Shown here: positions 1-64,000 of the stretch, piece after piece
How the letters are laid out: each line of letters opens with the position of its first letter
Position numbering within the stretch: the first letter of the stretch is position 1
NCBI RefSeq assembly: GCF_003614435.1
Contig: NZ_CP025546.1
Coordinates: 5,642,001 to 5,706,000 of the forward strand
Length of the DNA: 64,000 nt
Direction: 5' to 3'
DNA from: Mycobacterium paragordonae
Lineage (GTDB): Bacteria; Actinomycetota; Actinomycetes; Mycobacteriales; Mycobacteriaceae
Notes under the pieces: generated by a model
The model's input: the letters and a program-made list of their open reading frames with translations, nothing else
Told to the model about the DNA's origin: nothing
Database searches by the model: none
Made by a program: the position numbers and the translations under genes

Positions 1-1
1 A

Positions 2-883
2 CTAGGCCGGGGCGGCGATTCCAGGCTCGCCGAGCACGCCGGAACCGCCGGCTGCACTGTGACCGAAAAGTCCGACGCCGCGCCCGTCGGGGGCGAACAA
101 GCTGTCTCCGCCGCGAAGTGAGTGACCGGCGACGGGAGCGCCGTCACCGTAGAGCCAGCCGCTGCGGTCGCCTTCAGCTACTACCCCACTGGGTTCGGCG
201 TGCGGCACGTGGGCAGGGCTGGCTGCGTGCCCTTCACTGGCGCCCTTGGCAGGCTGCGCGGCGGCCTGGCCGTTCGCGGCGGCGAGACCGGCGCCGCCGA
301 AGAAGCCGGGGACGAATGGTTGCGCCGCACCGGCCGCCGCCACCGACCCGTCGACAGGCGCGGCTGCGGCCTGACTGCTCAATGCGCCCACACCGCCGCC
401 GCCGCCGCTGCCGAAAAGGCCCGCGGCGCTGGCGGGCGCCAGAGCCGTGGCAGCGCGGGTGCCGAATAGCGACGCACCGTGGGCAGCGCCCACGGCGGCA
501 CCGACCCGGTTGGCTGCGCCGGCGTTCATCGACTGTGCGGCGGCGGCCGTAGCGACAGCCACATCAGCGGACGGCGCCGCGCCCTGCTGCATCGGCGTCG
601 CGTTGGCCGCTTCGGCACCTGCGTACAGATTGGCGCCGGCGCTCATGAGTTGAACGAACTGCTCGTGGAACATCGCCGCCTGGGCGCTCAGCTGTTGGTA
701 GGCCTGGGCATGCGCGCCGAACATCGCCGCGATCAACGCCGATACGTCGTCAGCCCCAGCCGCCATGACAGCGGATGTGGGCGCCGCAGCCGCCGCGCTG
801 GCCGCGTTGATCGTGGAACCAATGCTCGCCAAATCCGAGGCCGCTGCGGCAACCCACTCAGGACTGGCGAACACATACGACAT
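2..883 (-). CDS. PE family protein with Ala/Pro/Gly-rich tail
   Basis: This 293-residue protein opens with a PE domain (about residues 1-100, MSYVFASPEWV, an early PE variant). It contains the YxxxE secretion signal (YAGAE) used by PE proteins for type VII (ESX) export. The C-terminal 190 residues are low-complexity Ala/Gly/Pro sequence without the GGxGG triplets of a PGRS domain. The stop codon is complete at positions 2-4. An AAAGG ribosome site precedes the ATG by about 7 nt. It lies 126 nt downstream of a PE_PGRS gene on the same strand, so the two may share a transcript. Molecular function is unknown; cell-surface or secreted location is inferred from the family. Confidence 0.85.
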   Translation of the reverse strand: MSYVFASPEWVAAAASDLASIGSTINAASAAAAAPTSAVMAAGADDVSALIAAMFGAHAQAYQQLSAQAAMFHEQFVQLMSAGANLYAGAEAANATPMQQGAAPSADVAVATAAAAQSMNAGAANRVGAAVGAAHGASLFGTRAATALAPASAAGLFGSGGGGGVGALSSQAAAAPVDGSVAAAGAAQPFVPGFFGGAGLAAANGQAAAQPAKGASEGHAASPAHVPHAEPSGVVAEGDRSGWLYGDGAPVAGHSLRGGDSLFAPDGRGVGLFGHSAAGGSGVLGEPGIAAPA

Positions 884-1009
884 TCGGCAACCTTTCCCGA
901 CCAGTGCTGCGAAGTACTTATCACGTGTTTAGCACGTGGAATCGAATCGTAGCGTGGGAATGGGCACCCGGAGCGCACGTTCTTTTTGCCGATGCGCCCC
1001 GAAGCAACG

Positions 1010-2707
1010 TCAGAGGGTCAGTCCGGGGGTGCCGGCCTTGCCCAGAACCCCGCCGTCACCGGCCGGGCCGGGGTCGCCGGGACCGTGCGTGTTGCCGCCG
1101 TTGCCCCCGTTACCGATGAAAGTGGCACTGCCACCACCGCCGCCGTCGCCGCCGAAGGCGCCGTTCAGACCGCCGTCACCGCCATTGCCACCGTTGCCGA
1201 ACAACAGCCCGCCGTTACCTCCGAAACCGCCCAAGCCGCCGGCCTGACCTTTGTCCGGATCCTGGCTGACGCCGGCATTGCCGGCCTGGCCGCCGTTCCC
1301 GCCGTTGCCGAACACTTTGGCGTCGGCACCGAGTCCGGCGTTACCTCCCTGGCCGGCCCAGCCGTAGGCGACGTGCGGGCTCGGTTGCGCCACGTTGCCA
1401 TGGCCCGCGATACCACCGGTACCACCGTTGCCGCCCGCGCCGCCGTTGCCGAACACCCCGGATTCGCCACCCGCGCCGCCCCAGCCGCCGGCGCCGCCGT
1501 TGCCGGAAGTGTTCAAGATGAACGCGTCACCCATATTCCCCCCGTTTCCACCGCTACCGGCGTTGCCACCGACACCACCGTCACCCCAGATCAGGCCGCC
1601 GGTGCCGCCCTGGCCGCCCCAGCCGCCGCCGCCTCCGTCGCCGCCACTGTTGGAGCCGGACAGGCCGTTGGCGCCGGTGCCACCGTGGCCACCGGCTCCG
1701 CCGTGGCCGAAGAACCCGGCGTTGCCACCGGTGCCACCGGTGCCAGACGACCCGCCGTTGGCGCCTCCGTAGGCAGCCTGGTTGATGTAGCCGCCACCAT
1801 CACCGCTGTTGCCGCCGGCGCCGCCGTTGCCGTACAACCAGCCGGCCTGGCCGCCATCGCCGCCGTTGCCGCCGAAACCGCCGGTGCCCTCCTGGCCGAA
1901 TCCCGGATTGGGGCCGATGCTGCTGGTGCCCTGGCCCCCACCGCCGCCGGTGCCGCCGGTTCCGCCGTCGCCGAACAGCAACCCGCCGCGCCCACCGAAG
2001 CCCCCGTTGCCGCCGGTGCCGCCGATCTGCCCCACGGCCTGTGCGCCGAACGGGATCGTGGCGTTGCCGCCGAGCCCGCCCGCTGCGCCGGTTCCGCCGG
2101 TACCCCAGATCCAGCCGCCGTTCCCGCCGTTGCCGCCGTTGCCGCCGCTGCCGCCGCCCAGGCCCGAGCCGCCGGGGGTCACGCCCGCCCCGCCTGCTCC
2201 GCCGCTGCCACCGTTGCCGAACAGGGCCGCGGATCCCCCGTTGCCGCCGCTTTGGCCCGCGGCGCCGGCCGCTCCGTTGCCGCCGTTGCCGAACAGCCAG
2301 CCGCCGTCACCGCCGTTACCGCCGGGGGTGGTCGCGTCGGCGCCATTGCCGATCAACGGTCGCCCGGTGAGCGCGACGAACGGATCGGTGGTGGCCGCGG
2401 CCGCGAGTGCCTGCAGCGGCGCTGCGTTGAGCGCCTCAGCCGCGGCGTACTGGTTTGCGCCCGCGCTCATCAGCGCCACGAACTGCTGGTGAAACGCGGC
2501 GGCCTGGGCGCTGACGAATTGGTAGGCCTGCGCGTGGGAACCGAACAGCGTGGCTATCGCCGCCGAGACCTCGTCGGCGCCGGCGGCCAGGATCGCGGAG
2601 GTCGGCAACGCCGCCGCCGAGTTCGCCGAACTGATCGCCGCGCAGATACCGGACAGATCGTCGGCCGCCGCCAATACATATGCGGGAGTTGCGAAAACCC
2701 ACGACAT
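1010..2707 (-). CDS. PE_PGRS family protein
   Basis: A 565-residue PE_PGRS protein. The PE domain occupies roughly residues 1-100 (MSWVFATPAYV) with the YxxxE export signal (YAAAE). It is followed by the GRPLIGNG linker typical of PE_PGRS proteins, then a long GGxGGx repeat domain to the end. The ATG at 2707 is chosen over 2713 and over upstream starts because a GGAGG sits 8 nt before it. The PGRS domain is thought to bind calcium or anchor in the mycomembrane, but the function of this member is unknown. It lies downstream of cobF on the same strand with a 125-nt gap. A long reading frame on the opposite strand is a codon-bias shadow. Confidence 0.9.
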   Translation of the reverse strand: MSWVFATPAYVLAAADDLSGICAAISSANSAAALPTSAILAAGADEVSAAIATLFGSHAQAYQFVSAQAAAFHQQFVALMSAGANQYAAAEALNAAPLQALAAAATTDPFVALTGRPLIGNGADATTPGGNGGDGGWLFGNGGNGAAGAAGQSGGNGGSAALFGNGGSGGAGGAGVTPGGSGLGGGSGGNGGNGGNGGWIWGTGGTGAAGGLGGNATIPFGAQAVGQIGGTGGNGGFGGRGGLLFGDGGTGGTGGGGGQGTSSIGPNPGFGQEGTGGFGGNGGDGGQAGWLYGNGGAGGNSGDGGGYINQAAYGGANGGSSGTGGTGGNAGFFGHGGAGGHGGTGANGLSGSNSGGDGGGGGWGGQGGTGGLIWGDGGVGGNAGSGGNGGNMGDAFILNTSGNGGAGGWGGAGGESGVFGNGGAGGNGGTGGIAGHGNVAQPSPHVAYGWAGQGGNAGLGADAKVFGNGGNGGQAGNAGVSQDPDKGQAGGLGGFGGNGGLLFGNGGNGGDGGLNGAFGGDGGGGGSATFIGNGGNGGNTHGPGDPGPAGDGGVLGKAGTPGLTL

Positions 2708-2832
2708 CACCATCACCTCCCGAACGTCGCGGCAAGGCAACCGCCACGGAGAGCCCCATGTTTGCAAACTCTCGAACGGATGTGCAATAAGGCGCTAGAA
2801 GGCCAAAACTCCTGATAGGAACCATTTTTCGA

Positions 2833-3576
2833 TCAGCCGGACGGCCACAGCAGGTAGGTGTCCATGATCCAGCCGTGCCGTGCCCGGGCCTGCGCGCGAG
2901 ACGTTGCGATCTCGGCCCCCACCGACCCGACGGTGCCCGATACCAGCAGTTCGTCGGCTGTCCCGAGGTAGGCGCCCCACCAGATCCGGGTGTCGGGCGG
3001 ACAGGACTGGAACGAACAGTCGGCGTCGAGCATCACCACGGCCGCGCCGGCCAGTCCTGCGGCGCGCAATTGACGACCGGTCGTGATCAGAACCGGCGCA
3101 CCGATGTCGTTGAGCGGAATGCGGTGCCTGGCGGTCAGTGCCTGTATCGCGGTGATCCCGGGGATGACGTCGTAGGTGAAGTCGACCTCGGCGGACACCG
3201 CGTCCAGGATGCGCAGCGTGCTGTCGTACAGCGACGGGTCACCCCAGGCCAGGAACGCGCCCACCCCGTCGGCCGGCAGTTCCGCACTGATGGCGTCCGC
3301 CCAGACCCGGGCGCGCGCCGCGTGCCAGTCGGTGACCGCCTGCCGGTAATCGCCGCCGGCGGCGCGCTGCGGGTCTTCCAGTTCGACGAACCGGTAACCC
3401 GGATCCCGGATGAACCGCTCGCAGATCTGGCGCCGCAACGCCACCAGATCGCTTTTCGCCTCGCCCTTGTCCATCGCGAAGAACACCTGCGTGTCGTTGA
3501 GCGCGTTGATCGCCTGGACGGTCACATAGTCGGGGTCGCCGGCTCCGACGCCGATGACGTGGATGTGACGGGTCAT
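2833..3576 (-). CDS. cobF: precorrin-6A synthase (deacetylating), CobF
   Basis: This 247-residue protein is a SAM-dependent tetrapyrrole methylase of the aerobic cobalamin pathway. CobF methylates precorrin-5 at C-1 and releases acetate to give precorrin-6A. The N-terminal VGAGDPDYVTVQA motif, the central WGDPSLYDST loop and PGITAIQALTARHRIPL are hallmarks of the fold. I chose the ATG at 3576 because a TAGCTT -10 hexamer ends 7 nt upstream, which fits a leaderless transcript; a TTG at 3585 is the alternative. The gene is divergent from the AurF-like gene. It is notable because, from memory, the M. tuberculosis complex has lost cobF while related species keep it. Confidence 0.9.
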   Translation of the reverse strand: MTRHIHVIGVGAGDPDYVTVQAINALNDTQVFFAMDKGEAKSDLVALRRQICERFIRDPGYRFVELEDPQRAAGGDYRQAVTDWHAARARVWADAISAELPADGVGAFLAWGDPSLYDSTLRILDAVSAEVDFTYDVIPGITAIQALTARHRIPLNDIGAPVLITTGRQLRAAGLAGAAVVMLDADCSFQSCPPDTRIWWGAYLGTADELLVSGTVGSVGAEIATSRAQARARHGWIMDTYLLWPSG

Positions 3577-3583
3577 GTCGCTC

Positions 3584-3589
3584 AAGCTA
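3584..3589 (-). promoter_or_regulatory. -10 box of cobF (leaderless)
   Basis: On the minus strand TAGCTT matches the mycobacterial TANNNT -10 hexamer and ends exactly 7 nt before the cobF ATG, so the transcript would start at or next to the start codon. No ribosome site is visible. This is an inference from spacing. Confidence 0.5.
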
Positions 3590-3622
3590 ATTGAGAATGC
3601 GAGATTTCTACCTGGGACCGCC

Positions 3623-3635
3623 GGTACCCGGTACC
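3623..3635. promoter_or_regulatory. inverted repeat GGTACC-C-GGTACC, possible operator
   Basis: A perfect 6-bp inverted repeat around one central base lies 7 bp upstream of the -35 box of the AurF-like gene and about 35 bp upstream of the cobF -10 box. It is placed to serve both divergent promoters. The regulator is unknown. Confidence 0.4.
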
Positions 3636-3642
3636 AAGGGTA

Positions 3643-3671
3643 TTGACTAGCCGGTGTGATCTGCCTAACGT
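3643..3671 (+). promoter_or_regulatory. SigA-type promoter of the AurF-like gene
   Basis: TTGACT (3643-3648) and TAACGT (3666-3671) are separated by exactly 17 bp, which matches the housekeeping sigma consensus well. The predicted start near 3678 leaves a leader of about 25 nt before the ATG at 3703. Confidence 0.7.
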
Positions 3672-3702
3672 TGGAGCTACGCGATCGAAGGGACGGTCAA
3701 CG

Positions 3703-4608
3703 ATGACCACTGCGGTGCGCCCGGGTGGGCCCAGTCGTGAAGAGTTCTCCGAGCGTCTGCTCAAGGGCTCGGTCAAGAAGTCCTACGAACCTGTCGTCGA
3801 CATCGACTGGGACGCCCCGCTGGACCCGGACAAGTTCTTCCTGCCACCGCGGCTGGTGTCGCTGTACGGCACCCCGATGTGGGACGAAATGACCCGCGAG
3901 CAACAGATCGAACTGTCCCGCCAAGAGCTCGTCAACACGCTCTCGGCCGGCATCTGGTTCGAGAACATGCTCAACCAGTCGTTGCTACGGACCATCCTGC
4001 ACGAGGATCCGACCAGCCGGTCGACGCACTACAAGCTGACCGAGCTGGGCGACGAAACCCGGCACATGGTCATGTTCGGCAAGGCGATCGAACGCATCGG
4101 CGCGAAGCCGGTGCAGCCGAAGCGCTTTCACCGCTACGTCATCAACACGCTGCCGCTGGCGTTCCAGCGTGGTTCGATGCTGTGGGTGGCCGCGCTGATC
4201 GGTGAGGAGATCTTCGACTCACTGCAGCGCCAGATGATGGACGACCCGGAGCTTCAGCCGATCATCCAGCGGCTCATGCGAATTCACGTCACCGAGGAAG
4301 CCCGCCACATTCAGTTCGCGCGAGACGGCGCGCGCAAGCGGGTGGCCGAAATGCCGCGCCTCAACCGCTGGTTCATGGCCAACATCAACGGCCTCGGCGG
4401 GTACTTCTTCAACTACCTGTTCAGCAACCCCGTCCCCTATGCGCGCACCGGGCTGGACCCGATGCGGGCCCGCCGTGCCGCTCGCACCAGCGAGCACCGC
4501 CGGGAGGTTCAGGTCGCCGGATTCGCGCCCCTGGCAGCGTTTTTGACCGAAGTAGGGCTGATGGGACGGATTGCCCGCCGGGGCTGGAAGCGCAGCAGGT
4601 TTCTGTGA
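3703..4608 (+). CDS. AurF-like diiron oxygenase family protein
   Basis: A 301-residue helical protein of the AurF (p-aminobenzoate N-oxygenase-like) diiron family. Candidate iron ligands are visible in order: Glu in GIWFENML, the ExxRH-type ELGDETRHM, Glu in LIGEEIFDSL and the TEEARHIQFAR motif. The ATG at 3703 follows an AAGGGA ribosome site and a good SigA promoter. Its stop overlaps the GTG of the next gene (GTGA at 4605-4608), so the two are translationally coupled and probably act together. The family oxidises aryl amines or related small molecules; the substrate here cannot be read from the sequence. Confidence 0.75.
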   Translation: MTTAVRPGGPSREEFSERLLKGSVKKSYEPVVDIDWDAPLDPDKFFLPPRLVSLYGTPMWDEMTREQQIELSRQELVNTLSAGIWFENMLNQSLLRTILHEDPTSRSTHYKLTELGDETRHMVMFGKAIERIGAKPVQPKRFHRYVINTLPLAFQRGSMLWVAALIGEEIFDSLQRQMMDDPELQPIIQRLMRIHVTEEARHIQFARDGARKRVAEMPRLNRWFMANINGLGGYFFNYLFSNPVPYARTGLDPMRARRAARTSEHRREVQVAGFAPLAAFLTEVGLMGRIARRGWKRSRFL

Positions 4609-5765
4609 CGCATGCGGTGATGATCGTCGGCGCGGGAACATGCGCCGACAGCGTGCGGGACGCCCTGCACGCGTCGGGAGTCGCCGGCATCGAGATCCGC
4701 GAGGACGTGCATCGTGCGGTGTTCGACGATGACACCGACAGCTGGGTGCTGCACACCGAAGACGACGACGTCGTCCGGGCCCGGGTGGTGGTCGCCGCGC
4801 GGCCGGCGCCCATCGTCCCTTGGATACCAAATCTGGCCGGACGCAATTCCTTTCGCGGTGAATCGATTCACGCAGCACGGTGGGACGACAACTTCCATCC
4901 AGCCGGTAAACGCATCGCCGTCGTCGGAACCGACTCGTTCGCCGGCCACCGCCTGGACCGGCTTCGCGAATCGGCAAGGTCGGTAACCGTTTTCCCGCAC
5001 GCGCCGCGGCGAGTAACCATCGAGATCGAATACTGGCCGACCCGCGCCAGGCGCCGGTTGCTACGCCGCACGCGCAGCGGACCCCAGGTGGCGCCGTCCA
5101 TCGAGGCGATCACCGGCACCGGCATCCGTACCGTCGACGGCGCCGAGCACCCCGTCGACGCCATCATCTACGGCACCGGCTTCACCATCGAGGATGACCC
5201 ACCGCTGACCGGCGCCGGTGGTGTGACGCTGCGCCAGGCCTGGACTGACGGCATGGAGCCGTTCTGCGGAGTGGCCGTACGCGGGTTTCCCAACTATTTC
5301 TTCGTCGCGGGCCCGGACGAAGGAGCCCAGGCGCGCTACATCGCGCAGTGCGTGGCGTTGATGCACCGCGGCGGCAGTCGCCGCATCGAGGTGCGCCACA
5401 GCAGCCAGCAGGTGTACAACGAACGTTCCCAACTCGCTCCGGTTCCACCACCACCGGCGGCATCGGCGTTCGACCTTTCGTCCCACGCGCCGGACTACGA
5501 AGACACCTACGACGGCGAGGCGACACTCGAGATCGGCGGCACCCGCCATCCGGTACGCGTGCGACTGGTCGGGCACCTGGACCCGCTCGACGGCAATTAC
5601 CACTGGCAGGGGACCGTCTTCGACGCCGCGGAACTCTCTCGCGAGCGGGTCGGCACCTTGTCGGTGGGACAGCACAGCGCGCCGGCCCGCATCGTCGAGC
5701 GGACGCCCTGGGGCACGCATTCGGTCGCCGGAGTCGGTGCGCCGCCCTACGCCCGACACCGCTGA
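4605..5765 (+). CDS. flavin-containing monooxygenase-like protein with DUF4873 tail
   Basis: A 386-residue protein. The N-terminal half resembles flavin monooxygenases, with a dinucleotide-binding VMIVGAGTCADS at the start, a second Rossmann-like RIAVVGTDSFAGHRL near residue 105 and the IIYGTGFTI motif near residue 190. The C-terminal part from about residue 290 (YEDTYDGEATLEIGGT...) matches DUF4873, which is found fused to such monooxygenases in actinobacteria. The GTG start overlaps the stop of the AurF-like gene. It corresponds to Rv0943c by position (recalled). The Rossmann motifs are slightly degenerate, since the first lacks a third glycine, so catalytic competence is unproven. Confidence 0.7.
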   Translation: MTHAVMIVGAGTCADSVRDALHASGVAGIEIREDVHRAVFDDDTDSWVLHTEDDDVVRARVVVAARPAPIVPWIPNLAGRNSFRGESIHAARWDDNFHPAGKRIAVVGTDSFAGHRLDRLRESARSVTVFPHAPRRVTIEIEYWPTRARRRLLRRTRSGPQVAPSIEAITGTGIRTVDGAEHPVDAIIYGTGFTIEDDPPLTGAGGVTLRQAWTDGMEPFCGVAVRGFPNYFFVAGPDEGAQARYIAQCVALMHRGGSRRIEVRHSSQQVYNERSQLAPVPPPPAASAFDLSSHAPDYEDTYDGEATLEIGGTRHPVRVRLVGHLDPLDGNYHWQGTVFDAAELSRERVGTLSVGQHSAPARIVERTPWGTHSVAGVGAPPYARHR

Positions 5766-5830
5766 CGGCCGAAAATTGCCGCACCGGTCCCACTCCGGGT
5801 GCCGTTAGGCTGGAATCCGGCCGATTTGCA

Positions 5831-5856
5831 GGTTGACCGCGCGCGCTGAGTGGGTA
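5831..5856 (+). promoter_or_regulatory. possible SigF-type promoter
   Basis: GGTTG (5831-5835) and GGGTA (5852-5856) are separated by 16 bp. The mycobacterial SigF consensus, from memory, is GGTTT-N15-17-GGGTA. A predicted start near 5864 would give a 200-nt leader. The link is plausible because the downstream gene has anti-sigma-regulator domains. Confidence 0.4.
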
Positions 5857-6005
5857 ATACCCCTTTGTGGTCCATCGCGCGGCACTTGGCAGAACGGCGG
5901 AAACGGCATGTGCGGCGTGGTGAAAGTTGGCGTATCGCGGCGGCCCGGCCCCCTCCCCGGGCTTCGCCGACGGCGCCGCACTTTCGCAAAACGGTGCGCT
6001 TGCCC

Positions 6006-6019
6006 GAAGATAGATCTTC
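6006..6019. promoter_or_regulatory. inverted repeat GAAGATagATCTTC
   Basis: A perfect 6-bp inverted repeat with a 2-bp centre lies 44 bp before the short upstream reading frame. It could be an operator. The 2-nt loop makes an RNA hairpin less likely. Confidence 0.35.
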
Positions 6020-6062
6020 TTGGCGGCGTTTGACGACGGGGCAGAGGTTCGAGGAGCGGGAC

Positions 6063-6101
6063 ATGGAACCGGACGACACGAGCGGACTGGCGTCCCGATG
6101 A
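6063..6101 (+). CDS. 12-codon upstream reading frame coupled to STAS gene
   Basis: The frame encodes MEPDDTSGLASR. A GAGGAG ribosome site lies 6 nt before its ATG, stronger than anything in front of the downstream gene. Its TGA overlaps the ATG of the STAS/HATPase gene (ATGA, 6098-6101). It may be a leader peptide that drives coupled translation. No homologue is known to me. Confidence 0.4.
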   Translation: MEPDDTSGLASR

Positions 6102-6862
6102 GCGCGGTCGCCAAGTCCTCCAGCTCGCTGGCTCTGGCATCGCGGACCGAGGATTCGGTGGTCGTGCTGACGGCCGAAGGTGTGCTGGACGTCAAGAACT
6201 CCGCCGAGCTGCGCGACGGTATCACCAAGGCGACTCTTGACGTGCCCGCCGCCGTCGTCGTTGATGTCAGCGCACTCGAGGTCCCCGACGAAGCAGCCTG
6301 GTCGGCCTTCGTGAGCGCGCGCTGGCAGTTGGACACCCGGCCCGACGTGCCGATCCTCCTGGTTTCTTCCAACCGCGCGGCCAGGGATGCGATCACCCGC
6401 TGCGGGGTCGCCCGCTTCATGCCCGTCTACCCGACCGAGAAAGGGGCGATGAAGGGTGTCGCCAAGCTCGGTCGCCGCAAACTGAAGCACGCGCAGGCGA
6501 AGCTGCCCGCCAACCTGACCAGCCTGCGCGAGTCGCGCCAGCTGGTCCGCGAATGGCTCACCACCTGGTCCAAGCCCGGGCTCATCCCGGTCGCGCTGGT
6601 GGTGGTCAACGTCTTCATCGAGAACGTGCTGGAGCACACCGGCAGCGACCCGGTGATGCGGATCGAGTGCGAAGGCCAGACCGCGACCATCGCCGTGTCC
6701 GACGCCAGCGGTGCGCCGGCGTTGCGGCTGTCCTCGCCCTCGAAGGGCATCGATGTCTCCGGGCTGGCCATCGTCGAGGCGCTGTCGCGGGCCTGGGGCA
6801 GCACTCCTACCTCATCGGGCAAGACCGTCTGGGCGGTCATCGGGCCGGAGAACCAGCTCTAA
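6098..6862 (+). CDS. STAS domain-HATPase fusion regulator (Rv0941c-like)
   Basis: A 254-residue fusion. Residues about 15-105 form a STAS domain (anti-anti-sigma type: VVVLTAEGVLDVKN, AVVVDVSALEVPDE). Residues about 145-254 look like a GHKL/RsbW-type ATPase, with an N-box-like VVNVFIENVLEHT, a G1-like IAVSDASG and a SGLAIVEALSRAWG segment. The serine that is phosphorylated in typical STAS antagonists (..DSSG..) is replaced by Glu (PDEAAW). The ATG at 6098 has little ribosome site of its own but overlaps the stop of a 12-codon upstream frame. It probably acts in a partner-switching sigma-factor pathway in the cytoplasm; the partner is not in this window. Confidence 0.65.
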   Translation: MSAVAKSSSSLALASRTEDSVVVLTAEGVLDVKNSAELRDGITKATLDVPAAVVVDVSALEVPDEAAWSAFVSARWQLDTRPDVPILLVSSNRAARDAITRCGVARFMPVYPTEKGAMKGVAKLGRRKLKHAQAKLPANLTSLRESRQLVREWLTTWSKPGLIPVALVVVNVFIENVLEHTGSDPVMRIECEGQTATIAVSDASGAPALRLSSPSKGIDVSGLAIVEALSRAWGSTPTSSGKTVWAVIGPENQL

Positions 6863-6915
6863 ACACCCACGTTCTACTGTCGGGGGATCGCCCCTTCGAC
6901 GAAAGCAGACATGAC

Positions 6916-7785
6916 GTGCGGTTCAGCTACGCCGAGTCGATGACCGACCCGGCTTTCTACATCCCGCTGGCCAAGGCGGCCGAGGCGGCCGGCTACCACA
7001 GCATGACGATCGCCGACAGTCTCGCCTACCCCTACGAGTCCGATTCGACGTACCCCTACACACCAGACGGCAACCGCGAGTTTCTCGACGGCAAGGAAAT
7101 GATCGAAACGTTCGTCCTGACAGCGGCTTTGGGCGCGGTGACGACGACGTTGCGGTTCAACTTCTTCGTCCTCAAGCTACCGGTCCGGCACCCGGCGCTG
7201 ACGGCCAAGCAGGCCGGTTCGCTCGCCGCGCTGATCGGCAACCGGGTGGGGTTGGGCGTCGGCACCAGCCCGTGGCCAGAAGACTACGAGCTGATGGGTC
7301 TGCCCTTTGCCAAGCGGGGCAAGCGAATTGACGAATGCATCGAGATCGTTCAAGGCCTGACCACCGGCGAGTATTTCGAATTCCACGGCGAGTTCTACGA
7401 CATCCCCAAGACCAAGATGAGCCCGGCACCGTCGCAGCCGATCCCGATCCTGGTGGGCGGACACGCCGACGCGGCGTTGCGCCGCGCCGCTCGTCTGGAT
7501 GGCTGGATGCACGGCGGTGGCAGCGACCCGGCGGAGCTCGACCGACTTATCGCGCGCGTCAAGCACTTTCGCGCCGAGGAGGGCAAGACCGGTCCGTTCG
7601 AGATCCACGTCATCTCCGCGGACTCCTACACCGTCGACGGCATCAAGCGCCTCGAAGACAAGGGCGTCACCGACGTCATCGTGGGCTTCCGCTGGCCCTA
7701 CATCGAAGGACCCGACCTCGAGCCGCTGGACGTCAAGATCCGCCACCTGGAGAAGTACGCCGACAAAGTGATGTCGAAAGTCTAG
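6916..7785 (+). CDS. LLM-class F420-dependent oxidoreductase (Rv0940c-like)
   Basis: A 289-residue luciferase-like TIM-barrel protein of the kind that uses coenzyme F420 in mycobacteria. Family features include RFSYAESMTDPAFYIPLAKAAEAAGY at the N-terminus, RVGLGVGTSPWPEDY near residue 110 and PIPILVGGHADAALRRAARLDGW near residue 180. I chose the GTG at 6916 because the conserved beta-1 strand starts directly after it and the resulting length matches the family (about 288 residues). It follows the STAS gene by 53 nt and converges on the enoyl-CoA hydratase gene, 3 nt away. Substrate unknown. Confidence 0.85.
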   Translation: MRFSYAESMTDPAFYIPLAKAAEAAGYHSMTIADSLAYPYESDSTYPYTPDGNREFLDGKEMIETFVLTAALGAVTTTLRFNFFVLKLPVRHPALTAKQAGSLAALIGNRVGLGVGTSPWPEDYELMGLPFAKRGKRIDECIEIVQGLTTGEYFEFHGEFYDIPKTKMSPAPSQPIPILVGGHADAALRRAARLDGWMHGGGSDPAELDRLIARVKHFRAEEGKTGPFEIHVISADSYTVDGIKRLEDKGVTDVIVGFRWPYIEGPDLEPLDVKIRHLEKYADKVMSKV

Positions 7786-7788
7786 TTC

Positions 7789-8604
7789 TCACAGTGAATC
7801 CCACTTCGGGGCGCGCTTCTCGCGGTGCGCCATGGCGGCCTCGGTGGGATTGTTGGTGAAGCCGGTCAGGATCTGGGTGCGGTTCTCGATCTCGATGGCG
7901 TGCCGCAAGCTCGGTGCGTCCAGCGCCGCGTTGAGGCCGATCTTGGTCTGCCAGACGCCGAATGCGTTGTTAGCGGCGATCTCACGGGCCTTGGTCAAAG
8001 CCGCGGCCATCAGCTCGTCCGGCTTGACCACCTCGTGTACCAGGCCGATGCGATAGGCCTCCTCGGCATCGATGATGCGACCGGTCAACATCAGTTCACG
8101 CGCGACGCCGGCGCCGACGATCTTGGGTAGTAGGTAGCTGGTACCCATGTCCATCGACGAGAATCCCGCCTTGATGAACACCGAGCCGAACCGGGCAGTC
8201 TCCGACGCGATCCGGATGTCGGCGTGCAGCGCGAACGCCAGCCCGCCTCCGACGGCGACGCCGTTGACCGCGGCGATCACCGGGATGGGCAGCTCGTACA
8301 TCCGGACGAACAGTTCGGCCAGTCGCACCTGGGCGTCGTAGGTGACCTTGAACGGCGGGGTGGCCGGTTTGACGTCGGTCCAGGCTTCGCCGGTGCCGCT
8401 CAGGTCGGCTCCGGCGCAGAACCCGCGTCCGGCTCCGGTCAGGATCGAGACCCGAAAGTCGCCTTGGCTCAACGTATTCAGGGCATCGTCCACGCCGTTG
8501 ATCAGCGATCCGTCGATGGCGTTCAACAGCCGGGGCCGGTTCAGCGTGATACAGGCGATGTCGTCCTCGAGGGTTTCCAGTGTGACTGCGGGTTCGGGTG
8601 CCAT
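7789..8604 (-). CDS. enoyl-CoA hydratase/isomerase family protein
   Basis: A 271-residue crotonase-fold protein. The two oxyanion-hole segments are clear: ILTGAGRGFCAGADLS near residue 55 and AAVNGVAVGGGLAFAL near residue 105. At the second catalytic position the loop reads SSMDMGTSYLLP, with Asp where true hydratases carry Glu, so the reaction may not be simple hydration. The ATG at 8604 is preceded by TACCGT with 6 nt spacing, consistent with a leaderless message. An upstream in-frame start at 8667 would overlap the divergent methyltransferase gene and is not preferred. CoA-ester metabolism in the cytoplasm is expected. Confidence 0.85.
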   Translation of the reverse strand: MAPEPAVTLETLEDDIACITLNRPRLLNAIDGSLINGVDDALNTLSQGDFRVSILTGAGRGFCAGADLSGTGEAWTDVKPATPPFKVTYDAQVRLAELFVRMYELPIPVIAAVNGVAVGGGLAFALHADIRIASETARFGSVFIKAGFSSMDMGTSYLLPKIVGAGVARELMLTGRIIDAEEAYRIGLVHEVVKPDELMAAALTKAREIAANNAFGVWQTKIGLNAALDAPSLRHAIEIENRTQILTGFTNNPTEAAMAHREKRAPKWDSL

Positions 8605-8610
8605 ACCCGA

Positions 8611-8616
8611 ACGGTA
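8611..8616 (-). promoter_or_regulatory. -10 box of the enoyl-CoA hydratase gene (leaderless)
   Basis: TACCGT on the minus strand fits TANNNT and ends 6 nt before the ATG at 8604. Confidence 0.4.
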
Positions 8617-8648
8617 GGCGAGTTCAGCGGACTTGCAGGTAACGGGCT

Positions 8649-8654
8649 TACGGT
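8649..8654 (+). promoter_or_regulatory. -10 box of the methyltransferase gene (leaderless)
   Basis: TACGGT fits TANNNT and ends 6 nt before the ATG at 8661. No ribosome site is present. Confidence 0.4.
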
Positions 8655-8660
8655 GAGTCC

Positions 8661-9578
8661 ATGGCACGCGCCGACGACGACAGCTGGGACCTGGCCAACA
8701 GCGTGGGGGCCACGGCGACGATGGTGGCGGCCGCGCGGGCTGCGGCCAGCAGGCGTCGCGGTGCGGTGGTGTGGGATCCGTTCGCCGAGCCGCTGGTACG
8801 CGCCGTCGGGCTTGACCTGTTCGTGCGGCTTGCGGCGGGTGAGCTTGACGATGTCGACGCCGCCGGGAACCTGGGCTTTCCCCGGATGATCGATACGTTC
8901 GCCGCCCGCGCCAAGTACTTCGACGACTACTTCGCCGAAGCCGGCAGCATGGGCGTGCAGCAGTTCGTCATTCTGGCGTCCGGACTCGATTGCCGCCCCT
9001 ACCGGCTGCCCTGGCCGGGCCACTGCAGGGTGTTCGAGATCGACCAGCCGGAGGTGATCGAGTTCAAGACGTCGACGCTGCGGGCGCTCGGTGCGAACGC
9101 CACCGTCGACCACCGCACAGTCGGCATCGATCTGCGCGACGAATGGCCTGCCGCGCTGTTGGCCGCCGGGTTCGACACCGACCAGCCGACCGCGTGGCTG
9201 GCCGAGGGGTTGCTGATCGGCTTCCTACCGCAGGAAGCCGAAATTCGGTTGTTGGACAACGTCATTGCGCTCAGCGACTCGGGCAGCAGGCTGGCCGCCG
9301 ACTACGGCCAGGTGGCCGGCCGGTCTCCTGCCGACCAGGACCAGGCGCGGCGGATGACCGACCTGTGGCGCGAACTCGGCCTGGATCTCGACATCGCGGA
9401 CCTGACCTACCCCGGTGAGCACACCGACGTGGCGGCGCACCTGTGGGCGAACCGGTGGAACACCATCACGTCGGACCTGACCGAATTGTTCAGCGCTGCG
9501 GGGCTGGCGCCGTTGGGAGACGCGGGAGTCAGTGGGCCGGCGAAGTCGATCGGGTTTGTGCAGGCGTCATCGGGATAG
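8661..9578 (+). CDS. class I SAM-dependent methyltransferase, mycobacterial TIGR00027-type
   Basis: A 305-residue member of the large mycobacterial family of leucine-carboxyl-methyltransferase-like proteins. Typical features are the N-terminal [21 protein letters not shown], the WDPFAEPLV segment, the [18 protein letters not shown] loop near residue 110 and [12 protein letters not shown]. The enzyme should transfer a methyl group from SAM to an unknown acceptor. The start is supported by a -10 hexamer 6 nt upstream. Its last 33 codons are duplicated, in diverged form, at 12661-12759 on the far side of the neighbouring PE_PGRS gene. Confidence 0.85.
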
Positions 9579-9850
9579 TGGGCGACTCGGCTCCGGTGCC
9601 TAGGGCGCAGGCCGAGCAGGAAATGGTCGCGACCGCCACTCCGTGGCCGGGCACAACCGCACCCACATCCAGACTCGACGCAATCCCCGACGGGTCGGGC
9701 ACACCCGAATAGTTGACAAGTCTCGCCAAACCATCAGTGGAGTTGCAGAGACAGGACTACGCTGATATGCTGGCGACTTTTCTCCGGAGGTCGGACGGGC
9801 CCCCAATGGTCGGTATGACGCCTAGGTCATGTCGCGCTGGGAGGTGCCGA

Positions 9851-12595
9851 ATGTCATTCGTGAACGTGTTGCCCGCATTATTGGGAACAGCAGCAACGGA
9901 TTTGGCGGGGATAGGTTCCGCAGTGAACGCGGCCAACCGGGTGGCCGCCGCCCAGACTTCTTCGGTACTGGCCGCCGCACAAGACGAAGTGTCGGTCGCC
10001 GTCGCTGCGCTCTTCGGCGCGCACGGACAGGCCTACCAGTCCGCCGGTGCGCAGGCCGCAGCGTTCCAGAGCGAATTTGTCCACCTCCTGACGGGTGGCG
10101 CCGCGTCCTACGCAGCCGCCGAGTCGGCGGCCGCGCAGCCTCTTCAGAGCCTGATCGATGTGATCAACGCCCAGTTCGTCGCGCAGACGGGTCGGCCCTT
10201 GATCGGCAACGGCACCAACGGCGCCCCGGGGACCGGGCAGAACGGAACGCCCGGCGGATGGCTGATCGGCAACGGCGGAGCCGGCGGGTCCGGAACGTCG
10301 TCGACCACGAACGACGGCGGGAAAGGCGGGGCCGGCGCCGCGGGCGGACTGTTCGGTAGCGGCGGAGCGGGCGGGACCGGTGGGAGTACATCGGCCGCCG
10401 GTAAGTCCGGTGGTGCGGGCGGGACCGGTGGCAACGCCATGCTGGTCGGCGCCGGTGGCGCCGGTGCCGCGGGCGGCTCCTCAACCGACGCCGCGGGCTT
10501 GAACGGCGGCGCCGGTGGAGCCGGCGGCAATGCCGGCATGCTCTTCGGCGCCGCCGGGAACGGCGGGGCCGGCGGGTTGACATTCGGCGGAGTCACTGCC
10601 AAAGGCGGGGCCGGCGGCGCCGGAGGGGCCGGCGGACTGTTTAGCGACGGTGGAGTCGGCGGAGCCGGCGGGTCAGGCTTCACTGGTGCCGGCGGAGCCG
10701 GGGGGGCCGGCGGGGCCGGCGGGCTGTTCGCCAACGGTGGGACTGGCGGGTCCGGCGGCAGCGCTGCCACGGCCGCCGGTGCGACCGGCGGGGCCGGCGG
10801 GGCCGGCGGCGCCGGCGGGCAGTTCGGTGCCGGTGGTACGGGCGGCAGTGGCGGAGGGGGCGGCACCGGCGGCGACGGCGGGGCCGGCGGCAGCGCTGGC
10901 GCACTCGCATTCGGAGCCGCGGGTGGAGCCGGCGGCTCCGGTGGGGAATCTTTCGTCGCCGCCGCGGGCGGAACCGGCGGGGCCGGCGGCAATGCCGGCG
11001 CGTTGTTCGGTTCCGGCGGCGCCGGAGGCGCCGGCGGGTTCAGCACTACCAAAGGCGGGACCGGGGGCGCCGGTGGCAATGCCGGCATGCTCAACGGGTC
11101 CGGGGGCGCTGGGGGGTCTGGCGGCATCGGTAACACCGTCGCCGGCGGCGTTGGCGGCGCCGGCGGCAAGGGCGCGGTGTTCGGCAACGGGGGTAACGGC
11201 GGTAACGGCGGCGCCAGCCAGGCCGGCGCCGGCGGTAACGGCGGGGCCGGCGGCAACGGCGTACTGATCGGCAACGGCGGAAACGGCGGCAGCGGTGCAA
11301 CGGGCGCAACCCCCGGCAAAGCCGGACTCGGCGGCGTCGGTGGCGTGCTCCTAGGACTCGACGGCTTCAACGCTCCGGTCAGCACCGACCCGCTGCACAT
11401 CCTGCAGCAGGACGTACTCAATCTGATCAACCAGCCAGTCCAGTCGGCTACCGGTCGCCCCCTGATCGGTAACGGCGCCAACGGAACTCCGGGGACCGGC
11501 ACTCCCGGCGGCGACGGCGGCTGGTTGTTCGGCAACGGCGGAAACGGCGCGCATGGTGCAACTGCGGCAAACGGCGGCGCCGGCGGGGCAGGAGGGGCCG
11601 GCGGGAGCTTGTTCGGCAGCGGCGGCACCGGCGGTGCCGGTGGGATCGGGACGGCCGGTGCCGGCGGCGTCGGCGGGCCCGGCGGTAGCGCCCCGGTCGT
11701 CGGCTCCGGCGGTACCGGCGGGACGGGCGGATTCGGCACTACCAAGGGCGGGGTGGGCGGACGCGGCGGCAACGCCGGCGCGTTCTTCGGTGCGGCCGGA
11801 ACCGGCGGCCACGGCGGCACTCCCGGTGGCGGCGGTGTCGCCGGCGGCGCCGGCGGCACGGGCGGGCTGTTCAGCGACGGCGGGGCCGGCGGTTCTGGCG
11901 GGTTCGGAGGGTCTGGCGGGGCCGGCGGGACTGCCTTGCTGTTCGGTGCGGGCGGTACCGGAGGGGCTGGCTCGGCCGGCGGTGCCGGCGGGGCCGGCGG
12001 GAATGGCGGCGTGTTCGGCGCCGGCGGAACCGGTGGCTCCGGCGGCGGGTTCATCGCCGGTAACGGCGGCGCCGGCGGCGCCGGCGGCAACGCCGGCTTG
12101 CTCTCGTTCGGCGCGGCCGGCGGTGCCGGCGGCAGCGGTGGGGATTCCAACAACCTCGGCGGGGCCGGCGGGGCCGGCGGAGGCGGCGGCGTGCTTTTCG
12201 GCTCCGGTGGCGCCGGCGGTAACGGCGGCTGGGGCGGCGCCGGCGGCAACGCCGGGACCGGCGGGACCGGCGGTACCGGCGGTAAGGCCGGTCTCCTGAT
12301 CGGCAGTGGTGGCGCCGGCGGTATCGGAGGCAGCGCCGGAGGCAATAACGCCGGCACCGGCGGCGCCGGCGGATCAGGCGGCGGATCCGGGGTGTTCGGC
12401 AGCGGTGGCGACGGCGGTGCCGGCGGCGATGCCGGAACGACCGGCGGCAACGGCGGAAACGGCGGCAACGCCGTACTGGTCGGCGATGGCGGAAACGGCG
12501 GTAACGGCGGAAAGGCTGCGGCCAACGGCAAGGCCGGGACCGGTGGCACCGGCGGACTGCTGCTCGGCAACAACGGGAACAACGGGAAACCGTAG
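9851..12595 (+). CDS. PE_PGRS family protein with duplicated PGRS module
   Basis: A 914-residue PE_PGRS protein. The PE domain (about residues 1-100, [14 protein letters not shown]) carries the YxxxE export signal (YAAAE). A GRPLIGNG linker begins near residue 115, followed by about 380 residues of GGxGG repeats. A second linker then appears near residue 535 ([13 protein letters not shown]), again followed by PGRS repeats, and the protein ends in GNNGNNGKP. The ATG at 9851 has GAGGT 5 nt upstream; longer in-frame starts lack PE sequence. The gene is flanked by repeats of a methyltransferase 3' end, which suggests insertion or duplication. A long frame on the minus strand is a shadow. Confidence 0.9.
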
Positions 12596-12660
12596 CCCGC
12601 CCTCAGCGGTAGGTGCCGATCGGTCCCGGCCGCGGACAGGGCCGTACGGAACCGAGGAAG

Positions 12661-12759
12661 GTGAACCTTGCCGAATTGTTCACCGCCGCAGGGCTGGGGG
12701 CGGCCGGATTCAGTGGGCCGGCAAGGTCGATCGGATTTGTGCAGGCGTCGTCACCCTGA
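12661..12759 (+). pseudogene. remnant: duplicated 3' end of a methyltransferase gene
   Basis: These 33 codons (VNLAELFTAAGLGAAG..., ending GFVQASSP and a stop) match the last 33 codons of the methyltransferase at 9480-9578 ([14 protein letters not shown]..., ending GFVQASSG). They share the SGPA(K/R)SIGFVQASS core. The rest of a methyltransferase is missing. It may be the tail of a lost paralogue. The last 9 nt overlap the convergent PE-PPE hydrolase gene. Confidence 0.7.
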
Positions 12760-14370
12760 CGGCGGATACCAGGCCCCGGTGAGCATCAGGGCCTCATAAC
12801 CGGTCAGTAAGACGCTCAAGCCCACGTTCGCGGCGATCGGCATGCCGATGGCGTTGATCAGTCCCTGCAACGGCTGGCCGCCGGTCACCTGCGCGATCCC
12901 GTCCATGAACAGCTGGACGTCATAGGACGGCAGGGTCGCCACCAGACCAGTGGCGATGTTCACGGTCGGTTGCACCTTGGCAAACGCGGTGTTGAAGTCC
13001 GTGTAGGGCTTGAGCAGTGACCCGACGTCGGAGATGAATCCGGCCGGCGAGAGCGGCGGCAGCGGTTGGGTCGCCAACGCCTGCAGGTCGCCGGTGAATG
13101 CGCTGATCCCCTGCTGGGTTCCGGCGCTCAATGCGGAGAACACGGACTGCGGCTCGACGGACGGGAACAATCCGAACGGGGTGCGAATGTCGGCCGGACC
13201 GGTCGAGTAGCCGTGCGCCACGTCGCCGTAGCCGAGGTTGACCAAAACCCGCAGGTCGGGTTCGATCAGGTCCGCAATTGGATTGCCCAGCAACGGCATT
13301 GCGCGCAGTGGCTGCAGCAGAGGCAGGTGCGGGATGGTGATCATCGAGTAAGCGGTGTTGCCCGGATATCCCGGGGATGTCGGGAGCTGCACGATGTTGT
13401 ACCCGGGCGGCAGCGCCGCCGGGTTCAGACCCGGATAAGTGGGATGCACGTAGTAAAAGCCCGCAACGGCGTTGAGGTCGGCCAACACGTTCAGCGGGTA
13501 CTGGGGCCAGTCGGCAATGCCGTCGTATTCGAGCGTGTAGATGTGGGTGGGCCAGGGTGTGTTCGACGGTGTCGCGCCATAGAAAGTCTGACCCAGGCTG
13601 GGCAACGTCAACCCTGGGAAGCGCGCCAGCAGGCCACCGTTGGGATTCATCGGATCACCCAGTAGCACGAAGCCGAGCTGGGATGCGGTGGGCGGGCTCG
13701 GCATCGTCAACAGCTGCTGCATTTCCAGGGACGCGATGATCGCCCCTTGCGAAATGCCCTGCACCACGACGGGTTGTCCGCCAGGCTGGATCAGCCCATG
13801 TTGCCCCAGGCCCGTCCCGAGGAGCGTGGTCTGCAGGACGGACAACCCTTGACTCACCGAGTCGTTGAGCGTCAGCACCGTGGTGCCGGTGAGCGGATAA
13901 AGACCCGCGGGAGTGAACAGGGCCAGAGCGTTGGTCACACTGCCGCCCGGGAAGTTCGGCAGGATGAAGTTGGCGAAGACGGTGGCCATGTAAGGCGCGC
14001 TGGGCACTGGAATGCCACTGCCGGAGATATACACCGAGGTGTAGTTGGCCGGAAAGGTGAACGGTGGCGTCGCTGCCGCTGCCGCGGCGCTGGCCAGCTC
14101 CGTCTGCAGATACATGTCGGCGGCGGCCTCCAGCGCCCTCGTGAAACCGGTGTGGAAAACCGTCACCTGCCGCATGACCGCCTGATACTCGTTACCGAAC
14201 GCGTTGAAAAGCCTTGCCGTCGCTTCGGATATTTCGTCGGCCGCGGTCGCCGATAATCCGGTAATCCATTCTGCCGCCGCTGCATTGACATTGCCCAGAG
14301 TTGCGCCCAACCCGGCGATATCGGCGGCCGCCGTTGCCATCAGCTCCGGCTGCACCAGCATGCCGGTCAT
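12751..14370 (-). CDS. PE protein with PE-PPE serine hydrolase domain
   Basis: A 539-residue protein. Residues 1-100 form a PE domain (MTGMLVQPELMATAAADIAG) with the export signal YLQTE. From about residue 150 onward lies a PE-PPE domain, an alpha/beta-hydrolase fold with GISQG as the GxSxG nucleophile elbow. YDGIADWP and the HPTYP segment offer the Asp and His of a triad. Family members are surface esterases or lipases, including a trehalose-polyphleate transferase relative. The ATG at 14370 overlaps the stop of the upstream FAH/MBL gene (ATGA), so it is translated as the third gene of the ligD operon. Confidence 0.85.
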   Translation of the reverse strand: MTGMLVQPELMATAAADIAGLGATLGNVNAAAAEWITGLSATAADEISEATARLFNAFGNEYQAVMRQVTVFHTGFTRALEAAADMYLQTELASAAAAAATPPFTFPANYTSVYISGSGIPVPSAPYMATVFANFILPNFPGGSVTNALALFTPAGLYPLTGTTVLTLNDSVSQGLSVLQTTLLGTGLGQHGLIQPGGQPVVVQGISQGAIIASLEMQQLLTMPSPPTASQLGFVLLGDPMNPNGGLLARFPGLTLPSLGQTFYGATPSNTPWPTHIYTLEYDGIADWPQYPLNVLADLNAVAGFYYVHPTYPGLNPAALPPGYNIVQLPTSPGYPGNTAYSMITIPHLPLLQPLRAMPLLGNPIADLIEPDLRVLVNLGYGDVAHGYSTGPADIRTPFGLFPSVEPQSVFSALSAGTQQGISAFTGDLQALATQPLPPLSPAGFISDVGSLLKPYTDFNTAFAKVQPTVNIATGLVATLPSYDVQLFMDGIAQVTGGQPLQGLINAIGMPIAANVGLSVLLTGYEALMLTGAWYPPSG

Positions 14371-16304
14371 AACCCGCCCCGTTTCGCGAGCCACTCGGCC
14401 TGCATCACAACCAACCCCAGCACTTCCTGCGCCGGCGTTTCGGCATCCAGTTCGCAGTAGCGCTTGTACATGTTGACCACCACTCGCTCGCAGTCCAGCC
14501 AGGACGCGTATTCGCCGAGGTCGATGGCATCGATCGCCTCGACGAATGACAATCCCTTCGCATAAAGCGCGTCGGTCTGCTCGGTGATGTATACGAAATA
14601 GTCACGGACGGCGCGGATTCCGTCCGGATCGCTGACCGGGCCGTGGCCGGGCACCACGGTTGGCGCATCTAAAGCGATCATGGTGTCGCAGGCCGCAATC
14701 CAATTGGCGATCGGGCCGTTCCACACGATCGGCGTGCAACCGATGAACAGCAGGTCGCCGCCGAACAGCACACCCGCATCAGGCACGTGCACCACCGAGT
14801 CGGCCGCGGTGTGTGCCGGCCCCAGGTTCAGCAGGTCGACCCTGCGGCCGCCTACATCGATGCTCAGCTCGCGGTCAAACGTCTCGTCGGCGTTGCGGAT
14901 CTCGATGCCGCGGAAATCGAAGTAGCCGAACCGGTCTCGCACGAATCGCGTCGTCGCCGGACCCAGGTCGGCCACCTGGATCGTGACCAGCTGGTCCGCG
15001 GTGGTGTCATGAGCGATCTCTTCGGCGGTGTCGGCAGCGGCGATAATCCGGACACCAGACCCCAGCAACTGATTACCGTGCGTGTGGTCACCGTTGGAGT
15101 GGCTGATCAGTGCATCGGTGATGGGCGCTCCATCGGTGATGGGCCGCATGGCGTCCAGCATCTCGCGCGTCAACGGCAAGTCGAACAACGTGTCCACCAA
15201 CAGCGATGCGCCGTCACCGGTGACCAAACCGGCATTGCTCCAACCGAATCCGCCATCCGGCAGCGTCCATGCCCAGACCCGGTCGCCGACCTCGTGGAGT
15301 CCGCGCGTGTAGGGCACCTTGGCCCGCGCCGGGTTGACACGCGGCACCTCGGGGGCCACAGAAGGATTGCGCCGCGGCGCCAACGGAACCGGCGCCGGCG
15401 TCGATCGCACGGTTTGCCGGGTCTCCCCCAGCCCTTCGACCTGAAGAGTCACCACGTCGCCGTCGCGCAGCCAGCCCGGGAAGGACTCCGGCTTCGTCAG
15501 GTGCTCGACGAGGGTGCAGGTGGGCACCGTGCCGGAGCCGATCACATCGCCGGGCCGCAACGTCACGCCCCGCGAGGCGTAGGAGATAACCTCGCCGAAG
15601 CTCCAGTCCATGCTTCCTGTCGATCCGGTCCCGATCACGTTGTCGTTGACCAGCGCCCGGACCTGCAACCCGAGTTTGCCGCCCTGAAAGTAGGGCTCCA
15701 ACTCATCGGGGGTGACCAGCCAAGGCCCCAGCGTGACCCCGCTGTCCTTCCCCTTGGCCTGCCCGATCCGCAGCTGCCCCTCCAGCATCTGCAGATCCCG
15801 CGCCGACCAGTCGTTGAAGATCATGTAGCCGATGATCGCCTGCTCGGCCTGCTCGATCGTCAAGTCGCGACCGGAAATGCCGATGACCGCGGCGATCTCC
15901 AATTCGAAGTCCTGCCAAGCACTTCCGGGCGCTGACGGCGCTTCGTCATACGGTCCCAATACCGTTGCCGGACAGGCGAAGTAAAACGCCGGGATGCGGT
16001 ACCAGGTGTCAGCCAACACCCGGCCGGCGCCGGTCGCTTCCTGGCAGTTGCGCATGTGGTCGAGGAAGCACAGGCTGTCCCGGATCGACGGCGGGCGCGG
16101 AATCGGTGCGGCTAAAGTGACATCCGCGAGCGCCACCACCGCGTCCGGCGACGCCAACGCCGCTTCCCCGGCCGCACGCAGCCCGGCAGGCCCTTCACCG
16201 ATCAGTTCGAGCAGCGTCGTTCCCGGCGCGACGGCAAAGATCTCGTCGCCGGAAAGCACCCCGGTACGTTCGCCCTCGGGACTGCGGTAGGTAACCCATT
16301 TCAT
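14367..16304 (-). CDS. FAH-domain/metallo-beta-lactamase fusion protein (Rv0939-like)
   Basis: A 645-residue two-domain protein. Residues about 1-285 resemble fumarylacetoacetate hydrolase-type isomerases or hydrolases (DSLCFLDHMRN, WQDFELEIAAVIG, NDWSARDLQ, GDVIGSGTVPTCTL). From about residue 330 there is a metallo-beta-lactamase-fold domain (SHSNGDHTHGNQ, GPAHTAADSVV, FGGDLLF, VVPGHGPVSDPDG). The MBL zinc motif reads HSNGDH rather than HxHxDH, so metal binding may be altered. Both ends overlap neighbours by ATGA: 4 nt with ligD upstream and 4 nt with the PE-PPE hydrolase downstream. Catabolism of a cyclic or aromatic compound is a guess; substrates are unknown. Confidence 0.8.
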   Translation of the reverse strand: MKWVTYRSPEGERTGVLSGDEIFAVAPGTTLLELIGEGPAGLRAAGEAALASPDAVVALADVTLAAPIPRPPSIRDSLCFLDHMRNCQEATGAGRVLADTWYRIPAFYFACPATVLGPYDEAPSAPGSAWQDFELEIAAVIGISGRDLTIEQAEQAIIGYMIFNDWSARDLQMLEGQLRIGQAKGKDSGVTLGPWLVTPDELEPYFQGGKLGLQVRALVNDNVIGTGSTGSMDWSFGEVISYASRGVTLRPGDVIGSGTVPTCTLVEHLTKPESFPGWLRDGDVVTLQVEGLGETRQTVRSTPAPVPLAPRRNPSVAPEVPRVNPARAKVPYTRGLHEVGDRVWAWTLPDGGFGWSNAGLVTGDGASLLVDTLFDLPLTREMLDAMRPITDGAPITDALISHSNGDHTHGNQLLGSGVRIIAAADTAEEIAHDTTADQLVTIQVADLGPATTRFVRDRFGYFDFRGIEIRNADETFDRELSIDVGGRRVDLLNLGPAHTAADSVVHVPDAGVLFGGDLLFIGCTPIVWNGPIANWIAACDTMIALDAPTVVPGHGPVSDPDGIRAVRDYFVYITEQTDALYAKGLSFVEAIDAIDLGEYASWLDCERVVVNMYKRYCELDAETPAQEVLGLVVMQAEWLAKRGGL

Positions 16305-18601
16305 TCGCGCACCACCTCATTCGGATTCTTGTCGGGCCGTAGCCCACGCCAGCTGGGCTGACGCAGCCGGTTGTCCGGAGTCCACTCGCTGTAGCGCACC
16401 TCGCCCACCAACGAAGGCCGCACAAAGGTAACGCCGCGGGCGTCTCGGGCGGGAAGCTTTGTACTGAACGGCGATTCGTCGGTGTGCAGCGGGGCCAGCG
16501 TCTTCTTGAGGTTCGCCAGGTCGCGATCGGTGAATCCGGTGCCGACCCGCCCGGCGAACTGCAATCCGTCGGGGCCGGGTATGCCGACGACCAGCGCGCC
16601 GATACCGCCGCCGCGGCCGCCCTCTCCCTGCCGCCACCCGCCGATGACGACTTCCTGGGTGTTCCAGTGCTTGTCCTTGATCCAGGACGCCGAGCGCCGG
16701 CCGGGCTGATAGGTCGAGTCCCGTTTCTTGGCGACCACGCCCTCCCAACCCTGCTTGGCCGAATACTGCAGTGCCTCGTCACCGTCACCGGGCAGCAGCT
16801 CGGGAACGATGAGATCACCTGCCTCGCCCAGGGTTTCCAGCAACCGCCGCCGATCGGAGTACTTGGCCCGCAGCAGCGAGCGGCCGTCCAGGTACAACAG
16901 GTCGAACGCCCAGAACTCGATGCGGGTGGCCCGCACCCGGTTCTGCATCTGGTGGAAGCTGGGCACACCGTGCTGGTCGAGCGCCACGACCTCGCCGTCG
17001 AGCACCACGTGATGATCGGCGAGATCCGCCGCCACCGAACGTAATTGCGGAAATTCGCCCGTGACGTCGCGCCCACTGCGGGACCGCAGTGCAAGGTCGC
17101 CGTGGTCGGCATTGACGAGCAGCCGGTAACCATCCCACTTACCTTCGAACGCCCACGGGCCCTTCTTCAGACCGGTGACCGATCCGTGGGTGGTGAGCAT
17201 CGGCGCGAGCCCGTCGAAATCGAAGACCTTCTGGTCTTTCATCCGGTGCGCCAGCCATTGGTCACCGTTGGTCTGAATCAGCGCGTAGCGTCCCGAGATC
17301 CGGTTGCCGTGCAGGGTGACGATGACCTCCCCTTTTTCCCGCCCCTTTTCCGGCCCGTCGCGGAACTTCTCGGTCTCATAGGTGCCGGCATCCCAGATGA
17401 TCACCTTGCCCGCACCGTACTCACCTTTGGGGATGGAGCCCTCGAAGCCGGCGTACTCCAGGGGGTGGTCTTCGGTGTGCACGGCCAGGTGGTTGACCGC
17501 CGTGGTCTCGGGCAGATTTTTCGGGATCGCCCAGGACACCAACACGCCGTCGCGCTCCAGCCGGAAGTCGTAGTGCAGCCGGCGTGCGTGGTGCTCCTGG
17601 ATGACGAACGTATTGTCGTGTCCGGTAGCGGGTTTCGCTCTTGGCACCGGCTCGGGAGTCTTGGACGCGTCGCGCATGCTGCGGTACTTGCTCAACCTGT
17701 CTGACACGGGGGCATCACGGTCGAGTTCGGCCAGCAGATCACCGTCGCGGGCCACCCGGTCCAGCACCTCGTCGTAGCTGAGTTGGCGCAGATCGGGGTC
17801 GTCGAGTTCCTCCCAGGTACGAGGCGCTGCGACCGTCGGATGTTCGCGCCCGCGCAGTGAATACGGCGCGATCGTGGTTTTCGCGCCGTTGTTCTGGCTC
17901 CAGTCCACGAACACCTTGCCGGCCCGCAGGCTTTTGGTCATCGTCGAGGTGACCAGCTTCGGCATCGTCTTTTCCAGTTGTTGCGCAACGCGTTTCGCCA
18001 GCACGCTGGCGCCGCGGCTACTCACCGGCTCGTCCAGCGGGCTGTAAAGGTGCAGACCCTTACTGCCACTGGTCAGCGGATAGGTCTGCAACCCGATGTC
18101 GGCGATCAGGTCCCGCACCTCCCGCGCCACGTCGGCCAGCTGCGCCATCGTCACGCCTTCGCCCGGGTCCAGGTCGAACACCAGCCGGGTCGCCGGGCCC
18201 GGCGCAAGGCTTTCCCCGGCCCGGGTCCACTCCGCGACGAATCGCCATTGCGGCACGTGCACTTCCAGTGCCGCCTGCTGCGCAATCCACGCCAGCCCGT
18301 CCACGCTGTCGATGATCGGGTACGTGGTGGTTCCGGAGCGGTGGCTGACGCTGGCGCGGGGCAACCAGTCCGGCGCTGAGGAAGCCAGTTGCTTCTCGAA
18401 GAACGAGTCGTGGTCCACACCGTTGGGCCAGCGTTTGCGGGTGGCGGGCCGTCCGGCGATGTGCGGCAGCATCACCGCGGCGATACCGGTGTAATAGTCG
18501 AAGATGTCGGCCTTGGTGGTCCCGGTGGCCGGGTAGAGCACTTTGTCGGCATTGGTCAGCTTGACCTGCTGCGACGATGACGACGGACCGGCCGTACCCA
18601 T
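16301..18601 (-). CDS. ligD: multifunctional DNA ligase D
   Basis: A 766-residue LigD with the mycobacterial domain order. The polymerase/primase domain comes first (residues about 10-290, catalytic DLD at 143-145 in VFDLDPGEG). The 3'-phosphoesterase domain follows (about 325-450, QEHHARRLHYDFRLERDG). The ATP-dependent ligase domain is last (about 465-766, adenylated Lys488 in EGKWDGYR). It repairs double-strand breaks with Ku by non-homologous end joining. The ATG at 18601 is favoured by homology and by TACGTT 7 nt upstream. It starts 24 bp from the divergent PfkB kinase ATG and heads an overlapping three-gene operon. Confidence 0.95.
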   Translation of the reverse strand: MGTAGPSSSSQQVKLTNADKVLYPATGTTKADIFDYYTGIAAVMLPHIAGRPATRKRWPNGVDHDSFFEKQLASSAPDWLPRASVSHRSGTTTYPIIDSVDGLAWIAQQAALEVHVPQWRFVAEWTRAGESLAPGPATRLVFDLDPGEGVTMAQLADVAREVRDLIADIGLQTYPLTSGSKGLHLYSPLDEPVSSRGASVLAKRVAQQLEKTMPKLVTSTMTKSLRAGKVFVDWSQNNGAKTTIAPYSLRGREHPTVAAPRTWEELDDPDLRQLSYDEVLDRVARDGDLLAELDRDAPVSDRLSKYRSMRDASKTPEPVPRAKPATGHDNTFVIQEHHARRLHYDFRLERDGVLVSWAIPKNLPETTAVNHLAVHTEDHPLEYAGFEGSIPKGEYGAGKVIIWDAGTYETEKFRDGPEKGREKGEVIVTLHGNRISGRYALIQTNGDQWLAHRMKDQKVFDFDGLAPMLTTHGSVTGLKKGPWAFEGKWDGYRLLVNADHGDLALRSRSGRDVTGEFPQLRSVAADLADHHVVLDGEVVALDQHGVPSFHQMQNRVRATRIEFWAFDLLYLDGRSLLRAKYSDRRRLLETLGEAGDLIVPELLPGDGDEALQYSAKQGWEGVVAKKRDSTYQPGRRSASWIKDKHWNTQEVVIGGWRQGEGGRGGGIGALVVGIPGPDGLQFAGRVGTGFTDRDLANLKKTLAPLHTDESPFSTKLPARDARGVTFVRPSLVGEVRYSEWTPDNRLRQPSWRGLRPDKNPNEVVRE

Positions 18602-18608
18602 ACGTCTC

Positions 18609-18618
18609 AACGTAACGT
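18609..18618. promoter_or_regulatory. overlapping divergent -10 boxes between ligD and pfkB-like gene
   Basis: TACGTT on the minus strand (18609-18614) lies 7 nt before the ligD ATG. TAACGT on the plus strand (18613-18618) lies 7 nt before the kinase ATG at 18626. The two hexamers share two bases, so both leaderless promoters would compete for the same DNA. Confidence 0.4.
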
Positions 18619-18625
18619 GTCAAGC

Positions 18626-19555
18626 ATGGCGCGTGGGCTGGTCATCGGTGAAGCCCTGATCGACATCGTCGAGGGGCGCTCCGAGCATGTCGGCGGCAGC
18701 CCGCTGAACGTCGCCGTCGGCCTGGCGAAGCTGGGCAGAGGTGTCGACTTCCTGACCCACATCGCCGACGACGTCCACGGCCGACAGATCGCTAGCTATC
18801 TGAAAAGTGCTGGCGTGCAACTGGTTCCGGGCAGCACCGATGCCGAGCACACCCCCACCGCGGTAGCCACCCTGGCGGACGACGGCTCGGCCACCTACGA
18901 GTTCGACCTGGACTGGCGACTCTCCGGCACCCCGCCCGTCCCGCCGCCGCTGTTCGTGCACACCGGATCCATCGCCGCCGTACGCGAGCCGGGCTGCCTG
19001 GCCGTCGCGGCACTGCTGGACGCCTACCGGGTGTCGGCGACCATCACCTTCGACCCCAACGTGCGCCCGTCGCTGATCGTCGACCGCGACCAGGCACGCG
19101 AACGCATCGACAAGCTGGTGGCCCGCGCCGACGTCGTCAAGGTTAGCGACGAGGACCTGCGCTGGCTGATGCCCGAGCGGGCGCCGCTCGACACGGCGCG
19201 CAGCTGGCTGGCCTGCGGACCTGCGATCGTGGCCGTCACGCAGGGCAGTCAGGGAGCGTCGGCCTTCTGCGCGGCCGGTGACACGGCGGTGCCCGCCAGG
19301 CCGGTCGACGTCGTCGACACCGTCGGCGCCGGCGACGCGTTCATGGTCGGACTGCTCGACACACTCTGGGAACTGGACCTGCTGGGTGGCGGCCGGCGCA
19401 ACCACCTACGCCGGATCGGGCTGCACACTCTGGCGTCGGCACTCGACGTCGCGACGACGGCGTCTGCGCTGACGGTCTCGCGCGCCGGTGCCGACCTACC
19501 AGACCGGGCCGCGCTGCAGGCAAGCACGTCCGGCCCGGCGGTGTCACCGGGTTAG
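18626..19555 (+). CDS. PfkB-family carbohydrate kinase (fructokinase-like)
   Basis: A 309-residue ribokinase-fold sugar kinase. The N-terminal signature GGSPLNVAVGLAKLG (near residue 22) binds the sugar, and the C-terminal DTVGAGDAFMVGLLD (near residue 233) holds the catalytic Asp and anion hole. It should phosphorylate a sugar such as fructose with ATP. The ATG at 18626 is chosen because of the -10 hexamer 7 nt upstream; GTG 18617 is an alternative. It lies between ligD and ku, where M. tuberculosis has none as I recall, and is co-directional with ku with a 28-nt gap. Confidence 0.85.
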   Translation: MARGLVIGEALIDIVEGRSEHVGGSPLNVAVGLAKLGRGVDFLTHIADDVHGRQIASYLKSAGVQLVPGSTDAEHTPTAVATLADDGSATYEFDLDWRLSGTPPVPPPLFVHTGSIAAVREPGCLAVAALLDAYRVSATITFDPNVRPSLIVDRDQARERIDKLVARADVVKVSDEDLRWLMPERAPLDTARSWLACGPAIVAVTQGSQGASAFCAAGDTAVPARPVDVVDTVGAGDAFMVGLLDTLWELDLLGGGRRNHLRRIGLHTLASALDVATTASALTVSRAGADLPDRAALQASTSGPAVSPG

Positions 19556-19571
19556 CCGGATACACACGGGG

Positions 19572-19577
19572 CATACT
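19572..19577 (+). promoter_or_regulatory. -10 box of ku (leaderless)
   Basis: CATACT ends 6 nt before the ku ATG at 19584 and no ribosome site is present. It deviates from TANNNT at the first base. Confidence 0.35.
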
Positions 19578-19583
19578 GACAAA

Positions 19584-20540
19584 ATGCGCTCCATCTGGAA
19601 GGGCTCGATCGCTTTCGGGCTCGTGAACGTGCCGGTCAAGGTGTACAGCGCCACCCAGGACCACGACATCAAGTTCCACCAGGTGCACGACAAGGACAAC
19701 GGACGCATCCGCTACAAACGCGTGTGCGAGGTGTGCGGAGAGGTCGTCGAATACAGTCACATCGCCCGGGCTTTCGAATCCGACGACGGCAAGAGCGTGA
19801 TCATCACCGACGACGACATCGCCACCCTGCCCGAGGAACGCAGCCGGGAGATCGAAGTGCTGGAGTTCGTTCCGGCCAGCGAGGTCGACCCGATGCTGTT
19901 CGACCGCAGCTACTTCCTGGAGCCGGATTCGAAATCCTCCAAATCGTATGTGCTGCTGGCCAAGACGCTCGCCGAGACGGATCGCATGGCGATCGTGCAC
20001 TTTTCCCTGCGCAACAAGACCCGGCTGGCTGCCTTACGGGTCAAGGATTTCGGCAAGCGCGACGTGATGGTGATTCATACCCTGTTGTGGCCGGACGAAA
20101 TCCGTGACCCGGACTTCCCGGTGCTGGACAAGGAAGTGGAGATCAAACCGGCCGAGCTGAAGATGGCGGGCCAGGTGGTCGAGTCGATGGCCGACGACTT
20201 CGACCCGGACCGCTACCACGACACCTACCAGGAACAGTTGCAGGAACTGGTCGACGCCAAACTCGAAGGCGAAGAAGCGTTTACGGTCGAGGAGCAACCG
20301 ACCGAACTCGACGAGACCGAAGATGTCTCCGATCTGCTCGCCAAACTCGAGGCCAGCGTGAAAGCGCGCTCGGGCGCGACGAAGGAGTCGGCCAAGAAGG
20401 AACCGGCCGACAAAGAACCGGCGAAAAAGGAACCAGCCAAGAAGGCACCCGCCAAAGCGGCGAAGAAAACGCCGGCCAAGAAAGCTCCGGCCAAGAAGTC
20501 TGCGGCCAAGAAGGCCGGCACCAAAGCCACCAGCAAATGA
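19584..20540 (+). CDS. ku: non-homologous end joining protein Ku
   Basis: A 318-residue bacterial Ku. The Ku core (residues about 1-255: [56 protein letters not shown]) forms the homodimeric ring that threads onto DNA ends and recruits LigD. The last 55 residues are a Lys/Ala/Pro tail built from repeated KKEPA and KKAPAK units, longer than in minimal Ku proteins; such tails bind DNA and modulate end mobility. The ATG at 19584 gives the canonical N-terminus. The next gene's signal peptide starts 48 nt after the stop. Confidence 0.95.
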
Positions 20541-20587
20541 GCGTCCGGAGTAGGCTCATCGTGCTGCCGACCCCTCGAGGAGTTGCC

Positions 20588-21712
20588 GTGAAGTCCACTC
20601 GAACTCGCGTCGCGCTCAGCCTGCTGGTTGCCAGCGCACTGGTGTTGTCGGGATGTGGCGGCAATTCCGGGAAATCGGCGTCGTCGTCATCGAGTGCCGC
20701 ACCCGTCGTCCCGGTCAACTGCGGCGGCAAGAAGAAGATCCTCGCCGGCGGCTCCACCGCACAGAAGAACGCGATGGAACAGTTCGTCTACTCCTACATT
20801 CACGCCTGCCCAGGCCACACCCTGGACTACGCCGCCAACGGCTCGGGCGCCGGCATGAAGGCCTTTCTCGGCAACGAAACAGACTTCGCCGGCTCCGACT
20901 CCCCGATGAATCCCGACAAGGGCGAACCGGACCGGGCCCGCGAGCGGTGCGGCTCGCCGGCATGGGACATTCCCGTCGTCTTCGGCCCGATCGCGGTGAC
21001 CTACAACATCAACGGGGTCAATGCGCTGAGCCTGGACGGACCCACCATCGCCAAGATCTTCAACGGCGCGATCACCAAATGGGACGACCCGGCCATCAAA
21101 GCCCTGAACCAGAGCACCAACCTGCCGCCCACGCCGATCCACGTCGTGTTCCGCGGCGACCAGTCCGGCACCACCGACAACTTCCAGCGCTATCTCGATG
21201 CCGCCTCCAACGGCGCCTGGGGCAAAGGCGCGGGACAGGCGTTCAACGGGGGTGTCGGTGAAGGCGCTGCCGGCAACGACGGCACGTCACAGGCCATGAA
21301 ACGAACCGACGGGTCAATTACCTACAACGAATGGTCTTTCGCGGTGGGGCACCAGTTGAACATGGCCCAGGTCATCACCTCGGCCGGCCCGCAGGCGGTG
21401 TCGATCAGTGCCGAGACGGTGGGCAAGACGATCGCCGGGGCCACCTTCAAACCCGGCAGCGATACCAACGACCTGATTGTCGACACCTCGTCCTTCTACA
21501 AGCCGACTCAGTCCGGCGCCTACCCGATCGTGTTGGTCACCTACGAGATCGTCTGCTCCAAATATCCAGACACCCCGACGGGTCAGGCGGTTAAGGCGTT
21601 CATGCAAGCCACAATTGGCGACGGCCAGGTCGGCTTGGATGAGTACGGATACATCCCACTGCCGAATTCGTTCCAATCCAAATTGGTGCCGGTCGTCAAC
21701 GCAATCACGTGA
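20588..21712 (+). CDS. pstS2: phosphate-binding lipoprotein PstS2
   Basis: A 374-residue periplasmic phosphate-binding lipoprotein. The signal peptide ([23 protein letters not shown]) ends in the lipobox LSGC, so the mature Cys near residue 21 is lipid-anchored. Phosphate-loop features follow: [10 protein letters not shown], the SDSPM motif and [15 protein letters not shown]. The GTG at 20588 is preferred because GAGGAG lies 5 nt upstream and it places the signal peptide correctly. An ATG at 20537 overlaps the ku stop but would prepend 17 charged residues. By position it corresponds to Rv0932c, followed by pknD. The pstB-pstS1-pstC1-pstA2 genes that lie next to it in M. tuberculosis are missing. 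Confidence 0.9.
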
Positions 21713-21887
21713 CCGGCGGCCGCCGGGACACGTTGCGTCACCAACGGTTCCACCGCGGGCCGTGACTGTCATTGGCCAGCAACGGATTTCGACGCGTACA
21801 ATCTGTCGGCAACAAGCCGGTCCCAGGGCGCACCGTTACTCACTCGTGATTCAAAATTCATGCTGAGTCGCCGGATTTTGTTGTGTG

Positions 21888-21901
21888 CCTCCTCTAGGAG
21901 G
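21888..21901 (+). promoter_or_regulatory. palindrome CCTCCTctAGGAGG hiding a strong ribosome site
   Basis: A perfect 6-bp inverted repeat contains AGGAGG, an ideal Shine-Dalgarno sequence. Seven nt later comes GTG TGT TAA, a two-codon frame. The pknD start is 70 nt further on with its own GAAGGGA. The role is unknown: a sequestered ribosome site, an operator, or the relic of a gene start. Confidence 0.35.
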
Positions 21902-21971
21902 ATTTACCGTGTGTTAACCAACAGTTTCAGCGCGACCGCGCCGGTGGCGTCGGGCGAAGGGAGCATCGACG

Positions 21972-24095
21972 GTGACCAACACCGGGTCGGAATCGCGGGT
22001 TGGGTCACGCTTTGGGCCCTACCTACTTGTGCGTCTGATCGGACGCGGCGGCATGGGCGAGGTCTACGAGGCTGAAGACACCCGCAAGCAACGCGTGGTG
22101 GCACTCAAGCTCATCTCGACCCAGTACTCGAACAACCCGGTTTTCCGGTCCCGGATGCAGCGCGAAGCCGACATCGCCGGCCGGTTGACCGAGCCGCACA
22201 TCGTGCCGATTCATGACTACGGCGAACTCGAGGGACACTTCTATGTGGAGATGCGCCTGATCGACGGCGTGTCGCTACGGTCCATGTTGACGCAGTTCGG
22301 GCCGATGAGCCCGGCTCGGACGGTGGCCATCGTCCGGCAGGTCGCGGCGGCGCTCGACGCCGCGCACGCCAGCGGCATCACCCACCGTGACGTCAAGCCG
22401 GAGAACATCCTGATCGCCCAGAACGACTTCGCCTATCTGGTCGATTTCGGAATTGCTAAAGCGGCGCACGACCCCAATCTGACGCAGAGCGGGATGGCCG
22501 TCGGGACCTACAACTACATGGCTCCCGAGCGGTTCACCGGCGACGAAGTCACGTATCGGGCCGACATCTACGCGCTGGCCTGCGTGCTGGGCGAGTGTCT
22601 GACCGGGGCACCGCCCTACCGTGCGGACAGCGTCGAGCGCCTGATCGCTTCGCACCTGATGGAGCCGATCCCGCGACCGAGCGTGATCCGGCCGGGCCAG
22701 GTACCCGCAGCGCTCGACAACGTGATCGCCAAGGGCATGGCGAAGAACCCCAATGACCGCTACATGACCGCCGGCGATCTGGCCATCGCCGCGCATGAGG
22801 CGCTCAGCACGCCTGATCAGCGCCAGGAGGCCACCATCCTGCGCCGGGGCGACAACGAGACGTTGATGCTTCCTGCAGTTGATCCCGGTGCGGGCGGTTG
22901 GTCGAGCCAGGGCGGTTCTGGTTCCTACCCGAGCAGCCCCGCGACGATGCGGGCACCGGTTCCGCCCTTCCGCACGGGCGACGAGACGATGGCGCAACCA
23001 CTGCCCTCAAACACGGGCGGCTGGCGGGAGAGGCCGCAGAGCACCTCCGATCAGTTCACCCAGGCCGCCCCGATTCCCGCCGCGGGGTGGGCCAGTCACC
23101 CCGGCGTCGCCAATCCCTCGGGACCGGTCCCCATGGGCCCCCCGCCCTACCAACAGCATTCCCAACCACACCCGACCACGCCCCCGGCACCGCCACCGAA
23201 GCCGAAGAAGTCACGCAAGGCGCTGATCATCGGAGCGGCGGCCGCGGCCGTGCTGCTGGTCGTGATCGCTGCCACCGCGTTCTTCCTCACCCGGCCCGAC
23301 GGCAACGGGTCGTCGACGCAGAACGCGTCCGGACAGCAGGTGATGCCGTTCAACGGCCTGAACTTCCGCTTCGCCCCGGGCGGGGTCGCGGTCGACCCCA
23401 GCGGCACCGTATACGTCACCAACCAGACCATGTACGGCCGCGTGATAACGCTGCCGGACGGATCCACATCGCCGACGGTCAAGCCGTTCAACGGACTGTA
23501 CGAACCGCAGGGCATCGCCGTGGACGGCGCCGGCAAGATCTACGTCAGCGACTTCAACAACCGGGTGGTAGCGCTGGCGGGCGGGTCCAACAACCAGGTG
23601 GTGCTGCCCTTCAACGGGCTCAACTACCCCGAGGGTGTCGCGGTGGACCCGCAGGGCAACGTCTACGTCGCCGACCGTGGCAACAACCGGGTGCTCAAGC
23701 TGGCGGCGGGCAGCAACACGCAGACCGAGTTGCCGTTCAACGGCCTAAAGAACCCCGACGGGGTGGCCGTGGACAGCGACGGCAACATCTACGTCACCGA
23801 CACCGACAACAACCGGGTGCTTAAGCTGGATGCCGGGACCAGCAACCAGTCCGAGCTGCCTTTCACCGGCATGAGCGCGCCGTGGGGCATCACCGTCGAC
23901 GGGGCCGGCAACGTCTACGTCACCGAGCACGACAACAACGTGGTGGCAAAGTTGCCGGCCGGCGCGACCGCCTCGGTCGAACTGCCGTTCAACGGCCTGA
24001 ACACCCCGTTGTCGGTGGCCGTTGACAAGAAGGGCAGCGTCTACGTCGCCGACCGCGGCAATGGCCGGGTGTTGCGCCTTCCGCCCGGCTCGTGA
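21972..24095 (+). CDS. pknD: Ser/Thr protein kinase PknD with NHL beta-propeller sensor
   Basis: A 707-residue transmembrane kinase. The Hanks-type kinase domain spans residues 15-280 with GRGGMGEVYEA, Lys46 in VVALKLI, catalytic HRD (Asp140) and DFG (Asp158). A Pro-rich juxtamembrane linker of about 130 residues precedes one membrane helix near 420 (ALIIGAAAAAVLLVVIAATAFF). The extracytoplasmic part has six NHL repeats (GVAVDxxGNVYVADxxNNRV), a beta-propeller that would bind an extracellular ligand. The linker makes it longer than the roughly 664-residue M. tuberculosis protein. GTG 21972 follows GAAGGGA. Beside pst genes, it probably links phosphate status to phosphorylation signalling. It converges on pstA1. 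Confidence 0.95.
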   Translation: MTNTGSESRVGSRFGPYLLVRLIGRGGMGEVYEAEDTRKQRVVALKLISTQYSNNPVFRSRMQREADIAGRLTEPHIVPIHDYGELEGHFYVEMRLIDGVSLRSMLTQFGPMSPARTVAIVRQVAAALDAAHASGITHRDVKPENILIAQNDFAYLVDFGIAKAAHDPNLTQSGMAVGTYNYMAPERFTGDEVTYRADIYALACVLGECLTGAPPYRADSVERLIASHLMEPIPRPSVIRPGQVPAALDNVIAKGMAKNPNDRYMTAGDLAIAAHEALSTPDQRQEATILRRGDNETLMLPAVDPGAGGWSSQGGSGSYPSSPATMRAPVPPFRTGDETMAQPLPSNTGGWRERPQSTSDQFTQAAPIPAAGWASHPGVANPSGPVPMGPPPYQQHSQPHPTTPPAPPPKPKKSRKALIIGAAAAAVLLVVIAATAFFLTRPDGNGSSTQNASGQQVMPFNGLNFRFAPGGVAVDPSGTVYVTNQTMYGRVITLPDGSTSPTVKPFNGLYEPQGIAVDGAGKIYVSDFNNRVVALAGGSNNQVVLPFNGLNYPEGVAVDPQGNVYVADRGNNRVLKLAAGSNTQTELPFNGLKNPDGVAVDSDGNIYVTDTDNNRVLKLDAGTSNQSELPFTGMSAPWGITVDGAGNVYVTEHDNNVVAKLPAGATASVELPFNGLNTPLSVAVDKKGSVYVADRGNGRVLRLPPGS

Positions 24096-24142
24096 CCCGG
24101 CACGTCCCGCTCGTGAGCCGGGTCACCGACTCTTGAGCCGGG

Positions 24143-25054
24143 TCAGCGCCGCCGGGTAGCCAGGAACCGCATCCCCGCCGCCGACAGGTTGATGACGGCG
24201 ACCATGATGATCAGGGTCAGCGCCGCTCCCCAGACGCGCAGGAATCCAGCGTGTTCGGGGTTGGTGAGTTCGGTGTAGATCAGCAGCGGCAGCGAAGCCA
24301 TGTTGCCGTTGAAAATGTCGTAGTTGATCGATCGGCTGTAACCCACCAGCACCAGCACCGGCGCGGTCTCACCGATCACCCGGGCGACCGCGAGCAACAC
24401 CCCGGAGATGATGCCCGGCGTCGCGATGGGCGCCACGATCCGCACGATCGTCTTCCACTTGGGAACGCCCAGCGCATAACTCGCTTCGCGTAACTCGTCG
24501 GGTACCAGCCGCAGCATCTCCTCGGTGGAGCGCACCACCACCGGCAACATCAGCAGCACCAGCGCCAACGACACCGCGAAGGCGCTCTGCTGCAACCCGA
24601 GCGTGGCGATCCAGAGGCTGAAGATGAACAGGGCGGCCACGATCGACGGCACCCCGGCCAGCACGTCCACCATGAACGTCGTCACCCGCGCCAGCCGGCT
24701 GGTCCCGTATTCGACCAGATAAACCGCGGTCATCAGCCCCAGCGGCACCGCGATGACCGCCGCCACGCCGGCCTGCACCACAGTCCCGTACAGGGCCTGG
24801 TACACCCCGCCGGTGAACTCCTCGGGCAGCACGCCCCGCAGCGAGTGCGTCCACCAGTCCATCTGCACGACCGCATGCCAGCCGCGCGCGATCACCACCG
24901 CCAGCAGCCAGACCAACGGCACCAACGCGATCAGAAACGACGCTACGAAGAAGCCGGTCGCGACGTTGTTCGTGATCCGGCGACGCAGGCTGAGGTGGCG
25001 GTACAGCATCGCCTTGACCGGCTGTTCGAGCGCGGTGGCACTGATCTGGGTCAC
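24143..25054 (-). CDS. pstA1: phosphate ABC transporter permease PstA1
   Basis: A 303-residue inner-membrane permease with about six helices. The EAA coupling loop ([23 protein letters not shown]) contacts the ATPase, and [13 protein letters not shown] is typical of PstA. The GTG at 25054 overlaps the pstC2 stop (GTGA), which sets the start; a longer open frame extends upstream only because it runs through pstC2 in another frame. It forms the phosphate channel with PstC2. No pstB ATPase follows; the next gene is convergent pknD, 47 nt away. Confidence 0.92.
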
Positions 25055-26022
25055 CCGTTGACCTTTCCGCCGGCGATCGCGCGTGCCGCGGCATTGACCA
25101 TGAAGGTGAGCACGAACAACGCGAAGCCTGCCGAAATGTATGCCCCAGTCGGCAGCGGCGCACTGAATTCCGATGCGGCAGAAGCAATTTTGGAGGCGAA
25201 TGTGTAGCCGCCGTCGAACAGCGACCAATTCCCCGCCTTGGCGGCCGACCGCAGGATGATCAGCACTGCCACGGTTTCGCCCAGCGCGCGCCCCAAACCC
25301 AGCATGGAGGCCGCGATCACGCCGCTGCGACCGAACGGCAGCACGGTCATCCGTATCACTTCCCACTTCGTGGCGCCCAGTGCCTGCGCGGCTTCGATCT
25401 GCATCGGCGGGGTCTGGCGGAACACCTCCCGCGACACCGAAGTGACGATCGGCAGGATCATCACCGCCAACACGATGCCCGCGGTGAAGATCGTGCCGCC
25501 GCCGGCCAGCGAGACGTTGCCGCTCTTGAACAGAAACAGCCACCCCAGGTTTTTGTTCAGCACCGTGGCGAGCGGCAGCAGCTTCGGCGCCAGCACGAAG
25601 ATCCCCCACAAGCCGAAGATGATGGACGGAACCGCGGCCAGCAGATCGACCATCGCCCCGAACGGCCGGGCCAGCCGCTTCGGGGCGTATTGGGTGATGA
25701 ACACGGCGATACCAACCGCGATCGGTACCGCCAGCGCCAAGGCAGTGATCGAACTGAGCACGGTGACCATGAACAGATCGCGGATGCCGAAGGCCAGCTT
25801 GTTGGCGGAGGTGTCGAACTGCGCGCTGGTGAAGAAGTTGGCCTGGTTCGCCTGCAGCGACGGAATCGCCTTGATCAGCAGGAACACCGCGATCAGCAGG
25901 ATCGCGATCACGATGGTGCTCCCCGCCGCCGCGGCGACCAGCCGGAACAGGCGGTCCGCCCGCCTCGCCGCGTGCGCGTCTACCTCCGCTAGCGCATGCT
26001 TTGCTAGCGGGGCTTTGACCAC
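25051..26022 (-). CDS. pstC2: phosphate ABC transporter permease PstC2
   Basis: A 323-residue permease subunit with an N-terminal helix ([26 protein letters not shown]) and five further helices. The EAA loop reads [22 protein letters not shown], and [14 protein letters not shown] is a PstC signature. The GTG at 26022 has TGAGG upstream. The gene follows pstS3 by 12 nt and overlaps pstA1 by 4 nt, so the three form one operon for high-affinity phosphate uptake. Confidence 0.92.
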
Positions 26023-26034
26023 GTGAACCTCAGA

Positions 26035-27153
26035 TCAGGAGATCGCGTTGACCGCGGTCGACAGCCTCGACTTGAACGAGTCCGGGATGGGGACGTAACC
26101 GTTGTCACCCAGCCCATTCTGGCCACCGCTGATGGTCGACTGCAGGAACGCCTTCACCGCCGTGCCGACCTGCGCGTCCGGGTACTTCGAGCAGACGATC
26201 TCGTAGGTGGCCAGCACGATCGGGTACGAACCGGGCTGCGTAGGCCGGTAGAACGAGAGCGTGTCGAGGACCAGGTCATTGCCCTGACCGGCAATTGTGG
26301 CTCCGGAGATGGTCTTACCCACCGAGTCGGTGCCGATGGCGACCGGCTCTGGACCGGCCGAGGTGATGACCTTGGCCATGTTCAGGTGCTGGCCCTGGGC
26401 GAACGACCACTCGTTGTAGGTGATCGATCCTTCGGTGTTCTTGATCGCGGCCGAGGTGCCGTCGTTGCCCTTGGCGCCCTCGCCGACGCCGCCCTTGAAG
26501 GCCTTGCCGGCGCCCTTGCCCCACGCGCCGTTGGAAGCGGCGTCGAGGTAGCGCTGGAAGTTGTCGGTGGTCCCGGACTCGTCGCTACGGAACACGACGT
26601 GGATCGGCGTGGCGGGCAGGTTGGTGCCCGAGTTGATGGCCGCGATCGCCGGGTCGTTCCAGGTGGTGATGGCGCCGCTGAAGATCTTGGCCAGCGTGGT
26701 CCCGTCGAGGTTCAGCGAACTGACGCCGCCGATGTTGTAGGTAACCGCGATGGGGCCGAAGACCACCGGCAGGTTCCAGGCCGGTGCGTCGCCGCAACGC
26801 TTCTGCGCGGCCGCTGCCTCATCCTTGCCGAGCGGAGAGTCAGAGCCACCGAAATCCGTTTGATTGCCGTTGAATTCGCTAATCCCGGCACCCGAACCGT
26901 TGCCGGTGTAGTTCAACGTCTGGCCGGGGCACGCCGACTCGAAGGCTTTGACGAACCGAGTCATCGCGTTGGCCTGCGCGGTCGAGCCGCTGGCCTTCAG
27001 CGTCTTCTTGCCGCCGCAGTTCACGCTGCCCGACGAGCCGCCCGACGTTCCCTGGCCTCCCCCACCAGCGTTGTTGTCACTACCGCACGCTGACAACACC
27101 AGTGCACCCGAGGCCAGCACACCAAGCGCGGCGCCAAATCGGTTGAGTTTCAA
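26035..27153 (-). CDS. pstS3: phosphate-binding lipoprotein PstS3
   Basis: A 372-residue phosphate-binding lipoprotein. The signal peptide [23 protein letters not shown] ends in the lipobox LSAC. Binding-site segments match PstS2 in the same window ([35 protein letters not shown]), and the two are clearly paralogues. The start is a TTG with AGGAAG upstream. It is the first gene of pstS3-pstC2-pstA1. A possible RegX3 box lies about 100 nt upstream, which fits induction on phosphate starvation. Confidence 0.92.
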
Positions 27154-27256
27154 TTCACTTCCTATCGGTAGACATGAAACATACTAACCGCCGCCCCTCC
27201 GCCACGGCTTGTCCGACCAGACCCTGTCCTCACTCCCTTGCCCCTACATTAACAAC

Positions 27257-27274
27257 AGGTAACGTGCGGTGAAA
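27257..27274 (-). promoter_or_regulatory. possible RegX3 (Pho-type) box upstream of pstS3
   Basis: On the minus strand two 7-mers, TTTCACC and GTTACCT, are spaced by 4 bp, giving the 11-bp periodicity of GTTCACC-type direct repeats recognised by PhoP/RegX3-family regulators. The first matches at 6 of 7 positions and the second only at 4. Confidence 0.35.
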
Positions 27275-27943
27275 GAGTCGACGAAAGCGACGTTGCGGCC
27301 CGTGCCGGGGCGCTCCCGCACCCGCGGGATCGCCGGTCGCGACCCGCCCTGCGCGGTTCTTTTGAAGAAATACTTTGTCGCCCAACGTGATTCAGCGCAT
27401 CCGAGCAGCCGGTCCGGGTGCAGCGAACGAACCCACCCGGCCGCGATGCCGTGCTTGAATGCGGTGCGTCGCCCGAACGCCCAGCGGCGTTCCAATTCTT
27501 CGCGTGCCCCATTCTTTCCGCCCACCGAGATCCCTGATTCGACGGCACCGACTACCCGGGGCGACGCTACTCAATAATGAATTGTTCGGCCCTATTCATT
27601 TCTGGGGATTCAATACCATCCAGGTATCGCGTGTGATGAGCCGCAGCGCCGCGGTTGCGACTTCGATCGGCCATAACGACCCGCCCGGGTGCGCACACCC
27701 TACGGCTAGATTCTCTGCGAGCCAGCATAATTCGTCGACGCGGATCAATTCAGCCCAGTCTGCCTTCCCGAGCCGGCCGATCATTTCAATGCGCGTGCAG
27801 TCGGACAGATCCGTTGCCCGGTGAGTGGATCTCCCGGGCGCCTACTTTTATCCAGCACCTGTGCGCCGGTTTCTGCGCCCGCGCATATACGTGCCCTAAA
27901 GAAGTGCACTCTTTCTCAACCGATGTGTCCATTCGCTTTACAA

Positions 27944-27956
27944 TGACCGCTGGTCA
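27944..27956. promoter_or_regulatory. TGACC-GCT-GGTCA inverted repeat
   Basis: A 5-bp inverted repeat with a 3-bp centre lies in an AT-rich context upstream of vapC. It differs at only two positions from the perfect palindrome TGACCAGTGGTCA at 61961-61973. Confidence 0.3.
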
Positions 27957-28194
27957 CATAACGTTTCAATAACAAAGCCATTCTCAGGCGCCGCTATTCG
28001 CAGCACCGCCACTAGCTTGAGCGCTTACACGTTCGGCTCAACGACGACCGGCGAGAGCCTCGCCCGCGAGTTGCCCTGGGACGCCCGACACGCGCCCGAC
28101 AGCGCCGCGCCATCGGCGTGGCTATTCGATAGTTGGACGAAAATCATTTGTACGAAGGGGATTTGGTGGTACGCAGCAAGAAGGGAGCTTCAGC

Positions 28195-28617
28195 GTGGCA
28201 CTGGTAGGACGCTACCTGATCGACACCAGTGCCGCCGCCAGAATGTCCCACCCGGAGGTGTCACGCCGGTTGCGCGCGCTGCTCGCCTCCGGGGTCGTCG
28301 CTACCACCGCGTCACTGGACGCCGAAGCGCTTGCAGCGGTTTCCGGACATGACGAATACGAGGAGCGGTTGGCCGAGCGCCGCGCGACACGGGAATACCT
28401 GCCGACCAACGACGAGCACTGGCACACCGCCCTGGGTGCGCAGCGTGCTCTGGCGAAGACCGGCCTGCACCACATGGTTGACATTGCCGATCTGCTGACC
28501 GCCGCGCTTGCGTCGGCTCACAAACTCGTCGTGGTGCACTACGACGTCTGTTTCGAGGCGGCCGCAACCGTATTGACGTTCCGACACCGGTGGGTGATGC
28601 CGCGCGGCTCTCTCTAG
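28195..28617 (+). CDS. vapC: PIN-domain toxin, VapC-like
   Basis: A 140-residue PIN-domain ribonuclease. The acidic active-site set is present: Asp10 in YLIDTSAA, Glu in LDAEALAAV (near 44), Asp in MVDIADLLTAALA (near 97) and Asp in HYDVCFEAAA. VapC toxins cut tRNA or rRNA and are neutralised by VapB. GTG 28195 has AAGGGAG 7 nt upstream. No complete vapB precedes it: an overlapping frame ending at 28207 carries an antitoxin-tail-like end (DLVVRSKKGASAWHW) but is blocked by a TAG at 28130, only 24 codons back. The toxin is either orphaned or paired with a partner elsewhere. Confidence 0.8.
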   Translation: MALVGRYLIDTSAAARMSHPEVSRRLRALLASGVVATTASLDAEALAAVSGHDEYEERLAERRATREYLPTNDEHWHTALGAQRALAKTGLHHMVDIADLLTAALASAHKLVVVHYDVCFEAAATVLTFRHRWVMPRGSL

Positions 28618-28724
28618 AGGCCTGCTGCGTTACGTTTCCCGGGCGGTGTGACAAACTAGAACCTGTTACAGAAATCTCCCGGGACGGCGCCGCCGTTTCG
28701 GCCGTCTACTGAAACGAGGCCCTC

Positions 28725-29516
28725 GTGATCCTCGACAGGTTCCGTCTGGACGACAAGGTAGCCGTCATCACCGGGGCAGGCCGCGGCCTGGGTGCGGCCA
28801 TGGCAGTGGCTTTCGCCGAAGCCGGTGCCGACGTCGTCATTTCGTCCCGGACGCAATCCCAGTTGGACGAAGTGGCCGAGCAGGTCCGGGCGACCGGGCG
28901 CCGCGCCCATGTCGTCGCCGCCGACCTGGCCCATCCTGAGGACACCGCCACGTTGGCCGGCGCGGCCGTCGAAGCGTTCGGGAAACTAGACATCGTCGTC
29001 AACAACGTCGGCGGCACGATGCCCAATACGTTGCTGACCACGTCGACCAAAGACCTCAAGGACGCGTTCACGTTCAACGTCGCCACCGCGCACGCCCTCA
29101 CCGTCGCCGCGGTGCCCTTGATGCTGGAGCACTCCGGCGGAGGCAGCATCATCAACATCACGTCGGCCATCGGCCGGCTGGCCGGGCGAGGCTTCGCCGC
29201 CTACGGCACCGCCAAGGCCGCCCTGTCCCACTACACCCGGCTGACGGCGCTGGACCTGTGCCCGCGTATTCGGGTGAACGCGATCGCGCCGGGGTCGATC
29301 CTGACCTCGGCGCTCGACGTGGTGGCAGGCAACGAAGAACTGCGCGCGCCCATGGAGAAGGCGACACCGCTGCGCCGTCTCGGCGATCCGCTCGACATCG
29401 CCGCCGCCGCAGTCTATTTGGCCTCACCCGCCGGCGGCTTCCTGACCGGGAAGACGCTGGAGGTCGACGGCGGCCTTACCTACCCCAACCTCGACATCCC
29501 CGTCCCGGATCTGTGA
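28725..29516 (+). CDS. short-chain dehydrogenase/reductase (Rv0927c-like)
   Basis: A 263-residue classical SDR. It has the cofactor-binding [12 protein letters not shown] near residue 17, NNVGG near 91, the catalytic Ser in INITSAIGR and the YGTAK (YxxxK) motif near 160. It should oxidise or reduce an alcohol or ketone with NAD(P). The C-terminal [12 protein letters not shown] is also typical. GTG 28725 is the first start after the promoter region. It begins a co-directional run of seven genes to 34619 and is 10 nt from the next gene. Confidence 0.88.
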
Positions 29517-29526
29517 GGAGCCGCTA

Positions 29527-30606
29527 ATGGCAATACGCGTCGCCCAACTCGGCACCGGCAACGTCGGCGTCCATTCACTAAAAGCTCTGATCAGCAACCC
29601 GGAATTCGAACTCACCGGGGTTTGGGTGTCCTCAGAGGCGAAGGCGGGCAAGGACGCAGCCGAACTTGCCGGCCTGGACGAGTCCACCGGCGTCCTGGCC
29701 ACCACGGATTTGGATGCCGTTCTGGCAACCGAACCGCAGTGCGCTGTCTACAACGCCATGGCCGACAACCGCCTTCCCGAAGCGCTGGAGGACTATCGGC
29801 GAGTGCTGGCGGCCGGCGTCAACATCGTGGGCAGCGGCCCGGTCTTTCTGCAGTACCCATGGCAGGTGTTGCCGGAGGAACTGATCAAGCCGCTCGAAGA
29901 TGCTGCACGCGAAGGCAATTCGAGTCTTTTCGTCGGCGGCATCGACCCGGGCTTCGCCAACGATTTGCTGCCCATGGCATTGGCCGGTACCTGTCAGAGC
30001 GTCGAGCAGGTCCGCTGCATGGAGATCGTCGACTACGCGACCTACGACAGCGCTGTCGTCATGTTCGACGTGATGGGTTTCGGCAAGCCGCTCGAAGAGA
30101 CTCCGATCCTGTTGCAACCTGGGGTGCTGAGCCTGGCCTGGGGTTCGGTGGTTCGGCAACTTGCGGCGGGCCTTGGCATTTCGCTCGATGAGGTCACCGA
30201 GAAGTATGAGCGGGTGCCGGCGCCGGAGGCGTTTGACATTGCCTCCGGCCACGTGCCTGAAGGCAGTGCCGCCGCGTTGCGCTTCGAGGTGCTGGGCATG
30301 GTCGACGGCAGGCCCGCGGTGGTGCTCGAACACATCACCCGACTGCGTGAGGATCTGTGCCCCGAGTGGCCACAGCCCGCGCAGCCCGGTGGTTCCTATC
30401 GGGTCGAGATCACCGGCGAGCCGTCCTATGCCATGGACATCTGCCTGAGCAGCCGGCGCGGCGACCACAACCACGCTGGCCTGGTCGCCACCGCGATGCG
30501 GGTGGTCAACGCGATTCCAGCGGTGGTGGCTGCCCCGCCCGGAATTCGTACCACCCTGGATCTGCCACTGATTCCGGGCCGGGGCTTGTATTTGCCGGCG
30601 GACTGA
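29527..30606 (+). CDS. NAD(P)-binding dehydrogenase, DapB-like N-domain (Rv0926c-like)
   Basis: A 359-residue protein with an N-terminal Rossmann domain (IRVAQLGTGNVGVHSLKALISNPEF) like dihydrodipicolinate reductase. A larger C-terminal alpha/beta domain begins near residue 130 (GIDPGFANDLLPMALAG). Such proteins include 2,4-diaminopentanoate dehydrogenase-like enzymes; the mycobacterial members are uncharacterised as far as I know. GAGGAG sits 6 nt before the ATG. The 10-nt gap to the SDR gene suggests a shared operon and perhaps consecutive redox steps. Confidence 0.8.
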   Translation: MAIRVAQLGTGNVGVHSLKALISNPEFELTGVWVSSEAKAGKDAAELAGLDESTGVLATTDLDAVLATEPQCAVYNAMADNRLPEALEDYRRVLAAGVNIVGSGPVFLQYPWQVLPEELIKPLEDAAREGNSSLFVGGIDPGFANDLLPMALAGTCQSVEQVRCMEIVDYATYDSAVVMFDVMGFGKPLEETPILLQPGVLSLAWGSVVRQLAAGLGISLDEVTEKYERVPAPEAFDIASGHVPEGSAAALRFEVLGMVDGRPAVVLEHITRLREDLCPEWPQPAQPGGSYRVEITGEPSYAMDICLSSRRGDHNHAGLVATAMRVVNAIPAVVAAPPGIRTTLDLPLIPGRGLYLPAD

Positions 30607-30690
30607 TCGCCCACCGGAGTGGCGGTTGCCGGCACCGGTATCCTCACCGCGAAAAGGCCACCACGAACCCGGATGGGCAGGTAAGCAACC

Positions 30691-31398
30691 TTGACCTCTG
30701 ACACCGCCCTGCGCGCCCTGTTCATCAACGCCACCCTGAAACGTTCGCCGGAACTGAGCCACACCGACGGCCTGATCGAACGCAGCGCCGGCATCATGGG
30801 TGAGCAAGGCGTCGAGGTCGACACTCTGCGCGCCATCGACCACGACATCGCCACCGGCGTGTGGCCGGACATGACCGAACACGGTTGGCAGACAGACGAA
30901 TGGCCGAGTCTGTACGAGCGGGTGCTGGCCGCCGACATCCTGGTGCTGTGCGGACCGATCTGGCTGGGCGACAACAGCTCGGTGATGAAGCGGGTGATCG
31001 AGCGTCTCTACTCTTGCTCACACCTGCTCAACGACCGGGGTCAGTACGCCTACTACGGACGCGTCGGTGGCTGTCTGATCACCGGCAACGAAGACGGCGT
31101 GAAGCATTGCGCGATGAACATCCTCTACAGCCTGCAGCACCTGGGATACACCATCCCGCCGCAGGCCGACGCGGGCTGGATCGGGCCGGCCGGCCCCGGC
31201 CCGTCCTACCTCGACCCCGGGTCGGGCGGCCCGGAGAATGACTTCACCAACCGCAACACCACCTTCATGACCTACAACCTGATACACGTCGCGCGCATGT
31301 TGAAGGCCGGCGGCGGCATTCCGGCCGAAGGCAATCAGCGCACCGAGTGGGACGCCGGCTGCCGCCCGAGTTTCGCCAATCCGGAATACCGCAGCTAG
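30691..31398 (+). CDS. flavodoxin/NADPH-dependent FMN reductase family protein (Rv0925c-like)
   Basis: A 235-residue flavoprotein-like protein. The N-terminal RALFINATLKRSPELSHTD and the LVLCGPIWLGDNSSVMKRVIERL segment (near residue 85) match NADPH-dependent FMN reductases. The start is a TTG at 30691; a nearby ATG at 30673 stops after three codons. It lies 84 nt after the DapB-like gene and may be in the same transcription unit. Physiological substrate unknown. Confidence 0.75.
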   Translation: MTSDTALRALFINATLKRSPELSHTDGLIERSAGIMGEQGVEVDTLRAIDHDIATGVWPDMTEHGWQTDEWPSLYERVLAADILVLCGPIWLGDNSSVMKRVIERLYSCSHLLNDRGQYAYYGRVGGCLITGNEDGVKHCAMNILYSLQHLGYTIPPQADAGWIGPAGPGPSYLDPGSGGPENDFTNRNTTFMTYNLIHVARMLKAGGGIPAEGNQRTEWDAGCRPSFANPEYRS

Positions 31399-31421
31399 GG
31401 CGGGCGCCGACCGCGACGTCC

Positions 31422-31440
31422 GAGGTTTCGGTTAACCTAA
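31422..31440 (+). promoter_or_regulatory. MntR/IdeR-like metalloregulator box
   Basis: The sequence GGTTAACCTAA matches the right half of the DtxR-family box TTAGGTTAGGCTAACCTAA at 10 of 11 positions. The left AGGTT half is present but shifted by one base. It lies about 35 bp before the mntH start, as expected for manganese or iron control. Confidence 0.45.
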
Positions 31441-31475
31441 CTTTTTACTTCGAACGGTAGGGATAGGTCGCGGAG

Positions 31476-32717
31476 TTGGCGCAGGACATCACTGTCACGG
31501 ACAGGGCGGGCTCGGACAAGGCGGGCTGGTATCTGCTGGGTCCTGCCTTCGTCGCGGCGATCGCCTATGTCGACCCGGGCAACGTCGCGGCCAACGTCAG
31601 CTCGGGATCCAAGTTCGGGTATCTGCTGCTATGGGTCATCGTCGGCGCGAATGTGATGGCCGGACTGGTTCAGTACCTGTCGGCCAAGCTTGGGCTGGTC
31701 ACCGGGCATTCGCTGCCGGAGGCGATCGGCCGCGGAATGGGGCGTCCCGCCCGGCTGGCGTACTGGGCACAGGCCGAGATCGTCGCCATGTCAACCGATG
31801 TCGCCGAGGTGATCGGCGGGGCCATCGCGTTGCGGATTCTGTTCGGGTTGCCGCTGCCGCTCGGCGGGCTGATCACCGGAGTCATCTCCCTGGTGCTGCT
31901 GTTGATCAAAGACCGGCGCGGCCAGCGTCTGTTCGAGGCGGTCATCACCGGGCTGCTGTTGGTGATCGCTCTGGGGTTCACCGCCAGCTTCTTCGTGGCC
32001 ACGCCCCCGGCAGGAGAGGTGATGTCCGGCTTGGTGCCGCGCTTCCAGGGCACCGAAAGTGTGTTGCTGGCCGCCGCCATTCTGGGCGCCACGGTCATGC
32101 CGCACGCGGTGTATCTGCACTCCGGGCTGTCCCGCGACCGGCACGGGCAGCCCGAGGCGGGCGCCGCCAGGCGCCGGTTGCTGCGCATCACCCGCTGGGA
32201 CGTCGGGGTCGCGATGGTGATCGCCGGCGGAGTGAATGCCGCGATGCTGCTGGTCGCCGCATTCAACATGCGCGGCCACGGTGACGTGGCATCCATCGAC
32301 GACGCGTACGCCGCGGTGCGCGACACCCTGGGACCGACCATCGCGGTGCTGTTCGCGATCGGGCTGCTGGCCTCGGGGTTGGCGTCGTCCTCGGTGGGCG
32401 CCTACGCCGGCGCGATGATCATGCAGGGGTTGCTGCACTGGTCGGTGCCGATGGTGGTGCGCCGCCTCGTCACCCTGGGCCCGGCGATAGCGCTGTTGGC
32501 ATTGAACGTCGACCCCACCAGAACCCTGGTGCTGTCCCAGGTGGTGCTGTCGTTCGGGATCCCGTTCGCCGTGCTGCCACTGGTCCGCCTCACCGCCAAC
32601 CGGAAGCTGATGGGCGCCGATGCCAACCATCCCGCCACGACGGCTGTTGGTTGGGTGGTGGCGGTAATGATTAGTCTGCTTAACGTGGCACTGATCTATC
32701 TGACGGTGACGGGCTGA
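31476..32717 (+). CDS. mntH: NRAMP-type divalent metal transporter MntH
   Basis: A 413-residue membrane protein with about 11 helices. The metal-binding DPGN motif in TM1 (AYVDPGNVAANV, near residue 30) and the TM6 MPH motif (ATVMPHAVYLHS, near residue 208) are intact. It imports Mn2+ and related ions with protons. The start is TTG 31476. A DtxR-type box lies just upstream. The stop is immediately followed by the ATG of the next gene, so the two are coupled. It corresponds to Rv0924c. Confidence 0.95.
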   Translation: MAQDITVTDRAGSDKAGWYLLGPAFVAAIAYVDPGNVAANVSSGSKFGYLLLWVIVGANVMAGLVQYLSAKLGLVTGHSLPEAIGRGMGRPARLAYWAQAEIVAMSTDVAEVIGGAIALRILFGLPLPLGGLITGVISLVLLLIKDRRGQRLFEAVITGLLLVIALGFTASFFVATPPAGEVMSGLVPRFQGTESVLLAAAILGATVMPHAVYLHSGLSRDRHGQPEAGAARRRLLRITRWDVGVAMVIAGGVNAAMLLVAAFNMRGHGDVASIDDAYAAVRDTLGPTIAVLFAIGLLASGLASSSVGAYAGAMIMQGLLHWSVPMVVRRLVTLGPAIALLALNVDPTRTLVLSQVVLSFGIPFAVLPLVRLTANRKLMGADANHPATTAVGWVVAVMISLLNVALIYLTVTG

Positions 32718-33788
32718 ATGCCGGTCCGCCGGCACCTTTACTTCGCATACGGATCCAACCTGTGCGTGCGACAGATGGCGGCACGCTGTCCCGATGCCGG
32801 TGACCCGCGCCGGGCGGTGCTGTCCGATCACGACTGGCTGATCAATGAGCGCGGGGTGGCCACGGTCGAGCCGTGCGCGGGTGGCGAAGTGCATGGCGTG
32901 CTGTGGCGGCTTTCCGATCGCGACCTGACCGTCCTGGACAGCGCCGAGGGTGTGCCGGTCCGCTACCGGCGGGACCAACTGGATGTGCACACCGACTCGG
33001 GCCTCTCGCCGGCGTGGGTGTACATCGACCATCGGGTGACGCCCGGGCCTCCCCGGCCCGGTTACCTGTCGCGCATCATCGACGGCGCGACGCATCATGG
33101 GCTGCCGCAACGCTGGATCGACTTTCTGCGCCGCTGGGACCCGACGCGGTGGCCGCTGCCACTGTCTTCGAACGGGGATGGGCCGCAGTCGCTTTCAGCG
33201 TTGTTGAGCGAGCCGGGCATGGTCGAGCTGAGCCGGTTGCGGTCCCGGTTCGGATTTCTTGCCATCCACGGCGGCGGTCTCGAGCAGATGACCGACGTGA
33301 TCGCCGAACGGGCCGCACGCGACGCGGGCGCCTCGGTGTACGTGCTGCGACACCCCGACCGCTACCCGCACCACCTGCCGTCGTCGCGGTTCGATCCGGG
33401 CGAGTCTGCCCAGTTGGCGGAGTTTCTCGACCATGTCGACGTCGCCGTCTCACTGCACGGGTACGGCCGGATCGGGCGCAGCACCCAACTGCTGGCCGGC
33501 GGACGCAACCGCGCGCTTGCGTCGCATGTGGCCGGGCATGTCCGACTGCCGGGGTATGAGGTGGTCACCGATCTTGACGCCATCCCGTCGGCGCTGAGAG
33601 GCCTGCATCCGGACAACCCGGTGAACCGCGTCCGCGGCGGGGGGACACAGCTGGAACTGCCGGTTCGGGTCCGGGGTTTGAGCCCGCGCAGCCCCCTCCC
33701 CGGTGCGGACGGTTGGTCACCGGTCACGGTCAGTTTGGCCCAGGGGTTGGCTGCGGCGGCCCGTTCCTGGCAGTTGTCTTCGGATTGA
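32718..33788 (+). CDS. gamma-glutamylcyclotransferase-poly-gamma-glutamate hydrolase fusion (Rv0923c-like)
   Basis: A 356-residue fusion. Residues about 1-130 resemble a gamma-glutamylcyclotransferase: FAYGSNL binds the gamma-glutamyl group, with LDSAEGVPVRYRR later. From about residue 165 the protein resembles zinc-dependent poly-gamma-glutamate hydrolase (DUF867 or YjqB-like): AIHGGGLEQMTDVIAERAA and SLHGYGR supply likely metal ligands. Both halves act on gamma-glutamyl bonds, so a joint role in cleaving gamma-linked glutamate is a reasonable inference. There is no signal peptide, so it is cytoplasmic. The ATG abuts the mntH stop. Confidence 0.75.
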   Translation: MPVRRHLYFAYGSNLCVRQMAARCPDAGDPRRAVLSDHDWLINERGVATVEPCAGGEVHGVLWRLSDRDLTVLDSAEGVPVRYRRDQLDVHTDSGLSPAWVYIDHRVTPGPPRPGYLSRIIDGATHHGLPQRWIDFLRRWDPTRWPLPLSSNGDGPQSLSALLSEPGMVELSRLRSRFGFLAIHGGGLEQMTDVIAERAARDAGASVYVLRHPDRYPHHLPSSRFDPGESAQLAEFLDHVDVAVSLHGYGRIGRSTQLLAGGRNRALASHVAGHVRLPGYEVVTDLDAIPSALRGLHPDNPVNRVRGGGTQLELPVRVRGLSPRSPLPGADGWSPVTVSLAQGLAAAARSWQLSSD

Positions 33789-33800
33789 TGGAGGTTGTTG

Positions 33801-34619
33801 GTGGACAAGGATTTTCGATTCGGCTTGAGCATCCGCTACTTCAGGTCGCGGGAGGCGTTGGTGGAAATCGCCAAGCGGGCCGAGGATCTCGGATTCGACG
33901 TGCTGTGCGTGCCAGACCATCTCGGTGCGGCCGCGCCGTTTCCGACATTGACCGCGGCCGCCATGGTCACCGAGCGGATCCACCTGAGCATGTACGTGCT
34001 CAACGCCGCGTTCTACAAGCCGGCGCTGTTGAGCCGCGACATCGGGGCTCTGGACATTCTGAGCGACGGGCGCCTGGAGGTGGGACTCGGAACCGGTTAT
34101 GTCCGAGAGGAATTCGAAGCAGCCGAGCTGCCGTATCCGAGTGCCGGTGCGCGGGTCGACTATCTGCAGCACATGACCGAATACCTGACCGAGAATCACC
34201 CGCGGGTCCCGATCATGATCGCCGGCAGCGGTGACCGGGTGATGACGCTCGCCGCTCGGCATGCCGACATCATCGGGCTCACCGGCGCCAAGGTGCGTGA
34301 CGTCGAGGATCCCCTGGCCGAGCGCATCGAGTTCGTCCGCAATGCGGCGGGTGACCGGTTCAGCGCGCTGGAGCTGAACCTGGTGATCACCGCGGTGCCC
34401 GGTCCCGACGAGACCATTCCCAACTTGGCCCTGACCCGCCGCAACGCGCCGGATCGCTCCGAGGAGGAGTTGCTGGCCATGCACTCGGTGCTCAGCGGCT
34501 CTCCGCGCGAGATGGCCGAGAAACTGGTGGGGCACCGGGACAAATACGGTGTCACCCACTTCACCGTGCAGGACAACCACATCGACAACTTCGCCAACGT
34601 GATCGCCGAACTGCGCTGA
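33801..34619 (+). CDS. LLM-class F420-dependent oxidoreductase (TIGR03621-type)
   Basis: A 272-residue luciferase-like barrel protein. Diagnostic segments are FGLSIRYFRSREALVEIAKRAEDLGFD at the start, LDILSDGRLEVGLGTGYVREEFEAA near residue 90 and VPIMIAGSGDRVMTLAARHADIIGL near residue 140. GTG 33801 has TGGAGG 6 nt upstream, which decides it over the TTG codons at 33795 and 33798. It is the last gene before tRNA-Arg and follows the GGCT fusion by 12 nt. Substrate unknown. Confidence 0.85.
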   Translation: MDKDFRFGLSIRYFRSREALVEIAKRAEDLGFDVLCVPDHLGAAAPFPTLTAAAMVTERIHLSMYVLNAAFYKPALLSRDIGALDILSDGRLEVGLGTGYVREEFEAAELPYPSAGARVDYLQHMTEYLTENHPRVPIMIAGSGDRVMTLAARHADIIGLTGAKVRDVEDPLAERIEFVRNAAGDRFSALELNLVITAVPGPDETIPNLALTRRNAPDRSEEELLAMHSVLSGSPREMAEKLVGHRDKYGVTHFTVQDNHIDNFANVIAELR

Positions 34620-34668
34620 TCGGCGAGCGGTCGGCGGTCGACGGTGCGCCCGGTAAGCTCAGCCCGTC

Positions 34669-34741
34669 GCCCCCGTAGCTCAGGGGATAGAGCACGGCTC
34701 TCCTAAAGCCGGTGTCGCAGGTTCGAATCCTGCCGGGGGCA
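34669..34741 (+). tRNA. tRNA-Arg (anticodon CCT)
   Basis: A full cloverleaf is seen: acceptor GCCCCCG/CGGGGGC with discriminator A, D arm with GCTCAGGGGATAGAGC, anticodon stem CGGCT/AGCCG around CTCCTAA, and T arm GCAGG TTCGAAT CCTGC. Anticodon CCT reads AGG. CCA is not encoded. An IS481-family element sits 4 bp after the gene, and the last 11 nt of the tRNA are repeated on the far side of the element. Confidence 0.95.
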
Positions 34742-34745
34742 CCCT
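34731..34745 (+). repeat. 15-bp direct repeat, left copy (tRNA 3' end)
   Basis: TGCCGGGGGCACCCT covers the T-arm end, acceptor 3' strand and 4 bp beyond the tRNA. It is repeated exactly at 36055-36069 and is best read as the target duplication of the IS481-family element. Confidence 0.8.
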
Positions 34746-36054
34746 TGTCCTGTCTCGGGACATCGTTGACAGGTGTCCCGAGACATGGTTTACACCTCGT
34801 CCCGGTTTTCTGGGCTGTTTCCGCATTTCACGCCGCGTGGTTGGTAGTCGCGGGTGGGGTCGAGGGTGAGTTTGCGGATGAGGTGGCCGGTGCTGCGGTC
34901 CAGGACGCGGATGTCGAGGTCGTCGATGAGGACGGTGACTTTGGTGCCGGTGCGTCGTTTGCCGAGGCCGATGTGGTGTAGGCGGCTGTTGTGGCGCAGG
35001 GTGATGACGCCGGCGGCGTCGATGACGTCGGTTCGGATGCGGCAGTGGGCCGGGATGAGGTAGCCGCTCGGTGTGGCCTTGAGGCGGGCGTTGAACGCCT
35101 GTTGGGGGGTGGTTCTGTTGATCGCCCGGTGGGGGCGCTCGGTGTTGTAGTAATTGGTGAATTCGTCGAGTTGTTGTTGGAGTTGGGCCAGTGTGGTGGC
35201 GGGATGGGCTGTGAGCCATCGCTTTTGGGTTTGGTGGAAGCGCTCGACTTTGCCGCAGGTCTGGGGATGGTAGGGCCGGGAGTTGAGGTAGCGCACGCCT
35301 AGTTCGCCGAGGGTGATTTCTAGGGAGGTGCGTCCGCCGCGGCGGGGCGCGCCGGTGAAGATGGCGCCGTTGTCGGTGAGCACCGAGGCGGGTGTGCCCC
35401 AGCGGGTGAAGGCGGTGGTGAAGGTCGCGGTGACGTCGGGGCCGCTGATGGTGCGGCGGGCCACGCTGGCGATGTCTAGGCGGGAGTGGTCGTCGATGAT
35501 GTTGAGGATTTCCGCACCGCCGCCGTGAGCGAGGTGCCAGTGGGTGGTGTCAGCTTGCCAGCATTGGTTGGGTAGTTCTGCGGCAAAGCGTTTCCAGGAG
35601 GAGCGGGGGCGCTTGTGGGGTTGGGGTGTGATGAAGCCGCGGCGCTGCAGGATGCGCCAGATCGTGGAGATGGCAGGCACGTTGGTGATGGTGGGGTCGG
35701 TGGCCAGGTGAGAGGCGATGGTGTCGGCGCCGGCGTCGAGGCCACGTTTGGTCAGGGTCTTGCGCAGTCGCACGATGCGATCCTCGACATCGAGGGCGAC
35801 GGCGTGCGGGCTGTGGTGTGGCCGGCGTGAGTGGGGCAGGAAGGCGGCGTCACCTTCGGTGTCGTAGCGTTTGCACAGTTGTTGCACCCATTGCCGGGAG
35901 ACGTCGTAATCACGGGCGACATCGCTTTTGCTGCGACCTTCCAGGACCACGGCGGTGATCACGAGCTGCGCCTTCGACATGGCTGACCTCCTGGCTTGCC
36001 GAGGTGTCAACTATGTCGCGAGACAGCTGCCAACTATGTCCTGAAATCACACAC
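34746..36054 (-). mobile_element. IS481-family insertion sequence in tRNA-Arg 3' end
   Basis: The element is about 1.31 kb with imperfect terminal inverted repeats of about 50 bp. The left end begins TGTCCTGTCTCGGGACATCG, and the reversed right end reads TGTGTGATTTCAGGACATAG and continues to align through GTTGACACCTC. It carries a single DDE transposase and is bracketed by 15-bp direct repeats. IS481 elements make duplications of up to about this length, from memory. The tRNA remains intact because the insertion repeats its own target. Exact ends may be off by one base. Confidence 0.85.
34790..35980 (-). CDS. IS481-family DDE transposase
   Basis: A 396-residue transposase. The N-terminal helix-turn-helix (VVLEGRSKSDVARDYDVSRQWVQQLCKRY) binds the ends. 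The rve integrase core carries the DDE triad: Asp in CWQADTTHWHL, Asp in SVLTDNGAIF and Glu in CGKVERFHQTQKRW. The C-terminus has a Mu-type beta domain. The ATG at 35980 is set by AGGAGG 6 nt upstream; an earlier in-frame start lies inside the terminal repeat region. The frame is intact, so the element may still be active. Confidence 0.92.
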   Translation of the reverse strand: MSKAQLVITAVVLEGRSKSDVARDYDVSRQWVQQLCKRYDTEGDAAFLPHSRRPHHSPHAVALDVEDRIVRLRKTLTKRGLDAGADTIASHLATDPTITNVPAISTIWRILQRRGFITPQPHKRPRSSWKRFAAELPNQCWQADTTHWHLAHGGGAEILNIIDDHSRLDIASVARRTISGPDVTATFTTAFTRWGTPASVLTDNGAIFTGAPRRGGRTSLEITLGELGVRYLNSRPYHPQTCGKVERFHQTQKRWLTAHPATTLAQLQQQLDEFTNYYNTERPHRAINRTTPQQAFNARLKATPSGYLIPAHCRIRTDVIDAAGVITLRHNSRLHHIGLGKRRTGTKVTVLIDDLDIRVLDRSTGHLIRKLTLDPTRDYQPRGVKCGNSPENRDEV

Positions 36055-36069
36055 TGCCGGGGGCACCCT
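36055..36069 (+). repeat. 15-bp direct repeat, right copy
   Basis: This is an exact copy of 34731-34745 on the far flank of the IS481-family element. Confidence 0.8.
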
Positions 36070-36150
36070 GTGACCAGCACAAACGCGATACCTTGCAAAT
36101 TCGTGTGACCGCCGATCACCGCACGGGCGGCACCGCAACCAGAGATCGCC

Positions 36151-37149
36151 GTGGACAATACTCGGGTGAAGTCTGTTCCGGTCCGACGTGCGCTGGTCGG
36201 CGGTCTCGCGGGAGCGCTGATCCTGGCTGGGGGTTGGCGGGCCCGGGTGCTGCTCAGGACGAATCCGAACGGTGGCACCCCGGTGACTCTGCCCAACGGC
36301 TTGCGCGTCCGGCAATGGCAGAAGATCGAAACCGACTTCCTGTACGAAGAGACCTTCGGCAAGTACTCCGTGTATGCGAAGGGCAACTACATCGATTTTC
36401 AGCCCGGCGCGGTCATCGTGGACGCCGGCGCGAACGTCGGGATGTTCACGCTGTTCGCCGCCCACCGATGCCGCGGTGAGGCTGAAATCTTCGCCTTCGA
36501 ACCCATTCCGACGACCTTCTCCGTGTTGGCGGCGAACGCTGCTGCGGCCACTCGTGGCGACTACGCTGCCGCGATGGGCGCCCGACCCGGTGCGTCGTTG
36601 AAGATCCATGCGATCAACTGCGGCTTGTCCGCCACAAAGGAAGAGGTGATCTTCCAGCACCACCCACACTTCTCCTTGTGGAGCACGCAGGATGCTGACT
36701 TTGCGCACCAGCGATTGGATCGGTTCCTGGCAGATGTGGCGGGAATGATCCCACTCGCTCCTGCCGTCCTCAGCCGGGCAGTTGTGCGACCGTTCGTCGC
36801 ATGGATGGGCAGGACCAAGAAGGTGACGGCCACGCTGGTCCCGCTGTCGTCGATCATCGAGGAGTACCACCTCGATCGGATCGACATCCTGAAGGCCGAT
36901 GTCGAGGGCGCCGAAGTGGCGGTGCTGCAAGGAATTACACCCAACCAGTGGGATATCGTCCGTCAAGTGGTGACGGAGGTGGAGTACTTCGCCACCAAAG
37001 ATCTGGTCATCGAGATACTCGAAGCGCACGGGTTCACCACGCATTGGTACGCCAGTGAGCGCGAGCGCTACGGCGACGTGCGGAGCGAAGTGTGCATGGT
37101 CTACGCGTGGCGAGCGGAAGATCGCCGAACGCACCGGCCCACGACTTAA
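36151..37149 (+). CDS. FkbM-family methyltransferase with N-terminal membrane anchor
   Basis: A 332-residue protein. Residues about 12-35 (RRALVGGLAGALILAGG) look like a signal anchor. The FkbM methyltransferase domain follows: the SAM loop VIVDAGANVGMFTLFAAH near residue 90, EIFAFEPIPTTFSVL, and the C-terminal IDILKADVEGAEVAVLQGI. FkbM enzymes O-methylate sugars or polyketides, so a role in decorating a cell-envelope glycolipid is possible but unproven. The GTG start is tentative; GTG 36166 is an alternative. It lies just outside the IS481-family repeat, at the edge of an accessory region. Confidence 0.8.
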   Translation: MDNTRVKSVPVRRALVGGLAGALILAGGWRARVLLRTNPNGGTPVTLPNGLRVRQWQKIETDFLYEETFGKYSVYAKGNYIDFQPGAVIVDAGANVGMFTLFAAHRCRGEAEIFAFEPIPTTFSVLAANAAAATRGDYAAAMGARPGASLKIHAINCGLSATKEEVIFQHHPHFSLWSTQDADFAHQRLDRFLADVAGMIPLAPAVLSRAVVRPFVAWMGRTKKVTATLVPLSSIIEEYHLDRIDILKADVEGAEVAVLQGITPNQWDIVRQVVTEVEYFATKDLVIEILEAHGFTTHWYASERERYGDVRSEVCMVYAWRAEDRRTHRPTT

Positions 37150-37195
37150 TTTACTATTATAAGAAAATTGAGTCACCGGCCGGGAAGGCTTCACC

Positions 37196-38152
37196 ATGCC
37201 GCAGCGGTTTCCCTTCGCGGACTATCCCAAAGGGTGGTATCAGGTTGCCTACAGCCATGAGGTCGGCGAGGGCGACGTGGTCGGGCTGCGGTACTTCGGC
37301 AGGCAGCTCGTCTGCTACCGGGGCGACTCCGGCACCGCCTACGTCCTCGACGCCTACTGCCCGCATCTGGGCGCAGACATCGGCGTCGGCGGCTCGGTCC
37401 GCGGCGATTGCGTCGTATGCCCCTTCCACGGGTGGTCCTTCGACGGTGCCGGGAGCAACGTCGACATCCCGTATACCAAGCGGCCCAACGCAACTGCCAA
37501 ACTGCGCAGCTGGCCCACCACCGAACGCGCCGGCATCATCTTCGTCTGGCACTCTTCGCGCGGCGGCGAACCCGAGTGGGAGTTGCCCAAAATCCCGGAA
37601 AGCGACGATGCCGCCTTCGCTTTCTACGCCCCCGACCACGCACGGTGGCGATTCCGCTCGCACCCGCAGGAAGTCTTCGAAAACACCGTCGACATAGCCC
37701 ATTTCGCCACGGTGCACGGAGTCTCGGCGTTCGGCGCACTCGAAGTCGAACAGGACGGCCACCTGTTTCGCGCGATCGCCGAGGTCAACTTCGAGACACC
37801 GCGCGGGCCAGTGTCCGGTGCGGTGGACTCAGAACTGTTCGGGATGGGCGTCGACGTCGTGCGGCATCGCGGCCTCGGTCGTTCGTGCACCATCCTCACC
37901 GTCACCCCCATCGACGGCGAATACGTCGAAGCGCGTTACACGTTCTTTGTGGCCGTCGAACCCGAGACGGGCGAAATGACCAGGATGGGCGTGGGGTTCG
38001 CGCGCGACTTCTGCAAACAGATCGAGCAGGACATCCCCATCTGGGAGAACAAGATCTACCGCGACCGGCCGAAGCTGGCGCAGGGCGAAGCCGCGATCAT
38101 GGAATTCCGGAACTGGGCCCAGCTCTCATACGACGACACGGTGGCCCTTTAG
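37196..38152 (+). CDS. Rieske [2Fe-2S] non-haem iron oxygenase
   Basis: A 318-residue terminal oxygenase. The Rieske cluster ligands are C55-P-H57 and C75-P-F-H78 (CPHLGADIGVGGSVRGDCVVCPFHGW). The catalytic iron site is ENTVDIAHFATVH, with Asp166, His169 and His174 placed for the 2-His-1-carboxylate facial triad and its electron bridge. The GADIGVGGxVxGDCxxCPFHGW context resembles sterol-acting enzymes such as KshA and DAF-36/Neverland, so a steroid-like substrate is a reasonable guess. A reductase partner is needed; the ferredoxin reductase at 40205 is a candidate but pairs better with the desaturase. Confidence 0.85.
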   Translation: MPQRFPFADYPKGWYQVAYSHEVGEGDVVGLRYFGRQLVCYRGDSGTAYVLDAYCPHLGADIGVGGSVRGDCVVCPFHGWSFDGAGSNVDIPYTKRPNATAKLRSWPTTERAGIIFVWHSSRGGEPEWELPKIPESDDAAFAFYAPDHARWRFRSHPQEVFENTVDIAHFATVHGVSAFGALEVEQDGHLFRAIAEVNFETPRGPVSGAVDSELFGMGVDVVRHRGLGRSCTILTVTPIDGEYVEARYTFFVAVEPETGEMTRMGVGFARDFCKQIEQDIPIWENKIYRDRPKLAQGEAAIMEFRNWAQLSYDDTVAL

Positions 38153-38155
38153 CGA

Positions 38156-38914
38156 TCAGGCGTGGACCGACTCCGCGGCCGCATCCTCGGATTCGCGGCG
38201 ACCACGGCTGTGTACCAGGCAACCCGCCGCCACCGCCAGGCACGTCACGGCGGGAATCAGCAGCGCGTACCCGCCGAGCGGACCACCGACGAGCAACCCG
38301 ATCACCCCGCCGGTCAGGAAAAGCACGAACGTCACGGAGAGGACCGTGGCCTTCCACTTCTCCAGCCCGTGCTCGCGACTGCGGCCGATCATCAGTCCCA
38401 GGTCAGTGATGGTGCCGGTGAAGTGGGTAGTACGCACCGCCATGCCGCGGAAGCTCGACGTCAGCCCGTTCTGCATGCCGAGCGCCGTCGCCGCGCAGAC
38501 CGCCTGCACGATCGGTTGGTCCAGACCGAGAGTGTCCAGCAGCGCCCTGACCGGAGTGTCCTCTAGACCGGCGGCGGCCAGACCGAGCAACGTCGCCTCG
38601 AAGATCAGCAACGCGGCATGACGCGGGCCGGCCTGCGCCCGGGTCGGGGCGAGCACCGCTCCCGCGATCGCCGCCCCCAACAGGAACCCGAAGATGATGG
38701 CGGCGAGCAGATGCCCTTCGTACAGCCAAGGGTTCGCCGTGTTCATACCCAGCTGCGTCGTGGCCGCGGTCACATTCGCGACCGGAAACGCCAGCAACAA
38801 GATGGCGACGGCGTTCACGAAACCCGCCGTGAGGGCGAGCACGGCACTGTAACCGAGGACGACCCAGCGCGGAAGCGGGCCGCCTTCCTGGGCAGGTTGC
38901 ATCCACCACTGCAT
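38156..38914 (-). CDS. DUF1275 (YoaK-like) membrane protein
   Basis: A 252-residue membrane protein with about six to seven helices (for example WVVLGYSAVLALTAGFVNAVAILLL and LLAAIIFGFLLGAAIAGAVL). The central GMQNGLTSSFRGMAVRTTHFTGTITDLGLMIG is the DUF1275 signature. Function is unknown; transport is suspected. The ATG at 38914 is chosen because TATCTT lies 6 nt upstream (leaderless). It converges on the Rieske gene, 3 nt away, and is downstream of the desaturase on the same strand. Confidence 0.8.
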   Translation of the reverse strand: MQWWMQPAQEGGPLPRWVVLGYSAVLALTAGFVNAVAILLLAFPVANVTAATTQLGMNTANPWLYEGHLLAAIIFGFLLGAAIAGAVLAPTRAQAGPRHAALLIFEATLLGLAAAGLEDTPVRALLDTLGLDQPIVQAVCAATALGMQNGLTSSFRGMAVRTTHFTGTITDLGLMIGRSREHGLEKWKATVLSVTFVLFLTGGVIGLLVGGPLGGYALLIPAVTCLAVAAGCLVHSRGRRESEDAAAESVHA

Positions 38915-39034
38915 TGCCGCAAGATACCCACATTGGTTGGTATCTAATCGTTTTCGGTCGACCAACCTTCGGTAAACGGCTCGTTGCGGAATATCAGAAT
39001 TTGGCCTGAATTAATCGACGCGGGAATGTCCGGG

Positions 39035-40195
39035 TCAGGCGGCTTGCGCTTCCCGACGCGGCCTGGCGAAGATCACCTCGCGGAGCGCCGAGGGCTGGAT
39101 GGCTCCCGACGCTTTGCGCCCGAAGTCGTTGGGCAGCGACAGCCGGAAGACCTTCTTCCAGGCCGAGGCGACCTGACGGGGCAGTGAGCCAGTGGTGTAT
39201 GTCAAGCCGTACCGCTCGAACAACTCCTGCACCTTCGGTGCGATTTCCTGGTACCGGTTGCTGGGCAGATCCGGGTACAAGTGGTGCTCGATCTGGAAAG
39301 AAAGATTGCCAGTCATGAAGTGCAGGAACGCATTTCCGGAAATGTTCGCGGAGCCGAGCATCTGCCGCAGGTACCACTGACCGCGAGTTTCGCCCTCGAT
39401 CGAGGTCTTCTCGTAGGTCTGTACGCCTTCGGGGAAGTGACCACACATGATCACCGAATGGGTCCACAGATTCCGGACGAGATTTGCGGTGAGGTTGGCG
39501 GTCACCGTAGTGACGGCCGAGGGACCCGACAGCAGGGGGTGCAGCACGTAGTCGCGCGTCACGTGCCTGCGCACCTTGGCCAGTACCTTCTTGCCCTGCC
39601 GCCGGAATTCTTCTTTGTCGCTCCGGCCCTGCAGGTACTTACCGATTTCGAGATCGTATGCCGCGATTCCGTACTGGAATAGGCAGGCGTTGATGAAATT
39701 CCACAACGGCTGCGCCAGATAAAACGGCTTCCAGCGCTGGTCCTCGTCGACCCGCATGATCCCGTAACCCAGATCATGGTCCTTACCAAGGACATTGGTG
39801 TACGTGTGGTGGACCTCGTTGTGCGAGTGCTTCCACATTTCCGACGGTGAAGCGTTGTCCCATTCCCAGGTGGTGGAGTGGATCTTCGGGTCGCGCATCC
39901 AGTCCCACTGCCCGTGCATGACGTTGTGCCCGATTTCCATGTTCTCGACGATCTTCGAGATCGACAGTCCCACAGTGCCTATCAGCCAAGCGGGCGGGAA
40001 CAGCGAGAACAGCAGCACCGCGCGACTGGCCAGCTCCAGGCGACGCTGGCCGTCGATCACGCTGCGGATGTATGCGGCGTCGCGCTCGCCGCGGCCGGCC
40101 AGCACATTCTCGCGGATGACGTCGAGTTCGCGGCCCAGGTTCTCGATGTCCTCGTCGGACAGGTGGGCGGCCGGATTCGATTGGGTGGCAGTCAT
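39035..40195 (-). CDS. membrane acyl-CoA/fatty-acid desaturase, DesA3-like
   Basis: A 386-residue membrane desaturase. All three His boxes are present: H90NVMH94, H123SHNEVHH130 and QIEHHLYP near residue 320. Hydrophobic helices lie at about 58-82 and 150-180. It introduces a double bond into an acyl-CoA, typically stearoyl-CoA to oleoyl-CoA, using electrons from a reductase. The gene encoding an Rv3230c-like reductase ends 9 nt upstream, so the pair mirrors the DesA3/Rv3230c system at another locus. An intact GTAYxGCT-like regulatory site was not recognised. Confidence 0.85.
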   Translation of the reverse strand: MTATQSNPAAHLSDEDIENLGRELDVIRENVLAGRGERDAAYIRSVIDGQRRLELASRAVLLFSLFPPAWLIGTVGLSISKIVENMEIGHNVMHGQWDWMRDPKIHSTTWEWDNASPSEMWKHSHNEVHHTYTNVLGKDHDLGYGIMRVDEDQRWKPFYLAQPLWNFINACLFQYGIAAYDLEIGKYLQGRSDKEEFRRQGKKVLAKVRRHVTRDYVLHPLLSGPSAVTTVTANLTANLVRNLWTHSVIMCGHFPEGVQTYEKTSIEGETRGQWYLRQMLGSANISGNAFLHFMTGNLSFQIEHHLYPDLPSNRYQEIAPKVQELFERYGLTYTTGSLPRQVASAWKKVFRLSLPNDFGRKASGAIQPSALREVIFARPRREAQAA

Positions 40196-40204
40196 TTCAG
40201 CTCC

Positions 40205-41302
40205 TCAGAGGTCTAGCTCGCAGGCACCTGCGGCCGCGGACACACAGGTTTGGATTTGTACGTTGTCGCCCGGGTTGGCGGTGGTGACCTCGCCGTTGCG
40301 CAGGTCGCGCACCGCGCCCTGACGCAGGGGAACCACGCACCCGAAGCAGACGCCCATCCGGCAACCCGACGGCATCAACACCCCGGCGGACTCTCCGGTG
40401 TCCAGCAGCGTCTGGGATCCGTCGGCTTCCACGACGCTGCCGCTCTTGGCGAACGTCACGGTGCCGCCTTCGCCGGCGGTGATGACGACGGGGCGGAAGC
40501 GTTCGATATGCAGCCGGTCGGTGATACCTTCTGCGTCCCAGCGCTGTTCGATCGCGTCGAGCAGACCCGCCGGACCGCATGCCCACGTTTCGCGCCCGGC
40601 GAAGTCTGGGACCAGATCAGCCAACCGCGCCACGTCGAGCATTCCGTCGGTGTCAGTGTGCCTTTCCACCAACCGAATTCGGCCCTCCCGGGCCAGCATG
40701 CGCAGTTCCCAGCCGAAGATGACGTCGTCCGCGGAGGGCGCGGAGTGCACGACCACGATGTCCGCGGCCGCTCCGAGGCTCGCCATGTTGCGCAACATCC
40801 CCATCACCGGGGTGATGCCGCTGCCGGCCGTGAGGAACAGGATCTTCGCCGGCACCTGATTGCCGAGGGTGAACTCACCCGCGGCCTGATCCAGCTGAAG
40901 CACCGTCCCGACGGTGGCGCGGCGCACCAGATGGTTGCTGACCACGCCGTCGGGAATCGCCTTCACGGTGACCGCGATACAACCGTCTCGCCGCTGGGTC
41001 TTGGAGGTCAGCGAGTAGGCCCGCCACTGACGGACACCGTCCACGTCCACGCCGATGCGCACATACTGTCCGGGCACATGCGAGCGCCAGCCCCGCCCGG
41101 GCCGGATCACGACGGTAGCGGCGTCGCGGGTCTCGGGGTGAATTGCGACGATGCGCCCGCGGAGGTCGGCACCGGATCGAAGCGGATCGATGACGTCCAG
41201 GTAGTCGTTGGGGACCAACGGCGTCGTAACCCGCTCGGCAAACTTCAGCACGCGCTCGCGCAGTGCGCCGACGACGTTGGGTCGGGTGGCCAAGGTTGTC
41301 AT
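40205..41302 (-). CDS. ferredoxin-type oxidoreductase, desaturase electron donor (Rv3230c-like)
   Basis: A 365-residue single-chain reductase. The FAD domain has RAYSLTS near residue 115, the NAD(P) domain has LTAGSGITPVMGML near 185 and CGPAGLL near 265. A C-terminal plant-type [2Fe-2S] domain carries GCRMGVCFGC plus a distal Cys in IQTCVS. It passes electrons from NAD(P)H to the desaturase encoded 9 nt downstream. It starts at 41302, divergent from the PucR regulator across 84 bp, which suggests control by that regulator. Confidence 0.88.
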   Translation of the reverse strand: MTTLATRPNVVGALRERVLKFAERVTTPLVPNDYLDVIDPLRSGADLRGRIVAIHPETRDAATVVIRPGRGWRSHVPGQYVRIGVDVDGVRQWRAYSLTSKTQRRDGCIAVTVKAIPDGVVSNHLVRRATVGTVLQLDQAAGEFTLGNQVPAKILFLTAGSGITPVMGMLRNMASLGAAADIVVVHSAPSADDVIFGWELRMLAREGRIRLVERHTDTDGMLDVARLADLVPDFAGRETWACGPAGLLDAIEQRWDAEGITDRLHIERFRPVVITAGEGGTVTFAKSGSVVEADGSQTLLDTGESAGVLMPSGCRMGVCFGCVVPLRQGAVRDLRNGEVTTANPGDNVQIQTCVSAAAGACELDL

Positions 41303-41386
41303 GACTCCATCGTCGTTGTCACCGGATGTAAAGTCTTGACTCGACAGCGTAGTTTTCTGGGCATTAATTGTTCGAAAGGGATAAAT

Positions 41387-42589
41387 TTGGCGGATTCGTC
41401 ACTTCGACTTAGCGGTCTACAGCTGGACGAACCCGTGGTCAGGGCGCTGGAGTCCATCCTTCCGGGGATGGCCGAGCGAACAGTGACCGCGATCACCGTG
41501 GCGGTACCGAGCTACGCCGACGCGTTCAGTGGGCGGATGGGCCAGATCATCGAGAACGCGGTGCAGACGTCGCTGGGCATCTTCCTGCGGCTGGCGACCC
41601 GGCCCGAAGGCACCGACGCCGGGACGTCGCTGCTGCAGGCCGTCGACGGTGCCTACGAACTCGGGCGTGGCGAGGCACGTCAGGGCCGGACGATCGACGC
41701 TTTGCTGGCGGCTTTCCGGGTGGGCGCGCAGGTCGCGTGGCAGGAGTTGTCGGCGACCGCCGTCGCAGCCGGGCTTCCGGCGTCCACCATCGCACGGTTC
41801 GCCGAGTTGGTCTTCGCCTACATCGACGAGCTGTCGGCATCCAGCGTGTCCGGCCACGCCGACGAACTCGCCACCACCGGACGGGTCCGGCAGCGCTACC
41901 TCGACCGGTTGAGCCAGGACCTGCTGGCCGGAGAGACCGCGGCAACCCTGACCGCCGCCGCCGAGCAGGCCGGCTGGCAGCCACCCGACACGCTGACCGC
42001 GGTATTGGTGCCGTTGGCGCAAACCCGCGGGCTGGCAGCACAATTCGGTCAATCCACCCTGCAGTTGGCCGAAGATCTACCCGGAGTGGATGCGTCGGAG
42101 GCGCTTGCCGTTCTTCTGGTCCCGGACATGGCCGGCACGGCGCGGCGTCAGTTGTTGTCGGCTCTGGGCGCCAGAAAGGCGTTGGTGGGTCCGGCCCGGC
42201 CGTGGATGGACGTCCGCTCGTCCTACTATCGCGCCCTGCGCGCCCGGGAACTGTCGCAGGCGAGCGGCTCCAGCGCCGTCGACACCGATGACCACCTGGT
42301 CGAACTCGTGCTCGGCGCCGATCTCGAAGCGGCCGCCGACCTGCGCGCCCGGGTGTTGGCGCCGCTGTCCGGCCTGCCACCCAACACTGCCGACCGGCTC
42401 ACCGAAACCTTGCGGTCCTGGGTGCTGCACCAGGGCCGGCGTGACGCAGTGGCAGCCGATCTCTTCATTCACGCCCAGACAGTCCGCTACCGGATGAGTC
42501 AACTGCGCGAGCTGTTCGGCGACCGACTCGGCGAGCCCAGAACCGTACTGGAACTGACCGTCGCGCTGGGCCTCGAGTCGAACGACTGA
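41387..42589 (+). CDS. PucR/CdaR-family transcriptional regulator
   Basis: A 400-residue regulator. The N-terminal part contains a helical domain (AFSGRMGQIIENAVQTSLGIFLRL). The C-terminus holds the PucR helix-turn-helix (DLFIHAQTVRYRMSQLRELFG, near residue 365). The TTG at 41387 is decided by GAAAGGG 6 nt upstream; the open frame continues upstream without a ribosome site. It is divergent from the reductase-desaturase operon and is probably its regulator, by analogy with other mycobacterial redox loci. Confidence 0.8.
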   Translation: MADSSLRLSGLQLDEPVVRALESILPGMAERTVTAITVAVPSYADAFSGRMGQIIENAVQTSLGIFLRLATRPEGTDAGTSLLQAVDGAYELGRGEARQGRTIDALLAAFRVGAQVAWQELSATAVAAGLPASTIARFAELVFAYIDELSASSVSGHADELATTGRVRQRYLDRLSQDLLAGETAATLTAAAEQAGWQPPDTLTAVLVPLAQTRGLAAQFGQSTLQLAEDLPGVDASEALAVLLVPDMAGTARRQLLSALGARKALVGPARPWMDVRSSYYRALRARELSQASGSSAVDTDDHLVELVLGADLEAAADLRARVLAPLSGLPPNTADRLTETLRSWVLHQGRRDAVAADLFIHAQTVRYRMSQLRELFGDRLGEPRTVLELTVALGLESND

Positions 42590-42636
42590 CCTCATCGGGC
42601 CCAGGCTTGCCCCGGCCCGCCAGTGCGATTATGGTG

Positions 42637-42651
42637 ATCCGTAATACGGAT
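42637..42651. promoter_or_regulatory. operator-like palindrome 1 (ATCCGTAATACGGAT)
   Basis: A near-perfect 15-bp inverted repeat (ATCCGTA-A-TACGGAT) lies 41 bp before the small secreted-like gene. A second similar site is centred 22 bp downstream. Confidence 0.6.
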
Positions 42652-42658
42652 TTTCGAG

Positions 42659-42673
42659 ATTCGTATTGCGAAT
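42659..42673. promoter_or_regulatory. operator-like palindrome 2 (ATTCGTATTGCGAAT)
   Basis: A 15-bp inverted repeat related to site 1 (pattern AT(C/T)CGTA-N-T(A/G)CG(G/A)AT). The centres are 22 bp apart, about two helical turns, so both lie on the same DNA face. The site ends 18 bp before the ATG. Confidence 0.6.
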
Positions 42674-42691
42674 CAACTAAGGAGAAGTGCC

Positions 42692-42922
42692 ATGGCAAGT
42701 TCCACGACCAAATACGTCGGCATCTACACCGCCTTCGCGGCGACCGCCGTAGCGCTGACGGCCACGCTGGGCGTCGACTCGGGAAGCCAGCAGGCGACCT
42801 CCATGAACGACACCACGTCGGCCCCCACCACCACCCCCACCCCGCTGACGACGCTCGCTCCGCCGTCGACCCTGGACGCTCCCCCGGCCCTGTCCGCTCC
42901 GCCGGCCCCGCCGCTCCCCTGA
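42692..42922 (+). CDS. small Pro/Thr-rich secreted or anchored protein
   Basis: A 76-residue protein of unknown function. Residues 8-28 (YVGIYTAFAATAVALTATLGV) could be a signal peptide or anchor. The rest is Ser/Thr/Pro/Ala-rich (TSAPTTTPTPLTTLAPPST...PPAPPLP), like O-mannosylated mycobacterial exported proteins. AAGGAGAAG lies 5 nt before the ATG. Two tandem palindromes upstream suggest tight control by a dedicated repressor. No homologue recognised. Confidence 0.65.
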   Translation: MASSTTKYVGIYTAFAATAVALTATLGVDSGSQQATSMNDTTSAPTTTPTPLTTLAPPSTLDAPPALSAPPAPPLP

Positions 42923-43107
42923 CCGCGCCCCGCACCGACAGTCGATTTCTTCAAAAACATCGCGGTCAAACTTGAACCGTTAGGTCACCAAAGCAGTAAC
43001 CTGCAGCTAGCACGTGCCGGACCCGGGAAGTGGCCATCACCACAGTGGTATCCAATCCCCCTCAGGCACAGGCGCTTCGGTTCGGCCATCGGTCAAAGGA
43101 GACGCGG

Positions 43108-43407
43108 ATGTCGTTTGTGGTCACCCACCCGGAGACGTTGGCGTCGGCAGCCGGCACCCTGCGCGGGATCGGGTCGGCGGTCGTTGCTCAGAGCGACGCC
43201 GCCTTCGCGCCCACCACGGAAGTCATTCCGGCTGCCGGCGACGAGGTCTCAGTGCTCACCGCCGCGCGGTTCAGTGGGCACGCCCAGACATACCAGGTCA
43301 TCAGCGCGCACGCTTCGGTGATCCACGAGTTGTTCATCAGCACGCTGGCAGCCAGCGCCGGCTCCTACGCGGTCACTGAGGCCGCCAATGCGGTCTCGGC
43401 TCGATAG
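43108..43407 (+). CDS. PE7: PE family protein, PE7-like
   Basis: A minimal 99-residue PE protein ([22 protein letters not shown]) with the YxxxE export signal (YAVTE). PE proteins form helical heterodimers with the adjacent PPE and are secreted by ESX systems. The ATG at 43108 has AAAGGA 6 nt upstream. The PPE gene starts 8 nt after the stop. The gene order PE7-PPE14-Rv0914c-Rv0913c is the same as in M. tuberculosis, which supports the name. Confidence 0.88.
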
Positions 43408-43415
43408 GAACCGGG

Positions 43416-44648
43416 TTGGGTACCGACTTCGGGCTGTTGCCGCCGGAGATTAATTCGGCCCGGATGTACATGGGTCCCGGGGCGGGTTCGATGCTGGCCG
43501 CCGCCAACGCCTGGGACGGTCTGGCCGCGGTCCTCAATTCGGCGGCGGTTTCGTACGGAACGGTGATCACCGGCCTCGCGGTGGAGTCGTGGTTCGGTCC
43601 GGCGTCGGCGTCCATGGCTGCGGCGGCCGCCCCCTACGCGGGCTGGCTGAGTGCGGCCGCAATGCGGGCCGAACGAACCGCGGCCCAGGCGCGCACCGCC
43701 GCCGCGGCCTACGAGACCGCGTTTGCGATGACGGTGCCGCCGCCGTTGATCGCGGCCAATCGCGAGCAGTTGATGTCGCTGGCCGCGACGAACCTGCTGG
43801 GGCAGAACAGTCCCGCGATCGAGGCTTTGCAGGCCGAATACGCCGAGATGTGGGCTCAGGACGCCGCCGCTATGTTCGCCTACGCGGCGTCGTCCGAGAC
43901 GGCGTCGACGCTGCTTCCCTTCACCGCACCGACGCAGGCCGCCGACCCGGCGGGCCCGGCCGCGGCCGCGGCGGCGGTGAGCGGGCAGACCGCCCAGGAT
44001 CTGATGTCGTCGATCTCTGCCCAAACGCTGCAAGGACTGGCGGCTCTGATCTCGCCGGTCTCGTCCGGGATCCCGGCGTCGGCGGCCGCGATCCCCACGC
44101 CGATCGGCGACCTGGACGTGCTGGCCCTCTACATCGCGACCATCGGGACGGCCAGCTTGGGCGTCGGCGCAGTCAATGCGTCGGTGAACTCGGCCCGGCC
44201 GTGGAACATTCCTGGCGCCAGTTCCGGGCCCGATCGCGACGAGGAACGTGATCAGGACGGCGGCTCCTGGACGCATTTGTTGGGGTCAACGCCGAACTCG
44301 CAGGGAGGCGCGGCAAGCGCCGGGGTGGGTCAGGCCGCCTTGGTGGGACCGTTGACGGTCCCGCACAGCTGGACGGTGGCGGCACCGGAGATCCGGCTGG
44401 CCGTCGAGTCACTGCCCGGCACCAGCGTCGGCGCCGGCCCCACCCCGACGAACCTGAGCGCGGCGCCGGCGGCTCTGCTGGGCGGCATGGCTCTGGCGAG
44501 TATGGCAGGCCGCGGCAGCACGGGCACGGGTCCGACCGGAGCCGACTCCGCGACCGAGGACGACGAGCAGCCCAAGCGCAAGCCCACCGTCGTGGTGATC
44601 CAGCAGCCGCCCACCGGCCCGGGGCCGACGGGCAACCGTTCGCAATAA
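43416..44648 (+). CDS. PPE14: PPE family protein, PPE14-like (PPE-SVP type)
   Basis: A 410-residue PPE protein. The PPE domain covers residues 1-175 ([26 protein letters not shown], with the WFGPAS motif replacing WxGxAS). The C-terminal part contains [16 protein letters not shown], a variant of the GxxSVPxxW motif in which the Ser is Thr. The protein ends in a charged, Pro-rich tail ([17 protein letters not shown]). TTG 43416 is inferred from the PPE motif position. It partners with the PE encoded 8 nt upstream. Confidence 0.85.
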
Positions 44649-44801
44649 ATCACAGCGGTTCTGTAAAAAAATTTGTCAACAATCGCTCCGCCCCAAAGAT
44701 CTTCGCGTTTCGAGAGTTCCGCGTCGATTCCGGCGCGCGGCGCCAGATGTTGTCAAGAAGAGATGTTTGCCTTTCGTCGAGGATGGCAATGAGAAAACGG
44801 A

Positions 44802-44833
44802 GGTGGGCGTATCGGCCGGCCTATATGCCCACC
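44802..44833 (+). ncRNA. stem-loop 1 of leader (11-bp stem)
   Basis: GGTGGGCGTAT pairs with ATATGCCCACC across a 10-nt loop, with one G-U pair. It is followed after 2 nt by a second stem. It lies between the convergent-free PPE14 and thiolase genes, so it may be a terminator for the first or a leader for the second. Confidence 0.45.
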
Positions 44834-44835
44834 CA

Positions 44836-44870
44836 GGTCCCGTCGGTTCAGCCCGAGAGCCGACGGGACC
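44836..44870 (+). ncRNA. stem-loop 2 of leader (11-bp stem)
   Basis: GGTCCCGTCGG pairs perfectly with CCGACGGGACC across a 13-nt loop. GCTTATATTTC follows, a weak T-rich run. Two hairpins in tandem are more than a simple terminator needs. Confidence 0.5.
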
Positions 44871-44958
44871 GCTTATATTTCGGGCCGTTTCGGGCCCACC
44901 CCGCGGCACGTCAGACATGCCGTGCTGCCCGGTCTCACCTGGGAGTACCGTGCGGCGT

Positions 44959-46188
44959 ATGGATGGCTCCGCTGCTGGCGTGTGGATTCTGGGTGGCTAT
45001 CAGAGCGACTTCGCTCGCAACCTGACCCGGGAGGGTTGCGACTTCGCCGCCCTGACCGCCGAGGTGGTGGACGGCACACTGGCGGCTACCCGGGTGGATG
45101 CCGCGGCCATCGGAGTGGTTCACGTGGGCAACGCCTTCGGTGAGATGTTCGCCACACAAGGACATCTGGGCGCGATGCCGGCCACGGTGTGCGGCGACCT
45201 CTGGGATACGCCGGCGTCACGACACGAGGCGGCGTGCGCGTCGGGGAGCGTGGCGGCGCTGGCGGCGATGGCCGACCTGCGGTCCGGGGCATACGACAGC
45301 GCGCTCGTCGTCGGGCTCGAGTTGGAGAAGACCGTGCCCGGTGACACCGCCGCCCAGTATCTGGGTGCGGCGGCCTGGACTGGACACGAAGGTGCCGATG
45401 CCCGATACATGTGGCCGTCGATGTTCGCGGAGGTCGCCGAGGAGTACGGGCGCCGCTACGGGCTCGACGACGTTCATCTGCGGGCCATCGCCGCGGTGAA
45501 CTATGCCAACGCGCGCCGCAACCCGAATGCGCAGACGCGGGGCTGGACAGTTCCGGACCCGATCACCGATGACGACGAGACCAATCCCGTCACCGAGGGC
45601 AGGCTGCGGCGGTTGGACTGCAGCCAGATGACCGACGGGGGCGCCGGAGTGATCCTGGTCAGCGACGCCTATCTGCGGGATCACCCCGACGCACGACCGG
45701 TGGGCCGCATCGACGGCTGGGGGCATCGCACCGTCGGGTTGGGGTTGCGCCAAAAGCTGGATCGTTCGGCTGACGACCCGTACGTGTTGCCGCACGTGCG
45801 GGCCGCGGTGCTCGACGCGTTGCGGCGCGCCGAGGTGACGCTGGACGACGTGGACGGGTTCGAGGTGCACGACTGCTTCACCCCCAGCGAGTACCTGGCC
45901 ATCGACCACATCGGGCTGACCGGGCCGGGCGAATCGTGGAAGGCCATCGAGAACGGGGAGATCGAAATCGGCGGCCGGATGCCGATCAACCCCAGCGGCG
46001 GCCTGATCGGCGGCGGCCATCCGGTGGGGGCATCGGGAGTGCGCATGTTGCTCGACGCGGCCAAGCAGGTCAGTGGCGCTGCCGGCGACTACCAGGTCGA
46101 AGGTGCGAAGAGCTTCGGCACGTTGAACTTCGGCGGCAGCACCGCCACCACGGTCAGTTTCGTTGTCAGCACTACGCGAGGAATGTGA
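44959..46188 (+). CDS. thiolase / SCP-x-like acetyl-CoA acetyltransferase (Rv0914c-like)
   Basis: A 409-residue thiolase-fold protein. The nucleophile Cys lies in HEAACASGSVAAL near residue 95, and the C-terminal half carries NPSGGLIGGGHPVGASGVRM and the DCFTPSEYLAI segment typical of the lipid-transfer (SCP-x) thiolase branch. It should act on beta-ketoacyl-CoA in lipid or sterol breakdown. GTG 44950 is an alternative start. The stop is 1 nt before the ATG of the dioxygenase gene, so the pair is coupled. Confidence 0.85.
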   Translation: MDGSAAGVWILGGYQSDFARNLTREGCDFAALTAEVVDGTLAATRVDAAAIGVVHVGNAFGEMFATQGHLGAMPATVCGDLWDTPASRHEAACASGSVAALAAMADLRSGAYDSALVVGLELEKTVPGDTAAQYLGAAAWTGHEGADARYMWPSMFAEVAEEYGRRYGLDDVHLRAIAAVNYANARRNPNAQTRGWTVPDPITDDDETNPVTEGRLRRLDCSQMTDGGAGVILVSDAYLRDHPDARPVGRIDGWGHRTVGLGLRQKLDRSADDPYVLPHVRAAVLDALRRAEVTLDDVDGFEVHDCFTPSEYLAIDHIGLTGPGESWKAIENGEIEIGGRMPINPSGGLIGGGHPVGASGVRMLLDAAKQVSGAAGDYQVEGAKSFGTLNFGGSTATTVSFVVSTTRGM

Positions 46189-46189
46189 C

Positions 46190-47716
46190 ATGGATGTCGA
46201 GGTGATTGGCAAATACCTGTCGACCCTGCCCGAGGATGACGACCACCCCTACCGCACCGGCCCGTGGCGCCCGCAAACCACGGAGTGGAACGCCGACGAC
46301 CTGACAGCGGTGGAGGGTGAGGTTCCGGCGGATCTCGACGGCATCTATCTGCGGAACACCGAGAACCCGTTGCACCCGGCGTTCCAGACCTACCACCCGT
46401 TCGACGGCGACGGCATGCTGCACGTGGTGGGGTTCCGCGACGGAAAGGCGTTCTACCGCAACCGTTTCGTGCAGACCGAGGGCTTCCTGGCCGAAAACGA
46501 AGCGGGCGGGCCGCTGTGGCCGGGCCTGGCCGAGCCCGTGCAGTTCGCCAAACGCGACAAAGGCTGGGGCGCACGCGAATTGATGAAAGACGCGTCCAGC
46601 ACCGACGTCATCGTGCACCGGGGAATCGCCCTGACCAGTTTCTACCAGTGCGGCGACCTGTACCGAGTGGACCCGTATTCCGGCACCACGCTGGGCAGGG
46701 AGAGCTGGAACGGCGGGTTTCCGGTCGACTGGGGCGTATCCGCACATCCCAAGGTGGACAACAAAACTGGTGAGCTGTTGTTCTTCAACTACAGCAAGCA
46801 GGACCCGTACATGCACTACGGCGTGGTCGACGAGAACAACGACCTGGCCCACTACGTCGACATCCCGCTACCCGGTCCGCGACTGCCGCACGACATGGCG
46901 TTCACCGAAAACTACGCCATCCTCAACGATTTCCCGCTGTTCTGGGATCCCCACATGCTCGAACACAAGGTGCACCTGCCGCGCTTCTACCCCGACATGC
47001 CCTCGCGCTTCGCGGTGATCCCGCGCCGCGGCTCGAGCGCCGAGATCCGCTGGTTCGAGGCGGACCCGACGTTCGTGCTGCACTTCACCAACGCCTACGA
47101 GGACGGCGACGAGATCGTGCTGGACGGCTTCTACGAGGGCTCACCGCAACCACTGCAAAGCGGTGCGGGGCCGGCGGGCAAGTGGGAGAAGCTGTTTCGG
47201 TTCCTGGCCCTGGATCGGATGCAGGCCCGGTTGCACCGTTGGCGGTTCAACCTGGTCACCGGTGCGGTCAAGGAAGAGTCACTGTCGGATTCCATCTCTG
47301 AATTCGGCATGATCAACGCGGACTACGCGACTTCGCCCTACCGCTATGTGTACGCCGCCAGCGGCAAGCCCGGCTGGTTCCTGTTCGACGGACTGGTCAA
47401 ACACGACCTGCTCACCGGCGGCGAGGAGCGGTACTCATTCGGCGAGGGCGTCTATGGCAGCGAGACGGCGATGGCGCCCCGGGTGGGCGGCAGCGGCGCC
47501 GAAGACGACGGCTATCTGGTCACCCTGACGACCGACATGACCGCCGACGCGTCGTACTGCCTGGTGTTCGACGCCGCCCGGGTCGGCGACGGCCCGGTGT
47601 GCAAACTGGCTCTGCCGGAACGCATTTGCAGCGGTACGCATTCGACGTGGGTGCCCGGTACGGAGTTGAGGCGGTGGGATCGCGCCGAGACGGCGGCAGA
47701 GGCCGTGGGGCTGTAG
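46190..47716 (+). CDS. carotenoid-cleavage-oxygenase-family protein (Rv0913c-like)
   Basis: A 508-residue seven-bladed propeller oxygenase. The four iron-binding histidines are identifiable in VSAHPKVDN, LPHDMAFTENYA, VLHFTNAYEDGDE and CSGTHSTWVPG. HPFDGDGMLHVVGF near residue 73 is another family block. It would cleave a C=C bond in a carotenoid, stilbene or related substrate with Fe(II) and O2. It is coupled to the thiolase-like gene (1 nt), so both may act in one degradative pathway. Confidence 0.88.
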   Translation: MDVEVIGKYLSTLPEDDDHPYRTGPWRPQTTEWNADDLTAVEGEVPADLDGIYLRNTENPLHPAFQTYHPFDGDGMLHVVGFRDGKAFYRNRFVQTEGFLAENEAGGPLWPGLAEPVQFAKRDKGWGARELMKDASSTDVIVHRGIALTSFYQCGDLYRVDPYSGTTLGRESWNGGFPVDWGVSAHPKVDNKTGELLFFNYSKQDPYMHYGVVDENNDLAHYVDIPLPGPRLPHDMAFTENYAILNDFPLFWDPHMLEHKVHLPRFYPDMPSRFAVIPRRGSSAEIRWFEADPTFVLHFTNAYEDGDEIVLDGFYEGSPQPLQSGAGPAGKWEKLFRFLALDRMQARLHRWRFNLVTGAVKEESLSDSISEFGMINADYATSPYRYVYAASGKPGWFLFDGLVKHDLLTGGEERYSFGEGVYGSETAMAPRVGGSGAEDDGYLVTLTTDMTADASYCLVFDAARVGDGPVCKLALPERICSGTHSTWVPGTELRRWDRAETAAEAVGL

Positions 47717-47726
47717 GCAGAGGCAG

Positions 47727-48200
47727 ATGGGCAAGCACCGCACAACGCACTGGCCGCTGTCGCTGGCGTCGATCGGCTCGATCCGATTCGCCCGGCGCTC
47801 ATCGAACTTCGCGGAGACGGTGCGGTTCTACCGCGAGCTGGTGGGGCTGCCGCTGCACGAGACCTTCGGCGACAGCTACGGCAGCAACGGCGCGATCTTC
47901 GGCCTGCCCAGCTGGAACCTGACGATGGAAATCGTCGAATCGGTTGAGCCTGTTGCCGTCGACCAACACGAACAGTTGTGCCTGTACTTTCCGGATCGGC
48001 AAGCCCAGCATGCCGCGATCGCGCGCCTGGAAGCGGCGTCTGTTCCGCGCGTCGAGCAGCACCCGTACTGGGAGGCGATGGGAGCGGTCACCTATCAGGA
48101 TCCCGACGGCCGCGAGATCGTGTTCGCGCCGTTCGTCTACGGCGTCAACGAGCCGGCCGATAGTTCGGCCTCAGGAACGCACGAATTCCCTTCGAGCTGA
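47727..48200 (+). CDS. VOC/glyoxalase-superfamily protein
   Basis: A 157-residue protein with a vicinal-oxygen-chelate fold (SIRFARRSSNFAETVRFYRELVGLPLHETF, then EQLCLYFPDRQAQ and VTYQDPDGREIVFAPFV). The YxDPDGxxIVF block and the conserved Glu or Gln metal positions fit the family. It follows the carotenoid-oxygenase gene by 10 nt. A lyase, dioxygenase or resistance role is all possible. The function is unknown. Confidence 0.75.
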   Translation: MGKHRTTHWPLSLASIGSIRFARRSSNFAETVRFYRELVGLPLHETFGDSYGSNGAIFGLPSWNLTMEIVESVEPVAVDQHEQLCLYFPDRQAQHAAIARLEAASVPRVEQHPYWEAMGAVTYQDPDGREIVFAPFVYGVNEPADSSASGTHEFPSS

Positions 48201-48270
48201 ACGCAACCCGCCCCGGAACCCCCCACGCACCCCCGACGAACCGCCGCCATTCTGACCACGCCCCAACGGT

Positions 48271-49581
48271 TTACGCGGAGGCGACCGCCAGGACACGCCA
48301 CTCGCCAGGCACACCCTTGAGGGTGTGCGCACCGCGGTCCTCGAATCCGAGTCCTGATCCGATCACCAGGTCGCGCAGTGTGCTGGACACCAGCACCTCG
48401 TTCGGTCGGGCCAGAGCGCTGACCCGCGCCCCGATGTGCACGCCGATCCCGCCGATGTCATCGCCACGGACCTCGCATTCGCCGGTGTGCAACCCCGCAC
48501 GCACCTCGATGCCGAGCGTCCGAACCGCGTCACGAATCGCCATGGCGCAGCGGATCGCTCGCTGCGGACCGTCGAACATGGCCAGGAAGCCGTCACCCGA
48601 AGTGTTCACCTCGCGACCCCGAAACCGGGCGAGCTGCGATCGCACGACGGCGTCGTGGGCGTCGAGCAAGGCATGCCAATCACGATCGCCCATCTCTGCC
48701 GCCCGGCGGGTCGAGTCCACGATGTCGGTGAACAGCACCGTGGCGAGAATACGGTCGTCGGGCACGTCGGGCTGCCGGCCGGTGAGGAACTCCGCTACGT
48801 GCTGGAATGATTCGCGCCAGGGTTCGACGTTGTGATAGAGGTTGCGCCCTGGCAGCTCAACGTGTTTCGCGCCCGGAATATGGTCGGCAACATACTTGCC
48901 GTCGGCTGGTCGGACGAATGAGCCGTCCGTGTGCTGGACGACCAGCGTCGGCACGCGGACGGCCGGGAGCAGCGCTCGTATCTCCAATTCGGACACCACC
49001 GGCATCATCAGGGCAACGGTCCGTGGGCTCGCCGTCAGGCGTTCGTATCGCGCCCAGGTTGCCCGGATTTCCTCGTTCCACGGCATATCGGGATTGAGCA
49101 CGTGTTCGAACTCCCCGGTGCCCCACGCAGCGACCATGGCATCGAAGAAGGCCGTGGGCGTGACCGTGCTCGCGTCCGGATCGGCATAGACCTCGAGTCC
49201 GACCAACGCCGTGGTGCGGGACGGATACGTGGCGGCGAACAGCACGGCGGGCGCGAAAGCGGCGTTCGGTGCGACGAGAACCGCTTCGCGACTCCCGACG
49301 TCGTCCAGGACCGCGGTGATGCTGTCGGCCCACTGCTCCAACGTCGGCAACGCACCGGCGAAGGCCCAATCGGACGCGCCGGTGCCCGGCTGATCGAACA
49401 TGATCAACCGTCCCAGGGAGGTCATCGCCTCGATCCACCCCTGAAGCGCCGGCAGCTCGGGCAACAGTTCGTAACAGTTGAACCAGCTCGGCACCAGCAC
49501 GATGTCACGCGGGCCTGCGCCGGACGCGCGGTAGGCGACGCGCAAGTCCCCGTTCATCGCGTAGCGCGTCTCCGAGAACAT
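48271..49581 (-). CDS. alpha/beta-hydrolase-class III adenylate cyclase fusion with degenerate hydrolase domain
   Basis: A 436-residue fusion like LipJ/Rv1900c. Residues 1-270 form an alpha/beta-hydrolase domain. The usual GxSxG nucleophile motif reads APNAA (VLVAPNAAFAPAV, near 102-114), so the serine is Asn. Residues 280-436 are a class III cyclase: metal aspartates in LFTDIVDST and SGDGFLA. The substrate-specifying residue is Asn in EVNTSGDG, as in Rv1900c, and the usual transition-state Asn is replaced by His in GVHIGARV. It makes cAMP, possibly also cGMP, from a soluble protein. The hydrolase half may be a ligand sensor. It lies 9 nt upstream of the 4-TM gene. Confidence 0.82.
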   Translation of the reverse strand: MFSETRYAMNGDLRVAYRASGAGPRDIVLVPSWFNCYELLPELPALQGWIEAMTSLGRLIMFDQPGTGASDWAFAGALPTLEQWADSITAVLDDVGSREAVLVAPNAAFAPAVLFAATYPSRTTALVGLEVYADPDASTVTPTAFFDAMVAAWGTGEFEHVLNPDMPWNEEIRATWARYERLTASPRTVALMMPVVSELEIRALLPAVRVPTLVVQHTDGSFVRPADGKYVADHIPGAKHVELPGRNLYHNVEPWRESFQHVAEFLTGRQPDVPDDRILATVLFTDIVDSTRRAAEMGDRDWHALLDAHDAVVRSQLARFRGREVNTSGDGFLAMFDGPQRAIRCAMAIRDAVRTLGIEVRAGLHTGECEVRGDDIGGIGVHIGARVSALARPNEVLVSSTLRDLVIGSGLGFEDRGAHTLKGVPGEWRVLAVASA

Positions 49582-49590
49582 TGCGGAAGT

Positions 49591-50025
49591 CTAAGCCGAC
49601 CGGCGGCCGCCGAACGCAGCGCCGACCACCGCCCACAGCGCACACAACACCGCGCACCCAGCGGCGACCGCTCCGACATACAACCCGTATTCGGCCGACA
49701 CCGGCGCATTGACGTTGCGCTGGTAATACAGCACCATGAGCGCACCGATCAGCAGCGAAACAACCAGCGCGGCAATAGAAGCCGCCCGCACCGAGAGGCG
49801 GCGACCGACCATCGCGCCGGCCACCAACAGCATCGACGACAGCAACACGATGAGCTGGCCGGCGCCGAAGCCACGCGGCAGCTCCAGGCTGCCGTGGGTG
49901 CCGCCGACGGCGTTCGCCCAGCCGCCGCCGTTGACCTTCGTCGCCAACCACGGCATCCAGGCGCTGGCCAACACGGCGGTTGCGAACAGCGCCACCAACC
50001 AGCCTGGGTCCGGACGGCGACTCAT
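49591..50025 (-). CDS. four-helix membrane protein (Rv0912-like)
   Basis: A 144-residue protein with four predicted membrane helices (WLVALFATAVLASAWMPWL, GQLIVLLSSMLLVAGAMVG, ASIAALVVSLLIGALMVLYY and GLYVGAVAAGCAVLCALWAVVGA). The ATG at 50025 gives the length of the family (about 148 residues); longer upstream starts run into the previous gene. Function unknown. It follows the VOC gene by 28 nt and precedes the cyclase by 9 nt. Confidence 0.75.
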   Translation of the reverse strand: MSRRPDPGWLVALFATAVLASAWMPWLATKVNGGGWANAVGGTHGSLELPRGFGAGQLIVLLSSMLLVAGAMVGRRLSVRAASIAALVVSLLIGALMVLYYQRNVNAPVSAEYGLYVGAVAAGCAVLCALWAVVGAAFGGRRSA

Positions 50026-50053
50026 GGTTGCGAGGTTAGCCGAGTGGGTCGGC

Positions 50054-50827
50054 TCAGCCCTCCAGCGACGACAGGTTGAAGGCGACTCCGGTCGGATCGG
50101 CGGCCGCGGCCAGCCGCCCATACGGGGTGTCTTCCGCCTCGCGCAGCACCGCCCCACCGTTGTCGGTGATCACCTGCAGCGTCTTGTCGACATTTTCGGC
50201 GCCGAAGAAGATGTTCCACTGCGACGGCACGCCCTCGGGCAGGCATCCCGCTCCGTCCATCACGCCGAGTAATTGCTGATCGTCGAACCATGCTGTGGTG
50301 TAACGGAATTCGTCAGTGTCACTGACCTGCTCGGTGCGCCACCCGAACACCTCACGGTAGAAGTCGACGGCGGCGCGGTAGTCACGCGTGGTCAACTGGT
50401 GCCAGACCGGCGCGCCGGCCTCGCCTACAACCTCGAAGCCGCGGTGTTGCAGCGGTTGCCAGAGGCCGAAGGCGGCGCCGCTCGGGTCGGCCGCCGCCGC
50501 CATGAAGCCTTTGTCGGGAACCTCCATGGGCTGCAGGCAACCGGAGGCGCCGGCAGCGGTGACGGCCGAGACCGCCGCGGTGATGTCGGCGGTGTGGAAA
50601 TAAGTGGCCCAGTTGTCCGGAGCCTGCCACTCGGGATTGTTGGCCATCAGACCGGCGACGGCGCGGCCGTCCTTGGCCGCATTGATGTAGCCGCCGTAGT
50701 CGGGTCCGGCGGATTCGAACGTCCACCCGAAGACGGTGCCGTAGAAATCTTGGGCACGGTCAACGTCGGATGTGGTGAGGTCGATCCAGCAGGGGGCGCC
50801 GAGTGGGGCGTGGTCACGGATGGGCAC
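50054..50827 (-). CDS. two-domain VOC/glyoxalase protein (Rv0911-like)
   Basis: A 257-residue protein made of two VOC modules (residues 10-120 and 135-255). Each has the pattern W(I/H)xLTT..D...A..FY..VFGW followed by D-P-x-G-x-x-F. The modules are diverged tandem copies. The GTG at 50827 has AAGGTAAGGA 4 nt upstream. Family members include glyoxalase-like and antibiotic-resistance proteins; substrate unknown. An IS110-family element separates it from its usual neighbour Rv0910. Confidence 0.85.
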   Translation of the reverse strand: MPIRDHAPLGAPCWIDLTTSDVDRAQDFYGTVFGWTFESAGPDYGGYINAAKDGRAVAGLMANNPEWQAPDNWATYFHTADITAAVSAVTAAGASGCLQPMEVPDKGFMAAAADPSGAAFGLWQPLQHRGFEVVGEAGAPVWHQLTTRDYRAAVDFYREVFGWRTEQVSDTDEFRYTTAWFDDQQLLGVMDGAGCLPEGVPSQWNIFFGAENVDKTLQVITDNGGAVLREAEDTPYGRLAAAADPTGVAFNLSSLEG

Positions 50828-50859
50828 GAGGTCCTTACCTTTCTTGAAGGGTGGTCGTT

Positions 50860-52320
50860 GCCCTTAGCTCTAGGCTTCGAATTGCCCAGGGACGTCGGGT
50901 ATGGCTTGCATGTGGTTGCTGTATTTGATGGCCGAGGAGGATTGGCCGCCCGTCGTCCCGCAACGACTCGACCGCTAATTGAGAGATGCGATTTGATCGC
51001 TGTGTAAGGACACGTCGGCGTGGTCGTCTGCTGGGTTGGTAGCGATGACAACGATCACGGAGGTGGCTGTGAGACAACAAGTCTGGGCCGGTGTTGACGC
51101 CGGTAAATCCGACCACCATTGCGTGGTCATAAACGTCGAAGGGATTCAGCTGCTGTCGCAACGCGTCGTTAACGACGAAACGGCGCTGCTGGATCTGATT
51201 GGAGCCGTGACGGCGCTGGCCGACGGCGGTGACATTACGTGGGCGATCGACCTCAACGCCGGCGGCGCCGCGTTGCTGATTACCTTGCTCATCGCCTCCG
51301 AGCAGCGGTTGCTCTACATTCCCGGCCGCACCGTCTACCACGCCTCGGCCGGCTATCGCGGCGACGGCAAAACCGACGCCAAAGACGCCGCCGTCATCGC
51401 CGACCAAGCCCGGATGCGCCGTGATCTGCAGCCGCTGCGGCCCGGCGATGACATCGCCGTCGAGCTGCGCATCCTTTCCAGCCGGCGCACCGATCTGGTC
51501 GCCGATCGAACCCGGGCGATCAACCGGCTGCGAGCCCAGCTGCTGGAATACTTCCCCGCTTTGGAGCGCGCCTTTGACTACAGCACCAGCAAGGCCGCAC
51601 TGATCCTGCTGACCGGCTACCAGACCCCCGACGGGCTGCGCCGCGCAGGCCCTGCCCGGCTGACGGCCTGGCTTGCTAAACGCAAGGCGCGCAACGCCTC
51701 TGCCGTCGCAGCCAAAGCCATCGAGGCCGCCAACGCCCAGCACAGCATCGTGCCTGGTCAAAACCTCGCCGCCACCATGATCGCCCGGCTGGCCAAGGAG
51801 GTGATGGCCCTCGACACCGAGATTGGCGCGACTGAGACGATGATCGAGGACCGATTTCGCCGCCACCGCCACGCCGAGATCATCGTGAGCATGCCCGGCT
51901 TCGGCGTCGTGCTCGGCGCCGAATTCCTCGCCGCCACCGGAGGCGAATTGAGCGCCTTCGACTCCGTCGACCGCCTGGCCGGCGTGTCCGGGCTGGCACC
52001 AGTACCGCGCGATTCCGGGCGCATCAGCGGCAACCGCAAACGCCCCCGCCGCTACGACCGTCGCCTGCTGCGCGCCTGCTATCTGTCCGCCCAGATCGCC
52101 ATCCGCACCGATACACCCTCGCGCAACTACTACGACCGCAAAAGATCCGAAGGCAAAACCCATACCCAAGCCGTCCTCGCCTTGGCCCGCCGACGCCTCA
52201 ACGTCCTCTGGGCCATGCTGCGCGACCATCGGCCCTATCAACCCACCGCGCCTAACACTGCGGCGGCTTGACAACTTCATTGAGATTCCTCCTTGGTCGG
52301 TGGGTACCTCGATATCGACT
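50860..52320 (+). mobile_element. IS110-family insertion element (bounds approximate)
   Basis: The 51045-52271 transposase and its flanks separate the Rv0911-like gene from the Rv0910/Rv0909-like pair. IS110 elements lack terminal inverted repeats, so the ends cannot be fixed by sight; 50860 and 52320 are guesses from where the flanking genes start and stop. Confidence 0.6.
51045..52271 (+). CDS. IS110-family DEDD transposase
   Basis: A 408-residue transposase. The N-terminal RuvC-like domain starts with VWAGVDAGKSDHHCVV (first Asp) and continues to DGKTDAKDAAVIAD (last acidic pair). The C-terminal transposase-20 domain carries IVSMPGFGVVLGAEFLA and the SGLAPVPRDSGRISGNRKR serine region. ATG 51045 is likely; a GTG near 51069 is possible. 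The frame is intact. Confidence 0.9.
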   Translation: MTTITEVAVRQQVWAGVDAGKSDHHCVVINVEGIQLLSQRVVNDETALLDLIGAVTALADGGDITWAIDLNAGGAALLITLLIASEQRLLYIPGRTVYHASAGYRGDGKTDAKDAAVIADQARMRRDLQPLRPGDDIAVELRILSSRRTDLVADRTRAINRLRAQLLEYFPALERAFDYSTSKAALILLTGYQTPDGLRRAGPARLTAWLAKRKARNASAVAAKAIEAANAQHSIVPGQNLAATMIARLAKEVMALDTEIGATETMIEDRFRRHRHAEIIVSMPGFGVVLGAEFLAATGGELSAFDSVDRLAGVSGLAPVPRDSGRISGNRKRPRRYDRRLLRACYLSAQIAIRTDTPSRNYYDRKRSEGKTHTQAVLALARRRLNVLWAMLRDHRPYQPTAPNTAAA

Positions 52321-52353
52321 CGGCACGCGCCGGAAAGTCATCGCCGATCAGTC

Positions 52354-52827
52354 TCAGCGACGCAGGACGCTGTCGCCGTTCGTCCCCGGGTCCGGGCGGG
52401 CGAACACCCTGACGAAGTTCTGCAGCGAGTCGCGGATATCGCTGCGCAGCGCGGCGGCGACGACCATGCCGATCGGCCCGAACAGCGCCGGCCCGCCGAG
52501 ATGCACGTCGAAGCTGACGACCGAACCCTGCTCTTTCGGAGCGACCTTGGCCATCAGTTTCACCTTGACCCCGCCCACACCGTCGCCGTTGAGGGTCATG
52601 CCCTCCGGGGGCTTGTAGCGCACGATCGTCCACCTGATGCGGTTGGGCATGCCCTTGACTTCGACATAGGACTCGATGACGGTGCCCTTTTCCAGCACGT
52701 CGGGCAACTTGCTGCGCCAGACCTTGTGGATGGTCAGCCATTCCCGGTACCGGTTCAGGTCGGAGGCGTGTGTCCAGGCCTGTTCCGGCGGCAGCGGCAC
52801 ATCGATGGATCCGGAGAGTTTCGCCAT
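52354..52827 (-). CDS. SRPBCC-fold protein, Rv0910-like toxin
   Basis: A 157-residue START/SRPBCC-like protein (MAKLSGSIDVPLPPEQAWTHASDLNRYREWLTIH). Such folds bind hydrophobic ligands. Rv0910 has been described as the toxin of a small toxin-antitoxin pair with Rv0909, as I recall. The ATG at 52827 lies 4 nt after the stop of the antitoxin-like gene. The IS110-family element lies directly downstream. Confidence 0.75.
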   Translation of the reverse strand: MAKLSGSIDVPLPPEQAWTHASDLNRYREWLTIHKVWRSKLPDVLEKGTVIESYVEVKGMPNRIRWTIVRYKPPEGMTLNGDGVGGVKVKLMAKVAPKEQGSVVSFDVHLGGPALFGPIGMVVAAALRSDIRDSLQNFVRVFARPDPGTNGDSVLRR

Positions 52828-52831
52828 TTCG

Positions 52832-53011
52832 TCAGCTCTGCTGGCCGCCGGTGTCGACGATCTTCCTGGCTTCCTCCTGCACCTTGTGGATGGTGTCGGA
52901 GTACTTGCCCTGTGTCTTGTCGTCGACGAACTCGCCGGCCTTGGTGATCGCCGTCTCGACCTTGTCGGCGTTCTGCGCGAGCAGGTCTTTGGCCTTGTCC
53001 AGGAATGCCAT
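52832..53011 (-). CDS. 59-residue Rv0909-like antitoxin
   Basis: The product is a small, highly charged helical protein ([19 protein letters not shown]... to VDTGGQQS) with the Lys/Asp/Glu-rich heptad look of Rv0909. GGAAGGAA lies upstream of the ATG at 53011. The stop is 4 nt before the Rv0910-like start, so both are translated together. By analogy it neutralises that protein. Confidence 0.75.
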
Positions 53012-53089
53012 TTTCGCTGTTCCTTCCCCATCGGACTCCTCCCCCGGGAGCCCTACTGTGCTGGGGAAACCCTACTTGTCGCGCACGGG

Positions 53090-56000
53090 CTACGGCACGC
53101 TGCCTTGCAGGAAGATCCCGGACAGGCGGTTGCCGATGTTGCCGACGCCGGAGATCAGGCCGGCTATCGCGATGTCCAGGCTGCTGGTGTTGCCGAAGCC
53201 GGACATAGCACTGCCGAGGTTGGTCAGGCCGGACAGTAGTTCGCCGCCGTAGTTCTCGAAGCCGGAGACATGCGAGCCGACGTTGAAGAGGCCGGAGATG
53301 GTGTCGCCGATGTTCCCGAAGCCGGATGTGCCGCCGGCGCCTGAGTTGAAGAAGCCCGACGACGGGGCGGTTGTCGAGTTGCCGATGCCGGTCATCGGGA
53401 GCAGGGAGGTGACCGGTACGGCGATCGGGCCGCTTCCCCCGGTGAGACCGATGGTGAGGAGTGTCGTATCGCTGCCAACGGTGAGGTTGAGCGGGATAGC
53501 CCCGAATTGGATTTGTGGCACTTGGATTGGGTCGAGCGCAGAGCGCAGCGGGATCGCCAAGCTGATGGGAAGGCCTGAGACCGGGACGTGGATATTCGGG
53601 AAGGGGTCGGGAAGCGGTATCACCAGGTCGAAGCCGTCGGTCTTGGCGTCGACCACGATGTCGAAGTTGACCGGAATCGCGCCGCCGTTGACGCCGTGAA
53701 TCGTGAACGGGTTGACGGTAAGCCCGGCGATGTTGCCGGTCACCGGCAGCTTGATCAGGGCGCCGCCGCCCAGGGTGAGGGGGATGTCGGGGATGGTCAG
53801 GGTGTAGTCGGCCGCGATCAGGCCCTGGCGGTCACCGCGCCACAACAATCCGTTGCTCTGATCACCGGAGATGAACGCCCCGGTGTCGAGGTTGCCGGTG
53901 TTGACCCACCCGGTGTTGGTGTCCCCGGTGTTGAAGCTGCCAGTGTTGACATCACCGGGGTTGGCCGACCCGGAATTGAAATCACCGGCATTGAACCCCC
54001 CGGTGTTGTAGCTGCCCGCATTGGCCCACCCGGTGTTGAACCCACCGGCGTTGAACACCCCGGTGTTCGCCACCCCGGAGTTCCCGATCCCGGAATTGAA
54101 CGACCCCGAGTTCCCGATCCCGTAATTCCCCGTCCCGGAATTGAAGAACCCGACATTCCCGGTCCCCGAGTTGAACAACCCCACATTCCCCGACCCCGAA
54201 TTCCACGCCCCGAACCCCACCTGATTATCACCGGTCAACCCGATACCCACATTGTTGCTACCCGAGTTCCCGAACCCGACATTGCCCACCCCGGTATTAC
54301 CCCACCCGATGTTCAGACTGCCGCTATTACCCCACCCCCGGTTCCCGACACCCGCATTACCGCCACCCACATTGACATCACCCAGATTGCCCCAGCCGTA
54401 ATTGCCGTCACCATGATTACCGGCCCCGACATTCCCCACACCCACATTGCCGCCACCCAGATTATGCCCACCCACATTCCCGCCACCCAGGTTGTAATCC
54501 CCCACATTCGCCAACCCCAGATTCCACCCACCACCATTGGCCACCCCCAGGTTGAACACCCGATCCACACCCGCACCCAACCCCGCCACCGCATTCGACC
54601 AGCCCGAGACCCCCTCACCCAAATTGAACACACCCGAACCCAACGCCCCCACATTCCCCACACCCGAGAACCCCACCACCCCCGACGACACATTCCACCA
54701 ACCCGAACCCCCACCCACATTCCCAAACCCCGACCCACTCCCAGACCCACTATTGAAAAACCCCGACGACGGCCCACCAGTGACATTGCCCAACCCCGGC
54801 CCCGCCACCAACCCCAACACCGGAACCACCAGCGGACCCAAGCCCGGACCGGAAATGTTCAGGTGCAGCCCCTCGCCGGGGCCGCCCACCAGCAGGCTCA
54901 GGGACGGACCGAGGATGACGATCGGATCTGTTCGGAGTGGTCCGATACTGCCGGTGATGCTGTTTCCGCCGCCGTTGGGATTGACCAGGTCGAGGGACGG
55001 GATGGTGAACGGGTCGATCACGATGTTGCCGAGGGCGCCGGTGATGGGGATGTTGAGGGGGATGGTGACGTCCAGGCCGATGGCGATGCGCGGGATGGTC
55101 AGGGTGTAGTCCAGCGCGGCCTGGCCCTGGTTGTCTCCGCGCCAGAAGAAGCCGTTGTTCAGATCGCCCTGGTTGAACCCGCCGGTGTTGAAGTCCCCGG
55201 TATTGGCCCACCCGGTGTTGTAATCCCCGGTATTGAAATCCCCGGTATTGACCTGCCCGGGATTGAACGACCCGGTATTGCCCACCCCCACGTTGAACCC
55301 ACCGGTGTTGTAACTGCCCGGATTCCCCACCCCGGTGTTAAGCACCCCGGCGTTGAACACCCCGGTATTGAGCCGGCCCGCATTGAACAACCCGACGTTG
55401 CCCTCCCCGGAATTACCGATCCCCCAGTTCCCCGACCCCGAATTGAACAACCCCACATTCCCGGTCCCCGAGTTGAACAACCCCACATTCCCCGACCCCG
55501 AATTCCACGCCCCGAACCCCACCTGATGATCACCGGTCAACCCGATACCCACGTTGTTGCTACCCGAGTTCCCGAACCCCACATTCCCCCACCCGCTATT
55601 ACCGAACCCGAAATTCGAGTCACCCTGATTACCCAACCCCACATTCAACGACCCCAGATTCGACCACCCCACATTATGGCCACCCACATTCCCCGACCCC
55701 AGATTGAAACTCCCCACACTGCCCAACCCCAGATTCCACGCGCCCTGATTTCCGAAACCAACATTCGCGTCACCGACATTGCCGGCACCCACATTCCACC
55801 CACCGACATCAGCGAACCCGACATTGCCCACACCCACACTTGCCAACCCCACACCCAGCACACCCGAGGGCCCCGCCCCCACCGACGCGGTATTGCTGAC
55901 CCCCGACAACGACCCACCCAGGTTCGACACCCCCGACAACAACCCACCCAGGTTCTTCACCCCCGAGACCATCGACCCGACATTGCCGTACCCGGAAACC

Positions 56001-59000
56001 ACCTGCCCGATATTCCCGAACCCCGACACCCCACCCGCACCGGAATTAAAGAACCCCGACGACGGCGCCACCGTCGCATTCCCCAACCCCGGCGCCGCAC
56101 CCACATGCAACAACTGCACCACCACCGGACCCGCACTCCCACCCACATTCACCGTCAACGGCGTCCCCACACCACCCACCACCAGGTTGTTGAACGCGAT
56201 GGTGTTTATCCGGATCGTCGGTGTTGTGATGGGCTGCAGGAAGTTGTTGGCGACGCCGATTTCCAGTCTGATCGGCAAGCCTGGGACGTCGACGCCGACA
56301 TGTCCGACCGGATCGGGAAGGCTGATACCGACATTGATGTTCGGGGTCTGCCCGAGCAGCGTTAGGTGGCCAACGACCGGGATGCCGCCGCCACCGACTC
56401 CGTGAATCCCGATCGGGTTGACGGTGAGTCCGGTGATGTTGCCGGTGATGGGGATGTTGAGGATGCCGCCGCCGGTCAGGGTCAGGGGGATGTCGGGGAT
56501 GGTCAGGGTGTAGTCGGCCGCGATCAGGCCCTGGCGGTCACCGCGCCACAACAATCCGTTGCTCTGATCACCGGAGATGAACGCCCCGGTGTCGAGGTTG
56601 CCGGTGTTGGCCCACCCGGTGTTGGTGTCCCCGGTGTTGAAGCTGCCAGTGTTGACATCACCGGGGTTGGCCGACCCGGAATTGAAATCACCGGCATTGA
56701 ACCCCCCGGTGTTGTAGCTGCCCGCATTGGCCCACCCGGTGTTGAACCCACCGGCGTTGAACACCCCGGTGTTCGCCACCCCGGAGTTCCCGATCCCGGA
56801 ATTGAACGACCCCGAGTTCCCGATCCCGTAATTCCCCGTCCCGGAATTGAAGAACCCGACATTCCCGGTCCCCGAGTTGAACAACCCCACATTCCCCGAC
56901 CCCGAATTCCACGCCCCGAACCCCACCTGATTATCACCGGTCAACCCGATACCCACATTGTTGCTACCCGAGTTCCCGAACCCGACATTGCCCACCCCGG
57001 TATTACCCCACCCGATGTTCAGACTGCCGCTATTACCCCACCCCCGGTTCCCGACACCCGCATTACCGCCACCCACATTGACATCACCCAGATTGCCCCA
57101 CCCGTAATTGCCGTCACCATGATTACCGGCCCCGACATTCCCCACACCCACATTGCCGCCACCCAGATTATGCCCACCCACATTCCCGCCACCCAGGTTG
57201 TAATCCCCCACATTCGCCAACCCCAGATTCCACCCACCACCATTGGCCACCCCCAGGTTGAACACCCGATCCACACCCGCACCCACCCCCGCCACCGCAT
57301 TCGACCAGCCCGAGACCCCCTCACCCAAATTGAACACACCCGAACCCAACGCCCCCACATTCCCCACACCCGAGAACCCCACCACCCCCGACGACACATT
57401 CCACCAACCCGAACCCCCACCCACATTCCCAAACCCCGACCCACTCCCAGACCCACTATTGAAAAACCCCGACGACGGCCCACCAGTGACATTGCCCAAC
57501 CCCGGCCCCGCCACCAACCCCAACACCGGAACCACCACCGGCCCCACCGCCGGACCCAACAAACTCAACCGCAACGACTGACCCGGACCACCCACCACCA
57601 AGTTCAACGACGGACCCGTCACCACAATCGAATCCACCACAATCGGACCGATGGTGGCGTCGAGGTTGTCGCCGTTCAGATGCAGCGCCGGGATCTGGAA
57701 TGAGTCGGTGACGATGTTGCCGAGGGCGCCGGTGATGGGGATGTTGAGGGGGATGGTGACGTCCAGGCCGATGGCGATGCGCGGGATGGTCAGGGTGTAG
57801 TCCAGTGCGGCCTGGCCCTGGCTGTCTCCGCGCCAGAAGAAGCCGTTGTTCAGATCGCCCTGGTTGAACCCGCCGGTGTTGAAGTCCCCGGTATTGGCCC
57901 ACCCAGTGTTGTAATCCCCAGTGTTGAAATCCCCGGTATTGACCTGCCCGGGATTGAACGACCCGGTATTGCCCACCCCCACGTTGAACCCACCGGTGTT
58001 GTAACTGCCCGGATTCCCCACCCCGGTGTTAAGCACCCCGGCGTTGAACACCCCGGTATTGAGCCGGCCCGCATTGAACAACCCGACGTTGCCCTCCCCG
58101 GAATTACCGATCCCCCAGTTCCCCGACCCCGAATTGAACAACCCCACATTCCCGGTCCCCGAGTTGAACAACCCCACATTCCCCGACCCCGAATTCCACG
58201 CCCCGAACCCCACCTGATGATCACCGGTCAACCCGATACCCACGTTGTTGCTACCCGAGTTCCCGAACCCCACATTCCCCCACCCGCTATTACCGAACCC
58301 GAAATTCGAGTCACCCTGATTACCCAACCCCACATTCAACGACCCCAGATTCGACCACCCCACATTATGGCCACCCACATTCCCCGACCCCAGATTGAAA
58401 CTCCCCACACTGCCCAACCCCAGATTCCACGCGCCCTGATTACCGAAACCAACATTCGCGTCACCGACATTGCCGGCACCCACATTCCACCCACCGACAT
58501 CAGCGAACCCGACATTGCCCACACCCACACTTGCCAACCCCGCACCCAGCACACCCGAGGGCCCCGCCCCCACCGACGCGGTATTGCTGACCCCCGATAA
58601 CGACCCACCCAGGTTCGACACCCCCGACAACAACCCACCCAGGTTCTTCACCCCCGAGACCATCGACCCGACATTGCCGTACCCGGAAACCACCTGCCCG
58701 ATATTCCCGAACCCCGACACCCCACCCGCACCGGAATTAAAGAACCCCGACGACGGCGCCACCGTCGCATTCCCCAACCCCGGCGCCGCACCCACATGCA
58801 ACAACTGCACCACCACCGGACCCGCACTCCCACCCACATTCACCGTCAACGGCGTCCCCACACCACCCACCACCAGGTTGTTCAGGACGATGGGATTGAC
58901 GGCGATTCTCGGCAGCGCGATGGAAGTCAACGTGTCGTCGATAGTGACGTGAAGATTCAACGGCAGCGGCGGTATCGGAATGGTGACCGATCCGAGTGGG

Positions 59001-61798
59001 TCGGGGAGGCCGACGCGGATATCGAGTCCACCGGTGTCGGCCCCCAGGACATTGATTCCGAGATTTACCGGGATTGCCGAACCGCCTTGGCCGTGTATCG
59101 AGAAAGACTCGATGGCCAATCCGGTGATGTTGCCGGTGATGGGGATGTTGAGGATGCCGCCGCCGGTCAGGGTCAGGGGGATGTCGGGGATGGTCAGGGT
59201 GTAGTCGGCCGCGATCAGGCCCTGGCGGTCACCGCGCCACAACAATCCGTTGCTCTGATCACCGGAGATGAACGCCCCGGTGTCGAGGTTGCCGGTGTTG
59301 GCCCACCCGGTGTTGGTGTCCCCGGTGTTGAAGCTGCCAGTGTTGACATCACCGGGGTTGGCCGACCCGGAATTGAAATCACCGGCATTGAACCCCCCGG
59401 TGTTGTAGCTGCCCGCATTGGCCCACCCGGTGTTGAACCCACCGGCGTTGAACACCCCGGTGTTCGCCACCCCGGAGTTCCCGATCCCGTAATTCCCCGT
59501 CCCGGAATTGAAGAACCCGACATTCCCGGTCCCCGAGTTGAACAACCCCACATTCCCCGACCCCGAATTCCACGCCCCGAACCCCACCTGATTATCACCG
59601 GTCAACCCGATACCCACATTGTTGCTACCCGAGTTCCCGAACCCGACATTGCCCACCCCGGTATTACCCCACCCGATGTTCAGACTGCCGCTATTACCCC
59701 ACCCCTGGTTCCCGACACCCGCATTACCGCCACCCACATTGACATCACCCAGATTGCCCCAGCCGTAATTGCCGTCACCATGATTACCGGCCCCGACATT
59801 CCCCACACCCACATTGCCGCCACCCAGATTATGCCCACCCACATTCCCGCCACCCAGGTTGTAATCCCCCACATTCGCCAACCCCAGATTCCACCCACCA
59901 CCATTGGCCACCCCCAGGTTGAACACCCGATCCACACCCGCACCCACCCCCGCCACCGCATTCGACCAGCCCGAGACCCCCTCACCCAAATTGAACACAC
60001 CCGAACCCAACGCCCCCACATTCCCCACACCCGAGAACCCCACCACCCCCGACGACACATTCCACCAACCCGAACCCCCACCCACATTCCCAAACCCCGA
60101 CCCACTCCCAGACCCACTATTGAAAAACCCCGACGACGGCCCACCAGTGACATTGCCCAACCCCGGCCCCGCCACCAACCCCAACACCGGAACCACCACC
60201 GGCCCCACCGCCGGACCCAACAAACTCAACCGCAACGATTGACCCGGACCACCCACCACCAAGTTCAACGACGGACCCGTCACCACAATCGAATCCACCA
60301 CAATCGGACCGACGGTCCCGCCCAGTTCCGAGCCATTGAGATGGAGGGTGGGAATGGTGAAGGACGGGATGGTGATGATCGGCTGGCCGTTCAATATGGA
60401 GCCGAGCGTCCCCGTCACCGGAATATTGATCGGCACGTCGACGTCGACCTGCAGGGCGATGCGCGGGATGGTGAAGGTCAGGTCGAATGCGGCTTGACCC
60501 TGGTTGTCTCCGCGCCAGAAGAAGCCGTTGTTCAGATCGCCCTGGTTGAACCCGCCGGTGTTGAAGTCCCCGGTATTGGCCCACCCGGTGTTGTAATCCC
60601 CAGTGTTGAAATCCCCGGTATTGACCTGCCCGGGATTGAACGACCCGGTATTGCCCACCCCCACGTTGAACCCACCGGTGTTGTAACTGCCCGGATTCCC
60701 CACCCCGGTGTTAAGCACCCCGGCGTTGAACACCCCGGTATTGAGCCGGCCCGCATTGAACAACCCGACGTTGCCCTCCCCGGAATTCCCGATCCCCCAG
60801 TTCCCCGACCCCGAATTGAACAACCCCACATTCCCGGTCCCCGAGTTGAACAACCCCACATTCCCCGACCCCGAATTCCACGCCCCGAACCCCACCTGAT
60901 GATCACCGGTCAACCCGAAACCCACATTGTTGCTACCCGAGTTCCCGAACCCCACATTCCCCCACCCGCTATTACCGAACCCGAAATTCGAGTCACCCTG
61001 ATTACCCAACCCCACATTCAACGACCCCAGATTCGACCACCCCACATTATGGCCACCCACATTCCCCGACCCCAGATTGAAACTCCCCACACTCCCCAAC
61101 CCCAGATTCCACACCCCACGATTACCGAAACCAACATTCGCATCACCGACATTGCCGGCACCCACATTGGAACCGCCCACGTTGGCCAGTCCCGCAGCGA
61201 GGATGCTGACGCGGCCCGGCGGGTCAGCGATTGCGGCTTGGGTGGACACGACGAAAGCCGAAACGGCCGCGGACGGGAGTCGCAGTAGTTCGGTGAACGG
61301 CGACAATGCCGACACCACGCCGGAGGCTTCGGCGTGGTAGCCGAACATAGCCGCGACGTCTTGCGCCCACATCTGCTCGTACTCGGCATCCACGGCCGCA
61401 ATCGCCGGGGCGTTCAACCCCAGCAGGTTGGAAGTCACCAGTGTCACCATTTGAGAGCGGTTTGCGATCACCGAAACCGGGTGAACTGACGCCGCCAGGG
61501 TCGCCTCGAACGCAGTTGCGGTCATGCGAGCCTGCCCGGCGGCCTGCTCCGCCAGCACACCCGTCGCGGCGAGCCAGTCCAGGTAGCGTCCGGCCACGTC
61601 GACCATCGCCGCCGAGGCTGCGCCCTGCCATGACGCGTTCGCCAACCCGGACGTCACCGCGGAAAACGCGGTCGCCGCCGAGCCCAGTTCGTCGGCCAGC
61701 ACATCCCAGGCGGCCGCAGCGGCAAGCAGCGGGCCAGGCCCCGCGCCGCCAAATATGCGCGCGGAGTTGATCTCTGGTGGCGACACCGCAAAATTCAT
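53090..61798 (-). CDS. giant PPE-MPTR protein with mosaic macro-repeats
   Basis: A 2,902-residue PPE protein. The PPE domain covers residues 1-180 ([25 protein letters not shown]). MPTR pentapeptides (NxGxGNxG type) follow to the end, with six non-repetitive beta-rich cassettes (LTIPxIxLxLxxxxxxxIPITGxxG...) between them. The repeat frames recur at about 2.68-kb spacing and are nearly identical in DNA, while the cassettes differ. The ATG at 61798 has an AGAGGCAG site and begins the PPE motif. It lies between the Rv0909-like gene and ctpE, where M. tuberculosis has no PPE gene as I recall. MPTR function is unknown; cell-surface antigen or porin-like roles have been proposed for relatives. Confidence 0.9.
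53781..54826 (-). repeat. PPE-MPTR macro-repeat A, copy 3
   Basis: About 1.05 kb nearly identical to the copies at 56480 and 59180. The encoded repeats include [23 protein letters not shown]. It ends where the skew flips near 54827. Confidence 0.85.
55090..56190 (-). repeat. PPE-MPTR macro-repeat B, copy 3
   Basis: Nearly identical to 57781-58880 at an offset of 2,691 bp. Confidence 0.85.
56480..57655 (-). repeat. PPE-MPTR macro-repeat A, copy 2
   Basis: Offset 2,706 bp from copy 3 and 2,661 bp from copy 1; the last difference includes a 30-bp indel (see findings). Confidence 0.85.
57781..58880 (-). repeat. PPE-MPTR macro-repeat B, copy 2
   Basis: Nearly identical to 55090-56190; a few silent-type differences such as GATAACGACC versus GACAACGACC are visible near 58600. 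Confidence 0.85.
59180..60310 (-). repeat. PPE-MPTR macro-repeat A, copy 1
   Basis: Lacks a 30-bp pair of pentapeptides ([10 protein letters not shown]) present in copies 2 and 3, near 59480. Confidence 0.85.
60490..61165 (-). repeat. PPE-MPTR macro-repeat B, copy 1 (shorter)
   Basis: Offset 2,682 bp from copy 2; it stops at about 61165, where the PPE domain begins. Confidence 0.8.
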
Positions 61799-61960
61799 CG
61801 CCGCTGCCTCTCTGGCAGGCGGCCTAGCCCGCGACCGCCCGCCGTTCACCCGCAAATGACGCCGCGGCAATTACCGCGGTTGCCCGACCGTCCTGAGCGG
61901 CTGAATGCGCGTCAGCTTACGCCCGATCCGGCTGGAATGGTGGACTTTATCAAATTCGAG

Positions 61961-61973
61961 TGACCAGTGGTCA
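61961..61973. promoter_or_regulatory. perfect palindrome TGACCA-G-TGGTCA
   Basis: A 6-bp perfect inverted repeat with one central base lies in an AT-rich 263-bp gap between ctpE and the PPE start at 61798. It may be an operator for the PPE gene. A near copy is at 27944-27956. Confidence 0.45.
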
Positions 61974-62061
61974 TAAAAATTCAGACCGAACTTGAATGTA
62001 AAATTCGTGTACAAAATGATTCGCGCGACCCAATTAATTGACGCGATGCCGCGGCCGACCG

Positions 62062-64000
62062 CTAGCGCCACACCTGAGGCCGCACACCGAGGATCCTCGC
62101 CCGAACCCACCACATGGTCTCGATTACGGCGGCGCCCATCACTCCGACCGCCAGCGCGACCGACGTCACCCACAGATTCGACGGATCCAGGAAGAACTTC
62201 TGCTGCGTCCACGGCAGGCTGAAGATCAGCACATATGCCAACGCGGAGGCGACGACCAGCGCCAACCGCCACCACTCATACGGGCGCGCCGCAACGGCGA
62301 GCACCCACACCGCGGTCACCAGCAGGGTGATCAGCGCCGCGGTGGACGCCTGGTCCTGCTGCACCGAGGTGGCGTGGCGGCCGTGATAAGCGGTCAAGTA
62401 GGTCGCGAACGTCGCGACGCCGACGATCAGTCCGGCGGGCAGTGCGGACGTCAGCACCCGCCGCACAAAACCCGGATACGCGCGCTCGTTATTGGGCGCC
62501 AACGACAAAATAAATGACGGGATTCCGATCGTGAACCAAGCCGCAATGGTGACGTGGATCGGCTGAAACGGATAGAGCAACGGCTCAGCCCCTAATGGCT
62601 TGGCGAGCAAACACTCCATTCCCACCAGCAACGCCAGCAACGCGGAGTAGACCGTCTTGGTCAGGAAGAGGGTGGCGACCCGCTCGATATTGCCGATCAC
62701 TCGCCGGCCTTCGCCCACCACATACGGCAGTGTGGCAAACCTGTTGTCCAGCAACACGATTTGTGCCACCGCCCGGGATGCCGGACTACCCGCGCCCATT
62801 GCCACGCCGATGTCGGCGTCTTTGAGGGCCAGTACGTCGTTGACGCCGTCTCCGGTCATCGCCACGGTATGCCCGTGTGATTGCAGGGCGTGGACGATGG
62901 CGCGCTTCTGGTCCGGGCGCACCCGGCCGAATGTGTTGTGCGAGTCGAGCGCGTCAGCGAGCTCCGCTTCATCGGCGGGCAGCCGGCGTGCGTCCATCGC
63001 GTGGCTGCGCAGACCGAGCTGGTCGGCCACCGCTCCGACCGAGACCGCGTTGTCTCCGGAGATCACCTTCACCGACACATCCTGAGCGGCAAAGTATTCC
63101 AGCGTCTCGCGGGCATCGGGACGCACCCTCTGCTCCAGCACCACCAGGGCCGTCGGCGTCACGGTTCCCGGGGCGTCCGGGTCGTCTACCGGGACGTCCG
63201 CGGATCCCAACAACAGGACCCGCAGGCCCTGGGCGCCGAACCGATCGGCCTGCTCGGCCGCCGCCGACTGCGGGTCGAGCAGGACATCAGGCGCACCGAT
63301 AACCCAGTTGCCGTGCTCGCCGAACGACACGCCGCTCCACTTGGTCGCCGACTTGAAAGGCGCTGTCGCGGTGGGGGTCCAGCCGGGCGCGGTCTGATAG
63401 GCCTCGGAGATGGCCAGCATGCTGGCATTCGGGCGCTCGTCGGCCGCGGCGACCGCGGCGAGCACCTCCCCGACGCTCTCGCCTCCGGCGTCGAGTTCCC
63501 GGACTTCCGACACCCGCATCCCGGTTTCGGTCAACGTGCCCGTCTTGTCCGCACAGACCACGTCGACCCGAGCCAATCCCTCGATGGCCGGCAGTTCCTG
63601 CACGAGGCATTGCCGCCGGCCCAGACGTACCACGCCGACGGCGAACGCGATCGACGTCATCAACACCAGGCCTTCGGGCACCATCGGCACCAGGGCACCC
63701 ACCATGGCAAGCACCGACTCGCGCCACCCCACGTTGGTGGTGAACAGCTGGGTGTAGATGGTCAGCAATCCCACCGGGATCAGCAGGTAGGTGATGAACT
63801 GCAGGATTCGGTTAATACCATTGCGCAGTTCCGATTTCACCAAGGTGAACTTGCTGGCTTCGGCGGCCAGTTTGGCCGCGTAGGCATCGCCGCCCACCTT
63901 CGTAGCCCGGTAGGCACCGGCGCCCGCGACCACGAAGCTGCCCGACATCACTTTGTCGCCAACATCTTTGGCGATCGGATCGGCTTCGCCCGTCAGCAGT
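62062..64000 (-). CDS. ctpE: P-type ATPase CtpE (5' part beyond window)
   Basis: The visible C-terminal 645 residues (of about 800) belong to a P-type cation ATPase. The TGE motif of the actuator ([12 protein letters not shown]) is at the window end, DKTGTLTE (phosphorylated Asp) near 63560-63540, and [16 protein letters not shown] near 62850. Helices [11 protein letters not shown] and the C-terminal set are present. CtpE is a Ca2+ importer in M. smegmatis, from memory. The N-terminus lies outside the window, so the start cannot be given. It corresponds to Rv0908. Confidence 0.92.

Follow-up and report, generated by a model that had tools for sequence, protein, structure and literature searches.

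Uniform pentapeptide-repeat frames around position-locked cassettes in a giant PPE-MPTR gene of Mycobacterium paragordonae: a probable case of intragenic gene conversion

PPE-MPTR proteins, which are secreted via ESX-5 and whose repeats may form a beta-helix, have already been described as carrying cassette duplications with divergent spacers (Warholm and Light, 2016; PMC4858275, here and below as far as the accessible part of that article goes). In that description, spacer sizes peak at about 100 and 220 amino acids, a conserved motif lies at the border between spacer and repeat, and the number of cassettes in group A proteins is four in M. bovis, five in M. tuberculosis and two or six in M. 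canettii (PMC4858275). The gene analysed here shares this layout, as large duplicated blocks of pentapeptide-2 repeats (frames in the following) alternate with less similar spacers that lack pentapeptides (cassettes in the following). Warholm and Light explain this arrangement by duplications in a fast-evolving family, using a set dominated by tuberculosis-causing species and trees of the PPE domain, and the histories of frames and spacers are unseparated in the accessible part of their article (PMC4858275). In contrast, the spacers of our gene are old positional counterparts of each other across species, and the frames appear homogenised within each species.

A further process of relevance is gene conversion, which is reported to occur between pe/ppe genes of M. 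tuberculosis (PMC13396471, PMC12046097, PMC13061034, PMC3319526; each accessible in part). Like the process that we propose here, it consists of non-reciprocal exchange of similar sequences and includes intragenic events (PMC13396471, figure legend). In the accessible parts of these articles, it is studied within the species as a source of nucleotide diversity (PMC13396471, PMC12046097, PMC13061034), whereas our data concern a cross-species effect, namely homogenisation of frames around protected cassettes. In the literature searched, which was mostly openly accessible, we recognised no description of separate frame and cassette histories in PPE-MPTR genes (PMC1762029 and PMC3744410 mention both "concerted evolution" and "PPE").

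The gene lies on the minus strand of a 64,000-nucleotide stretch of the genome (the window) and forms a single open frame at 53090-61798, which codes for a PPE-MPTR protein of 2902 amino acids with the modules A1 B1 A2 B2 A3 B3 (ATG at 61798 taken as the start; the open frame reaches a TTG at 61870). In the host genome (7.2 Mb, five contigs), 86 matches to PPE were counted, of which one falls short of the family cut-off. Cutting the protein at the motif SSGFFNSG and at the WRGD region gives the order PPE-A1-B1-A2-B2-A3-B3-tail. Pfam assigns an N-terminal PPE domain (PF00823, E 6.3e-57) to residues 2-165 (61304-61795) and 43 stretches of Pentapeptide_2 (MPTR; PF01469, E 1.4e-227) to the whole protein, apart from which it reports a weak EspB_PPE match (E 0.15) overlying the PPE domain. 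The NCBIfam search of the protein returned no family, and the module profiles had no match among solved structures up to an E of 1.

Following the PPE domain on the minus strand, frame A1 (60509-61213, from identity profiles) consists of MPTR pentapeptides and is un-homogenised at its start beside the PPE domain. Cassette A1 (60137-60508) has its divergent core at about 60311-60490 and bears a position-1 insertion; frame B1 (59231-60136) leads to cassette B1 (58754-59230), with its core against B2 at about 58883-59119. Frame A2 (57827-58753) precedes cassette A2 (57476-57826), whose 3' part (below 57651 on the plus strand) is common to A1, and is followed by frame B2 (56540-57475), cassette B2 (56063-56539), frame A3 (55136-56062) and cassette A3 (54770-55135), which bears a position-3 insertion. 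After frame B3 (53834-54769), cassette B3 (53363-53833) has one residue fewer near its end, likewise in 7/7 six-module genes, and the C-terminal tail (53093-53362, by motif division) runs from the last SSGFFNSG motif onward. The A2, A3 and B frames rest on DNA identity to their other copies and the cassettes on identity windows, dS and indels (the junction in place of indels for A2; dS and indels for B3). Cassettes measure 117-124 and 157-159 amino acids, frames and cassettes alternate with a period of 1.3-1.4 kb, and the copies of the AB unit are separated by 2682-2706 bases (summed spacings), in line with the roughly 2.66-2.71 kb given by the first-pass annotation.

This annotation had also described the three A and three B blocks as nearly identical at the DNA level. 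We found 99.7-99.8% identity among the three B frames and 99.4% between A2 and A3; the exception is A1 with about 95% to A2 and A3, which is due to its first part, adjoining the PPE domain, being different. A 10-codon indel separates B1 from B2 and B3. The six divergent inserts listed there coincide with sharply bounded cassette cores, in which the DNA identity of 20-codon windows is down to about 40-67%, and the junction quoted is exact, as CACAATCGGACCG begins at 57638 and ATGGTGGCGTCGAGG at 57651; CACAATCGGACCG is present a second time at 60299. Within the gene, dS is 0.00-0.05 between frame copies versus 0.94-1.47 between cassettes, so that the possibility of cassettes being as identical as frames does not apply. 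Cassettes of the gene have a dN/dS of 0.34-0.69 among each other, synonymous and non-synonymous sites both differing, with many synonymous changes. Judged by the sequence, the gap in dS is far too large for amino-acid selection following a recent duplication, and it therefore points either to recent overwriting of the frames or to an outside origin of the cassettes. An assembly artefact is an unlikely cause of the pattern, since the gene lies inside a 6.73-Mb contig and the six modules recur in six further assemblies, each made up of one to three contigs; short-read polishing could overstate the identity of the frames.

Using the 5' part of the gene as query, 17 of 396 genomes of the genus matched at E <= 1e-75, including the window genome (G000). 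Eight genomes, G000 among them and one per species, were analysed in full; G098 was left out because a run of N breaks up its copy of the gene, and the eight other matching genomes are drafts with the match at or near a contig end, five of them judged by match coordinates alone. In the drafts G015 (L056), G240 (L064) and G144 (L065; match to the query 83%), the contig ends 40-269 bases past the match, as would be expected where short reads fail to bridge the frames. The locus is syntenic: in the other seven genomes the ATPase gene lies upstream (7/7) and the 154-aa ORF (7/7) and the glyoxalase gene (6/7) downstream, the latter without a match in the G026 stretch examined. In the window, an IS110-family transposase ORF (51036-52271, plus strand) lies between the 154-aa ORF (52277-52741) and the glyoxalase gene (50054-50827). 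The matches to these two genes are only a few bases apart in G006, G227 and G246, and the element is therefore probably an insertion in the window's lineage. Six modules are present in seven of the eight orthologues and four in G227, which we excluded from the position counts and report beside them. Its last two cassettes carry position-3 signatures, for B in agreement with the tree, as expected if the middle unit was lost.

Concerted evolution of repeated genes in bacteria was reportedly treated by Santoyo and Romero in 2005. In general usage, the term means that the copies within one genome are more alike than their orthologues. A difference to such cases is that the homogenised unit here is part of a coding module and alternates with segments that escape. 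The frames fit the definition, with the exception of the start of A1. Over 23 rows from 8 genomes, A and B frames each require 7 genome changes, the minimum; with the set restricted to the seven six-module genes there are 6 changes and 0/200 label shuffles reached a value as low, although these shuffles, here and below, ignore relatedness and their counts are not probabilities. Within the six-module genes, mean identity is 0.963 for A frames (lowest 0.889, in G006) and 0.986 for B frames (lowest 0.935; 21 pairs each); A frames are also at about 0.89-0.90 in G026 and G088, meaning that homogenisation is uneven. Between species, frames share 0.76 identity, alike for the same and for other positions, and between G000 and G006 the DNA identity is 82-87% whatever the pairing, with dS of 0.34-0.43. 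The cassette-like start of A1 in these two genomes (0.67 within the gene, 0.87 at the same position) is the exception to the grouping by genome. The earlier proposal that gene conversion keeps the frames uniform is thus supported by the perfect grouping by genome in eight genomes and by the frame dS of 0.34-0.43 to the nearest species.

The cassette cores, in contrast to the frames, keep their position across species. B-cassette cores show 2 position changes, the minimum, and whole B cassettes 6, both with 0/200 shuffles as low. A-cassette cores show 5 position changes (0/200), a position signal that appears only in these cores and in the indels, and core columns and indels were picked after the alignments had been viewed. 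Whole A cassettes lack the position grouping (12 changes; 191/200 shuffles as low or lower) and group by genome instead (8 changes; 0/200), since homogenisation extends into the cassette edges, as seen in the identity profiles. Three cassette indels occur in 7/7 of the six-module genes at their own position and in 0/14 elsewhere, and a fourth in 7/7 and 1/14 (A1 of G026). Between G000 and G006, cassettes have 85-94% DNA identity at the same position versus 57-80% at other positions; at the same position they exceed the frames (0.89-0.94 versus 0.82-0.87) except for B3 (0.847). Neither exchange of cassettes between positions nor from silent donors was seen, the cores being position-locked across species (one genome per species). 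The copies are older than the species split, as the position-specific indels are common to seven species. The recent amplification suggested in the first-pass annotation is not supported, because both the six-module layout and the position-specific cassettes are common to seven species.

With regard to constraint, cassettes at the same position have a dN/dS of 0.11-0.20 between G000 and G006 versus 0.29-0.31 for frames. More distant pairs give 0.22-0.52 versus 0.21-0.24 (G260/G185) and 0.20-0.42 versus 0.27-0.30 (G246/G185), and G000/G227 gives 0.31 and 0.48 versus 0.24-0.25 at position 1 only, as the signatures show that the cassettes compared in rows A2 and B2 of this pair do not correspond in position. 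No value exceeds 1 in any pair compared. As far as these alignments indicate, cassettes tend toward faster protein change than frames over longer times. The PPE part (61217-61798, residues 1-194) has a dS of 0.67 between G000 and G006, higher than frames (0.34-0.43) and cassettes (0.18-0.50).

Searching the whole genome with a cassette profile gave 55 matches at E <= 0.01, and those outside the window gene all fall into L001-L007. These seven are among 14 further PPE stretches of the genome in which we looked for a close cassette donor; none turned up, the top matches reaching only 71-84% over 33-113 bases. On the basis of these 14 stretches, we rejected the idea that another PPE-MPTR gene of the genome supplied the cassettes. 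A plasmid search with one cassette region returned a single record, from M. riyadhense, with 66 bases at 82%. The genome has three more giant PPE-MPTR genes, L001, L002 and L003, whose open frames measure 3374, 2849 and 3806 amino acids; here too, stretches of high frame identity lie beside divergent cassettes, to varying degrees: 0.97-1.00 between modules 2 and 5 of L002, 0.98-1.00 across nine 30-codon windows for one frame pair of L003, and up to 0.99 in single windows of L001. Most of their other frame pairs are well below these values, and in the L002 and L003 families, which the cross-species comparison covered, the frame pairs are mostly un-homogenised. Compared with G006, 6/6 cassettes match the same position in both the L002 (0.86-0.92) and the L003 family (0.84-0.93). 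G246 (0.70-0.77) and G088 (0.66-0.81) keep the order of the L002 family as well, but have an additional module in first place that offsets it by one; G227 was excluded from this family as it has a 523-aa frame only, and its L003 member has two usable modules. The window gene is the strongest case among those examined.

Base composition shows a pattern of its own along the gene. On the coding strand, the G skew of the B frames is +0.58 to +0.59 over the first 200 codons and +0.11 to +0.13 over the last 102-112, and the B cassettes are at -0.01 to -0.25. The first-pass annotation had located a change in skew at the borders of frames and cassettes; the skew does change along the gene, but the switch falls inside the frames. 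The opening part of the B frames (first 200 codons; 59231-60136 and equivalents) makes use of GGG/GGT and AAT and avoids C at third positions (0.20, against 0.43-0.61). An origin of the skew purely in the amino acids was ruled out, as this synonymous third-position bias contributes too. The same codons have a G skew of +0.33 to +0.70 in 8/8 orthologues and a third-position C of 0.10-0.27 in seven of them and 0.39 in G026.

Based on our data, the frames likely evolve in concert through intragenic gene conversion and surround cassettes that are old and locked in position. The product is one long PPE-MPTR protein in which the PPE domain, probably serving type VII (ESX-5) export, is followed by six pentapeptide-repeat frames that alternate in fixed order with six beta-rich cassettes. 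The AB unit would have been tripled prior to the split of the analysed species, with the cassettes later diverging into six position-specific versions. Since that time, the frames, which offer about 0.9-1.2 kb of similar DNA, would repeatedly overwrite one another in each genome by non-reciprocal homologous recombination. Conversion would enter the cassette edges and halt where similarity ends, so that the divergent cores protect themselves, and occasional recombination between frames would delete a whole unit, as G227 suggests. The frames may serve as a solenoid scaffold, and the conserved order of the cassettes suggests six distinct, non-interchangeable roles, e.g. distinct binding faces along the fibre. 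Homogenisation is read here from one genome per species, and gene conversion, most likely the molecular process, from its outcome rather than from directly observed events.

The first-pass annotation had instead seen the cassettes as being under diversification. In this view, they would be swapped or hypermutated for antigenic variation within recently amplified frames. The strong differences between the cassettes of the gene, which the frames lack, fit this idea, and so does the faster protein change of cassettes in three more distant pairs, where most cassette values of dN/dS exceed those of the frames. We nevertheless consider it very unlikely and see no support for diversification in the sense proposed: the cassettes keep their positional counterparts in other species, their synonymous sites differ too (dS about 1 within the gene), dN/dS to the nearest species is 0.11-0.20, and the 14 other PPE stretches hold no close donor. 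A further explanation would be that the frames are identical through strict constraint on the DNA, i.e. on codons or secondary structure, entirely without exchange. The strong third-position bias against C in the first 200 B-frame codons of most of the eight orthologues would be in line with such a constraint, which is hardly credible in view of a frame dS of 0.34-0.43 between nearest species versus 0.00-0.05 within the gene; synonymous sites can change, but do so together.

Homogenisation by repeated unequal crossing-over, with expansion and contraction of whole units in place of gene conversion, comes closer to the data, as the four modules of G227 with position-3 signatures in the last two cassettes look like the loss of one unit, and such unit turnover probably does happen. 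As the general cause it is unlikely, because exactly six modules are retained in 7/8 genes and cassettes would be duplicated along with the frames, whereas the most alike cassettes within one six-module gene reach 0.897 for A and 0.806 for B and none are near-identical. A different question is whether the homogenisation that we ascribe to gene conversion might itself be a selected property. In this case, the frames would be recombination-prone DNA, with a G-rich coding strand arising partly from synonymous choice, and the scaffold would be kept uniform, while the six non-interchangeable cassettes, whose skew is balanced, would evade homogenisation and keep a set functional sequence on a single fibre. 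We regard this extension as rather improbable, since the last third of the frames is nearly skew-free yet homogenised as well.

With only Pentapeptide_2 and PPE assigned by Pfam and no match to a solved structure, the cassettes clearly merit structural and functional study, and two more families of giant PPE-MPTR genes likewise retain their cassette order across species. For genes of this kind, tests for selection and comparisons of strains could give misleading results if frames and cassettes are not treated apart. PE/PPE repeats are often taken as engines of antigenic variation; in the gene described here, it is the segments of variable appearance that are stable and ordered, and the uniform repeats that appear to be rewritten.
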